Shown here piece by piece: positions 1-44,024 of a stretch of 44,024 nucleotides of DNA (position 1 is its first letter; the number at the start of each line of letters is the position of its first letter). The translations under genes were made by a program, and so were the position numbers. The notes beneath the pieces were generated by a model. The model ran no database searches. It saw only the letters and a list, made by a program, of their open reading frames with translations, and had not been told where the DNA came from. The DNA is taken from NCBI GenBank assembly GCA_013298025.1, contig JAAFJE010000031.1:1-44024 (forward strand). Direction: 5' to 3'. This stretch comes from Cytophagales bacterium (GTDB taxonomy: Bacteria > Bacteroidota > Bacteroidia > Cytophagales > Spirosomataceae).

Positions 1-197
1 TTTGTTAAATCATCAAAGTATTTTGTGCATTTTTTGCATTGATAACGATAACGGTGTTCACTACTGTTGTGATGTCCGTGACGTTTATGCTCACTACTTT
101 GACAATGAGGGCATTTTACGCCCTCCTTCCACCTTAATTCCCGTACTTTCTCGTAGCAAAGGCGGTCATCTACTATATCTTTTATCTCTAATATCAT
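1..197 (-). CDS. IS1595-type transposase, N-terminal part (cut by window edge)
   Basis: Reading the minus strand from the ATG at 197 gives 65 open codons running off the window start. The peptide begins MILEIKDIVDD and carries a zinc ribbon, CPHC (about residues 29-32) and CKKC (about 53-56), followed by KYFDDLT. A short N-terminal helix, an RW-x-x-G-x-x-CPHC ribbon and an F-x-D-LT motif is the arrangement at the start of IS1595/ISXO2-type transposases. The DDE-like catalytic domain would lie outside the window, so it is not known whether the element is intact. A TATCTTTG (-7 type) on the minus strand at 211-218 lies about 14 bases before the ATG and could be its promoter. No terminal inverted repeat can be checked because only one end is visible. 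Confidence 0.75.
   Translation of the reverse strand, partial: MILEIKDIVDDRLCYEKVRELRWKEGVKCPHCQSSEHKRHGHHNSSEHRYRYQCKKCTKYFDDLT
107..125. repeat. Short hairpin inside the transposase gene
   Basis: GAGGGC and GCCCTC pair around a seven-base loop. The hairpin lies within the transposase zinc-ribbon codons, so it is probably only coding sequence rather than a terminator. Confidence 0.3.
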
Positions 198-322
198 GCG
201 CTTTTTTTTACAAAGATACACAGCAACTTGGAATCATAATTGAGCCTAAAACAATTTTGTCCAGTAATCAGGAAAACTGTATTATTTTTACCTAAAATCC
301 CTCACCATAAGACAAAACTACG

Positions 323-547
323 ATGAACGAGCAAACGGGAAAAATGTTGATTGCCCTCGGTGGCTTATTGCTATTGGGTGGCGTTGTCATTTACTTTTTT
401 CATGATAAAATGCACTGGTTGGGCAAATTGCCCGGTGATATGAGGATAGAAAAAGAACATTTTAGCTTTTACTTTCCTTTTACCACGGGCATTTTATTGT
501 CGGGATTGGTACAATTGGTTTTATGGCTTTGGCGAAAGCTATTTTGA
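323..547 (+). CDS. DUF2905 family small membrane protein
   Basis: A 74-residue protein with two hydrophobic segments (about residues 8-26 and 52-70) joined by a short polar loop. The loop carries the family signature GKLPGDMRIEKEHFSFYFP; DUF2905 proteins show this LPGD-I-x-E-x-x-x-F-x-FP pattern and are usually 65-75 residues, so the gene is complete. The function of the family is not known; it is an inner-membrane protein by its hydrophobicity. It stands alone: the IS fragment before it points away, and the next gene on the same strand begins 159 bases later. No Shine-Dalgarno sequence precedes the ATG, as is usual in this phylum. Confidence 0.85.
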   Translation: MNEQTGKMLIALGGLLLLGGVVIYFFHDKMHWLGKLPGDMRIEKEHFSFYFPFTTGILLSGLVQLVLWLWRKLF

Positions 548-706
548 AACACACGCATCAATCACGTTAATTCTTCGCAAAAAAACAACACATTATCAAT
601 TACTTACAAAAAAATCAAAGTCAAAAATAAAGTATTCTTTTGGCTGTGTTTGTCCATGTAAATTGTGCATATTTAGTTCTACAATTATCAAAACCTACAA
701 TAGACT

Positions 707-1807
707 ATGGCACACTTTATTATTACCAACAGAAAAACGCAAAACGATGCTCAAGGCGAATACTTACTAGAAGATGGCTCTGAATCGGCGAGTGAAAACC
801 TGCGTTTTGCACGTTTTCATCCCAAAAAATTTGACAAAGACCACATTCGTTCTTCTATTGAGCTTTTTCCTGATAGTTCGGCTGTATTACGCAATCAGCA
901 ATATAGCACAGACGAACTACCGACTTACCAGCTTGGTGCTTTGCAGGGAGATTTGCAAGCATTGCAAGGCTCGGCTCGTTTTTTTGCCGAATTATACCTA
1001 GCAATGGTAAAAGAAAAAGGCGATGTTTTGTTTTTTATTCATGGCTTTTGCAATGATTTGCCCGATACTTTAGAGGCTGTTTGTCAATTAGAAAAAAACT
1101 ATATTCAAACGCCTCGCAACAGTAGTATTAAGCATATTGTGGTTTTTTCATGGCCCGCCATGAGCCGTATGTTGAAATACCGAGACGATGCCAAAGATGC
1201 CGAACTTTCGGGCTATACTTTGGCTCGTTGCTATTTGATGCTGATTGATTTTTTTAGAGCAATTTTTCTCAAAGAAAAACTTGCCCCTTGTCAAAACAAC
1301 ATTCATCTTCTTGCTCATAGCATGGGAAACCGAGTGCTAGAAAATATGATGCTAGAATTGTACCGACAAAAAGGCGATAACCTTACGGCTTTATTCAAAG
1401 AAGTGGTTTTGGCGGCTGCCGATGTAGATTGGCAAATCTTTGAAAGTCCTCGTGCCTTTAGCAATTTGACCAATATTTGTCAGCGTGTAACGGTGTATTA
1501 CAACCAAGATGACAAAGCTCTTTTTCTTTCCGAAACTACGAAAAATAGTTATAATCGCCTTGGGAAATATGGTTTTCGAGGAAATGTGCCAGCACACGTC
1601 TATAGCGTCGATTGCACAAGCGTTTCGATTGATGGAGGATTGGCAGATAAAATAGCGGAACATTCCTACTATTTAGGCACGAAGGTGGTTGTCAACGACA
1701 TTCTTGCGGTGTTCCAAGGCCAAAGAATAGAGGATTTTGTCAAGAAAACTCGCCTTAGCATTCCGAACAATGCCAAACAGTTTCGTTTGATGCTTACGCA
1801 AAAATAG
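707..1807 (+). CDS. Alpha/beta hydrolase (DUF900-like)
   Basis: A 366-residue predicted soluble protein with no signal peptide. Around residue 107 it has FFIHGF, the beta-strand/oxyanion-hole HG motif, and near residues 203-209 it has LLAHSMGNRVL, a G/A-H-S-M-G nucleophile elbow with Ser as nucleophile. This pairing is typical of DUF900-type alpha/beta hydrolases. An acid (LAAADVD region) and a later His (AHVYSVD or AEHSYY near 300-320) could complete the triad, but these assignments are inferred. The substrate cannot be read from the sequence; esterase or lipase-like chemistry is likely. It is a single-gene unit ended by a strong hairpin shared with the convergent dsbD. Confidence 0.8.
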   Translation: MAHFIITNRKTQNDAQGEYLLEDGSESASENLRFARFHPKKFDKDHIRSSIELFPDSSAVLRNQQYSTDELPTYQLGALQGDLQALQGSARFFAELYLAMVKEKGDVLFFIHGFCNDLPDTLEAVCQLEKNYIQTPRNSSIKHIVVFSWPAMSRMLKYRDDAKDAELSGYTLARCYLMLIDFFRAIFLKEKLAPCQNNIHLLAHSMGNRVLENMMLELYRQKGDNLTALFKEVVLAAADVDWQIFESPRAFSNLTNICQRVTVYYNQDDKALFLSETTKNSYNRLGKYGFRGNVPAHVYSVDCTSVSIDGGLADKIAEHSYYLGTKVVVNDILAVFQGQRIEDFVKKTRLSIPNNAKQFRLMLTQK

Positions 1808-1812
1808 TTTTT

Positions 1813-1860
1813 AGTAAAAAGCCCTTGCAACTAAGTCAAAGTTACAAGGGCTATTTACTA
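1813..1860. terminator. Bidirectional terminator hairpin between hydrolase and dsbD
   Basis: AGCCCTTG (1820-1827) pairs with CAAGGGCT (1845-1852), extended inward by AACT/AGTT and outward by TAGTAAA/TTTACTA. A-rich and T-rich flanks suit use from both strands. It lies between the convergent hydrolase and dsbD genes. Confidence 0.75.
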
Positions 1861-1879
1861 AAAAACAAGGAAGAAAAGC

Positions 1880-3970
1880 CTATTTTGCTTTTTCAAATTT
1901 TGCTTTACCTTCGTCCAAAAACTTGATAAACGCCTGTACATCTTCGTTGTAGGCACGAGGTTTAACCAAAGTTTTGGCATCGTTTGAAGGATTTACCAAA
2001 CAATAATACGGTTGGGCATTACCGTTGAAACGGGTAATTTCAAAATCAAGGTTTTGGTCGCCAAGGCTTTTCTTTTGTTGCCCATCGTCTTTTGAAACAT
2101 ACCATTCGTTAGCAGGCAATTCGGTTTTATCATCTACATACAAAGCCACAACCACATAATCATTTTCTAAACGCTTTTTCACTTCGGGGTCAGCCCAAAC
2201 AGAACCTTCCATTTTGCGACAATTAACGCAGCCATGCCCTGTAAAGTCGATAAACAAAGGTTTGTTTACTTGTTTGGCATAGGCAACTGCTTCTTTGTAA
2301 TCAAAAAAGCCTTTCAAGCCATGAGGCAATTTCAAAAACTCGCTGTATTTTACTTTAGCCGGAAAGCCATCGGTGGAAACAGGTGCGGCTACGGTATTTT
2401 TTTCAATCACAAAATCTTGGGTTTCTAATGGTGGCAACCAGCCCGACAAGGCTTTGAGCGGTGCACCAAACAAGCCCGGAATCATATATACCACAAACGA
2501 AAACGTAGCGATGGCGACCAACATACGAGGTACTGGCACACGTTCTAATTTGCTATCATGCGGCAATTGGATTTTGCCCAATAGATAAAAACCAATGAGC
2601 GTAAAAATTACAATCCAAATCGCCAAATACACTTCTCTGCCCAATAAACCCCAGTGATAGGTAAGGTCGGCGGTACTCAAAAATTTGAGTGCCAACGCCA
2701 ATTCTAAAAAGCCTAAAACCACTTTTACGGAGTTCATCCAGCCACCCGATTTAGGCAAATTTTGTAACCAGTTGGGGAAAATCGCAAACAGCGTAAAAGG
2801 AATTGCAAATGCCAAGCCAAAACCCAACATCCCCACAATCGGACGAATGACTTGTCCTTGTGCACCCAAACTCAGAATAGTGCCAGCCACAGGGCCTGTA
2901 CACGAAAACGAAACCAAGACCAAGGTAAATGCCATGAAGAAAATTCCCCCGATACCTCCTCTGTCTGACTGGGCATCCATTTTATTGACAAAAGACGAAG
3001 GCAGTACAATCTCGAACCAGCCCAAAAACGACAAGCCAAAAAATACAAAAATGATAAAAAACAAAAGGTTGGGTATCCAGTGCGTACTAATAAAATTGGG
3101 AGCGGCTTGTCCGAAAGCATAAGCAATGATTGTACCGAACAACACATAAATTGCAATGATGAAAAAGCCGTACAAAAATGCCTTTTGTAAACCTCCTTTT
3201 TGTTTGGTAAAATACGAAACCGTCATGGGTATCAACGGATACACACAAGGCGTAAGCAAGGCCACAAAACCAGCCCCCAAAGCAATGAAGAAGAAGGCCA
3301 ATAGCGATATATCTTTGCCATTTTCATCCTTCAATTCGGTCGAAGAAAGGGAAGCTTGTTCCACAGGCGTAGAATCTGCTACCACAGAATCAATTACAAG
3401 AGGAGCAGCTAAAGCTTTGAGCGAATCTTGGGTTTTCTTTACCGCTTTGAGCGAATCTTCGATGGCTTTTTTGCGTAAAGCCTCGTCCTCACTGGCATCG
3501 GCAGCTCCAGCCACAAGCGTAAAATTGCCTTTTACGGGTACACATTGCCCAGTTTTATCAGAACAAGATTGGCTATCGAATGAGCCATCAATGATAAAAT
3601 CAGGATTGAGAATTTTGATAGTTTGGCGAAATTCGGCCTTTCCTTTGAAATAAGTATATTCTCCATTCCAAATTTCTTTGTCAAACTTTTTATGGGGATT
3701 AATGGCTTTTAAATCGCCAACTACTTCAAACGATTCGTTAGGATTAAGTTTTACGCTTGTAACAATTGGGCCAAGATTTGGGTCAAAATCAGACGAATAC
3801 AAGTACCAATCTTTTTGAATTTTTACGGTAAAAATAATATCAACCGTTTCTCCTGCTTCGGGTTTGGCTTTTGAGAGCGACCAAGACCAAACCGCAGGTG
3901 TAATTTTCTGAGCCAGTGTGACGCTCGCTAAACTACTGATAAGCAGAAGACTAAAAAGGATTTTTTTCAT
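1880..3970 (-). CDS. dsbD: Thiol:disulfide interchange protein DsbD
   Basis: A 696-residue inner-membrane protein that carries electrons from cytoplasmic thioredoxin to periplasmic thiol reductases. Domains in order: signal peptide (MKKILFSLLLISSLASVTLA); periplasmic DsbD-alpha-like domain (about 20-160); an Asp/Lys/Ala-rich linker (about 160-205); an eight-helix CcdA/DsbD core with TPCVYP (Cys242) and SFSCTGP (Cys357); and a C-terminal thioredoxin domain with GHGCVNCRK (Cys581, Cys584). All three cysteine pairs or partners expected in the beta and gamma domains are present. The start at 3970 was chosen because the upstream ATG at 4009 adds 13 residues before a good signal peptide. Monocistronic: a hairpin separates it from the upstream DUF2911 gene. 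Length fits Bacteroidota DsbD. Confidence 0.93.
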   Translation of the reverse strand: MKKILFSLLLISSLASVTLAQKITPAVWSWSLSKAKPEAGETVDIIFTVKIQKDWYLYSSDFDPNLGPIVTSVKLNPNESFEVVGDLKAINPHKKFDKEIWNGEYTYFKGKAEFRQTIKILNPDFIIDGSFDSQSCSDKTGQCVPVKGNFTLVAGAADASEDEALRKKAIEDSLKAVKKTQDSLKALAAPLVIDSVVADSTPVEQASLSSTELKDENGKDISLLAFFFIALGAGFVALLTPCVYPLIPMTVSYFTKQKGGLQKAFLYGFFIIAIYVLFGTIIAYAFGQAAPNFISTHWIPNLLFFIIFVFFGLSFLGWFEIVLPSSFVNKMDAQSDRGGIGGIFFMAFTLVLVSFSCTGPVAGTILSLGAQGQVIRPIVGMLGFGLAFAIPFTLFAIFPNWLQNLPKSGGWMNSVKVVLGFLELALALKFLSTADLTYHWGLLGREVYLAIWIVIFTLIGFYLLGKIQLPHDSKLERVPVPRMLVAIATFSFVVYMIPGLFGAPLKALSGWLPPLETQDFVIEKNTVAAPVSTDGFPAKVKYSEFLKLPHGLKGFFDYKEAVAYAKQVNKPLFIDFTGHGCVNCRKMEGSVWADPEVKKRLENDYVVVALYVDDKTELPANEWYVSKDDGQQKKSLGDQNLDFEITRFNGNAQPYYCLVNPSNDAKTLVKPRAYNEDVQAFIKFLDEGKAKFEKAK

Positions 3971-4097
3971 AAATCGAAACATAAAACAAGTTGTTGGCAG
4001 ATAACGCATATAATGCTGTAACGTGGGTTAAGGGATGATAAGTTTCTTATGGGTTTTGTACTTCACAAAAATAACAGAATCTTACCATTCACAAATA

Positions 4098-4134
4098 AGA
4101 AAGTCTGCTTATTCGTTCAATAAGCAGACTTTCT
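4098..4134. terminator. Perfect 16-bp hairpin downstream of DUF2911 gene
   Basis: AGAAAGTCTGCTTATT pairs without mismatch with AATAAGCAGACTTTCT around the loop CGTTC. It lies 50 bases past the DUF2911 stop and 128 bases before dsbD (both minus strand), so it probably ends the DUF2911 transcript and separates it from dsbD. Confidence 0.7.
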
Positions 4135-4184
4135 CACATAAGACCTTGATTTTATTTTTTTCGTTGCTTCTTTTCTCTAAAGAT

Positions 4185-4727
4185 TTACAATACCCGAATC
4201 GGGACGAGTACCGTTCGGTTATCCCACCGCAGCAGCATGGTAGCTCCATTGGGTTGTTCTTTGAAATCAATCACAAATTGCTCTACAACTTCGTTTTGCA
4301 CCACCGACGGCACCGGCACGTGCAGTACATCTTTGTTGGCATCGTAAGAAAGCCCCCACTGCCCTACTTCTTTGTTGATGATGATTGTCCAATCTTTTTC
4401 TTCGGGAATTGTAAACAAGGTATAAGTTCCCGCTTTCAAAGAGCGACCAGCCAAGGCAATGTCTTTGTTCAAGGTAATGACTGTCGCTTCGTTGGCACCA
4501 GTCCGCCACCATTTGCCATAAGGCACTAAAGCTTTTGAATTTTGTGGACCAAAAATCAATCTTCCTTTTTTAGAAGGCTGGCAATATTCTACTGTCATAG
4601 AAAAATCGCCTTGCTCGAAAGTAGCCGTAGCCGAAGGACTAAAAGATTTGGTGTAAAAACGCATTCCGACAAAACTCACAGCGAGTAGTGCCAGCAAAAT
4701 CATGATGATTCGGAGTATTTTTATCAT
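4185..4727 (-). CDS. DUF2911 family exported protein
   Basis: A 180-residue protein with an N-terminal hydrophobic signal or anchor (residues 5-22, ILRIIMILLALLAVSFVG). The rest matches DUF2911: a short beta-rich domain with YCQPSKKGR, GKWWRTGANEAT (about 94-105) and LKAGTYTLFTIPEEKDWT. The family is common in Bacteroidota and has no established function; it is expected in the periplasm or anchored to the inner membrane. The length of the recognisable domain (about 140 residues) is complete. It lies alone, with a candidate promoter directly upstream and a perfect hairpin downstream. Confidence 0.85.
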   Translation of the reverse strand: MIKILRIIMILLALLAVSFVGMRFYTKSFSPSATATFEQGDFSMTVEYCQPSKKGRLIFGPQNSKALVPYGKWWRTGANEATVITLNKDIALAGRSLKAGTYTLFTIPEEKDWTIIINKEVGQWGLSYDANKDVLHVPVPSVVQNEVVEQFVIDFKEQPNGATMLLRWDNRTVLVPIRVL

Positions 4728-4748
4728 GGGCCATTGGATTATTTTTTG

Positions 4749-4778
4749 TAAAACTACACAAGATTTGTGAAGCTACAA
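4749..4778 (-). promoter_or_regulatory. Candidate promoter of the DUF2911 gene
   Basis: On the minus strand, TTG (4778-4776), 19 bases, then TAGTTTTA (4756-4749), close to the Bacteroidota TTG-N19/20-TAnnTTTG pattern. The last base differs from the consensus. The ATG is 22 bases downstream of the -7 element. Confidence 0.4.
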
Positions 4779-4780
4779 AA

Positions 4781-5353
4781 TTACCATCGGCTCTCCATGT
4801 CACGCTCTCGTTTCACAATACAGCGTTCTGTTTCAAGCAGATGTAGGCTATTGTCCACTTCCATGCTCGTTTTGGCATTGTCGAGTAATTCTTTGTACGC
4901 ATTTTTGATTTCTTTACGCTTGATTGCCTCCAAAAAACGACGAATATCTTCGTCTGATTCTAAAACCAAAGCAGGTACTTCGGTAGGCTTGCCTTCTTCG
5001 TCTTTGGCAACCATCGTAAAATAAGAAGTATTGGTATGCTTTACGGTACGGCTTTGGATATTTTCGGCAACAACCTTGATACCAATAATTAGCGATGAAC
5101 GCCCTACATAATTGACAGACGCATGAAGCGAAACCAATTCGCCCACTTCTACGGGCTGACGAAACTCGACATTATCAACCGAAACCGTCACTACATACGT
5201 GCCAGCGTGTTTGGCGGCACAAGCATAAGCCACTTTATCCATGAGCGAAAGTAAAATTCCTCCGTGAATTTTTCCTCCAAAATTGGCATACGACGGAATC
5301 ATTAATTCCGTAATGGTTGTTCTCGAATAGTTAACAGACTTTGCGTTTTCCAT
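4781..5353 (-). CDS. Acyl-CoA thioesterase, hotdog fold
   Basis: A 190-residue cytoplasmic hotdog-fold protein expected to hydrolyse acyl-CoA thioesters to free acid and CoA. The sequence shows the YciA/BACH-type core: NFGGKIHGGILLSLMDKVAY (about residues 19-38; the GG-x-IHGG-x-L-x-x-x-D turn carries the acid residue), then VDNVEFRQPVEVGELV and a long helix-rich C-terminal tail ending in RERDMESRW. The start at 5353 was chosen because the longer reading from 5491 adds 46 residues of unrelated composition (WLLNRKYCIFIHLLLLL). The substrate chain length cannot be read from the sequence. It is divergent from nuoL and alone in its unit. Confidence 0.88.
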   Translation of the reverse strand: MENAKSVNYSRTTITELMIPSYANFGGKIHGGILLSLMDKVAYACAAKHAGTYVVTVSVDNVEFRQPVEVGELVSLHASVNYVGRSSLIIGIKVVAENIQSRTVKHTNTSYFTMVAKDEEGKPTEVPALVLESDEDIRRFLEAIKRKEIKNAYKELLDNAKTSMEVDNSLHLLETERCIVKRERDMESRW

Positions 5354-5808
5354 ATAAAAATTCAGTAATGAATCGTAGAAAAGACCAAAATTGTGCCTTT
5401 GATGCTGATTTCCACGAATCAATAGCAGTAACAAGTGAATAAAAATGCAATATTTGCGATTCAAAAGCCATATTGTCAATCGGCTTGCCAATAACTTAGA
5501 AAAATGACATTATCCACAAGATAAGTCCATTAACTTGGTAGATTTTATTCGTAAGTTATGAGGCTTTATTGAATTAACTGGCTTATATTTGCAAAAAAAA
5601 TTGAAATTTTCCAAGATAAGTTGGATAAATAAGTAATCGTGTAGCATTGTTAAATTATGAATTGTGAATGTGTGTTCTGATAATAAATATTTTAATTCGC
5701 TAACTCACAATTCACTAACTCACTCAATAAGTCGCCTAGCAGCGACACATCATATATTAAAAGCTTCAACGCAATTGAAGCAAAAACCACGAACGAACCA
5801 TTACAAGC
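5354..5808. other. Divergent intergenic region between thioesterase gene and nuoL
   Basis: 455 bases without a convincing gene. It holds the promoters for both directions. TATATTTG at 5584-5591 fits the -7 consensus for nuoL, but no well-placed TTG stands upstream and the leader would be over 200 bases. A 10-bp inverted repeat, TGAATTGTGA (5658-5667) and TCACAATTCA (5705-5714), with a 37-base loop resembles the short repeated spacers common in this phylum. No RNA gene was recognised. Confidence 0.5.
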
Positions 5809-7707
5809 ATGACTCCTGCAACCCATATATGGTTGATATTGTTGACTCCCCTCGCAGGATTTATCACAGCAATGCTGTTGAGTACTAAACGCAATGCCCT
5901 TGCGGGTTGGATTGCGACAGGATTTTCGGGGTTGAACTTCTGCTCCAGTTTATTCCTTTTTCAACAAATATCTACGCCAACATCCCTACAATTTTCTTGG
6001 TTTAGTATTGGCAATCATCATCTTACTTGGGGTTTTCTGATTGATGCTCCTACATTGATGATGGTCTTATTGGTCAATTTCATTGCCATTTTAGTACAGC
6101 TATTTTCCATCGAATACATGGCGACCGACCAAGGGCGTTTTCGCTATTTTGGGTTTATACAATTGTTTGTTTTTGCCATGTTGGGGATTGTCCTCACCGA
6201 CAACCTTTTAGGTATGTATGCCTTTTGGGAATTGGTAGGGCTAAGTTCGTATTTGTTGATTGGTTTTTGGTATGAAAAAAAATCAGCGACCGACGCTGCC
6301 AAGAAAGCCTTTTTGGTAAACCGTGTAGGTGATATAGCCTTTGCCTTGGGCATATTTTTGGTGTATCATTATTGGGGAAATTTTGGTTTTGAGTCCCTAG
6401 CAACACGCCCCGATGGCTTGTCGCCTGCCATGCTTACGCTCACGGGTTTATTGCTTTTTGGCGGTTGTGTAGGCAAATCGGCCCAATTTCCTTTGCACAC
6501 ATGGCTACCCGATGCGATGGAAGGCCCTACGCCCGTATCGGCCATGATTCATGCGGCAACGATGGTGGCGGCTGGGATATTTTTGTTGAGCCGTGTACAA
6601 CCCATTTTTACGATAGAAGCCCATGCTGTGATTGCCACCATTGGGTGTATTACGATGCTGCTGGGGTCCTTGTATGCCATTGTGCAAACCGACATCAAAA
6701 AAACCTTGGCGTATTCGACCATCGCTCAATTGGGTTTGATGCTCATTGGCTTAGGCTCGGCTACCTCTCTTTTTCATTTATTGACCCACGCTTTTTTCAA
6801 AGCAGGACTCTTCTTGGCGGCTGGTTCGGTGATTCATGCACTGCATCATGCCAACCACGAAGCCCATTTCGATGCCCAAGATATGCGTTTGATGGGCGGT
6901 TTACGCAAGCAATTGCCTGTTACTTTTTATACTTTTATCGTCTTTGCGGCTGCCTTGGCAGGTTTACCGCTTTTTTCAGGATTTTTGTCGAAAGATGCCA
7001 TTTTAGCGAATTTGTATAGCATTGCCCAAACCTTTCCTTATTTCAAATGGATAGGCATTTGTACGTTTGTAGGCATTGCGATGACGGCTTTTTACATGAC
7101 CCGACAAGTAGCAAGGGTATTTTTCGGAACATTTCGCAATCCAGTCGTGCCTGTAAGTCATATTCATGAAGGTTCTTGGAAAATGCGATTGCCTTTACTT
7201 GCGTTGGCGATTTTATCATTGGGCATTGTGTTTTCGGGCAATCCATTTTCGGCAACGCACAGTTGGTTTTGGCATTTTATCGACCCTGCTTTTGTTTTAG
7301 AAGAAAATCATGGCTTGGCTTATGTTTCGTTGGCTACCGCTACGGTAGGCATTTTGTTGGGCTGGTTTACAAGGCATCAGGCATGGGCTTATGACATTCC
7401 TACTTTCGACAAGCTTTACACGATTGTATTTGTCAAAACCGTTTTGTTGAAAGCAAAATTTTTACAAAAATTTGATAAAAATTATCTCGACCGTTCCATC
7501 GAAATTTTGGCCAAAACACAAGTAGTATTAGGCAATATTATTGCTTGGCTAGATAAGACTTTAGTAGATGGCATTCCTAGCAGTTTGGCTTATTTGGCTC
7601 GTTTGCTCGGTTCAATGACTCGTTCTGTTCAAGGAGGGCAGGTACAATTATACATTGTAGCCGCTTTGTTGGGTTTGTTGGGTTTATTTGTTTGGGTATT
7701 ATATTAA
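5809..7707 (+). CDS. nuoL: NADH-quinone oxidoreductase subunit L
   Basis: A 632-residue polytopic membrane subunit of complex I; it forms the distal antiporter-like proton channel and the long lateral helix. Visible family features: EYMATDQGRFRYFGFIQLF (about residues 103-121), the NuoL/ND5 hallmark KSAQFPLHTWLPDAMEGPTP with the channel Lys and the proline-broken helix, SAMIHAATMVAAGIFLL, and DIKKTLAYSTIAQLGLM. Length is near the E. coli NuoL (613). It is followed after 33 bases by nuoM, so the two are one transcript. No nuoA-K genes lie upstream; the preceding gene is a divergent thioesterase, so this is a detached L-M(-N) module. Confidence 0.95.
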   Translation: MTPATHIWLILLTPLAGFITAMLLSTKRNALAGWIATGFSGLNFCSSLFLFQQISTPTSLQFSWFSIGNHHLTWGFLIDAPTLMMVLLVNFIAILVQLFSIEYMATDQGRFRYFGFIQLFVFAMLGIVLTDNLLGMYAFWELVGLSSYLLIGFWYEKKSATDAAKKAFLVNRVGDIAFALGIFLVYHYWGNFGFESLATRPDGLSPAMLTLTGLLLFGGCVGKSAQFPLHTWLPDAMEGPTPVSAMIHAATMVAAGIFLLSRVQPIFTIEAHAVIATIGCITMLLGSLYAIVQTDIKKTLAYSTIAQLGLMLIGLGSATSLFHLLTHAFFKAGLFLAAGSVIHALHHANHEAHFDAQDMRLMGGLRKQLPVTFYTFIVFAAALAGLPLFSGFLSKDAILANLYSIAQTFPYFKWIGICTFVGIAMTAFYMTRQVARVFFGTFRNPVVPVSHIHEGSWKMRLPLLALAILSLGIVFSGNPFSATHSWFWHFIDPAFVLEENHGLAYVSLATATVGILLGWFTRHQAWAYDIPTFDKLYTIVFVKTVLLKAKFLQKFDKNYLDRSIEILAKTQVVLGNIIAWLDKTLVDGIPSSLAYLARLLGSMTRSVQGGQVQLYIVAALLGLLGLFVWVLY

Positions 7708-7740
7708 AAAAATTCACCAGTTTACGTATTTCTATTAGCA

Positions 7741-9399
7741 ATGTCTGTACTTTCATTACTCATATTTTTTCCTCTGGTTTGTTCTCTAGCAATAGCCCTA
7801 TTGCCCGACCAATATAAAGCCTATTACAAATGGATTACCCTGCTTGTAACGGGCGTAGAGTTGTTGGGCAGCGTTTGGCTTTACGGACAGTTTGATACAC
7901 AAGAACCAGGGTATCAGTTTTTAGAAAAATTTGATTGGATAACCCTCCCTTTGGGAAGCCTAGGCGTTGGTTCTATCGACTATCTGCTTGGGATAGACGG
8001 CATCAGTATGCCAATGGTATTGCTCACAGGCTTGGTGATGTTTATCGGTGCGATAGCCTCTTTTGAAATCAAACAAAAAGAAAAAGGATATTTTGCGTTG
8101 TATCTATTGCTCACAGCTTCGGTTATCGGCTGTTTTGTAGCCTTAGATATGTTTTTGTTTTATCTCTTCTTCGAGTTTATGCTCTTGCCTATGTACTTCT
8201 TGATAGGCATTTGGGGCGGGCCTCGCAAAGAATATGCTTCTATCAAATTCTTTATTTATACCTTGGTTGGCTCATTGTTTATTCTGATGGTGATGATTGG
8301 GCTGTATTTGTCGGCCATAGACCCCGTAGAAACGGCCATTCAAATGAACCTAATTAGCGAAGGCAGTCAGGTTACGCCAGCCGTTATTAGCAGCGTACAA
8401 CACGCCCTCAACGATGGCAGTATCCCGAGCGAGCAATTGGTACATACTTTCGATTTACGTTTTTTGACCGACACCCACAATTTCATTCCTGATAGTTGGT
8501 TGAGTATTTACAGCAATGTAAGTCTTGGCAATATCAGTATTAGAGGGTTGGCTTTTTTACTTTTACTCATAGGCTTTGGTATCAAATTGCCCGTTGTACC
8601 CGTACACACATGGCTACCCGATGCCCACGTAGAAGCTCCAACACCAGTATCGGTTGTATTGGCAGGTATTTTATTGAAAATTGGCGGTTATGGACTGTTG
8701 CGTATTGCCTATCCAGTTTTTCCCGATGCCGCCGCCACCAATGCTTTCTTGGTTGCTTCGTTTGGGGTGCTTTCTATCATTTATGGGGCTTACAACGCCT
8801 TAGCCATGAACGATTTGAAAAAAATGATAGCTTACTCATCGGTTTCGCACATGGGTTTTGTGTTACTGGGCATTGCCTCGCTCACCAGTGAGGGCATCAA
8901 CGGAGCGGTGTATCAGATGTATTCGCATGGCATTTTGTCGAGTATGCTTTTTGTGTTGGTAGGCGTGTTGTATAGCCGTACCCACGACAGACGCATCGAC
9001 AGCTATCATGGCTTGGCACACGTGATGCCTCGCTACACGGTGATGATTACTATTGCGTTTTTTGCTTCGCTTGGCTTGCCTGCGTTGTCGGGCTTTATTG
9101 GTGAGTTTTTTACCTTGGTGGGAGGTTTCAATAGTGTATTCTTTCCAAAATGGATAACAGCCATTGCGGTGTTTGGGTTGGTACTCGGAGCAGCGTATTT
9201 TTTATGGACATTACAGCGTATTTTCTTCGGAAAATACTGGTCGAGATATGACGAATCGTTGCTATCAGATTTAGATTTGCGTGAAAACTTAATGCTTGTC
9301 CCTTTGGCTATTTTAGCCATTGTACATGGCATTTTTCCACATCTTCTTTTTGATATAAGTCATCGTTCGGTAGAAGAATTATTAAAAACATTTGTGTAG
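7741..9399 (+). CDS. nuoM: NADH-quinone oxidoreductase subunit M
   Basis: A 552-residue antiporter-like membrane subunit of complex I. It shows FLFYLFFEFMLLPMYFLIG with the conserved Glu, then GFGIKLPVVPVHTWLPDAH and VEAPTPVSVVLAGILLKIGG with the conserved Lys and broken helix, and MNDLKKMIAYSSVSHMGF. It is about 40 residues longer than E. coli NuoM; the extra part lies in a loop at about 185-265 that is rich in polar residues. It lies 33 bases after nuoL. Its stop is only 18 bases from the stop of a convergent kinase gene, which breaks the run to nuoN. Confidence 0.95.
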   Translation: MSVLSLLIFFPLVCSLAIALLPDQYKAYYKWITLLVTGVELLGSVWLYGQFDTQEPGYQFLEKFDWITLPLGSLGVGSIDYLLGIDGISMPMVLLTGLVMFIGAIASFEIKQKEKGYFALYLLLTASVIGCFVALDMFLFYLFFEFMLLPMYFLIGIWGGPRKEYASIKFFIYTLVGSLFILMVMIGLYLSAIDPVETAIQMNLISEGSQVTPAVISSVQHALNDGSIPSEQLVHTFDLRFLTDTHNFIPDSWLSIYSNVSLGNISIRGLAFLLLLIGFGIKLPVVPVHTWLPDAHVEAPTPVSVVLAGILLKIGGYGLLRIAYPVFPDAAATNAFLVASFGVLSIIYGAYNALAMNDLKKMIAYSSVSHMGFVLLGIASLTSEGINGAVYQMYSHGILSSMLFVLVGVLYSRTHDRRIDSYHGLAHVMPRYTVMITIAFFASLGLPALSGFIGEFFTLVGGFNSVFFPKWITAIAVFGLVLGAAYFLWTLQRIFFGKYWSRYDESLLSDLDLRENLMLVPLAILAIVHGIFPHLLFDISHRSVEELLKTFV

Positions 9400-9417
9400 A
9401 AAAAGTAACTGTACCTT

Positions 9418-10446
9418 TTAAAAAGGCATAGTTACTTCGGTTATCACTGTATTATCTTGGCTCGTAATACGCAAACTAGCGGCATCGCCATAATGCAAAT
9501 CGAGGCGTTTACGCAAATTTTCGAGACCAATGCCACTTGTCGAGCTTTTGGGATTGGGCGTGTAAGTACCAGAATTTTCGACTTGTAAAATCAGCAAATT
9601 GCCTACGGTATAAGCCTTGATGACAATGTTACCGCCATTTCGTAATTTACCAATGCCATGTTTGACGGCATTTTCAACCAAGGTATTGAGCGACATCGGT
9701 AAAATTTGGATACTTTCTACCCCTGCTTGAATATCGAAACGATAGTGAAGACGTTTATCGAAACGTACTTTTTCTAAAGCCAAATATTCTTGTGCCAATT
9801 GTAGTTCGTCGCCTAGCGAAGCCTTGCTTTGCTCGCCTAAGTTGAGCGAAAGACGCAGTAAATCAGATAATTGTGTAATCGCCTCTCGTGCCTGGCGGCT
9901 ATCGCTGATGGTGAGCGATTTGATACTATTTAAGGCATTAAAAAGAAAATGAGGATTGAGTTGCTGTTTGAGACTTTCTAATTCGGCAGCTTTTAAGGTT
10001 TTTTCGGTTTGGATAATGCGTTGGCGGCGGTCTTCGTAAATTTTTACGAAACGATATAAATGGTAAAACAAAAACCAAGGTAATACCAGCCAAATATCTT
10101 CTAGCCAAAGATAGCAAAAGTCGAACCAATCGGCACGACCGGTGCGTAGCAGTTGGTAATTGAAAAAAATATTATCGACCACAAAAAACAAGCTTCCAAT
10201 CAGCACACTCCATAGCAAAGGGATAGTGATAAATTGCTGTGGCGTAATTTGGTCGGGGTTGGTTTTTTCTTGTAAACGATGATAAAAATGGCTTATGCCT
10301 AAACCAAAGATAAAGTACAACAGTACATAAACAAACTTACTCAACAGGTCTGTGCCTAAATTTATATTACTATATTTTAGGGTAGTAAAAGCAACAAAAG
10401 ACCAGTTGAGTACTTGTATTATCCAATAGAATTTGTTTCTCTTCAT
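9418..10446 (-). CDS. LytS/YehU-type sensor histidine kinase
   Basis: A 342-residue membrane kinase of the His_kinase (PF06580) family. Four hydrophobic segments at about residues 6-22, 34-54, 72-95 and 115-135 form the sensor part. A coiled linker (about 136-160) leads to the phosphoacceptor motif LKQQLNPHFLFNALN, with His166. The ATPase part has LNTLVENAVKHGI (N box) and GIGLENLRKRL (G box). It is expected to phosphorylate a LytTR response regulator, but none is adjacent in this window, so it is an orphan here. It sits on the opposite strand between nuoM and nuoN. The ligand is unknown. Confidence 0.92.
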   Translation of the reverse strand: MKRNKFYWIIQVLNWSFVAFTTLKYSNINLGTDLLSKFVYVLLYFIFGLGISHFYHRLQEKTNPDQITPQQFITIPLLWSVLIGSLFFVVDNIFFNYQLLRTGRADWFDFCYLWLEDIWLVLPWFLFYHLYRFVKIYEDRRQRIIQTEKTLKAAELESLKQQLNPHFLFNALNSIKSLTISDSRQAREAITQLSDLLRLSLNLGEQSKASLGDELQLAQEYLALEKVRFDKRLHYRFDIQAGVESIQILPMSLNTLVENAVKHGIGKLRNGGNIVIKAYTVGNLLILQVENSGTYTPNPKSSTSGIGLENLRKRLDLHYGDAASLRITSQDNTVITEVTMPF

Positions 10447-10529
10447 GATGGCACAATAATAGCGATGATGAGTAAATATACATAAAAATAGAACAAAAGA
10501 AGAATCTGTACTATATATGCAGAAATAAA

Positions 10530-12029
10530 ATGACTAAAATTTTCTATTTAAAAGAGCAATTGCTCCAGATTATTGAAAGTACAGGGATGTTGTCGCCAGA
10601 AATATTCTTGACAAGCAGCTTTCTGTTGTTGATTATTCTTGATTTGATTCTTTACCATAACCAAGCGGTGAAAGGAAGTGACGACAACCATAGCCGTGTG
10701 TTGAATGTGTTGGGTATTGTAGCGTTGTGCTGGAATATGCTACTCATCAGCGACCAATTTACGTCGGGCAACGATGCCTTTTTGTTCGACAAAATGCTGT
10801 TCATAGATAGTAAGGCGATTTTTTTTAAGTTTATTATCAACATTTCAGGAATATGTATGTTTGTGCATGTATTACTGAGCAAACGGCAAATGCCTGCCGA
10901 ATTTTATCCGATTGTATTTGCCTTGCTTATGGCTTTACAATTGATAACGATGTCGGTAAATTTGCTTATCATTTATCTAGCACTCGAAACCATTTCGTTA
11001 TTATCTTATATTTTAACGGTTTTTCAAAAAGATAAAGCAGGCTCGGAAGGAGGTATCAAGTACCTCATTTTTGGAGCAACAGCCTCGGCTATCATGCTGT
11101 ACGGAATGTCGTTGCTGTATGGCATGACAGGCACCCTGAGCATTACATCGCCCGATTTTAGCAGAGGACTTACACAAGTTGACGAAATAGCAGCATTGGT
11201 AGCGGTTATACTTACTACTTGCGGATTTTTATTTAAGTTATCCTTAACCCCCTTTCACATCTGGACACCCGACGTGTATCAGGCTGCCCCTACACCTGTG
11301 GTGGCATTTTTTGCTGTAGCTCCCAAAGCGGCGGCATTCTTGGTGGCTATGCGTTTTTACTTGGCTGTTCCCAACGATTTGCGTGTGATTACCGCAGGTA
11401 TTGCTATGGCGGCTATTACGTTCGGTAATTTTTCGGCATTATGGCAAAGCCAAGTCAAGCGGATGTTGGCGTATTCGACCATCGCTCACGCTGGTTTTAT
11501 GGCAATAGGCTTGGCAATCTTATCAGAAATCGGACTCAAAAGTATCGTTTTTTATCTAGTAACCTACCTTTTTGCCAATTTTGCTGTGTTTTTGCTCATC
11601 GATGCCCTCACAGTGCATTTGCAGGCGACTTACGACATTGCCATGTCACAACTCAAAGGGCTAGGCCGACAACACCCTCTATTGGGCATTTTATTTGTAA
11701 TTATTATGGTATCGCTGGCAGGCTTGCCCCCAACGGCAGGTTTTTTTGCCAAATTTAACATATTTTCAGCCCTTTGGCAAGCCTACCAAGAAGCTCCAAG
11801 TAACCAACATATTTTGCTGGTTTTGTTTATTTTTGGCTTATTGAATACGGCGGTATCTTTGTTTTTTTATTTGAAAATACCCTATTATCTCTTTTTCAAA
11901 CAAACCGAAAATACCCCAACTGTCGTTCTTTCCACAGGACAATACGTATGGATAAGTTTACTGGTATTGCCTATTTTACTGTTATTTTTCAAAGCCGACT
12001 GGCTCATGCAATGGATTAACTTACTTTGA
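10530..12029 (+). CDS. nuoN: NADH-quinone oxidoreductase subunit N
   Basis: A 499-residue antiporter-like membrane subunit of complex I, next to NuoM in the membrane arm. Family marks: LAMY-like helix region LNLLIIYLALETISLLSYIL with the conserved Glu, FGATASAIMLYGMSLLYG, LFKLSLTPFHIWTPDVYQAAPTP (given here as spaced motifs, with the channel Lys and broken helix), and QVKRMLAYSTIAHAGFM. Length fits the family (E. coli 485). The kinase gene between nuoM and nuoN is divergent from it, so nuoN must have its own promoter in the 83 bases at 10447-10529; no full TAnnTTTG was found there. A second in-frame Met at residue 20 is possible, but the annotated start fits the family length. Confidence 0.94.
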   Translation: MTKIFYLKEQLLQIIESTGMLSPEIFLTSSFLLLIILDLILYHNQAVKGSDDNHSRVLNVLGIVALCWNMLLISDQFTSGNDAFLFDKMLFIDSKAIFFKFIINISGICMFVHVLLSKRQMPAEFYPIVFALLMALQLITMSVNLLIIYLALETISLLSYILTVFQKDKAGSEGGIKYLIFGATASAIMLYGMSLLYGMTGTLSITSPDFSRGLTQVDEIAALVAVILTTCGFLFKLSLTPFHIWTPDVYQAAPTPVVAFFAVAPKAAAFLVAMRFYLAVPNDLRVITAGIAMAAITFGNFSALWQSQVKRMLAYSTIAHAGFMAIGLAILSEIGLKSIVFYLVTYLFANFAVFLLIDALTVHLQATYDIAMSQLKGLGRQHPLLGILFVIIMVSLAGLPPTAGFFAKFNIFSALWQAYQEAPSNQHILLVLFIFGLLNTAVSLFFYLKIPYYLFFKQTENTPTVVLSTGQYVWISLLVLPILLLFFKADWLMQWINLL

Positions 12030-12085
12030 TATGCTTTCCAAGTATCAAGCTAAAATTATGAATGCGTGTTTTGATTTTCAAAAAC

Positions 12086-12116
12086 TTGTCATTCATTTTA
12101 ATCAACTATAAGTTTG
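12086..12116 (+). promoter_or_regulatory. Promoter of the oligoendopeptidase gene
   Basis: TTG at 12086-12088, 20 bases, then TAAGTTTG at 12109-12116: a full match to the Bacteroidota -33/-7 pattern. The ATG is 62 bases further on. Confidence 0.65.
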
Positions 12117-12178
12117 CATGCTTACTTAACAGTGAACGCTAGGATTTATGTAAAATTGAGTAATAATAAAGATTAACC

Positions 12179-13918
12179 ATGACAAAAACTATCTCAACAA
12201 CGCCTCCTCCACGTCGTTTTTTGGGTGAGGACTTTCAGCTTACTACTTGGGAGCTTTTGCAACCATTCTACGAAAATTTGGTTAATCGCTCCTTAGAAAA
12301 TGTAGAAGCATTACGCCAATTTTTTGCCGACCGCTCGGAATTGGAAAGCTATCTTTCTGAAAACTTTGCTTGGCGTTATATCAACATGACTTGCGATACC
12401 ACCGACAAAGAAGTAAAGGCACATTTCGACCAATTTGTCACTGACATTCAGCCCCAATTAGCCGAATACGACGACATATTGAACAAAAAAACGCTTGATT
12501 CGCCTTTTTTACAAGAACTATTGGCTTCGGGCGAATATGCAGACGCTTTCTTCATTACGGTGCGAAATATGCAAAAAGCAACCGAAATTTTCAGGAATGA
12601 AAACATCGCTTTGTTTACCGAAATCCAAAACCTTTCTTCGCAATACCAAGGTACTGTGGGGGTAATGACCGTAGAAATTGACGGACAAACCAAAACCCTT
12701 CAACAAGCAGGTGTTTACTTAGAAAACGCCGACCGTGCCGTGCGTGAAATGGCCTATCGTAAGGTACAAGAGCGTCGTTTGCAAGACCGTGAAAAATTAG
12801 ACGACATCTTTAATCAATTGCGGGATTTGCGTCATCAAATTGCCTTGAATGCAGGTTTTGATAATTTCAGAGATTATACTTTTGCCAGTCTTAAACGCTT
12901 TGATTACACACCTCAAGATTGCTTCGATTTCCATACGGCGGTACAACAAAGTATTGTACCCGTCTTGAACCAATTGGCACAAGAACGCAAAGCAACGCTA
13001 GGACTCGATACGCTTCGTCCTTGGGATAAAAGCGTGGACATCAAGGGCCGCCCAGCGTTGAAGCCATTCAACGGCGGAGCAGATTTATTGAATAAAACCA
13101 TTGCCTGCTTCAATCGACTTGACCCGTTTTTGGGCCAATGCCTTAGCTTAATGAAAGAAATGGGTCGCCTTGATTTAGAATCAAGAATTGGCAAAGCACC
13201 CGGAGGCTATAATTATCCTTTAGAAGAAACAGGCTTTCCTTTCATTTTTATGAATGCCTCGTCGTTGATGCGTGATGTAATCACCTTGCTACACGAAGGC
13301 GGTCATGCAGTGCATTCGATTGTCACCAAAGATTTACCACTAAACACCTTCCGCAATTTCCCTTCGGAAGTAGCCGAGTTGGCTTCTATGTCGATGGAAT
13401 TGATAACCATGGACTATTGGGATGTGTATTTCGACAACGAAGAAGAACTGAAAAGAGCCAAAATACAGCATTTAGAAGACATTATCAGTACCTTACCTTG
13501 GGTTGCGACGGTTGATAAATTTCAGCATTGGATTTACGAAAATCCAACACATACCGTAGCAGAAAGAACCCAAGCGTGGACACAAATTTACGAGAGTTTT
13601 ACCGACAGCCTAACCGATTGGTCGGGTTTAGAAGCCTATAAAGCCAGTATGTGGCACCGACAATTGCATATATTTGAATTGCCATTCTATTATATTGAGT
13701 ATGGCATTGCTCAATTGGGAGCAATTGGCGTATGGAAAAACTACAAAGAAAATCCACAAAAAGGACTACAAGCGTATCTTGATGCCCTTGCTTTGGGCTA
13801 TACGAAACCCATGAGCGAGATTTATACCACAGCCCATATCCCCTTCGATTTTTCACAGGCACACATCGCTTCTTTGATGCAATTTGTACAAGCCGAATTA
13901 GCCCTATTGAAGAGCTAA
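12179..13918 (+). CDS. pepF: M3 family oligoendopeptidase
   Basis: A 579-residue cytoplasmic zinc metallopeptidase of the thimet/PepF (M3B) group, which cleaves short peptides. The zinc site is LLHEGGHAVHSI: His372 and His376 bind zinc and Glu373 is the general base. The third ligand is expected in the downstream ...PSEVAELASMSMEL segment (Glu at about 396-399). The N-terminal helical domain (about 30-200) is typical of oligoendopeptidase F. No signal peptide. It has its own promoter and a long terminator hairpin, so it is a single-gene unit. The symbol pepF reflects family membership; the exact substrate range is unknown. Confidence 0.9.
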   Translation: MTKTISTTPPPRRFLGEDFQLTTWELLQPFYENLVNRSLENVEALRQFFADRSELESYLSENFAWRYINMTCDTTDKEVKAHFDQFVTDIQPQLAEYDDILNKKTLDSPFLQELLASGEYADAFFITVRNMQKATEIFRNENIALFTEIQNLSSQYQGTVGVMTVEIDGQTKTLQQAGVYLENADRAVREMAYRKVQERRLQDREKLDDIFNQLRDLRHQIALNAGFDNFRDYTFASLKRFDYTPQDCFDFHTAVQQSIVPVLNQLAQERKATLGLDTLRPWDKSVDIKGRPALKPFNGGADLLNKTIACFNRLDPFLGQCLSLMKEMGRLDLESRIGKAPGGYNYPLEETGFPFIFMNASSLMRDVITLLHEGGHAVHSIVTKDLPLNTFRNFPSEVAELASMSMELITMDYWDVYFDNEEELKRAKIQHLEDIISTLPWVATVDKFQHWIYENPTHTVAERTQAWTQIYESFTDSLTDWSGLEAYKASMWHRQLHIFELPFYYIEYGIAQLGAIGVWKNYKENPQKGLQAYLDALALGYTKPMSEIYTTAHIPFDFSQAHIASLMQFVQAELALLKS

Positions 13919-13935
13919 TGCCATTAAACCCTCCC

Positions 13936-13993
13936 ATTGCGGATGTTAGATGTATGAAATACTTTTTGATTTCATACATCCAACATCCGCAAT
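13936..13993. terminator. Very long bidirectional hairpin between pepF and hlyD
   Basis: Two 25-base arms (13936-13960 and 13969-13993), beginning ATTGCGGATG and ending CATCCGCAAT, pair at 24 of 25 positions around the loop ACTTTTTG. It lies between convergent genes and probably ends both transcripts. The stem is much longer than a typical intrinsic terminator. Confidence 0.7.
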
Positions 13994-14035
13994 GCTGTAC
14001 TTAGTGCTTATTTGAAACAATTTAAACTTTTGACC

Positions 14036-15397
14036 TTATTTTTGAGCGAACACTATTTTACGTAATCCATAAAAACACCTTTCAAGTAGTCGTAAATCTT
14101 CGGTAATAATTTCGACCGAGCCAGCCATTTCACTTCTGAATGGTAGTGTTTTTTGATAGTTTGTTTGAAGTTCCTTTGGTAAAAAAATCTTGAGCCGATA
14201 CTGATTTCCCATAGGTGTTGCTTCTATGGCTTGGATGTAGCCAGCAATGCTTCCGTATTCTTCAAAAGGATAGTTGACTAATTTGATAATTACTTGTTGT
14301 CCAACTTTTACTTTCCCAAAATTTTGTGCTGAAACATCGGCAAAAGCTACGATTTTTCCCTTTTGAGGTAATACAGCAAATAAGGTGTCGCCAGTACGAA
14401 TCATTTGATTTTCGGTAAGATTCTTCAAAAAACTTAGTTTGCCTTGCGAAGGAGCAGTGATAACATAATTTTGTTGCCAATTAGCCAAAAGATTGTCTAT
14501 GTTTTGAATGGACTGTTGAATATTATCTCGAAAACTTCTTGTTTTTTGGAGATATTCAAAATCTAATTCTACCAATTGATTTTGTTTTTCAGAAAGTATT
14601 AAACTGTTCTCTACTAACACTTTAGCATAATTTTCATTGTCTTTCTTTTTTTGTAAAAATGTATTTTCAAAATTTAAAAACTCTAATTTTCCATATACTT
14701 TTTCTTGGTAAAGCTTTTTGTCGGCGTTATATTTAATTTCTACATTTTTGAACTCTTCTTTATTGATTTCTACTTGTCGTTGATTGATAAGTACCAACTT
14801 CTGATAATCTGCAATTTGTTGGGTTAAAATACGCTTTCTTTGTACGTAAATGGCATCATTGAGTAATCGTTCCGCTTCTTGATAGTTTTTCAGTAGGTTA
14901 TTATATTCCGTTTGTAAATCCCCAAAAGTGAGAGCGGTAGAGGGAAAATTTACTTTTGTAGCAGTATTTTGTAAATACGATTTTAATTGTTTAGAAAGTG
15001 TTTGAAGTACTGGCAGGTTTTCTAAACGAGTGGTATTTTCTATTTCAGCCATAAAATCACCTTGATTAACCAATTGATTGGGTTTTACCAGTAATTTTTG
15101 TAGTCGTCCAGAAGCTCTTGGAATTACTTTGATAGGTGGAATTTCTGTGGTAATGACCACATTTCCTTTGATGATTTCAGGATATTTGATGTACCAAGAA
15201 GCCAATATTCCTATAATACCTACTAAGGCAATGATTGTTAAACCATATCGAATAATCGAAGCGGGTCGTTTACTCAACACCTCATGTACTTCGTCTGAAC
15301 GAAGCTCTAATGTAGGTTTGGGCGAAACTCCTTTTTTTATTTCCGAACCATTCAAATGAACTGTTGGAGGATTTATATCTTTGATGTTCATTTCCAT
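14036..15397 (-). CDS. HlyD-type membrane fusion protein for peptide export
   Basis: A 453-residue periplasmic adaptor that links an inner-membrane ABC exporter to an outer-membrane channel. One transmembrane helix at residues 49-68 follows a cytoplasmic tail. Then comes a biotinyl-lipoyl-like half (VIPRASGRLQKLLVKPNQLV, about 94-113), a long coiled-coil hairpin (about 125-310, rich in Gln, Lys and Glu), the returning lipoyl half (VITAPSQGKLSFL) and a beta-barrel domain (VGQQVIIKLVNYPFEEYGSI). It is the last gene of the export island, 68 bases after the ABC transporter gene, with a REP-like palindrome in the gap. No TolC-type outer-membrane partner is present in the window. Confidence 0.9.
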   Translation of the reverse strand: MEMNIKDINPPTVHLNGSEIKKGVSPKPTLELRSDEVHEVLSKRPASIIRYGLTIIALVGIIGILASWYIKYPEIIKGNVVITTEIPPIKVIPRASGRLQKLLVKPNQLVNQGDFMAEIENTTRLENLPVLQTLSKQLKSYLQNTATKVNFPSTALTFGDLQTEYNNLLKNYQEAERLLNDAIYVQRKRILTQQIADYQKLVLINQRQVEINKEEFKNVEIKYNADKKLYQEKVYGKLEFLNFENTFLQKKKDNENYAKVLVENSLILSEKQNQLVELDFEYLQKTRSFRDNIQQSIQNIDNLLANWQQNYVITAPSQGKLSFLKNLTENQMIRTGDTLFAVLPQKGKIVAFADVSAQNFGKVKVGQQVIIKLVNYPFEEYGSIAGYIQAIEATPMGNQYRLKIFLPKELQTNYQKTLPFRSEMAGSVEIITEDLRLLERCFYGLRKIVFAQK

Positions 15398-15404
15398 ATA
15401 TTCC

Positions 15405-15469
15405 GTAGCACAGGTTTTTGACCTGTCGTGGTCTTACTGATTGAAACACAGGTTGGAAACCTGTGCTAC
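15405..15469. repeat. REP-like compound palindrome at the transporter stop codon
   Basis: GTAGCACAGGTTT (15405-15417) and AAACCTGTGCTAC (15457-15469) are perfect 13-bp inverted repeats. Each arm also forms its own small hairpin (CAGGT-TTTTG-ACCTG and ACAGGTT-GGA-AACCTGT). The TAG stop of the ABC transporter gene (15466-15468) lies inside the outer arm. This nested form resembles mobile REP/palindromic elements. Confidence 0.65.
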
Positions 15470-17655
15470 TGCCCTAATTCTAATTGATTTTTTACTAAAT
15501 TGAAATACTCTCCTCGTTTTATTGTCAAACTCTCATGCGTACCAATTTCTGTTATTTCGCCATTGTAAAGCACTACAATTTGGTCTGCATTTTTTACGGT
15601 ACTTAATCGGTGTGCCACCACAATAACCGTTCTTCCATGAAAAAATTCATCAAGATTTTCCAAAATCTTCTTTTCATTATTGGCATCAAGGGCGTTGGTA
15701 GCCTCATCAAAAAATAAGTATTCGGGGTCTTTATAGACGGCTCTGGCAATCAACAAGCGTTGTTTTTGACCTTGACTTATGCCATTGCCTTCCGAGCCAA
15801 TTTTCGTATTAAAACCCAAAGGTAAGCTTTCGATAAAGGGTAAAATATTAGCTACTTCACAGGCATGGTATAGTTTTTCAAGGTTGGGTTGTTCGTCGCC
15901 CAAAGCGATATTGCGAGCAACAGAGTCAGAAAAAATAAAGCCATCTTGCATCACAACCCCACATTTACTCCGCCAATCTCTTGCCCTAAAACTATCAAAA
16001 GGAGCGTTTCCTATCTTGATTTCTCCCTTGATGTCATAAAACTTCAATAATAGTTTTAGCAATGTGGTTTTTCCACTGCCACTCATGCCCACAATAGCGG
16101 TTATCTTTCCTTTCGGGATGCTCAGATGGATGTTTTTTAGTACAGGCTCATTTCCTGCTCCGGGGTAAGTAAAGCTGATATTCTTTAGGCTAATACTCGC
16201 CCCTTTTTCTCCCACATTTTTATAGGCTAACGTTTCTTTTTTCTCTTCATCTTCCAATTCATGGATTTCGTTCAATCGTTCTAAGCTAATTTTAGCACTT
16301 TGAGCAGCTTGGACAAATTGAATTAAGGCCTCAATCGGGGCATTCAGTTGCCCGATAATGTATTGGACTGCCAACATTGTCCCTAAAGTCAGTTGACCAT
16401 CAACCACGGCTTTGGCGGAGAAAAACGTGATCAAGATGTTTTTCCCTTCATTCAAGAAAAACGCTCCTGCTTGTTGGTATTGGTTTAAAGCCAATCCTTT
16501 TGTTTGAAATTGAAACATTCTGGTTTGAATACGCTCCCATTCCCAACGTTTGAGGTGTTCGGCATTGGCTAATTTTATTTCTTGCATTCCCTGAATCAAT
16601 TGCACCAATGAGCCTTGATTTTTGGCAGCCACATCAAACATTTTGAAATCTAACTTGCGTCTTTCTTTCAAAAAAAGTACGACCCAACAAGCATACAAAA
16701 CAGACCCAATCATAAAGATGGAAAAGATAGGCAAACTATACAAAGCCAATACACAGCCAAATATCAGCAGGTTGACCATCGAGAAAAGCGTATTCAGCGT
16801 TTGCCCCGTCATAAACTGCTCGATACGGCTATGGTCGCCAATACGTTGCATAATGTCGCCAAACATTTTTGTATCAAAAAATGACATGGGCAACTTCATC
16901 AGTTTTATCAGAAAATCGGAAAGGATTGAGAGATTGATACGGATACTGATATGCAGTAATATCCACGAACGGATAAACTCTACGACGGTTCTACTGGCAA
17001 AAAGCATCAATTGTGCCGCCAGCATGACATAGATAAAGTGTAGATTACGTGTCTGAATGCCAACATCAACAATAGACTGCGTAAGGAAGGGAAAAACTAA
17101 TTGCAAACCACTGCCCACTAACAAACCAATGGCTAACTGTATCAATAGTTTTTTGTAAGACCAAAGGTATTTGAGAAGATACGAAAAATCTAAGCCCTGT
17201 TTTTTATCGTCTTCTTGTTCATAAAAAGCTGGGGTTGGTTCTAATAGCAAGGCTACGCCAACAGGTTGACCATCTTCTTGCGTAGTAGCCCAATGCTCGC
17301 AAAAATCCTCTTTAGCTATTTTGCGTAAACCCTTGCCTGGATCAGCCAATAAAACAGTGTTTTTTTGTACTTCTACCAAAACCACAAAGTGATTTTGTTG
17401 CCAGTGGACAATACAAGGAAACGGGGCATCATTGACTAATTTATCAATAGTAACTTTTACGGCGATAGTTCTAAACCCCACGCTTTCAGCCGCCTCCGCA
17501 ATACCCAATAATGAAACGCCCTCCCGACTAAACCCCGAAGCATCTCGAAGCCTTTGAATATTAAGACTCAGCCCATAATGTTTTGCTATCATGCGTAAAC
17601 AAGTAGGGCCACAGTCCATTTGGTCGAGTTGTTGGTAGAAGGGGAAGTTGGGCAT
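15466..17655 (-). CDS. Peptidase-containing ABC transporter (C39 protease, PCAT)
   Basis: A 729-residue exporter that removes a double-glycine leader in the cytoplasm and pumps the mature peptide out. The N-terminal C39 protease has the intact triad: Cys15 in QMDCGPTCL, His89 in NHFVVL and Asp105 in ADPGKG. A six-helix membrane domain follows (about 155-440). The nucleotide-binding domain has Walker A GMSGSGKTT (523-531), signature ISQGQ (626-630), Walker B YLFFDE (646-651) and H-loop His682 in VVAHRLST. It lies between tlpA (79-base gap) and hlyD. With the GG-leader peptide 1.7 kb upstream in the same direction, that peptide is its likely cargo. Confidence 0.94.
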   Translation of the reverse strand: MPNFPFYQQLDQMDCGPTCLRMIAKHYGLSLNIQRLRDASGFSREGVSLLGIAEAAESVGFRTIAVKVTIDKLVNDAPFPCIVHWQQNHFVVLVEVQKNTVLLADPGKGLRKIAKEDFCEHWATTQEDGQPVGVALLLEPTPAFYEQEDDKKQGLDFSYLLKYLWSYKKLLIQLAIGLLVGSGLQLVFPFLTQSIVDVGIQTRNLHFIYVMLAAQLMLFASRTVVEFIRSWILLHISIRINLSILSDFLIKLMKLPMSFFDTKMFGDIMQRIGDHSRIEQFMTGQTLNTLFSMVNLLIFGCVLALYSLPIFSIFMIGSVLYACWVVLFLKERRKLDFKMFDVAAKNQGSLVQLIQGMQEIKLANAEHLKRWEWERIQTRMFQFQTKGLALNQYQQAGAFFLNEGKNILITFFSAKAVVDGQLTLGTMLAVQYIIGQLNAPIEALIQFVQAAQSAKISLERLNEIHELEDEEKKETLAYKNVGEKGASISLKNISFTYPGAGNEPVLKNIHLSIPKGKITAIVGMSGSGKTTLLKLLLKFYDIKGEIKIGNAPFDSFRARDWRSKCGVVMQDGFIFSDSVARNIALGDEQPNLEKLYHACEVANILPFIESLPLGFNTKIGSEGNGISQGQKQRLLIARAVYKDPEYLFFDEATNALDANNEKKILENLDEFFHGRTVIVVAHRLSTVKNADQIVVLYNGEITEIGTHESLTIKRGEYFNLVKNQLELGQ

Positions 17656-17734
17656 GGTTTAGTGTTTACGCTATACACAAATGAATATCCAAATATTTCG
17701 TTATGTTTATAGATTTGGAGATGCGAGAGACAGG

Positions 17735-19258
17735 CTATTTTAATAATTTCGCAAAAGTTGATTCTAATTCTTTACTTTCGGCATTTGGTGCATTGGCAAA
17801 AGCTAATTTTCCCATTTTATCAAAAATCATGTATCTTGGAATTGTACTAACGTTTTGTTTTTTTAAGAAATTAGAAGTTTCTGAGTTTACGATTAAATAG
17901 CTTTCCGAATAATTATTGAGTTTTTCATCAGCCATAGCTTTTTCCCAAGGTTCGATTGTGCTATCCATTGATAAATACACAAAAACAACATCTTTATTTT
18001 TATCCTTTAATTTGATGGATGAAGGCAAAGCTTTACGACATGGTGCACACCAACTTGCCCAAAAGTCAACATAAATTAATTTACCAGCATGGCGTTTTTT
18101 TAAGTCATCAAAAGTTATTTGTTTTTTATCCGACGATATCAAAACCAATGAATTAGTTTCATTCTTTTTATCATTAAACTTTAATGCGTATTTATTTTTA
18201 ATATGACTCAAATAAGTTGTATCTGTAACATCTCTCTCAAAACGAGTAAAGTACTCTAAAAAGTCATTATTCGAAAATGAATTAGCAATACGTTTCATTT
18301 CTCGATATAAAAGATAGTTCCTGTTTTTTTCATTTAAAAACTTTATTTCCTTTATTGATTCATAGGCTTCTCTATAGTCTCTATTAACACCATCTTTCAA
18401 ATCCCGTTGTGTCGTTTTACTTAACCAAAATATATCGAAACCTTTTTCTATAAATGTATTATATTGAAAATCTGGAATACTGTCTGTATGATATTCTTTT
18501 AGAATATTTTCAAAAACATCAATAGATAACTTTCCTTCTGACATTTCTATTTTTTTCACATTGAAATAGTTTCTGTTTTTGTAATAAGCATAAGAAATTG
18601 GTGATATTTGTTCTATTGCTTTTAAAGAATCTAGGTAATTATTTTCTATTGCTAAAAGCTGGTTAGATAACAGTAAATATTGTTTTTTTATGGCCAATGA
18701 TTCTTTTTTCAACTCTTCTTGCAAATTTTCATGTGGTAATTTCGCAAAATCTAATGACAAATAGGGGTAATTATATACGTCAAGAGGCGACACCGAGAGG
18801 TTATTATGCCGCTGTCTAAATAAGCCATCGTAATTGGTATCAATGCTATGCGTTTTTCTATTTAAGATAGTTAAAAATGGGGCATCATTCTTATATTCAA
18901 ATAGGCATACGTCTCCCCTTTTTAATAAGTACTCATTCTTCAACACTGAGTTATATCTGTGAAGAAGAACAATGATGTCATTCGTAACCTTAATTCTGAC
19001 GGTATCAACTTGTTTTTCCGTGTTAATCTCTACGTCTATTATCTGTTTTGTGTCATAATAAGATACTCTTGGTGTTTGTTTAGTTAAAGTTTGACTCTTT
19101 CCTATAACAAACGGTTTTTCATTTTTAGGGTAGTGTTTAAAAATGATTATAATTTCATCTTTGAACGGCATCTTTGTTATTTGACTATAACTTAACAAAT
19201 TACAGCATACAAGAAGAGTGACAATTATGTAACGATGAGCAAATTGAATCTTGTGCAT
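17735..19258 (-). CDS. Exported TlpA-like thioredoxin protein
   Basis: A 507-residue protein with a signal peptide (MHKIQFAHRY then IIVTLLVCCNLLSYSQ), so it acts in the periplasm. The first 385 residues are an unrecognised, Lys/Asn/Tyr-rich region resembling N-terminal parts of other Bacteroidota TlpA proteins. The C-terminal thioredoxin domain has VDFWASWCAPCRK (Cys404, Cys407) and the cis-proline STIPRYM. The start at 19258 was chosen over the ATG at 19309 because the latter lies inside a perfect hairpin and before the signal peptide. It sits between the peptide precursor and the exporter genes, so it may reduce or isomerise disulfides of the peptide or recycle the VKOR fusion. AT-richer than the flanking housekeeping genes. 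Confidence 0.87.
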   Translation of the reverse strand: MHKIQFAHRYIIVTLLVCCNLLSYSQITKMPFKDEIIIIFKHYPKNEKPFVIGKSQTLTKQTPRVSYYDTKQIIDVEINTEKQVDTVRIKVTNDIIVLLHRYNSVLKNEYLLKRGDVCLFEYKNDAPFLTILNRKTHSIDTNYDGLFRQRHNNLSVSPLDVYNYPYLSLDFAKLPHENLQEELKKESLAIKKQYLLLSNQLLAIENNYLDSLKAIEQISPISYAYYKNRNYFNVKKIEMSEGKLSIDVFENILKEYHTDSIPDFQYNTFIEKGFDIFWLSKTTQRDLKDGVNRDYREAYESIKEIKFLNEKNRNYLLYREMKRIANSFSNNDFLEYFTRFERDVTDTTYLSHIKNKYALKFNDKKNETNSLVLISSDKKQITFDDLKKRHAGKLIYVDFWASWCAPCRKALPSSIKLKDKNKDVVFVYLSMDSTIEPWEKAMADEKLNNYSESYLIVNSETSNFLKKQNVSTIPRYMIFDKMGKLAFANAPNAESKELESTFAKLLK

Positions 19259-19297
19259 ACATTTATAATTTAAAATCATAACATTTGATAAGTAAAG

Positions 19298-19360
19298 AAG
19301 AGGTTGCATGAAAAATATAAATAGAGATATATTCTACTTATATTTTTCATGCAACCTCTT
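19298..19360 (-). terminator. Perfect 23-bp hairpin between precursor gene and tlpA (attenuator)
   Basis: Arms at 19298-19320 and 19338-19360 are perfect reverse complements over 23 bases (GAGGTTGCATG on one side, CATGCAACCTC on the other), with a 17-base AT-rich loop. It begins 9 bases past the precursor stop. On the minus strand it is followed by TTCTTTACTT, a modest T run, so it may be a partial terminator that lets the small precursor be made in excess and also protects the 3' end of its mRNA. Confidence 0.65.
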
Positions 19361-19368
19361 CAAATTAA

Positions 19369-19587
19369 TTAAGCTTGAGGCATCCAACTTGCACTACCAC
19401 AACTATCACAACACCAGTGTCCACCGAATTGAGCAGCCCCTGCCTGAGCGTTAGTTTTTGATACTCCAGTTATCACATCTCCATTTTCTCCTTGAAATGC
19501 ACATGTGCCTGGTGCTAATCCTCCATTTACAGACTTCATCTCGTTTTTTGAAATAACATTTCCTGAAAACTTTTCTAAATTTCTCAT
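19369..19587 (-). CDS. Double-glycine leader peptide precursor
   Basis: A 72-residue precursor. Residues 1-23 form a leader ending ISKNEMKSVNGG, which fits the GG-leader pattern at each key place: Ile -12, Ser -11, Glu -8, Met -7, Val -4, Gly -2, Gly -1. The predicted core (residues 24-72) begins LAPGTC, is rich in Gly, Ala, Ser and Gln, and holds four cysteines (29, 59, 60, 63) with HWCCDSCGS near the end. An even cysteine number and a neighbouring oxidase suggest two disulfides. No Lan, radical-SAM or YcaO enzyme is nearby. It lies 48 bases after the VKOR fusion gene and before a strong hairpin. It could be a bacteriocin, a signal or a metal-binding peptide; the activity cannot be read from the sequence. 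Confidence 0.85.
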   Translation of the reverse strand: MRNLEKFSGNVISKNEMKSVNGGLAPGTCAFQGENGDVITGVSKTNAQAGAAQFGGHWCCDSCGSASWMPQA

Positions 19588-19623
19588 GTTTAATTTTTGT
19601 TAAGAGTTAAAAATTATATTTCT

Positions 19624-19635
19624 GATTTGCAAATC
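19624..19635. repeat. 12-bp perfect palindrome before the precursor gene
   Basis: GATTTGCAAATC is self-complementary and directly abuts the stop codon of the VKOR fusion gene, 37 bases upstream of the precursor ATG. It could be a regulator site or chance. Confidence 0.3.
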
Positions 19636-21264
19636 CTATCTTAGGGGAGTTATAGATTCTGGCACGCTGGAAAGCAATTGTACCAAATCTGATAGCTCAA
19701 AAATTGATGGTTTTTCAAAACCGTTGATAAAAAAGGTGGGGGTTGCGGTAATATTGGCAAAACTACACCAGTCACAATGTGCCTTCGCCATTTCAGTAAA
19801 ATATGGTTGCTTAATCTCAGTCACTGGGTACCTCACTTTCCATGCTTCAATATTGTTAATACCTTCTTTATACCAATCTGTTAAGGCACTGTTTGTTTCA
19901 TTTGAAGAAGCTTGTAATGCCAGTAAATGTTGAGCAATGTCCAATCTTTTGCCGTCTGTATCTCCGCAAGTAAGAAAAATTATCTCGGCTTTGAGATGAG
20001 GATTATCCCTCAGTATTTCTTCTAAATCATTGTGTGCTTTAGCACAGGGCTTACAAAATGGATTACTTACCATTAATATGGTATGATTGGCATTTGGATT
20101 GCCCAAGTGAATAGTTTCAATATCTCTTGCACTTGGGAATGATACTTCTTTTTGATTAGCCAGTAAAGCCTGAAATACTGTAGGATTACTTTTAAATTTC
20201 TGTAATGCTTGTTGTGTTTTATTCAGTTTATTTGATTGAATGATTAATGGCTTTACAAAAAGCCATAATACTGTTGTAATGCTAAATGCTTGTGTAATAA
20301 CAATTATTTCATTAATACCGAGTACTTCATTGAACGATATTGGATAATTTATGATAAACTCTATCCAAAGTAAGGCTTGAACCATGAGGCATAAAACACA
20401 CCAAGATTTAGCTACTCTTGCTTGATAATAAACAGACCAAAATGTGTATGGTAAAGCAAGGATATTCAGTATTTTCAATAAAACCCAATGATTATCTGGA
20501 AGCATCAAAAGTGCCAAAAAGCCTCCAGAGAAATACAAAAGCCCTATTTCTGACCAACTGAGCCAACCCAATATTTTTGACGCAGAGGAATTTAGGATGT
20601 TGTTGCAATTCCCTGTTTTGCCTATTTGACAAAAATTATTTACCAAGGCATTACCAAATCCCCACTGCACTACAAAAAGTAAAACGCATATTATAAAGCC
20701 AAAAAGTTGAGTTGCAATAAATAGATATTCTCGCCAATCAGTAAATCCTTTTTGCAGAATACTTAAAAATACAATACTTGATAAAAGTAAAATAAAAGTA
20801 GGTATTCTTAGTGAAGCCAATTGTTCTTGTTTACGCTTATGCTGATAGTCCTTTTCACCAGATTGTTCTGTCGCTTCTGCGACAAGCACAATGCCAGACC
20901 ACAAACGGTAAAAATCGTGGTAGGCTACTTGATATTGTTTGAAAGCACCATCGGTAAAATTGACATTTTCTTTATTGAGCGATGTTACAAGTACAAATTC
21001 TCCATCATTACTATAAAGATGAGCGACAAAAGGTGCTTCCAATTCTTTAAACTGTTCTGGTTGAAGCTTCAATGCCGCATTTTGAATATGCCAAGTATCA
21101 AGCGTGTCACTAAGACTTAACAAACTGGGATAATCAGGATGTATTTGTAATTGCTCTCTAACAGAAGTATTTGTAACAGGTACTTTCAAATGATGTATCA
21201 ACAAGCGTATAACTTCAATAGGTCGCTGATTGGTCGTATTAAAAAGTAGGTTAAGAGTTTTCAT
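19636..21264 (-). CDS. C39-like / VKOR / thioredoxin fusion membrane protein
   Basis: A 542-residue disulfide-forming protein. Residues about 10-130 resemble a C39 peptidase domain but contain no cysteine, and the expected catalytic His is Glu89 (DGEFVLV), so it should not cleave. Six hydrophobic segments follow (about 154-170, 180-200, 234-255, 260-280, 287-307, 319-342). The VKOR part has loop cysteines 212 and 220 (FCQIGKTGNC) and the quinone-side pair Cys289/Cys292 (SWCVLC). The C-terminal thioredoxin-like domain has PFCKPC (404/407), a second pair CDWC (497/500) and the cis-proline TATPTFF. VKOR oxidises a thioredoxin partner and passes electrons to quinone. It is the first gene of the island and probably oxidises the precursor. 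Confidence 0.9.
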   Translation of the reverse strand: MKTLNLLFNTTNQRPIEVIRLLIHHLKVPVTNTSVREQLQIHPDYPSLLSLSDTLDTWHIQNAALKLQPEQFKELEAPFVAHLYSNDGEFVLVTSLNKENVNFTDGAFKQYQVAYHDFYRLWSGIVLVAEATEQSGEKDYQHKRKQEQLASLRIPTFILLLSSIVFLSILQKGFTDWREYLFIATQLFGFIICVLLFVVQWGFGNALVNNFCQIGKTGNCNNILNSSASKILGWLSWSEIGLLYFSGGFLALLMLPDNHWVLLKILNILALPYTFWSVYYQARVAKSWCVLCLMVQALLWIEFIINYPISFNEVLGINEIIVITQAFSITTVLWLFVKPLIIQSNKLNKTQQALQKFKSNPTVFQALLANQKEVSFPSARDIETIHLGNPNANHTILMVSNPFCKPCAKAHNDLEEILRDNPHLKAEIIFLTCGDTDGKRLDIAQHLLALQASSNETNSALTDWYKEGINNIEAWKVRYPVTEIKQPYFTEMAKAHCDWCSFANITATPTFFINGFEKPSIFELSDLVQLLSSVPESITPLR

Positions 21265-21313
21265 TTCTTTAAATTTTACTCTACAAAAGTGCCAAACATC
21301 TTCCTACTCTCCA

Positions 21314-21348
21314 ATCTGATTTCAGATAGTTTTCATCTGTTTTTAGAT
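21314..21348. promoter_or_regulatory. Pair of operator-like palindromes upstream of the export island
   Basis: ATCTGATTTCAGAT (21314-21327, a 6-2-6 palindrome) and ATCTGTTTTTAGAT (21335-21348) agree at 12 of 14 positions, and their starts are exactly 21 bp apart, two helical turns. They lie 50-84 bases before the VKOR fusion ATG and about 125 bases before the divergent XRE gene. The placement and spacing fit two dimers of an HTH regulator binding one DNA face; the XRE protein is the obvious candidate. Confidence 0.55.
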
Positions 21349-21372
21349 ATTTAAAAATTTTATAATTTTTCC

Positions 21373-21403
21373 TTGCAAAATAAGGTAATATATCATACTT
21401 TTA
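21373..21403 (+). promoter_or_regulatory. Candidate promoter of the XRE regulator gene
   Basis: TTG at 21373-21375, 20 bases, then TACTTTTA at 21396-21403, one base short of the TAnnTTTG consensus. The XRE ATG is 69 bases downstream. It lies 25 bases past the twin palindromes, so autoregulation is possible. Confidence 0.45.
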
Positions 21404-21472
21404 CTTATACTTATACCAAAGATACATCGCTTATCAAGATTAATAGGCTCTTACAACTAAACCAATACCTCC

Positions 21473-21694
21473 ATGTCAACCCTAGGAAAAAACATTAGAA
21501 ACCTACGTCTGAAAAATCGTCTTTCGCAAGCTGCTTTAGCAGATTTAATCAATATTCCTTCACAAAGTAAAATATCAGCATGGGAAAGCGACCTGAGTAT
21601 TCCCAATCTTTTAGAAGCCCAAAAATTGTGTCAGGTATTCAATATCTCTTTAGATGAACTAGCTCCTAGGAGTCTTTTTTTTCGCCAATCATAA
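21473..21694 (+). CDS. XRE-family HTH regulator
   Basis: A 73-residue DNA-binding protein consisting only of a Cro/CI-type helix-turn-helix. Residues about 4-60 cover the domain: LGKNIRNLRLKNRLSQAALA (helices 1-2), INIPSQSKISAWESDLSIPN (turn and recognition helix), then LLEAQKLCQVFNISLDELA. There is no ligand-binding domain, so any signal must act on its level or through a partner. It is divergent from the export island, with twin operator-like palindromes in the shared 208-base gap, which suggests it controls the island. A weaker alternative is that it belongs with the small unknown gene downstream. Confidence 0.87.
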   Translation: MSTLGKNIRNLRLKNRLSQAALADLINIPSQSKISAWESDLSIPNLLEAQKLCQVFNISLDELAPRSLFFRQS

Positions 21695-21882
21695 ACTACA
21701 AGCTTGATTTTCAGAACATTACACCCTATATTAACCTTCTGAAAGTCGAAATACTCATGCACAATACACCATGCTGCATTATCACTCATGAAGCATCTCC
21801 TAGGGGATAAAAGTGTAAAAGATTCATACGCAGCTACCAGCCCAACTAAAAGTTTTGATGGAACATTTGGATATATACGTTC

Positions 21883-22272
21883 ATGTTGAAAGATGAGGTT
21901 TTTCAACATCAATTAATTCCTTTGCTTGAAAAATTGTATCCAATCATTTATAACAAGTCAAAATACTACGATTATAAAGAAACACTCAACAAGTTAAAAT
22001 CTACTGAACCTTCTTTATTTTTAGCATTAGCCAAAGATAAAAGTTACGAAGAGTTCCAGATTGACCCTTACGGAGAGGATGACTATCTGTATTTTGAAAA
22101 AAAATTCAAACCCTCAGTAACATTATCCTACAATAGCATCATGCTTTCAGCCGAGGGGAAAATATCAATGGAAGTATATGGCAGGCAATTCAACTTTTTT
22201 AAATATTGCATTACGCAAACATTCGGTGAATTTTCGCTGGCAAACGCTATCAGAGTTTATATTACCGGCTAA
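21883..22272 (+). CDS. Hypothetical protein, 129 residues
   Basis: Not recognised. It has no signal peptide and no transmembrane segment. It is rich in Lys, Tyr, Phe, Glu and Asp, with a mixed helix (LIPLLEKLYPIIYNKSKYYDYKE, spaced here) and strand-like parts (SVTLSYNSIMLSAEGKISME), and one Cys near residue 108. The amino acid make-up looks like a real cytoplasmic protein. An in-frame stop lies 27 bases before the ATG, so the start is bounded. It follows the XRE gene by 188 bases on the same strand, at the edge of the export island, so a role with the island (for example self-protection) is possible but unsupported by homology. Confidence 0.5.
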   Translation: MLKDEVFQHQLIPLLEKLYPIIYNKSKYYDYKETLNKLKSTEPSLFLALAKDKSYEEFQIDPYGEDDYLYFEKKFKPSVTLSYNSIMLSAEGKISMEVYGRQFNFFKYCITQTFGEFSLANAIRVYITG

Positions 22273-22447
22273 CATAAAAATCAATTTCTCTGAGTGAAAT
22301 ACTGATATTTTAGACTAAAGGCAGACAAACTTAGCAAAACCTCTATTTGGCGAGTGGTGAACTAGTTCCTAATACCCATCTTTTTCAACGCATAGCTTAG
22401 TTGATAAAACGACTCTCGCATTTTTCTTCGTAATGACAAGCATTTTG

Positions 22448-22455
22448 TATCTTTG
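22448..22455 (+). promoter_or_regulatory. -7 element before the Cys/Met enzyme gene
   Basis: TATCTTTG matches TAnnTTTG and lies 28 bases before the ATG at 22484. It lies after the alternative ATG at 22433, which supports the shorter start. No exact TTG is found 19-21 bases upstream. Confidence 0.45.
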
Positions 22456-22483
22456 TTTGATATATTGCAAACAACAGACTAAC

Positions 22484-23608
22484 ATGAAAATAGAAACGCT
22501 TGCCATTCAAAGTACCCAAATGCCCGATGCCAACGCTGGTGCAGTGGTTGCTCCCATTTACCTTTCTACTACTTTTGAAAGGGCCGCCGATGGCTCTTAT
22601 ACACACGGTTTTATCTATAGCCGAAACGATAACCCCAACAGACAACTCCTCGAAAAAAGTATTGCTTTATTAGAAAACGGACAAGTAGGACTCGCCTTTG
22701 CGTCGGGAATGGCGGCTACTACTGCTTTGTTTCAAGCACTCAAAAGTGGCGACCACGTACTTACGCCCAACGATGCTTACTATGCAACCAATGTGCTGCT
22801 CGAAAATATCTTTGCCCATTGGGGACTGCAAGCTACCAAGGTTGATATGACCAGCCTTAGTGCGATTGCAGAGGCGATTCGTCCAGAAACGAAATTGATT
22901 TGGCTAGAAACCCCTTCTAACCCACAGTTGCGTTTGTCTGATATTCAGGCCATTGCAGCACTTGCCAAACAACATGGCATTTATTGTGCTGTCGATAATA
23001 CATGGGCAACGCCTATTTGGCAAAAACCACTCGACCTCGGTGCCGACATCGTCATGCACTCTACTACCAAATATTTTGGTGGGCATAGCGACATCCTTGG
23101 AGGTATGTTGGTACTGAAAGAAGACAATGCCCTAGCCCAACGATTACGAGATATTCAGAAACTGACAGGGGCTGTACCTTCGCCTTTTGAAGCGTGGCTT
23201 GCCACAAGGGGTATCAGAACCCTGGCTGTGAGGGTGAAGGCTCAAACGGCTAACGCCCAAGCACTTGCCGAATATTTGACGGCACATCCTGCCATCGAAA
23301 GCGTGCATTATCCCGGCCTGACTAGCCATCCGCAGTTTGCTATTGCCCAAAAACAAATGACAGGTGCTGGTGCGATGCTTTCTGTACAAATCAAGGGAGA
23401 TGCGATACAAGCAATGGCTGTTACCCAAAAACTGAAGCTCTTTACAACGGCTACCAGTTTGGGTGGAGTGGAAAGCTTGATAGAACACCGTAAATCGGTA
23501 GAAGGAACACAAAGCCCAACACCCGACAACTTGTTGAGGGTTTCGGTCGGACTTGAAAACATTGATGACCTCATAGCCGATTGGGCACAAGCGTTGGGTT
23601 CTTTATGA
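22484..23608 (+). CDS. Cys/Met metabolism PLP-dependent enzyme (cystathionine gamma-synthase/lyase type)
   Basis: A 374-residue cytoplasmic enzyme of the trans-sulfuration family (fold type I). Visible features: YSRNDNPNRQLLEKSIALLE (substrate/cofactor region), ASGMAATTALFQAL (PLP phosphate loop), WLETPSNPQLRLSDI and DNTWATP (Asp pairing with PLP nitrogen), and the Schiff-base lysine Lys196 in HSTTKYFGGHSDILGG. The C-terminal SLGGVESLIEHR matches the family. Length is normal for MetB/MetC/MGL relatives. Whether it acts as cystathionine gamma-synthase, gamma-lyase or beta-lyase cannot be decided from motifs alone. The start at 22484 is set by the -7 element just upstream. It is a single-gene unit. 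Confidence 0.9.
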   Translation: MKIETLAIQSTQMPDANAGAVVAPIYLSTTFERAADGSYTHGFIYSRNDNPNRQLLEKSIALLENGQVGLAFASGMAATTALFQALKSGDHVLTPNDAYYATNVLLENIFAHWGLQATKVDMTSLSAIAEAIRPETKLIWLETPSNPQLRLSDIQAIAALAKQHGIYCAVDNTWATPIWQKPLDLGADIVMHSTTKYFGGHSDILGGMLVLKEDNALAQRLRDIQKLTGAVPSPFEAWLATRGIRTLAVRVKAQTANAQALAEYLTAHPAIESVHYPGLTSHPQFAIAQKQMTGAGAMLSVQIKGDAIQAMAVTQKLKLFTTATSLGGVESLIEHRKSVEGTQSPTPDNLLRVSVGLENIDDLIADWAQALGSL

Positions 23609-23745
23609 GGCATTTAATACTTTTTAGTTTCTCCAAAACACTCGTATAGCAATAGCGTTCAATTGTAAAATAGAGCAAAGTGTATAAATCAGAAGTAGTT
23701 CAACTTTTATAAACAAAATTTTTTATAAAAAAAACACAAAAATAA

Positions 23746-23776
23746 TTGACATTGGCTAGAAAAAAGGGTAAATTTC
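23746..23776 (+). promoter_or_regulatory. Candidate promoter of the DoxX-family gene
   Basis: TTG at 23746-23748, 20 bases, then TAAATTTC at 23769-23776. The spacing equals that at 12086 and 27547. The ATG follows 24 bases later. Confidence 0.45.
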
Positions 23777-23800
23777 TATACATCAAAAATTTTCTTAGCC

Positions 23801-24232
23801 ATGACAACTATCGAACGTATTGAACATTGGGGCGATACACATCATCCGATGTGGCTCGACATTTTGAGAGTTTTTTTAGGCGTGTTCCTTTTCTTTAAAG
23901 GATTAAGTTTTATTGGAGACACTGTACACTTGCAAACCTTGATAGAAGGCTTGCATTTCAACGCTTGGACGGTCATTGTAGTACACTATGTGGCGTTTGC
24001 CCATCTGGTAGGAGGTTTATTTATTGCGATTGGGTGCAAAACTCGTATAGCAAGTATGTTTCAGTTGCCTATTTTATTGGTTGCGGTGTTTTTCACCAAC
24101 CTTCGGAATGGCTTTTCGTTTCTCAACTCAGAGCTTTGGCTTTCTGTGTTGGCATTGGTATTGGTGTTGGTATTCATGATTACGGGGTCAGGAAAACTTT
24201 CTTTTGATACCTACGATAAAGAAAATAGATAG
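23801..24232 (+). CDS. DoxX-family membrane protein
   Basis: A 143-residue inner-membrane protein with four hydrophobic segments (about residues 17-37, 52-77, 82-100, 108-127). The family marks are PMWLDILRVFLGVFLFFKGL at the first helix, a HYVAFAHLVGGLFIAIGCKT segment, then helices with FTNLRNGF between them. DoxX relatives are small four-helix proteins, some linked to thiosulfate or quinone chemistry or redox stress; the role here is unknown. It has its own promoter and a hairpin terminator, so it is transcribed alone. Confidence 0.83.
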   Translation: MTTIERIEHWGDTHHPMWLDILRVFLGVFLFFKGLSFIGDTVHLQTLIEGLHFNAWTVIVVHYVAFAHLVGGLFIAIGCKTRIASMFQLPILLVAVFFTNLRNGFSFLNSELWLSVLALVLVLVFMITGSGKLSFDTYDKENR

Positions 24233-24239
24233 CCCCTTC

Positions 24240-24278
24240 GCTCCTCTATGCTTCAAGCAAACTTGGGTATAGAGGAGC
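24240..24278. terminator. Terminator hairpin between doxX-like gene and tgt
   Basis: GCTCCTCTAT pairs with ATAGAGGAGC (24240-24249 and 24269-24278) with an internal CAAG/CTTG pairing. It lies between convergent genes and is followed on the plus strand by TTCTTT. Confidence 0.65.
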
Positions 24279-24303
24279 TTCTTTGCTACAAATACCAGAC
24301 GGT

Positions 24304-25437
24304 TTATAACCGTTGCATCAATTTTACAACCATCGCATCTTTCCACGCTTTGAAAGTACCAGCCAAGATTTGCTCACGGGCTTGTCCTACGAGCCATAAA
24401 TAAAACGTAAGGTTATGTACACTGGCAATCATTGCACCCAACAACTCTTCGGCCTTGACCAAGTGACGCAAGTAGGCTTTCGTATAAACATTGCTCACGT
24501 GACTTACCAAACCAGTATCAATAGGTGAATAATCGTCCTTCCATTTTTCATTTTTAATATTGATAATGCCTTCGGTTGTAAAGAGCATTCCATTACGGGC
24601 GTTGCGTGTAGGCATCACACAGTCGAACATATCAATCCCCAAGGCAATACATTCTAAAATATTGGCGGGCGTTCCTACACCCATCAAATAGCGAGGCTTA
24701 TCTTTGGGTAAAATATCGGTGACGAGCTCGGTCATTTCGTACATCATTTCGGCAGGTTCACCCACAGAAAGACCACCGATAGCATTGCCTTCACGACCAA
24801 AACTAGCGATGGTTTCAGCCGATTTTACCCGTAAATCTTTGTAAACACTGCCTTGCACAATCGGGAATAAGGTTTGGCTATAACCATATTTGGGTTCGGT
24901 AGCATCGAAATGTTCACAACAACGCTTGAGCCAACGGTGGGTCATTTCCATCGAGGCACGAGCATAGCCGTATTCGCATGGATAAGGCGTACATTCGTCG
25001 AAAGCCATGATGATGTCGGCACCAATGCTTCGCTGGATGTCCATGACTCTTTCGGGTGTAAAAAAATGTTTAGAGCCATCGATATGCGACTTAAACGTTA
25101 CGCCTTCTTCGATGATTTTTCGTCCTGTTCCTGCCAACGAATACACTTGGTAGCCCCCCGAATCGGTGAGGATGGGCTTATCCCAGCCATTGAAACGGTG
25201 CAAACCTCCAGCTTTTTCTAAAATATCTAGCCCCGGACGTAGGTATAAATGATAGGTATTTCCTAAAATGATTTGGGCCTTGATGTCGTCTTTGAGCTCT
25301 CGTTGATGTACTGCTTTCACCGAACCTGCCGTACCAACAGGCATAAAAATGGGCGTTTGTATTGTTCCGTGGTCGGTTTGTATTTGCCCAGCACGGGCTT
25401 TACTTTGGGCATCAAGTGCCTGTATGTCGAATGTCAT
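24304..25437 (-). CDS. tgt: tRNA-guanine transglycosylase (Tgt)
   Basis: A 377-residue cytoplasmic enzyme that swaps guanine 34 for a queuine precursor in tRNAs with GUN anticodons, such as Asn, Asp, His and Tyr. Motifs: ILGNTYHLYLRPG, LTDSGGYQVYSL with the catalytic base Asp, MAFDECTPYP, GGLSVGEP (base pocket), and the nucleophile Asp in MFDCVMPTRNARNG. Length is typical. Unusual: the place where most Tgt proteins have three zinc-binding cysteines and a His (C-x-C-x-x-C ... H) reads DTGLVSHVSNVYTKAYLRHL, without any cysteine. Alternative metal use or a metal-free fold may be a lineage trait. A tRNA-Asn, a Tgt substrate type, lies 2.2 kb away. Divergent from and very close to the glycosyltransferase gene. 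Confidence 0.93.
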   Translation of the reverse strand: MTFDIQALDAQSKARAGQIQTDHGTIQTPIFMPVGTAGSVKAVHQRELKDDIKAQIILGNTYHLYLRPGLDILEKAGGLHRFNGWDKPILTDSGGYQVYSLAGTGRKIIEEGVTFKSHIDGSKHFFTPERVMDIQRSIGADIIMAFDECTPYPCEYGYARASMEMTHRWLKRCCEHFDATEPKYGYSQTLFPIVQGSVYKDLRVKSAETIASFGREGNAIGGLSVGEPAEMMYEMTELVTDILPKDKPRYLMGVGTPANILECIALGIDMFDCVMPTRNARNGMLFTTEGIINIKNEKWKDDYSPIDTGLVSHVSNVYTKAYLRHLVKAEELLGAMIASVHNLTFYLWLVGQAREQILAGTFKAWKDAMVVKLMQRL

Positions 25438-25604
25438 GTAGCGAAAAAATTGAAGATTACTTTCTCACAACGGTACTGTAGTGGCACTTATGGCAAGCTT
25501 ATTGCTCAGGCTAAAGCGTGCTTATTGCCAGCAATACTGTGTCAGAAATTTTACAAAGTTACCAAAAACTCCTTATTTCTCAGCACGTACTTCTGGGTGA
25601 TTCG

Positions 25605-25612
25605 CTATCTTT
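25605..25612 (+). promoter_or_regulatory. -7 element before the glycosyltransferase gene
   Basis: TATCTTTG matches TAnnTTTG exactly. No TTG stands at the right distance upstream. If used, transcription starts near 25619, after the GTG at 25597, which favours the TTG start. Confidence 0.35.
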
Positions 25613-25644
25613 GCAACTTCGTAAACCAAACAGTCTGTTATACT

Positions 25645-26766
25645 TTGTTCACATTGTTATTTATTCTTTTCTCCGTAGCATTAGGTGTTCAGCTATTTTT
25701 TATTCTTTTTATATATGCTAAATTGATACCTGTGCCTACGTTTACGCAAACGCCTGCGTCTTTGCCAGCGGTATCGGTGATTGTTTGTAGTTGGAACGAG
25801 CATTTGCATTTGCTCGAATTACTGCCTTTGTTAGACCAACAGGCGTACCCTACCTTCGAGGTGATTGTGGTTGATGACCGCTCGACGGATGGCACCTACG
25901 ATTTTTTGTTGACAGAAGCCAAGGCTTTGCCCAACGTAAGGTTTATTCGGATTGAAGAAACGCCCGAACATCTTTCGCCCAAAAAATATGCTTTGACCTT
26001 GGGCATTAAGTCGGCTCGGCATGAAGTATTATTGCTGACCGATGCCGATTGTCGCCCGCAATCAACCGAATGGATACACGACATGGCTGTAGAACTCAGT
26101 GACGATAAAGATATTGTACTAGGCTTTTCGCCTTATTTTGTAAGTAGAAGCTTGCTGAATCAACTCATTGGCTACGAAACCCTCATCACGGCTACCAATT
26201 ATTTGTCGTTTGCCCTCTACGGAATGCCATACATGGGCGTAGGACGCAACTTGATGTATCGAAAAAAACTCTTTTTTGAGCATAAAGGCTTTGCCAGTCA
26301 CACCAACGTGCTGGGTGGCGACGACGATTTGTTTATCAATGAAGTTGCCACAGCCCAAAATACTGCGATTTGTTTAAATCCTAGTACCTTTGTTTATTCG
26401 TTTCCAAAAAGAGATTGGAAGGCTTGGTTTTGGCAGAAAAAACGCCATTTGTCGGTGAGTCAGTATTACAAACCCGAATCGAAACTTAGTTTGGGCATCT
26501 TGTCTGGCTCGCAGTTGTTGTTTTGGCTGTTGGCACTTGTACTTTTACCCTTGGTTTGGGGTAGTACGCTGCAATATGTTTTACTAGGTTTATGGCTCTT
26601 GCGTTTGACAGCCCATTGGGTTGTCGTAGGAAAAATCAACAAACGCCTCAACCAAACCATAGCACCGCTGACGATTCCTTGGTGGGACGTATGCCTCACC
26701 TTGTATTATGCCATCATGGGACTACAACAACTCTTGCCCAAACGCCAGAAAATGCGTTGGCGTTAA
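25645..26766 (+). CDS. Glycosyltransferase family 2, membrane-bound
   Basis: A GT2 enzyme that moves a sugar from a nucleotide-activated donor to an unknown acceptor at the inner membrane. From the N-terminus: one hydrophobic helix (FTLLFILFSVALGVQLFFIL), then the GT-A fold with VIVCSWNE, VIVVDDRSTDGTYDF, LLTDADCRP (metal-binding D-x-D) and GGDDDLF, followed by WFWQKKRHLS (Q-x-x-R/H-W-like) and two or three C-terminal helices. The start is uncertain: no ATG lies between the tgt start region and residue 90 of the fold. The TTG at 25645 is placed just after a TATCTTTG at 25605-25612; the GTG at 25597 is the other option, and the ATG at 25273 would overlap tgt by 165 bases. rsmG follows 69 bases later and could share the transcript. 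Confidence 0.82.
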   Translation: MFTLLFILFSVALGVQLFFILFIYAKLIPVPTFTQTPASLPAVSVIVCSWNEHLHLLELLPLLDQQAYPTFEVIVVDDRSTDGTYDFLLTEAKALPNVRFIRIEETPEHLSPKKYALTLGIKSARHEVLLLTDADCRPQSTEWIHDMAVELSDDKDIVLGFSPYFVSRSLLNQLIGYETLITATNYLSFALYGMPYMGVGRNLMYRKKLFFEHKGFASHTNVLGGDDDLFINEVATAQNTAICLNPSTFVYSFPKRDWKAWFWQKKRHLSVSQYYKPESKLSLGILSGSQLLFWLLALVLLPLVWGSTLQYVLLGLWLLRLTAHWVVVGKINKRLNQTIAPLTIPWWDVCLTLYYAIMGLQQLLPKRQKMRWR

Positions 26767-26835
26767 CAAACCGAAAACAACACAAAAGCCAAAGCTTTGT
26801 TTAGCAATACAAACAGTTTTTAACATATCCGTGAC

Positions 26836-27465
26836 ATGAACGCTAACCTGATAGAGAAATATTTTCCACAACTGACAGACAAGCAAAAGCAACAATTTGC
26901 ACAGTTGGGCGAGCTTTACCGAGAATGGAACGAGAAAATCAACGTGGTTTCTCGCCAAGATATTGAGAATATTTATGAAAAACACATTTTGCATTCCTTG
27001 GGAATAGCCAAGGTGGTGCAGTTCAAAGATTTCAGTGAAATCCTCGACGTAGGCACTGGCGGTGGGTTTCCAGGCATTCCGTTGGCAATAATGTTTCCGC
27101 ATTGTCAATTTCATTTGATTGATAGCATCGGCAAGAAAATCAAAGTGGTGCAAGGCATAGCCGAGGCTTTGGGGCTAGAAAATGTAAAAGCCGAGCAAAT
27201 CAGGGCCGAGCAAGTCGATGGAGAATACGATTTTATTGTGAGCCGTGCCGTCACACGCATTAAACCTTTTTACGGCTGGGTGCGGGGCAAGGTCAATATC
27301 AACTGCTACAACAAATTGCGTAACGGCATTTTGTACCTCAAAGGTGGCGACTTGGCAGAAGAATTGAAAGAATTAGGCAAAAAGCACCGTGCATTTGAAT
27401 TGAGCGATTACTTTGAAGAGGAGTTTTTTGAAACCAAAAAGGTAATACATATTGCAATGGTATAA
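26836..27465 (+). CDS. rsmG: 16S rRNA (guanine527-N7)-methyltransferase RsmG
   Basis: A 209-residue cytoplasmic SAM-dependent methyltransferase that modifies G527 of 16S rRNA. The class I fold shows EILDVGTGGGFPGIPLAIMF (motif I, about residues 68-87), CQFHLIDSIGKKIKVV (acidic strand-2 end) and DFIVSRAVT (motif IV). The N-terminal EKYFPQLTDKQKQQFAQL and NVVSRQDIENIYEKHILHSL are typical of RsmG. Length is standard. It follows the glycosyltransferase by 69 bases and may be cotranscribed. Confidence 0.94.
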   Translation: MNANLIEKYFPQLTDKQKQQFAQLGELYREWNEKINVVSRQDIENIYEKHILHSLGIAKVVQFKDFSEILDVGTGGGFPGIPLAIMFPHCQFHLIDSIGKKIKVVQGIAEALGLENVKAEQIRAEQVDGEYDFIVSRAVTRIKPFYGWVRGKVNINCYNKLRNGILYLKGGDLAEELKELGKKHRAFELSDYFEEEFFETKKVIHIAMV

Positions 27466-27546
27466 TTTTTTTCAGCGGTAAAATTCTGAAAATCAAAGAT
27501 TAATACAGAAATATCATATTTTTTTGTATTTTTTTACCCAAAACAC

Positions 27547-27577
27547 TTGCATCGTATCGAACTAAGCTGTAATTTTG
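27547..27577 (+). promoter_or_regulatory. Promoter of tRNA-Asn
   Basis: TTG at 27547-27549, 20 bases, then TAATTTTG at 27570-27577, a full consensus match. The tRNA begins 33 bases after the -7 element. Confidence 0.65.
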
Positions 27578-27609
27578 CATCACAATTCTGGAACACAGAA
27601 TGACAAAAT

Positions 27610-27683
27610 TCCTCCTTAGCTCAGTCGGTTAGAGCACATGACTGTTAATCATGGGGTCCCTGGTTCGAGCCCAGGAGGGGGAG
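27610..27683 (+). tRNA. tRNA-Asn (anticodon GTT)
   Basis: A 74-base cloverleaf. Acceptor arm TCCTCCT pairs with AGGGGGA (one G-T pair). D arm GCTC...GAGC. Anticodon stem CATGA/TCATG around the loop CTGTTAA gives anticodon GTT. T arm CCTGG-TTCGAGC-CCAGG. Discriminator base G; the CCA end is not encoded. GTT is a Tgt substrate anticodon. A hairpin terminator follows at once. Confidence 0.95.
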
Positions 27684-27685
27684 CA

Positions 27686-27723
27686 AAAAGCCTCAAATCG
27701 CAAGATTTGGGGCTTTTTTGTTG
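27686..27723 (+). terminator. tRNA-Asn terminator, left copy of a duplicated hairpin
   Basis: AAAAGCCTCAAATC and GATTTGGGGCTTTT pair around the loop GCAA, followed by a T run. The second copy at 29678-29715 has the same stem with the loop TTGC, its reverse complement, so the two are inverted copies of each other (31 of 32 bases agree). Confidence 0.8.
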
Positions 27724-27874
27724 GTTATCGATTGAACTAAACTAATGAATTTATATCTTTATCTTTTATCAGTGAATCAGAAAATGACTTATTTTTTAAA
27801 CTAAAAATGCCTGATACTGAAAACAGGAATAGTACTAGACCTGAAAGTATTATCTCAGAAAGTTTTAGTGTTTT

Positions 27875-29536
27875 ATGATGCAAGAAGAAGGTAAAAATAT
27901 AGACTACAAAAGCATTCGGAAAATCCAGCAAGGAGATAGCGGTTTTAAAGACTTGGCTGTCTCTGTGGTTTGTTTTGCCAATGCTCAGGGAGGAAAACTT
28001 ATCATTGGGATTGAAGACAAAAATAGAACGCCTTTACCAGACCAAAAAGTTACTATTGAGGAGCTTAATAAAACATTGAATAGGCTGAGAAATCTAACAT
28101 TTAATGTAGGTTTGATGGCAAGTGACATTTTAGAACATCCCGAAGGAGGACAATACTTTGAAATTACGGTTTTACCATCTTCTAAAGCAATTGCTACGAC
28201 CAATGATGGTAAAATATTCCTGCGTGTAGGCGACCAGTGCCATGCTGCACGAAGTGAAGATATAATTAGAATAGCTACGGAAAAAGATGCTTTCCAATGG
28301 GAACTTCAATTACGTAATGTTTCAATAAGTGATATACCTACCAAACATATTACTCAATTTGCTCAAGACATTAGATTGTCATCAAGAGTTAAAGAGAGTG
28401 TGAAAGAACTAAGTGATAATGAACTTATCGAGCACTATAATCTTACTCAAAATGGGCAATTAACCAACTTAGGTATTTTATGGTTGGGTACTGCTCAACA
28501 ACGCAGTCGTTTAGCTTATCCGCTTACGGTTCAGTACATTGTTTATAACGATTTGGAGGAGAAGGTAAGAAAAATTGACTGGCACGACTATGCCCTCAAT
28601 CCCAAAGAGTTACTGCAAGCAATTGAAAAAGAGGCTATTGAGCTTACATATTCTCACGAATTTAACGACGGGCTTTTTCAAAGAAAACCTATTCGATTCT
28701 ATCATGAAAAAGTAATACGGGAGTTACTTATTAATGCTTTTGCACATAAAAGTTACACTATTTCAGGCGATATTTTTATTAAAGTTTTTACAGATAGATT
28801 AGAAGTAAAAAACCCTGGAGGGTTGCTAATGGGTATAACTAAAGATAATATTTTACACAAAACAGCTAGACGAAATCCTCATATAATTAAGATTTTTCAC
28901 GACCTCAATCTCATGGAAGGGGAAGGCTCTGGTTATGATTTGATGTATGAAATAAGTAGCCGTAATGCTAAACCTTTTCCAACTATTGAGGCAGAATATG
29001 ATAGTGTAAATGTTATTCAAGAATCAAAAATATTGGATGAAGATACTGTCGCTTTGCTAGAATACGTATCAAATCATTACCAACTGTCTCAACGTGAGTT
29101 CATAGCATTAGGTATTATTTCTCGTAGCCAGAAAATATTAACGACTCAACTATACAAACAACTACAATTGCCAGAAGAAGAAAGGCTTAGAACCTACGTA
29201 AATAGACTGCTTGAGCAAGGATTGATTAGTAGTAGAGGCTTAAAGAAAGGTACAGAATATCTCATTAATCCACAGTTGATAGCTAATGCTAAACTAAACG
29301 TAAAAGCAAGTCTCAAAGTAATAGAACAGCACAAGTTAAAAGCTCTCATTGTTGAAGAACTGCGGCTTCGTCCACAAAGCAGTATTGATGAAATTCATAA
29401 AAGTTTTGGTGAGATAGAAAGAAAAGATATACAGAAAGCTGTTTATGAACTAGCCCAAGAAGGTGAGCTTGAACATTCTGGTGGGACTAAAGGAAGGATA
29501 TATTGGTTGGCAAAAAAAAAAATAACTGAAAAATAA
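27875..29536 (+). CDS. AlbA/Schlafen-type ATP-binding regulator-like protein
   Basis: A 553-residue protein with an N-terminal AlbA_2 (Schlafen-AlbA) domain, residues about 8-135: IDYKSIRKIQQ, VSVVCFANAQGGKLIIGIED and KIFLRVGDQCHAAR. A middle part with RELLINAFAHKSYTISGDIF and LEVKNPGGLL (about 280-320) looks like the GHKL-like ATPase segment (HATPase_c_4) found in this family; the N-box Asn and the G box are visible. The C-terminal 150 residues look like winged-helix repeats. Such proteins are often called putative transcriptional regulators or ATP-dependent helicase-like; some AlbA_2 proteins act in phage defence. It stands alone between two inverted hairpin copies beside tRNA-Asn and is AT-rich, which suggests acquisition. 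Confidence 0.82.
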   Translation: MMQEEGKNIDYKSIRKIQQGDSGFKDLAVSVVCFANAQGGKLIIGIEDKNRTPLPDQKVTIEELNKTLNRLRNLTFNVGLMASDILEHPEGGQYFEITVLPSSKAIATTNDGKIFLRVGDQCHAARSEDIIRIATEKDAFQWELQLRNVSISDIPTKHITQFAQDIRLSSRVKESVKELSDNELIEHYNLTQNGQLTNLGILWLGTAQQRSRLAYPLTVQYIVYNDLEEKVRKIDWHDYALNPKELLQAIEKEAIELTYSHEFNDGLFQRKPIRFYHEKVIRELLINAFAHKSYTISGDIFIKVFTDRLEVKNPGGLLMGITKDNILHKTARRNPHIIKIFHDLNLMEGEGSGYDLMYEISSRNAKPFPTIEAEYDSVNVIQESKILDEDTVALLEYVSNHYQLSQREFIALGIISRSQKILTTQLYKQLQLPEEERLRTYVNRLLEQGLISSRGLKKGTEYLINPQLIANAKLNVKASLKVIEQHKLKALIVEELRLRPQSSIDEIHKSFGEIERKDIQKAVYELAQEGELEHSGGTKGRIYWLAKKKITEK

Positions 29537-29677
29537 ATCAAAAAAAACAAAACAATAGCTTATTCATTATCAACTACTTAGGTGTTTTATTTTCTTTTTA
29601 AAAAGTTAAAATACTAAATAAAAAAATATAATAAAACAGCTTAAAGAAGAACTAGACAAAGGGTTTATCTTATTAAG

Positions 29678-29715
29678 AAAAGCCCCAAATCTTGCGATTT
29701 GGGGCTTTTTTGTTG
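29678..29715. repeat. Right copy of the tRNA-Asn hairpin, inverted
   Basis: AAAAGCCCCAAATC and GATTTGGGGCTTTT pair around TTGC. It matches the left copy (27686-27723) at 33 of 38 bases in direct orientation and at 31 of 32 in inverted orientation. It also can end the AlbA gene transcript. Confidence 0.75.
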
Positions 29716-29823
29716 CAGTATCCTTATTTTATCGCTCTTTCCGCAATTTCTGTGCCTGATGCCTATGAATCTGAGATTACTCCATCATATCAGTATATCA
29801 AGTGTAAGTCTAAATATTCGTTT

Positions 29824-30609
29824 CTATGATTTCAAAATCGAAGGGTGCTGCTGTAAATAATGCAATGTTTTTTCGACAAGGTGATGGTGTGCAGCCGCTA
29901 AAACAATCGTTGCTTCTGTAGGCAAATGATTGGTCAGTTGGTGAATGCGTTTGGCTGGAATAATGTCATCTTTAGCACCAACAAAACAATAAAATGTTGT
30001 ATGGTATTGTTTGCCAAGTGCTACAATTTGTTGCACAGATATACGAAAGTGACTCATACCTAGCCATGTGGCATAAAGCAACTGGCGTTTTTGTGGCGTT
30101 GACAAAAGCTTGCTTACAAGTATGGCACTCGAAGCGGGCAACAATCCTATTCGTCTTAATCCTTGACTGATACGGATAATCAATGCAGGATTGGCTAAAA
30201 CCCACTGAAACAGTTTTTGTCCTAAAATGCGCTGGGTAGCTAACCTGTACAAAGGATGTACCACAATGCCATCGGGAGCAATCAAGAAGATTTTATCTAT
30301 CTGAGCAGCATAATGCCGATAGCTCGTAAGTACCATTTTTGCTCCAATACTAAACCCTATCAAAGAAAACCGTTGAATCTGGTTTTTTGTTAAAAAATCA
30401 TTGAAAAATTGTAGCCAAGCTTCCACTGTACAAGAACTTACAGACTTTAGTTGGCTTTGTCCATGAAAAGGCAAATCGAATAGATAAGTGGTATAGTCTT
30501 GGGTAAAAGCCTCAGCCAAAGGCATAAAACAGGAAAAATCCTGCCCAACACCATGAAAGGCGAGCAGGATTTTTGAACCGTTTCCTATTTTTTTATAATA
30601 CAATTGCAT
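29824..30609 (-). CDS. Alpha/beta hydrolase
   Basis: A 261-residue predicted cytoplasmic hydrolase. LLAFHGVGQD (residues about 15-24) is the oxyanion-hole HG motif, LFDLPFHGQSQ follows, and SLIGFSIGAKMVL (about 82-94) is the nucleophile elbow with Ser in G-F-S-I-G. The acid may be Asp in GAKDDIIPAKRI (about 214-225) and the His in AAHHHLVEKTL (about 240-250), so the triad looks complete. The substrate is unknown. It follows the MFS carrier gene by 38 bases in the same direction and is likely in one operon with it. Confidence 0.85.
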   Translation of the reverse strand: MQLYYKKIGNGSKILLAFHGVGQDFSCFMPLAEAFTQDYTTYLFDLPFHGQSQLKSVSSCTVEAWLQFFNDFLTKNQIQRFSLIGFSIGAKMVLTSYRHYAAQIDKIFLIAPDGIVVHPLYRLATQRILGQKLFQWVLANPALIIRISQGLRRIGLLPASSAILVSKLLSTPQKRQLLYATWLGMSHFRISVQQIVALGKQYHTTFYCFVGAKDDIIPAKRIHQLTNHLPTEATIVLAAAHHHLVEKTLHYLQQHPSILKS

Positions 30610-30647
30610 TAGCTCAATAGCTCCAACAAGTATTTGGCATTTTTTGA

Positions 30648-32081
30648 TTAATGTCCTTTACCTGAGCTTTTTACTACTTCTTGGTCAAAGTCGATGTTTT
30701 GTTTTCTCAATACTCTTTGTACCTGAATACCGAAGAAGAACAAATAAGCAAAACAAACTACCGCCAACAAATACGATTCTTGAATCCCTATTTTATCAGC
30801 AATCAAGCCTTGTACCACTGGAATCACCGCACCACCCAAAATCATCATAATCAAAAATGCAGCACCTTGGTTGGTATATTTACCCAAACCTGCCGTGCCG
30901 AGCGAGAAGATAGATGGCCACAATACCGAGCAGAACAAGCCTCCGCTAATAAGCAAAAACAAAGCAATTGGTCCTTCAAAAAGTACCCCCAACAACGACG
31001 TAACAGCCCCACAAGCAGTATAAATGAGTAGGGTTCTTACGGGTTTTTCTTGGGTAGCAAAAAATGCTCCAATCATGATAACTACGCAGAAAGCATAAGG
31101 AAGCAAATCTTGTACTTCGTTACCGCCAAGGGCATTTACGCCCAACACAATGGCAAAAGCCACAAAAGGAATCACGACAAACAAAAGCTTTTTGGTACTT
31201 TCGCTCAAACTAAAATTACTGATTGATGCCGTCCAACGACCAATCATCATACTACCCCAAAATAAGGATACGTATTTAGAAATTTGAGAAGATTCTAAGT
31301 TTTGGGTTTCTTTCAAATATTCGCCCAAGTTACTACCAATGGTTACTTCAACTCCTACATACACAAAAATGGCGGTCATGCCAAGTACCAATTGTGGGTA
31401 TTTCAAGGCACCCGTTCCGATTTCTACTTCTTCGTCGTTGGTGATGCGAGGCAATTTAGAGAGCTTGAAAAATACAGCAAACAAGGCAAATACAACGCCC
31501 AAAATAAGATAAGGAGCTTTTACCGAGTCGATAGAAGCGTTTTTGGCGGCATCGGCCGAAATCGAACCGAAGATGGCATAACTAATCAAAGCTGGGCCAA
31601 TGGTACCTCCAAGGTTATTTACTGCCCCTCCCAAGTTGATGCGTTGTGCCCCCGTGGCAGGGTCGCCCAAGGCAATCATAAATGGTTGTGTGGCAGTTTG
31701 CTGCAACGAAAAGCCTAAGCCTACAATAAATAAGGCAGAAAGCAAAATGGGAAACGACTTGAGTTCGGCGGCTGGGTAAAATAAAATTGTACCGACTGCC
31801 GAAATAATTAAGCCATAAATGATACCGTTTTTGTAGCCAATTTTATTCAAAATATCTCCTTTGATAATGCCCGAAACGACAAAATATAGGATTGAACCAA
31901 CAAAATAAGCAGCATAAAAGGCAAAGTCCACAAGCTGGGCTTGCCATTGTAATAACTCAAATTTTTCTTTGAAAAGGGGAATCAAAATACCGTTCGATGC
32001 GGCTACAAAACTCCAGAAAAACCACACGGTCATCAGTGTGTAAAGTGCCGATTGATTACTTTGGGTTGAAGAATGCGACAT
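30648..32081 (-). CDS. FucP-like MFS sugar transporter
   Basis: A 477-residue carrier with about 12 transmembrane segments. The family features are the first helix MTVWFFWSFVAASNGILIPL, VDFAFYAAYFVGSILYFVVSG, GYKNGIIYGLIISAVGTILF, and QTATQPFMIALGDPATGAQR with LGGAVNNLGGTIGPAL. These match FucP/GluP-type proton-sugar symporters of the major facilitator superfamily. The sugar (fucose, glucose or galactose) cannot be decided from motifs. It is the first gene of a two-gene unit with an alpha/beta hydrolase. No sugar catabolic gene is nearby, so the link to a pathway is open. Confidence 0.9.
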   Translation of the reverse strand: MSHSSTQSNQSALYTLMTVWFFWSFVAASNGILIPLFKEKFELLQWQAQLVDFAFYAAYFVGSILYFVVSGIIKGDILNKIGYKNGIIYGLIISAVGTILFYPAAELKSFPILLSALFIVGLGFSLQQTATQPFMIALGDPATGAQRINLGGAVNNLGGTIGPALISYAIFGSISADAAKNASIDSVKAPYLILGVVFALFAVFFKLSKLPRITNDEEVEIGTGALKYPQLVLGMTAIFVYVGVEVTIGSNLGEYLKETQNLESSQISKYVSLFWGSMMIGRWTASISNFSLSESTKKLLFVVIPFVAFAIVLGVNALGGNEVQDLLPYAFCVVIMIGAFFATQEKPVRTLLIYTACGAVTSLLGVLFEGPIALFLLISGGLFCSVLWPSIFSLGTAGLGKYTNQGAAFLIMMILGGAVIPVVQGLIADKIGIQESYLLAVVCFAYLFFFGIQVQRVLRKQNIDFDQEVVKSSGKGH

Positions 32082-32241
32082 AGTTGAGTAATGGGTTAAA
32101 AAAGAGAATAGACAAATTCTGCATTAAATCTACAACATATTTTGTCAAAAAATAGCTATTCTTCCCCTAAACAAGCGAAAATATTTTAAAATTTTTTAAT
32201 AATAAGTAACATATTACATAATCACGTAAAATATTACAGTT

Positions 32242-32676
32242 TTAACGAATAGCGATAGAATCATATACTACGACTTTCGACCAAAGATGTTTGTTTTCTT
32301 CGATAAATTGTTTGTGTAAGGGATGTACCAAATACTTTTCTTCGGCTTCTTTGGTGGCAAACAACAGCAACACCGAAAAGGTATAACTGGCATCGGTAAC
32401 GGATTTGTCGAAATCGTTGATAGACGAACGCCCAATGTGTGCCGCCGCAATCTCGGTGATTTGTCCGAGTTTTTGTAGGGCTTTGTACAATTGTTGATAA
32501 GCTTCTTGGTTTTGTGGCTCTTTTAACCAGAAAAAAACATGGTGCGAAAAAGCAGGAAGCTTGGCTGGTGTATGGGCGTTGGTTTCCATAAAAGTACTTG
32601 TTGTGAGGGCTGTACCTACCGCTAAACCTTGAGCGGTATTTGTGAGAAATTTTCTACGAGATGTGCTTGTTTTCAT
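32242..32676 (-). CDS. Tat-exported Dabb (stress-responsive alpha-beta barrel) domain protein
   Basis: A 144-residue protein. The N-terminus has a Tat-type signal: TSRRKFLTNTAQG followed by a short hydrophobic run (LAVGTALTT). The mature part is a Dabb domain (about residues 42-140): FSHHVFFWLKEPQNQEAYQQ, IGRSSINDFDKSVTDASYTF and HPLHKQFIEENKHLWSKVVV. Dabb proteins are small dimeric ferredoxin-like barrels with varied roles. The start at 32676 was chosen so that the Tat motif is near the N-terminus; the upstream ATG at 32739 adds 21 unrelated residues. Divergent from the FMN reductase. Confidence 0.83.
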   Translation of the reverse strand: MKTSTSRRKFLTNTAQGLAVGTALTTSTFMETNAHTPAKLPAFSHHVFFWLKEPQNQEAYQQLYKALQKLGQITEIAAAHIGRSSINDFDKSVTDASYTFSVLLLFATKEAEEKYLVHPLHKQFIEENKHLWSKVVVYDSIAIR

Positions 32677-32802
32677 AATCATGATGGTTGAAGGAAATGG
32701 ATAAAATAGTATTGTCGCACTTAAATGCAATTTAAGCAAACCAATTTACCTAATTTCAGGTTTACTTTTCAATAAACATCGCATTTTACTTTAATCCACA
32801 AC

Positions 32803-33384
32803 ATGAATATCACCATCCTTTCTACCTCGCCACGCAAAAAAAGCAATACCTTGCGTTTTGCTAAAAGTGTTCAGTCGATATTACAAACGCAGGGCTTTAC
32901 ATCGGTTTCTTTGGTCGATTTTGAGGCGTATGATGTGCCATTTTTCGGACAAGGCTTTTTGAACAAAAATGCCCTCAGTTCCTTTCAGCAAAACCTGATT
33001 TCAGCATGGGAACAAGCCGATTTGGTATTTATCGTCATGCCAGAGTACAACTGGTTTCCTGATGCCGAATTGATTAACTTACTGAACCATTTGGGCGGAA
33101 AAGATTTTGCTCATTTATTTGGAGAAAAAACCTTTGCTTTGGCAGGTGTATCGAGTGGAAGAGGAGGAAAACTACCAGCCATCGAAATTAATATCATGCT
33201 GAATAAACTGATTAATTTCTTGAATCAATATTCGGTGGTTTCGCCTCGCATTTATGAGTCGCACGAAACACCGCAAAACCTCAACGAAGCAGGCGAATTT
33301 ACGGGCAATGAAGTATATGAAAAAACCGTAAAAGCCTTTGTCGATTATTCGTTGGAAATTGCTAACCGCTGGAAAAAGGCTTAG
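32803..33384 (+). CDS. NAD(P)H-dependent FMN reductase
   Basis: A 193-residue flavodoxin-like oxidoreductase that uses NAD(P)H to reduce FMN, quinones or azo compounds. The N-terminal ILSTSPRKKSNTLRFAKSV binds the FMN phosphate (T/G-S-x-R-x-x-S-x-T/N). FIVMPEYNWFPDAELINLLN carries the family PEYN signature near residue 86. No signal peptide. The physiological electron acceptor is unknown. It shares a terminator with the convergent ettA gene. Confidence 0.88.
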   Translation: MNITILSTSPRKKSNTLRFAKSVQSILQTQGFTSVSLVDFEAYDVPFFGQGFLNKNALSSFQQNLISAWEQADLVFIVMPEYNWFPDAELINLLNHLGGKDFAHLFGEKTFALAGVSSGRGGKLPAIEINIMLNKLINFLNQYSVVSPRIYESHETPQNLNEAGEFTGNEVYEKTVKAFVDYSLEIANRWKKA

Positions 33385-33389
33385 AAAAA

Positions 33390-33424
33390 TGTATCACCAA
33401 GGCACTGATTGCCTTGGTGATACA
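33390..33424. terminator. Perfect 15-bp bidirectional terminator
   Basis: TGTATCACCAAGGCA and TGCCTTGGTGATACA (33390-33404, 33410-33424) pair perfectly around CTGAT. It lies between the convergent FMN reductase and ettA genes and probably serves both. Confidence 0.75.
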
Positions 33425-33429
33425 GCGTC

Positions 33430-35097
33430 TTATTGTAGTTTTTTATAGCGAATGCGTTTGGGCGTTGCATCTGTACCCAAGCGTTTGCGACGGTTTTCTT
33501 CGTATTCCGAAAAGTTACCTTCAAACCAATACACCTGCGAGTCGCCTTCAAAAGCCAAAATATGCGTAGCGATGCGGTCTAAGAACCAACGGTCGTGCGA
33601 AATCACTACGGCACAACCGCCAAAGTTTTCGAGGGCCTCTTCCAACGCACGCAAGGTATTTACGTCGAGGTCGTTGGTAGGCTCATCGAGCAGTAGCAAA
33701 TTCGCTCCTTCTTTGAGCATCATAGCCAAATGTACACGGTTGCGTTCGCCACCCGACAAATTACCAATTTTCTTTTCTTGGTCGGCTCCTGCAAAATTGA
33801 AGCGGCTCACATACGCACGTGCATTTACCTGTTTGTTGCCCAACATCAGTTGTTCTGTTCCACCCGAAATGGTTTCAAAAACCGACTTCTCGGCTTTTAA
33901 TTGGTGGTGTTCTTGGTCCACATACGCCATTTTTACGGTGTCACCTACTTCAAATGTACCAGCATCGGGTTTTTCTTGCCCCGTAATCAGCTTAAATAAC
34001 GTGGTTTTACCAGCACCGTTTGGCCCAATAATACCGACGATACCTGCTGGAGGCAACGAAAAGCTCAGGTTTTCAAACAACAATCTATCGCCGTAGGCTT
34101 TCGATACATTTTGGACTTCAATTACTTTATTGCCCAAACGAGGCCCTGGCGGAATAAACAATTCGAGCTTGTCTTCTTTTTGTTTGTTTTCTTCCGAAAG
34201 TAATTTTTCATAAGCTCCCAAACGAGCCTTCGATTTTGCCTGACGAGCCTTGGGTGCCATCCGAACCCACTCCAATTCTCGTTGTAAAGTCTTTTGGCGT
34301 TTCGATTCTGTTTTTTCTTCTAAGGCCAAACGATTTTGTTTTTGTTCGAGCCACGACGAATAATTTCCTTTCCAAGGAATCCCTTCGCCCCTGTCGAGTT
34401 CGAGAATCCATCCGGCTACGTTATCTAAGAAATAGCGGTCGTGGGTTACGGCAATCACCGTGCCTTTGTATTGGCGAAGGTGTTCTTCTAGCCAAAGCAC
34501 CGACTCGGCATCGAGGTGGTTGGTTGGCTCATCCAGAAGCAACACGTCGGGTTCTTGCAGCAACAAACGACAAAGGGCTACTCGTCGTTTTTCACCACCC
34601 GACAACTTGGCTACCGAAGCCTCCGAGGGCGGACAACGCAAGGCATCCATTGCTTTTTCCAAGCGTGTATCGAGTTCCCAAGCGTTGAAGTGGTCGAGTT
34701 TTTCTTGGACTTCACCTTGGCGGGCCAGCAATTTGTCAAAATCGGCATCGGGGTCGCCAAATGCTTCGTTGATTTCGTCAAATTCTTTTAGTAAAGCTAC
34801 AATTTCGGCAACGCCTTCTTCTACAATTTCTTTAACCGTTTTGTTGGGGTCGAGTTGTGGTTCTTGCTCCAACAAGCCTACCGTATAGCCTGGCGAAAAC
34901 ACCACATCGCCTGTATAACTTTTATCGATACCAGCAATAACCCGAAGCAACGACGACTTCCCAGAGCCATTTAGCCCAAGTACGCCAATCTTTGCCCCAT
35001 AAAAAAAGGAGAGATAAATATTTTTAAGGATTGTTTTTTGAGGCGGAACAGTTTTAGAAACCCGCTCCATTGAAAAAATAATGGTTTCTTGACTCAT
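33430..35097 (-). CDS. ettA: Energy-dependent translational throttle protein EttA
   Basis: A 555-residue ABC-F protein that binds the ribosomal E site and gates the first peptide bond according to ATP/ADP level. Two nucleotide-binding domains are seen: Walker A GLNGSGKSSLLR (about residue 39), signature LSGGEKRRVALCRLL, Walker B LLLDEPTNHLD; and GPNGAGKTTLFKL (about 355), LSGGERNRVHLAMML, LLLDEPTNDLD. The arm insertion lies in domain 1 (about 80-135, DPNKTVKEIVEEG...) and the linker (about 245-300) is basic. Length fits EttA. It is a single-gene unit with a strong terminator. Confidence 0.94.
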   Translation of the reverse strand: MSQETIIFSMERVSKTVPPQKTILKNIYLSFFYGAKIGVLGLNGSGKSSLLRVIAGIDKSYTGDVVFSPGYTVGLLEQEPQLDPNKTVKEIVEEGVAEIVALLKEFDEINEAFGDPDADFDKLLARQGEVQEKLDHFNAWELDTRLEKAMDALRCPPSEASVAKLSGGEKRRVALCRLLLQEPDVLLLDEPTNHLDAESVLWLEEHLRQYKGTVIAVTHDRYFLDNVAGWILELDRGEGIPWKGNYSSWLEQKQNRLALEEKTESKRQKTLQRELEWVRMAPKARQAKSKARLGAYEKLLSEENKQKEDKLELFIPPGPRLGNKVIEVQNVSKAYGDRLLFENLSFSLPPAGIVGIIGPNGAGKTTLFKLITGQEKPDAGTFEVGDTVKMAYVDQEHHQLKAEKSVFETISGGTEQLMLGNKQVNARAYVSRFNFAGADQEKKIGNLSGGERNRVHLAMMLKEGANLLLLDEPTNDLDVNTLRALEEALENFGGCAVVISHDRWFLDRIATHILAFEGDSQVYWFEGNFSEYEENRRKRLGTDATPKRIRYKKLQ

Positions 35098-35696
35098 TGT
35101 TTTTTTGTTTTATGCGACACGTCAAATTAAATTTATAAAGAATTTCAAAGCTCTTGCCCAATAAATTCATGCAACAAGCGTTTTTAGGGCGAAACATCAC
35201 TCAAGCTGAGAAAAAGACTCAATTTTATCACTTTGTCCTGACTTATTTGTTGAAAAATTAATATTTTTTTTATTTGCCCAAGATTGCTTAATACATTTGT
35301 AGTACCAAAACTGCAAGCTATACGTAAGCAAGCAAACCGCCAATGAAGTTTCTATAAGCGTTTGTGCGGCTGTACGACGGAGGCAAAAAAAGTTTTTACC
35401 CTAAAAAAAGACAGGTCTAAAATTTTTTTTACCGTTTACTGGATAATCTAAACAAAATGTTAGATTTTTTGTTGAATTTCAGTAAATTGCAGGAAAATAA
35501 TTCATTAATCAATCACAAAACAAAAGCAGGTTCAATTAAATTTGTTTCAATCTTACTAGGTTATTCTTGATATTGCTTTAGCTAGGTATAAAGTAATATC
35601 TTTATCTAAACAAAACAAGTGTCACATTAACCTAAACCATGAATCCCGTTAGAGCTATGAGCATTGCCAGACACTCTAACCACGCAACGAAAACCA
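35098..35696. other. Long intergenic region before the DUF349 gene
   Basis: 599 bases. At 35292-35299 TACATTTG fits -7 but its nearest TTG is only 15 bases upstream. At 35573-35604 a better promoter is seen (separate entry). Between them lie runs of A and T and no open frame that looks coding. A 33-codon basic reading frame begins at 35639. A small RNA from the first promoter is possible, but no known RNA family was recognised. Confidence 0.45.
35573..35604 (+). promoter_or_regulatory. Candidate promoter of the DUF349 gene
   Basis: TTG at 35573-35575, 21 bases, then TATCTTTA at 35597-35604, one base from TAnnTTTG. The DUF349 ATG is 92 bases past the -7 element. Confidence 0.4.
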
Positions 35697-36980
35697 ATGG
35701 AAAACACAGTAAAAACCGCAGCCGAGTACGGCTATTGTAAAGATGGTAAGGTCTTTTTGAAAGGATATTTAGAATACCCAGACCGCCTTATTGGTGTTGT
35801 TCGTAACACCGAAGAAGAAGCGCTCCAATACTTTGTGAATCGTTTTGCTATTGCCGAAAACAAAGTGAATTTGCTCTTTTCTCAGGTAGATGACGCACAG
35901 AATAAAGGCTCTTACCTCACCAAATTACTCCAACTACGTAAAAACTTAATCGAGTTCGATGGCTTGGGTAATTTCGTTCCTCTACTTCACAAATTAGACG
36001 AACTAGAACTACAGTTGCGTGAGCTTATTCTCAACAACCAAATCAAAAACCTTGAAATCAAAAGGGCGTTGATTGACGAAGTCAAAAAAGCTACCGATGC
36101 TACCGAAGACTGGACGAAGGCAACTGAGGCTATCATGGAAATCAAAACCAAATGGTTGAAAACCGGCCCTGTTGACAAAGCCCTACAAGATAGCATCGAA
36201 GCAGAGTTCAATGCCATTGTTGACGATTTCTTTGTGCGTCGTAGAGAATACTATGCCGAGAAAAACCGCATTATCGACGAAAAACTTGCACAATTGCAAC
36301 GAATTGTCGATTCGGCGAGAGCCTTACGCTATGAGCAAGACGTGGACGCTGGCTTTGCTAAAATCAAAGACTTGCAGCGTGAGTGGAAAACCATCGGACA
36401 AGTACCGCCGAAAAAGCAAAGTTTGCTTTGGAAGCAGTTTAAGCGTTCGAGCGATTTCTTCTTTGAGCGTTACAACAACGTGAAAGGTATCGTTTCTAGA
36501 CCAAGAGTGGACCCTCGTTTGCAACAAATGATTGACATGACCAACGAGCTAGAACGCAATTTCCCTGACCAAGTGAATATTCCGCAAACAGCCGACAAAG
36601 CGAAGGCGTACTTGGTGAAATGGAAAGAACTTTCGGCACAAGTGAAAAATGTTGATAGAAACTTGGCAGAACGCTTCCGCAATATTTGCGACAAGATTTT
36701 TGAAATGAACTACCTTTTGCGTGTAATTTCATATCGTCACCCTGCACTCAACGAAAAACCTCGTATTGAGCAGTTGAAGATTATGATTAACCAAATGGAC
36801 TACATGACGAAGAAAGAGAAAAACGAATTGGATTCGTTTATTTCTGAATCGCAATATTCAGGACAAATGGGCGACAAATTGGTTATCAATAAAATCAATA
36901 CCCAAAAACGTAAAATTTCAATGAAAGAAACGCTTTTGGTTGAATTTAAAAAAGAACTAGAAACGTTGCTTGGACAATAG
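35697..36980 (+). CDS. DUF349-domain coiled-coil protein
   Basis: A 427-residue cytoplasmic protein of charged, helical, coiled-coil character. Its repeats of the W-K-x-x-G motif define DUF349: IKTKWLKTGPVDKALQDSIE, LQREWKTIGQVPPKKQSLLW and FKRSSDFFFERYNNV. No enzyme motif is visible. DUF349 proteins have been linked to ribonuclease or RNA-binding functions in other groups, but no function is established here. The start at 35697 was chosen because the upstream ATG at 35664 adds an unrelated stretch that overlaps a leader frame. Ended by a perfect hairpin. Confidence 0.88.
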   Translation: MENTVKTAAEYGYCKDGKVFLKGYLEYPDRLIGVVRNTEEEALQYFVNRFAIAENKVNLLFSQVDDAQNKGSYLTKLLQLRKNLIEFDGLGNFVPLLHKLDELELQLRELILNNQIKNLEIKRALIDEVKKATDATEDWTKATEAIMEIKTKWLKTGPVDKALQDSIEAEFNAIVDDFFVRRREYYAEKNRIIDEKLAQLQRIVDSARALRYEQDVDAGFAKIKDLQREWKTIGQVPPKKQSLLWKQFKRSSDFFFERYNNVKGIVSRPRVDPRLQQMIDMTNELERNFPDQVNIPQTADKAKAYLVKWKELSAQVKNVDRNLAERFRNICDKIFEMNYLLRVISYRHPALNEKPRIEQLKIMINQMDYMTKKEKNELDSFISESQYSGQMGDKLVINKINTQKRKISMKETLLVEFKKELETLLGQ

Positions 36981-36999
36981 TACTTGTGGTTTCATCTTC

Positions 37000-37034
37000 A
37001 CAAAGCCGATTGAGTAAATCAATCGGCTTTGTGT
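37000..37034. terminator. Perfect 15-bp terminator hairpin after the DUF349 gene
   Basis: CACAAAGCCGATTGA and TCAATCGGCTTTGTG pair perfectly around GTAAA and are followed by TTTTT on the plus strand. It also directly abuts the stop of the convergent BatD-like gene at 37037. Confidence 0.8.
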
Positions 37035-37036
37035 TT

Positions 37037-37996
37037 TTACAGGGTATTTTCAAGTAATAACTGGCGGTGTTCTCGGTATAAACCTTCGGCAAGTTCCTGC
37101 AAAATAGCCAACGATTGTAGCGTTTTCGAGGAGTAATTGCCCCCATAAATGGTAGCGTCTATTTCTCTCAGGGCATCCGAAAGCCTTGTATCTTTCAGGT
37201 TATCTAAAATTTCTTTCGTAGTAAAAGTCGTGAAAGGTTTGTTTTCCAAACGTTCTATGTACTTTTTCCACAAAATAAGGGCTTTTTCCACATTTTCTAC
37301 CCGCCTATTACTGTCGTCGGTTGGTCGGCTCAAGCGTTGAAAAATACGCTGAAATTCATCGTAGCGTCGCCTAAACTGAAAAAGGCTAATTTGCCTCCTG
37401 ATGGGTTTGCCAAAAAGCCAAAAAATCAAGGCTCCAACAATAACCAATGCGAAAAATATAGCCGCAACAAAAGGATAATTGGCCTGCTGTCGCATCGGAT
37501 AAGGCGTAGTATCGGGCTGCAAATGCAGGGTATCGGGGCGAGCCGTCGTAGGCAGGATATTTTTAAAAAAAATGATGTCTGATGGCGACCAAATACTGGT
37601 ACAATCTTGGGGCGTTCGTATATACACGGGCAAACGAAACGACTGCACTGGCTCTACTTCAAACGAAACCAAGGTATAAACCACGCTATCGACGCTAATA
37701 TCATGCTGGGTGTTGGTCGGGAAATACGAACGATTAACCAACTCGAAAGGGGCAAAATTGTAGGAAGAATCTGGAAAGAAAATATCAGCCGAAGGGTTAT
37801 GATGATAACTCAACGAAAATTGCACAGGCGTACCAACCTGTATGCTATCTTGTAAAAATTGTCCTTTGGGCAAAAAAGTACGGGCATTTTTTTGTGCCAA
37901 ACTTGTCCAACTGCTCAATAAAGCACTGACCAAAAATGATAGACAGACAGTTTTGCGTAAAAATACAGGTATTTCTCTCCAACAGTTTCTTCTCAT
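37037..37996 (-). CDS. BatD-like exported membrane-anchored protein
   Basis: A 319-residue protein with a signal peptide (VFLRKTVCLSFLVSALLSS then WTSLAQ), a beta-rich periplasmic part (about 36-170) and one transmembrane helix (PFVAAIFFALVIVGALIFWLF, about 175-195), then a cytoplasmic helical tail (RRQISLFQFRRRYDEFQRIF). The layout and position after a DUF58 gene match the BatD-like / DUF4381-type components of Bat (aerotolerance) clusters; no clear sequence motif was identified, so this rests mainly on context. Its ATG overlaps the DUF58 stop by four bases (37993-37996), so the two are translated as a pair. Confidence 0.7.
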   Translation of the reverse strand: MRRNCWREIPVFLRKTVCLSFLVSALLSSWTSLAQKNARTFLPKGQFLQDSIQVGTPVQFSLSYHHNPSADIFFPDSSYNFAPFELVNRSYFPTNTQHDISVDSVVYTLVSFEVEPVQSFRLPVYIRTPQDCTSIWSPSDIIFFKNILPTTARPDTLHLQPDTTPYPMRQQANYPFVAAIFFALVIVGALIFWLFGKPIRRQISLFQFRRRYDEFQRIFQRLSRPTDDSNRRVENVEKALILWKKYIERLENKPFTTFTTKEILDNLKDTRLSDALREIDATIYGGNYSSKTLQSLAILQELAEGLYREHRQLLLENTL

Positions 37997-38862
37997 TTTT
38001 TTCTAACCTTAAATAACTTTATCAATTTTGGCACATAATCTTCAGACGCATCAATAGACAAATAGTTGGCTTTATGTTGTTTACAAAGCTGTTCTAGCTG
38101 TTGGGAATTGTCTTCAAAAAGGCTTTTCATTTTATTTCTAAACCAATTAGACGAAGCATTGACCCATATTGTTTTGCGACTTTCGGTATCAAAAACGGGA
38201 ATAATTCCTAGGCGTGGCAGGTTTGTTTCTCGCTGGTCGTACAAATGGATTACGACTAAATCGTGCTTACGAGCCAAGGCTTTGAGGTTTTCTTCATAAC
38301 CCACATCAATAAAATCGGAAACCAAAATAATGAGGCTGCGTCGTTTGAGAACTTCGAGTGCAAACAAAATCATTTTTTTGAGGTTTGTTCCAAGCGATTC
38401 TGGGCGAAGTTTAAACAACTCGAAAATAGTACGATAGCCATGTTTCATGGTGTTGGCTGGCTTGATATATCGTTCTTTTTGGTCGGAAAAACACAACAGT
38501 CCTACATGACTTGCCTCTTTGATAGCCGACAAAGCCAATACGCCACAAATTTCTTTGCTGGTATCGAGCTTAGAGCGGTCGGAGCGACCTACGTCTTGCG
38601 AAGCACTTACATCGAGCATAAAGAAAACCGTTTGTTCTTTTTCTTCCTTAAAAATTTTAATAAACGTACCATGCCCTTTTGCCGTGGTGTTCCAGTCGAT
38701 GAGCCTTACGTCGTCGCCATATTGGTACAAACGTAAATCGCTAAATTCAAGCCCCGAACCTTTGAATACCGAATTGAAGTTACCCCGCATTTGGGACGTA
38801 ACAGCTTTTCGGATACGAATTTCAAATTTATGTAATTTTGCAAGAAATTCTTGAGGATTCAT
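37993..38862 (-). CDS. DUF58 family protein (Bat/MoxR-linked)
   Basis: A 289-residue cytoplasmic protein. The DUF58 signature is clear: GSGLEFSDLRLYQYGDDVRL then IDWNTTAKGHGTFIKIFKEE, with a von Willebrand-like DVSASQDVG (about 95-103) and IILVSDFIDVGY later. DUF58 proteins usually accompany MoxR ATPases and VWA proteins. No moxR gene is present in the window. The start at 38862 was chosen over the ATG at 38898, whose first 12 residues do not resemble the family. It is coupled to the BatD-like gene. Confidence 0.88.
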   Translation of the reverse strand: MNPQEFLAKLHKFEIRIRKAVTSQMRGNFNSVFKGSGLEFSDLRLYQYGDDVRLIDWNTTAKGHGTFIKIFKEEKEQTVFFMLDVSASQDVGRSDRSKLDTSKEICGVLALSAIKEASHVGLLCFSDQKERYIKPANTMKHGYRTIFELFKLRPESLGTNLKKMILFALEVLKRRSLIILVSDFIDVGYEENLKALARKHDLVVIHLYDQRETNLPRLGIIPVFDTESRKTIWVNASSNWFRNKMKSLFEDNSQQLEQLCKQHKANYLSIDASEDYVPKLIKLFKVRKK

Positions 38863-38992
38863 ACGCAAGATAAGAGCGGTTGTTTGGCAAACAACCAAGA
38901 CAACTGTCTGATAAACACAACACTTTTGTTAATTATTCTTAATTCTCTGACGAGAATCAGAAGATTTCCTTTAAAACTACCTAAAATCCCTG

Positions 38993-39000
38993 TAATTTTG
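38993..39000 (+). promoter_or_regulatory. -7 element immediately before the DUF4296 gene
   Basis: TAATTTTG matches TAnnTTTG. It ends four bases before the GTG, so transcription would begin at or near the start codon. The -33 position reads TTT rather than TTG. Confidence 0.35.
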
Positions 39001-39004
39001 AAAT

Positions 39005-39385
39005 GTGAGAACAAGAATTCTGCTTTTAATCGGGCTGTTGGCTGCTTGTAGCTCGGCAGACAAGCCCAAAAATTTGATTCCCCAAGACGAGATGGTCAAG
39101 CTTTTGGGAGAAATACATATTATTGAAAATCAGGTAAATAATCTGCATTTGGGCAGTGCTGATTCGTCGTTGGTGGTGTATAAAGCCCTTGAAACAAGGC
39201 TTTTCAAACAATATAAAATAGATACCTCTGTCTATTTAGCAAGTTTTAAATACTACGTTGGTCGTCCCGAAGAATTTAAAGGTATGTACGAACAAGTAGT
39301 GAAAAACCTCGAAATACGCAGCAAGCAAAAAACACCTAAGCCTACTGCCGGACAACCCAAAAAAATTATCAGAGCCGACCGCTAA
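39005..39385 (+). CDS. DUF4296 lipoprotein
   Basis: A 126-residue lipoprotein. The signal peptide MRTRILLLIGLLAAC ends in a lipobox (LAAC, Cys15), followed by Ser-Ser-Ala-Asp, so it is lipidated and exported. The rest fits DUF4296: LIPQDEMVKLLGEIHIIE (about 24-41) and IDTSVYLASFKYYVGRPEEF. The family is Bacteroidota-specific and its function is unknown. The start codon is GTG; the overlapping ATG at 39003 is followed by a stop (TGA). A TAATTTTG lies only four bases before the GTG. It is followed by a polyprenol-phosphate sugar transferase on the same strand. Confidence 0.83.
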   Translation: MRTRILLLIGLLAACSSADKPKNLIPQDEMVKLLGEIHIIENQVNNLHLGSADSSLVVYKALETRLFKQYKIDTSVYLASFKYYVGRPEEFKGMYEQVVKNLEIRSKQKTPKPTAGQPKKIIRADR

Positions 39386-39458
39386 GGCGTGCTTCACCAC
39401 TAATCTTTATTGTATCATATCAAATCGTGCCGAGCGTAGCTTTGGTACAAGCAAACAA

Positions 39459-40238
39459 ATGAGTAGCCGTATTGTTATTATTCCGACATATAATGAAATA
39501 GAAAACATCGAAGCCATTATTCGTAAAGTAATGGGCTTGGTTTTGTCCTTTGATGTTTTGATTGTTGACGATGGTTCGCCCGACGGAACAGCCCGTGTGG
39601 TAAAAGAATTGCAAGCAGAGTTTGGCACAGACCGTTTACATTTACAAGAAAGAAAAGGTAAATTAGGATTAGGTACGGCCTATATTCATGGTTTTCGCTA
39701 TGCCTTACAACGTCACTATGATTATATTTTTGAAATGGATGCCGATTTTTCGCATAATCCCGAAGACCTTATTCGCCTGTATGAAGCCTGTGCTGCTGGC
39801 GGTGCCGATTTGGCTATTGGTTCTCGTTATATCAAAGGCGTAAATGTGGTCAATTGGCCCATGGGCAGGGTGTTGATGTCGTATTTTGCAGGCTATTATG
39901 TACGTTTTATTACACAGATGTCTATTATGGATGTAACGGCAGGCTTCAAATGCTACCGTGCATCGGTATTGAAGACAATCCAGCTCGAAAAAATACGCTT
40001 TGTAGGCTATGCTTTTCAGGTAGAAATGAAGTTTACTACTTGGAAATACGGATTCAATATTGTGGAAGTACCCATTATTTTCACCGACCGCACCAAGGGC
40101 GTTTCAAAGATGTCGGCTAAAATTTTTAAAGAAGCAGTATTAGGGGTTTTACAAATGAAAATTTCGAGCTTTTTCAGGCAATACCATCGTACCGACGACC
40201 ATGCCATTGCCAAAGAACCCTTGGCTGTAGAGGAATAA
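39459..40238 (+). CDS. Polyprenol monophosphomannose synthase-like glycosyltransferase (GT2)
   Basis: A 259-residue enzyme of the DPM1 group that transfers a sugar (often mannose) from a nucleotide donor to a polyprenyl phosphate. Motifs: VIIPTYNEIENIEAIIRKV (about residues 5-23), LIVDDGSPDGTA, GKLGLGTAYIHGF, EMDADFSHNPEDL (metal-binding DAD), GSRYIKGVNVVNWP, and a long amphipathic C-terminus (IFTDRTKGVSKMSAKIFKEA) seen in this group. There is no C-terminal membrane domain, so it should attach peripherally to the inner membrane. It follows the DUF4296 gene by 73 bases. The pair sits between minus-strand Bat genes. Confidence 0.9.
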   Translation: MSSRIVIIPTYNEIENIEAIIRKVMGLVLSFDVLIVDDGSPDGTARVVKELQAEFGTDRLHLQERKGKLGLGTAYIHGFRYALQRHYDYIFEMDADFSHNPEDLIRLYEACAAGGADLAIGSRYIKGVNVVNWPMGRVLMSYFAGYYVRFITQMSIMDVTAGFKCYRASVLKTIQLEKIRFVGYAFQVEMKFTTWKYGFNIVEVPIIFTDRTKGVSKMSAKIFKEAVLGVLQMKISSFFRQYHRTDDHAIAKEPLAVEE

Positions 40239-40249
40239 AAGCCCAAAAC

Positions 40250-41242
40250 TTAATCTTCGAGGATATTACCCATAAATGAGTTTTTGGCGGCAAACGACAA
40301 AAGCAAAAAAACAATAGCCCAACGCAAGTAAGGATGGTAATAGTCTTGTACGTTTTTGAAACGGTTTTGCTTGATTTTTACTTTTTCTAAACGGTTGATT
40401 TCGTTGAAAATAAGTCCTAACGAGCGTGCATCTACAGCCCTAAAAAAACGCCCTTGGCTGATACTAGCAATTTTGCGAAGGGTTGTTTCATCTACTTTTT
40501 CGGTCGTATTTTTATCGTTTCCTACAGCAATGGTATAAACTTTGATGCCAAAAGCTTTGGCCAATTGTGCCGATACAATCGGGTCGAGGTTGCCTGCGGT
40601 ATTATCTCCGTCAGAAATAAGAATGGCAATTTTGGTCTTCGAGTCTATTTCACGCATTCGGTTGATACACATACCCAAGGCATTGCCAAGCGCTGTACCA
40701 TCGGTAGTAATCAGGGCAGGCTTGATGTCGTTGATGTATTCTTTGAGCAAGTCGTAGTCGGTTGTAAGCGGACAAAGCGAAAACGGTTCGCCAGCAAAAA
40801 TCACCATGCCGATACGGTCTTGGAAACGTCCTTCGATAAATTTTTGGGCTACTTTTTTAGCAACCGCCAAGCGACTCGGTTGCAAGTCTTGGGTTTCCAT
40901 TGATGCTGAAATGTCTAAGGCCAACATAATATCAATGCCCTCAGACACACTTTCGGCTTCGGAAATCGCCTTTTGTGGGCGTGCCAATGCTACAAAAATC
41001 AGAGTAATGCTTATCATCAATAAAATGCCCGGCAGGAAACGCAACCAACTGACCCAATTGGAACTTATCTGACTGGCAGGAAAGGCAACGGGCAGTTTTT
41101 GTACAGCATTGCCTCTCAGCCAACTCCGAATCAAATACAAAAATGGTACGGCAAGAATACAATACAAATAATAAGGTTGTTCCCACTCAAACGACGAGAG
41201 GGTCTGTAATTGAAACCAGTACCTCGAAAACCAGTCTTGCAT
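40250..41242 (-). CDS. batA: VWA-domain protein BatA
   Basis: A 330-residue inner-membrane protein. Two helices near residues 24-40 and 62-85 precede a von Willebrand factor A domain (about 90-270) with the metal-ion site DIMLALDISASMETQDL (D-x-S-x-S), IGMVIFAGEPFSLCPLTTD, TTDGTALGNAL and IAILISDGDNTAGN. A last helix is at about 308-325. This fits BatA of Bacteroides aerotolerance-type clusters. It follows comB by 25 bases in the same direction. The usual partners (DUF58, BatD-like) are 1.4 kb further on, beyond two opposite genes. Confidence 0.87.
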   Translation of the reverse strand: MQDWFSRYWFQLQTLSSFEWEQPYYLYCILAVPFLYLIRSWLRGNAVQKLPVAFPASQISSNWVSWLRFLPGILLMISITLIFVALARPQKAISEAESVSEGIDIMLALDISASMETQDLQPSRLAVAKKVAQKFIEGRFQDRIGMVIFAGEPFSLCPLTTDYDLLKEYINDIKPALITTDGTALGNALGMCINRMREIDSKTKIAILISDGDNTAGNLDPIVSAQLAKAFGIKVYTIAVGNDKNTTEKVDETTLRKIASISQGRFFRAVDARSLGLIFNEINRLEKVKIKQNRFKNVQDYYHPYLRWAIVFLLLSFAAKNSFMGNILED

Positions 41243-41267
41243 GATTAAGCCTATTTTATGTTGCGTT

Positions 41268-41975
41268 TTACATCATATTTACCAGTGTATTACCTCGTAG
41301 CACAGGCAACACATCGTACAAATCGTGTTGTAAGCAATAAGCGATGTCTTTCTGTATGCCCAAGCGTTGTAGCCTTCTCACGTGCGAAGAAGAAGCCACA
41401 TAAGCCAATAAATCGTCTTTCGCAAATTGGTACTGACGATAAGCCATCAAAGCAGCGTCTTCGTCGATGATAAACTCGTCTTTGAGGCGTTCTACCAAAG
41501 CTCCGGCAAAGAGCGTATCTTCTAAATTGGGTTTTCCTTTCCAGCCTGCACACAGCACCAGTACATCGTATTGTTGGTCTTTGAGGTAATTCGCCAATGC
41601 CTCTAAGTTGAGAAAAGAGCCAACCATCACCTTTACCGCCGATTTCGATTTTGTAATTGCCAGTGTACCGTTGGTGGTAGTAACGCAAATAGTAGCATCT
41701 TTTACCTTATCTACCATATAACTGAAAGGCGAATTATCAAAGTCGAAGCCTTCGGGCGTTTTGCCATCGCGCTCGGCAGCCGCCAAATAGCCTTTTTGTT
41801 GATAAGCCACACATTCTTCTACCGTAGCTACAGGTATAATGGCACTTACGCCATTAGCAAAAGCGGTGGTCATACAAGAAGTAGCCCTGAATATATCGAC
41901 TACTACTACAATAGAATTTTCGATTTTGTGCAGATGTAATAGTTCAGGCGTTAAGCAAACATCAATTGTTTTCAT
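41268..41975 (-). CDS. comB: 2-phosphosulfolactate phosphatase (ComB)
   Basis: A 235-residue cytoplasmic enzyme that removes phosphate from 2-phosphosulfolactate to give sulfolactate. Motifs: VVVVDIFRATSCMTTAFANG (about residues 23-42, start of the active site), AAERDGKTPEGFDFDNSPF, TICVTTTNGTLAI and LVLCAGWKGKPNLEDTLFAG. Length fits the ComB family. In methanogens it belongs to coenzyme M synthesis; in Bacteroidota the purpose is unclear, and no comA or sulfonate genes are nearby. It is upstream of batA. Confidence 0.9.
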   Translation of the reverse strand: MKTIDVCLTPELLHLHKIENSIVVVVDIFRATSCMTTAFANGVSAIIPVATVEECVAYQQKGYLAAAERDGKTPEGFDFDNSPFSYMVDKVKDATICVTTTNGTLAITKSKSAVKVMVGSFLNLEALANYLKDQQYDVLVLCAGWKGKPNLEDTLFAGALVERLKDEFIIDEDAALMAYRQYQFAKDDLLAYVASSSHVRRLQRLGIQKDIAYCLQHDLYDVLPVLRGNTLVNMM

Positions 41976-42017
41976 GCGTTATGTGTTAGTTGGGCAACAA
42001 AATGCCATCATTTACTA

Positions 42018-42039
42018 GGGCAAATGTAGGTTTTTGCCC
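42018..42039. terminator. Hairpin between gcvT and comB overlapping a -7 element
   Basis: GGGCAAA and TTTGCCC (42018-42024, 42033-42039) flank TGTAGGTT. It lies 29 bases past the gcvT stop and may end that transcript. The same bases read TACATTTG on the minus strand (42028-42021), a -7 element about 46 bases before the comB ATG. Confidence 0.45.
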
Positions 42040-42067
42040 AAGGTTTTAGGTCGAAAAAACGTAAAAT

Positions 42068-43165
42068 TTATTTCAAAAAAGGCAGTTTTACTACCTGAGC
42101 TTTGAGGTATTTATTACGAATATTGATGTAAATGTCTGTTCCTATTTTACTAAATTCGGTAGCAACATAGCCCATGCCAATGCCCTTGCTGAGTGAAGGC
42201 GATTGTGTACCCGAAGTTACTTCGCCGATAATATTGCCCGTAGCATCCATAATTTCGTAGTGTTGGCGAGGAATACCCCTATCAAGCATTTCAAAACCTA
42301 CTAATTTTTTGGTAGGGCCATTTGTCTTGATTTGTTGATGAAAATCGGCATGGATAAAGCTTTTGTTAAACTTGGTAATCCAACCCAAGCCCGCTTCGAT
42401 AGGAGAAGTCGTATCGTCGATGTCGTTGCCATACAAACAATAGCCCATTTCGGTACGGAGGGTATCTCTTGCTCCTAGCCCTGCTGGAACAATGCCAAAT
42501 TCAGCACCTGCTTCAAAAATGGCATCCCACATTTGTTTGGCGTACTCGTTGGGTACATATACTTCCATACCGCCAGCACCTGTATAGCCTGTTGTGGCAA
42601 TCAATACATTTTGAATCCCTGCTACTGTGCCTTCTTTGAAAGTATAATACGACATTTCTGCCAAATTGAGTTCGGTTAGTTTTTGCATCGTAGCCACGCC
42701 TTTAGGCCCTTGTACGGCCAACAGGCTCAGGCTATCGCTGATGTTTTCCATCGTTACACCAAACGTATTATGACTTTGCATCCACTGCCAATCTTTTTCG
42801 ATATTAGAAGCATTGACAACCACAAAATATTCTTCGGCACTACGACGATAAATCAACAGGTCGTCCACGATGCCTCCTTTGTCGTTGGGCAAGCACGAAT
42901 ACTGCACCTTACCATCGAATAGGGCTGTTACGTCGTTAGAAGTAACATACTGCAAAAACTCGGTGGCACGCTCGCCTTTCACAATAAATTCGCCCATGTG
43001 CGATACGTCAAAAACGCCTACACTGTTTCGTACTGCCAAATGCTCTTGAATCAGATTGCTATACAACACAGGCATCGAATAACCTGCAAAAGGCACCATT
43101 TTAGCCCCCAAGGCTACGTGTACATCGTTTAGAAATACGTGTTTGAGTTGTTCTGTTTGTTCCAT
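42068..43165 (-). CDS. gcvT: Glycine cleavage system aminomethyltransferase (T protein)
   Basis: A 365-residue cytoplasmic enzyme that releases ammonia and passes the methylene group from the lipoyl-bound intermediate to tetrahydrofolate. Motifs: [13 protein letters not shown] (about 19-31), [10 protein letters not shown] with the folate-binding region, [23 protein letters not shown] and [15 protein letters not shown]. The family's [19 protein letters not shown] is seen near 230. Length fits GcvT. No gcvH or gcvP gene is present in this window, so the system is dispersed in this genome. It is a single-gene unit. Confidence 0.95.
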
Positions 43166-43190
43166 TTCGTAGTTAGTTGAAAAAGATGCA

Positions 43191-43198
43191 CAAAGGTA
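43191..43198 (-). promoter_or_regulatory. -7 element before gcvT
   Basis: CAAAGGTA on the plus strand reads TACCTTTG on the minus strand, matching TAnnTTTG. The gcvT ATG is 25 bases downstream. A TTG stands 24 bases upstream, slightly far. Confidence 0.4.
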
Positions 43199-43458
43199 AG
43201 CATTTTACAGCATTTGCTTGGACAAAAGCGTAAAAACTCCCTATACGCTACCTGCGTAGCTGGGCAGAAAGGTGTTTCTGATGCCAGAAATATGCTTCTA
43301 AAAGTCTTGAAGGGGTAGTCATAAAAGGATTGGTGATGGGAAAATATAGCTACTTGATTTTTTAAATAAATTTAAAAAGGTATTTTTCTTATAAAAATTT
43401 GTTTTATATCTATATAAATCGTAACTTATTGCATACCAAAATCTTAAATCGAACAATT

Positions 43459-43896
43459 ATGAAAAAAGTATCCCATCTTATCTTACACAAAGGAAATACC
43501 GTAAATGTGATTGAAAGTACAAAGACTGTTTTTGAAGCCTTAGAAATTATGATTTCTAAGAATATTGGGGCGTTGGTGGTATATCAAGATGGCGAATTTA
43601 AAGGGCTATTGACCGAGCGTGATTATGCCCGTAAAGTTGCCATTATGGGGAAAAACTCGCATGATACACTGGTTGACGAAATCATGCAAACCCAACCTGC
43701 CACGGTTAAGTTTGATGATACGATAGAACGTTGCATGGAAATTATGTCTGACAAACACATTCGTTATTTGCCAGTAGTGGCCGACAACCACGTGGTTGGC
43801 TTGGTTTCGATGGGAGATTTAGTACGATTTATTATCGAAGACCAAAAGCACACCATTAACCATTTACAAAACTTTATTTCGGGTGTAGTTGCGTAA
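43459..43896 (+). CDS. Two-CBS-domain protein
   Basis: A 145-residue cytoplasmic protein made of two CBS motifs forming one Bateman module that typically binds adenine nucleotides. CBS1 (about residues 10-62): VFEALEIMISKNIGALVVYQ, GEFKGLLTERDYARKV. CBS2 (about 75-132): VDEIMQTQPATVKFDDTIER, MSDKHIRYLPVV and HVVGLVSMGDLVRF. It has no attached enzyme or transporter domain, so it likely acts as a sensor or partner protein. The start at 43459 was chosen because the ATG at 43399 adds 20 unrelated residues. A hairpin follows. Confidence 0.9.
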   Translation: MKKVSHLILHKGNTVNVIESTKTVFEALEIMISKNIGALVVYQDGEFKGLLTERDYARKVAIMGKNSHDTLVDEIMQTQPATVKFDDTIERCMEIMSDKHIRYLPVVADNHVVGLVSMGDLVRFIIEDQKHTINHLQNFISGVVA

Positions 43897-43925
43897 TAAT
43901 GAACTGTATTAAAAAACAAAATTTT

Positions 43926-43963
43926 AGGCAAATATTATTTTGCGAGAGCTGTTTTATTTGCCT
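43926..43963 (+). terminator. Candidate terminator after the CBS gene
   Basis: AGGCAAATA and TATTTGCCT (43926-43934, 43955-43963) pair perfectly with a 20-base loop. It lies 30 bases past the stop. The last 60 bases of the window show no gene. Confidence 0.5.
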
Positions 43964-44024
43964 GAAAATCATTTTGAAATACAGTGTTGTTTTTAATAAT
44001 TGCGAAAGCTTGTCTAATTAATTT

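What the first reader, a model, noticed from the sequence alone, without database searches (positions are those of the whole stretch)
14036..21694. A self-contained export and disulfide-formation island for a GG-leader peptide
Seen in sequence: five same-strand genes (C39-like/VKOR/thioredoxin fusion, 72-residue GG-leader precursor, TlpA-like thioredoxin, peptidase-containing ABC transporter with an intact Cys15-His89-Asp105 triad, HlyD adaptor) with a divergent XRE regulator. Known: C39 ABC transporters cut GG leaders and export the core; VKOR proteins drive disulfide formation. Inference: the island makes, oxidises and secretes one small cysteine-containing peptide. No lanthipeptide, radical-SAM or YcaO enzyme is present, so disulfides may be the main modification.
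Basis: partly seen in the sequence, partly recalled or inferred. Interest (0 to 1): 0.85.

Follow-up and report, generated by a model that had tools for sequence, protein, structure and literature searches.

The report
Disulfide-peptide export island, flipped oxidase
This bacterial gene island appears to make a small peptide, lock it with disulfide bonds using an unusual membrane oxidase that seems to be flipped to face the cell interior, and export it; many related bacteria carry similar islands with very different peptides.

Summary
Confirmed: a precursor with a GG leader and four core cysteines lies between a C39-like/VKOR/thioredoxin fusion and a TlpA-type protein, followed by a peptidase ABC exporter (intact triad) and an HlyD adaptor. 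The linkage is conserved: one scan gave 491 stretches encoding relatives of the fusion; 80 were examined. Of the 61 with at least 8 kb downstream, 51 have the exporter and 54 a Cys-rich GG precursor. Of 114 non-redundant cores with at least 3 Cys, 108 have an even number, against 131 of 405 control ORFs, which points to disulfides. New here: (1) the fusion's C39 domain lacks the catalytic Cys; (2) its VKOR shows the reverse loop charges of 14 canonical VKORs (canonical sign in 0 of 82 fusions, 14 of 14 controls) and an extra membrane helix, so its active site and thioredoxin probably face the cytosol; (3) for this peptide type the TlpA type goes with the peptide, though across all types this is weak; (4) a stable hairpin follows many precursors. 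Nearest known: bacteroidetocin loci (same gene order). Reading: leader-guided, probably cytosolic disulfide formation before export. Product, activity and topology are unmeasured.

The parts
19636..21264 (-). Fusion of a C39-like domain without catalytic Cys (about 1-135), an extra membrane helix (152-172), a VKOR core (Cys212, Cys220, Cys289-x-x-Cys292) and a DsbA-like thioredoxin (Cys404-Lys-Pro-Cys407)
   Evidence: Pfam; AlphaFold2 model pLDDT 88.5; fold matches to PCAT/ComA peptidase domains, HlyB C39-like domain and DsbA-type oxidases; six redox Cys kept in 82 of 84
19369..19587 (-). Precursor peptide: 23-residue GG leader and 49-residue core with 4 Cys (C ... WCCDSC type)
   Evidence: similar core type in L023, twice in L025, and in L033, L054, L067, L093, L105; only match in own genome
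19297..19361 (-). 29-bp RNA hairpin (-42.3 kcal/mol) just after the precursor stop: likely attenuator or mRNA 3' end (inference)
   Evidence: z -13.2; downstream folds of -20 kcal/mol or lower at 85 of 129 precursors against 30 of 224 other island genes
17735..19258 (-). TlpA-type protein: short hydrophobic N-terminus, beta-rich plus helical N-terminal part, C-terminal thioredoxin (WCAPC)
   Evidence: Pfam; model and fold matches to Bacteroides thiol-disulfide oxidoreductases; pairing test; the ORF extends to 19309
15466..17655 (-). Peptidase-containing ABC transporter (PCAT), triad C15-H89-D105
   Evidence: of three C39 matches in the genome the strongest, the others being the fusion and a weak one on another contig
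14036..15397 (-). HlyD-type periplasmic adaptor
21473..21694 (+). Divergent XRE regulator; similar regulators stand beside the island in two congeners (L025, L031)

Best explanation
The island makes a disulfide-bonded, double-glycine-leader peptide. The leader is held by the C39-like domain of the VKOR fusion, which cannot cut (inferred). The fusion's thioredoxin domain oxidises the core cysteines and is re-oxidised by the VKOR cysteines, electrons passing to quinone (inferred from the VKOR family). Because of the extra N-terminal helix and the reversed charge pattern these sites most likely face the cytosol, so oxidation would precede export (inferred). The PCAT's active C39 domain cuts after GG, and the PCAT with HlyD and an outer-membrane channel encoded elsewhere exports the core (family knowledge). 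The TlpA-type protein acts in the periplasm as a proof-reading reductase or isomerase (inferred). The product is most likely an antibacterial or signalling peptide (analogy with bacteroidetocins).
For: Linkage in 80 named loci: PCAT 55, HlyD 50, thioredoxin/TlpA cluster 50, GG precursor with at least 3 Cys 65. Even-Cys rule: 108 of 114 cores against 131 of 405 control ORFs. Six redox Cys in 82 of 84 fusions. C39-like fold without a conserved catalytic Cys. Leader fits the C39 rule. Charges: fusions carry on average 1.9 K+R in the 10 residues before CxxC and 0.23 in the TM2-TM3 region, 14 canonical VKORs 0.0 and 3.7; the difference has the canonical sign in 0 of 82 fusions (80 reversed, 2 ties; 54 of 54 representatives below 60% identity reversed) and in 14 of 14 controls, which form 9 clusters at 60% identity. 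After the last helix fusions have 6.05 K+R, 12 canonical VKOR-thioredoxin rows 0-2. Of 16 fusions listed from other loci, 14 are reversed and 2 tie. One VKOR match and no DsbB match in the genome. In bacteroidetocin loci, with the same gene order, loss of the membrane protein or the thiol oxidoreductase lowers toxin activity and neither gives immunity.
Against: No product, disulfide or topology has been measured. A plain hydropathy cut-off gives 4 membrane helices for this protein and most often 5 (49 of 83) in the family; six comes from the model's long helices. The positive-inside rule can fail. A folded, oxidised core would have to pass through the PCAT. In 30 of 80 loci no TlpA cluster member and in 25 of 80 no PCAT was found; 19 loci have under 8 kb downstream, but 10 of the 61 longer ones also lack the PCAT. 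Core-TlpA correlation over all 47 pairs is weak (Mantel r 0.13, p 0.003) and hardly stronger than core-fusion (r 0.12, p 0.03). This TlpA has no 19-residue stretch at the 1.6 cut-off (best 1.58), so its signal peptide is my reading.
Confidence: 0.6

Rival explanations
1. Same dedicated disulfide-peptide exporter, but the VKOR has the usual orientation: the core is exported reduced and oxidised in the periplasm by the fusion's thioredoxin, with the C39-like domain cytosolic (if the extra helix does not cross) or periplasmic.
For: Bacterial VKOR-thioredoxin fusions that I recall act outside the cytosol; the TlpA-type proteins have hydrophobic N-termini (by eye) and resemble Bacteroides oxidoreductases; the cytosol is reducing; plain hydropathy does not count six helices.
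Against: Loop charges are the reverse of canonical VKORs; the leader, which a C39-like domain would read, stays in the cytosol in PCAT systems (family knowledge).
Confidence: 0.3
2. The fusion is not a peptide oxidase but an export or quality-control factor: it docks leader-bearing precursors at the PCAT and keeps their cysteines reduced until export, oxidation taking place outside.
For: C39-like domains without protease activity in type I exporters recruit substrates (passages of PMC6363468).
Against: VKOR cores with all four Cys generate disulfides using quinone (family knowledge); a reductase role would need an electron donor not seen here; the DsbA-like fold and the even-Cys rule favour oxidation.
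Confidence: 0.07
3. The island is silent or decaying in this genome and the finding is a relic.
For: A congener (G003, L031) carries a broken copy with a shortened fusion, no precursor listed and a split exporter.
Against: Here every gene is an intact frame with its catalytic residues, the leader fits the rule and a strong hairpin follows the precursor.
Confidence: 0.03

Closest known systems
Bacteroidetocin loci (Coyne et al. 2019, PMC6671954; section 7 and passages seen)
   Same: Gene order membrane protein, GG-leader peptide with four Cys, thiol oxidoreductase, PCAT; both redox-type genes matter for activity; phylum Bacteroidota; altered migration there indicates disulfides.
   Different: Here the membrane protein is a 542-aa C39-like/VKOR/thioredoxin fusion, an HlyD adaptor is present, the leader is 23 aa (15-16 there), the core 49 aa (42 there). 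Their membrane protein is called an unknown five-helix protein; whether it is a VKOR was not tested.
VKOR family and VKOR-thioredoxin proteins (PMC4555120, two passages seen)
   Different: N-terminal C39-like domain, extra membrane helix, reversed loop charges, peptide-export neighbourhood.
C39-like domains of type I exporters such as HlyB (PMC6363468, passages seen)
   Same: C39 fold without catalytic Cys; thought to recruit substrate.
   Different: Fused to an oxidase, not to an ABC transporter.
Aeropyrum pernix VKOR acting in two compartments (title seen in a reference list; paper not held)
   Same: By its title, a precedent for a VKOR serving a second compartment; that this is the cytosol is recalled.
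   Different: Archaeal; no C39 domain or peptide locus (recalled).
Class IIa bacteriocins and glycocins (recalled)
   Same: GG leader, PCAT export, disulfides; some loci of this family add glycosyltransferase genes.
   Different: VKOR fusion and HlyD adaptor; the precursor reached no class II bacteriocin model cut-off.

Membership tests
Bacteroidetocin system | Gene order membrane protein / peptide / thiol oxidoreductase / PCAT | tested here: met
Bacteroidetocin system | Leader of 15-16 aa | tested here: not met
   23 aa here; paper value
Bacteroidetocin system | Peptide related in sequence to bacteroidetocins; membrane proteins homologous | not tested
Bacteroidetocin system | Kills Bacteroidales through BamA | not testable with these tools
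   needs experiment; BamA from the title and abstract start of PMC8546649
PCAT-exported GG peptide system | C39 triad, ABC exporter, adaptor, GG leader | tested here: met
   (residues and domains; activity not measured)
VKOR family | PF07884 above cut-off, loop Cys pair, CxxC | tested here: met
   53.9 bits against 27.5
VKOR family | Charge pattern of the canonical orientation (K/R on the side opposite the active site) | tested here: not met
C39 peptidase (fusion N-domain) | Catalytic Cys | tested here: not met
   no Cys in the domain of this protein; no column of the aligned domain with at least 5 Cys has more than 21 of 84
Lanthipeptide / radical-SAM / YcaO RiPP | Modifying enzyme in or beside the island | tested here: not met
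   Pfam scans of 7 island-region and 10 flanking proteins; rest of the window not scanned

The most novel reading that the evidence does not exclude
A widespread class of leader-guided disulfide installation in the bacterial cytosol: a naturally inverted VKOR, fused to a C39-like leader-reading domain and a thioredoxin, oxidises GG-leader peptides before export and serves as a chassis for many swappable cysteine-rich peptides (some with cystine-knot-like spacing), often each with its own TlpA-type partner.
Probability: 0.5. Interest if true: 0.87.

Novelty: new variant of a known kind. Interest (0 to 1): 0.72.

Why it matters
If right, bacteria have a dedicated, modular way to make disulfide-rich miniproteins in which the leader, not the compartment, decides what is oxidised. 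It would explain how an organism in which no DsbB was found can make such peptides, would open a large and varied set of disulfide-rich peptides in Bacteroidota, and would offer a natural tool for making disulfides in the cytosol. It turns a concrete question (which side does this VKOR face?) into one set of reporter fusions.

Tried and rejected
Empty-site test: the flanking M3 peptidase and Cys/Met enzyme genes are present in all 4 congeners searched, but the best matches lie on different contigs in three and about 200 kb apart in the fourth, so no simple empty site could be shown; the island's lower G+C (0.349 against 0.407 and 0.406 in the flanks) only suggests acquisition. A repeat search upstream of the fusion gave only A+T-rich repeats. 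A near-identity search of the island against plasmid records found nothing, though protein relatives occur on 8 plasmid records. PADLOC matches are of ATPase and HTH type. Pairing over all peptide types: core-TlpA similarity (r 0.13) is hardly stronger than core-fusion similarity (r 0.12, p 0.03), so I claim pairing only for this peptide type.

Literature: ten searches of the held open-access library; none of the titles listed describes this VKOR fusion with GG peptides. Several searches held more papers than were listed (25 of 1,077; 15 of 1,997; searches also listed fewer than they held), and subscription papers and preprints are not held, so this is no proof that it is unpublished. A RiPP survey of Bacteroidales (PMC10352776) has no occurrence of VKOR, vitamin K, thioredoxin or disulfide in its main text (term counts and one passage). 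Passages were also seen of PMC13289728, PMC8546649, PMC12453122 and PMC5306230.

Considered and rejected: thioether (lantibiotic-type) chemistry, no enzyme in the proteins scanned; the fusion as housekeeping disulfide machinery, because its relatives stand with peptide-export genes. Rows left out: the 14 canonical VKOR controls are what remained of 30 loci given (17 matched my profile; 2 were fusions and 1 a duplicate; 13 not used). Of 84 fusion sequences, 82 had a CxxC in the searched interval. Cores with fewer than 3 Cys were left out of the parity count. Two stretches that repeat other organisms (L020, L021) were dropped from the pairing, control and hairpin counts.

Full report
What is in the sequence. 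Five minus-strand genes run from 21264 to 14036: a 542-aa fusion, a 72-aa precursor, a TlpA-type protein, a PCAT and an HlyD adaptor; an XRE gene diverges. Pfam places each of them above its cut-off, except the precursor. The 4 Cys of the 49-residue core sit as C ... WCCDSC. The leader has Ile -12, Glu -8, Met -7, Val -4 and GG, the pattern reported for C39 recognition (PMC6363468, passages). A 29-bp hairpin at 19297-19361 separates precursor and TlpA gene (-42.3 kcal/mol, z -13.2). It covers the first ATG of the TlpA frame, so I take the start at about 19258 (inference).

Is it more than chance? Yes. In 59 genomes, the window's own included, 14 hold a match to the fusion at E 1e-10 or better, some only partial. 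In 396 genomes of the class, own included, 42 match at 1e-5: 30 have a best E below 1e-40 and the other 12 match mostly through the C39 part. A scan of one genome per species found 540 candidate stretches, of which 491 encode a relative; the best 80 were kept. The titles of these 80 are mostly Pedobacter, Mucilaginibacter, Runella, Emticicia and Chitinophagaceae, with one Bacteroidales record and one titled Endomicrobiellum. Clustering all their neighbours without prior choice gave exporter (55 loci), TlpA-type (50) and HlyD (50) as the only neighbour clusters in more than 15 loci. GG-type small ORFs number 106 on the fusion's strand and 12 on the other. Among the 61 loci with at least 8 kb downstream: exporter 51, HlyD 48, TlpA-type 40, Cys-rich GG precursor 54, all four 31. 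Of the 15 loci (of 80) without a pattern hit, six show a GG-type Cys-rich ORF that the pattern missed and one (L043) a similar ORF with an altered motif (my reading). Protein relatives also lie on 8 plasmid records, of which I read 7: two Emticicia plasmids have the whole set and a TolC-family gene; Hymenobacter has fusion, TlpA-type, PCAT and HlyD without an annotated precursor; Aureibacter lacks an annotated TlpA-type gene; Spirosoma and one Parabacteroides plasmid add glycosyltransferases, the former without an annotated TlpA-type gene, the latter without HlyD in the stretch; the other Parabacteroides record has a split fusion and no PCAT in the stretch.

Disulfides. Of 114 non-redundant cores with at least 3 Cys, 108 have an even number (25 with 4, 63 with 6, 19 with 8, 1 with 12; binomial p 3e-25, which ignores kinship). 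Other small ORFs of the same loci with at least 3 Cys are even in 131 of 405. This is what selection for fully paired cysteines would give. All six redox Cys are kept in 82 of 84 fusions. In the window's genome (99.97% complete) the fusion is the only VKOR match (10 of 16 candidates scored), no DsbB match was found (11 of 11 candidates scored), the island's PCAT is the strongest of three C39 matches, the others being the fusion and a weak one elsewhere, and the precursor has no second copy.

The fusion. In the model (pLDDT 88.5, pTM 0.74) the N-terminal part matches peptidase domains of PCAT1, LahT and ComA and the C39-like domain of HlyB, and the C-terminal part matches DsbA-type oxidases (by the targets' names and aligned lengths; no VKOR structure is among the 50 rows shown, so the VKOR core rests on Pfam). 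A profile search of solved structures agrees for both ends. The N-domain has no conserved Cys, so it can be a leader-reading module at most (inference, by analogy with C39-like domains).

Which side does it face? The model shows six long helices, the first (152-172, the end of helix 140-172) before the VKOR core; this stretch is hydrophobic in 98% of 84 members. Mean K+R per segment on one side: before the first helix 3.39, Cys loop 3.83, before CxxC 1.88, after the last helix 6.05; on the other side 0.31, 0.19 and 0.63. The first side exceeds the second in 84 of 84, and in 83 of 84 (one tie) for internal loops alone (the first side is also longer: 88 against 26 residues, density 0.17 against 0.04). 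Fourteen canonical VKORs from the phylum show the reverse: 0.0 K+R before CxxC and 3.7 in the TM2-TM3 region, against 1.9 and 0.23 in fusions. The difference has the canonical sign in 0 of 82 fusions (80 reversed, 2 ties) and 14 of 14 controls; after thinning to 60% identity, 54 of 54 fusions are reversed, and the controls form 9 clusters. Twelve canonical VKOR-thioredoxin rows have 0-2 K+R after the last helix. Of 16 fusions listed from other stretches, some being the same organisms as members of the 84, 14 are reversed and 2 tie. By the positive-inside rule the C39-like domain, the VKOR active site and the thioredoxin would all be cytosolic. A plain hydropathy cut-off does not count six helices, so this remains an inference. 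A VKOR acting in two compartments is reported from an archaeon (title only).

The TlpA-type partner. The window's one has a beta-rich then helical N-terminal part (model pLDDT 70.6) and a thioredoxin domain like Bacteroides oxidoreductases. Its hydrophobic N-terminus is short (best 19-residue mean 1.58), so secretion is likely but not shown. Of 134 Cys-rich GG precursors in 103 stretches (two stretches repeat other organisms), 70 are followed within 700 nt by a thioredoxin-type gene by a loose test. Ranked by thioredoxin likeness to the window's TlpA, the seven other precursors with the [WYF]CCx[SG]C signature take ranks 1-6 and 9 of 46 (thioredoxin part p 2e-5, N-part p 0.02), while their fusions are no closer than others (p 0.92); two of the seven are from one locus. 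Over all 47 pairs the core-TlpA correlation is weak (Mantel r 0.13, p 0.003; given fusion similarity 0.115, p 0.008) and similar to core-fusion (r 0.12, p 0.03). I read this as peptide and TlpA type travelling together for this peptide type, and leave it open for the rest.

Expression. Folds of -20 kcal/mol or lower in the 90 nt downstream occur at 85 of 129 precursors and 30 of 224 other island genes (p 3e-24; not corrected for base composition or for how often the next gene starts at once). The window's hairpin is the most stable of them. It probably sets precursor above enzyme levels (inference).

Known systems. The bacteroidetocin locus has the same order (membrane protein, peptide, thiol oxidoreductase, PCAT); loss of either redox-type gene lowers activity and neither gives immunity (PMC6671954, section 7). 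The leader length differs and homology was not tested, so I do not file this island as a bacteroidetocin locus; it works like one. The function of the window's peptide is unknown; antibacterial or signalling roles are by analogy.

Verdict. The more interesting part is the fusion: a leader-reading domain on what looks like an inverted VKOR.

Noticed in passing
L060:9690-10548 (Mucilaginibacter pineti): Three GG-leader precursors with C-x6-C-x5-CC-x3-C-x(9-10)-C spacing; one core, searched against solved structures up to E 10, gives 9 hits, all named as venom peptides or toxins, best E 0.005. That these are cystine knots is recalled. Cystine-knot-like bacterial peptides, probably by convergence.
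   Followed up: partly
L050:11617-12984, L044:14532-15359 and their clusters; L177, L179: Some loci of this family add a GT28-like gene (cluster in 8 loci, one member scanned) or a DUF6625 gene of unknown function (cluster in 11 loci, one member scanned), and two plasmids have annotated glycosyltransferases, suggesting glycosylated disulfide peptides.
   Followed up: partly
L031:9542-15438 (same-genus genome): A broken copy of the island: fusion frame of 114 aa, no precursor listed, TlpA-type frame of 259 aa, exporter in two frames, HlyD (463 aa) and XRE frames present.
   Followed up: partly
L028, L033, L178: The C39-like part and the VKOR-thioredoxin part occur as two separate frames in two genomes and on a Parabacteroides plasmid.
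   Followed up: no
L029:9208-10818: A fusion relative without the loop Cys pair and without the thioredoxin CxxC, near a distant exporter: perhaps a non-oxidising cousin.
   Followed up: no
window 19636-21264, residue 500: A third Cys in the thioredoxin domain (C500) is kept in 77 of 84 fusions; role unknown.
   Followed up: no
L175, L176 (Emticicia plasmids); 15 loci of the 80: A histidine kinase and a LytTR regulator precede the system on both plasmids; a cluster whose scanned member is a LytTR response regulator is the next commonest neighbour, 15 of 80 loci.
   Followed up: no
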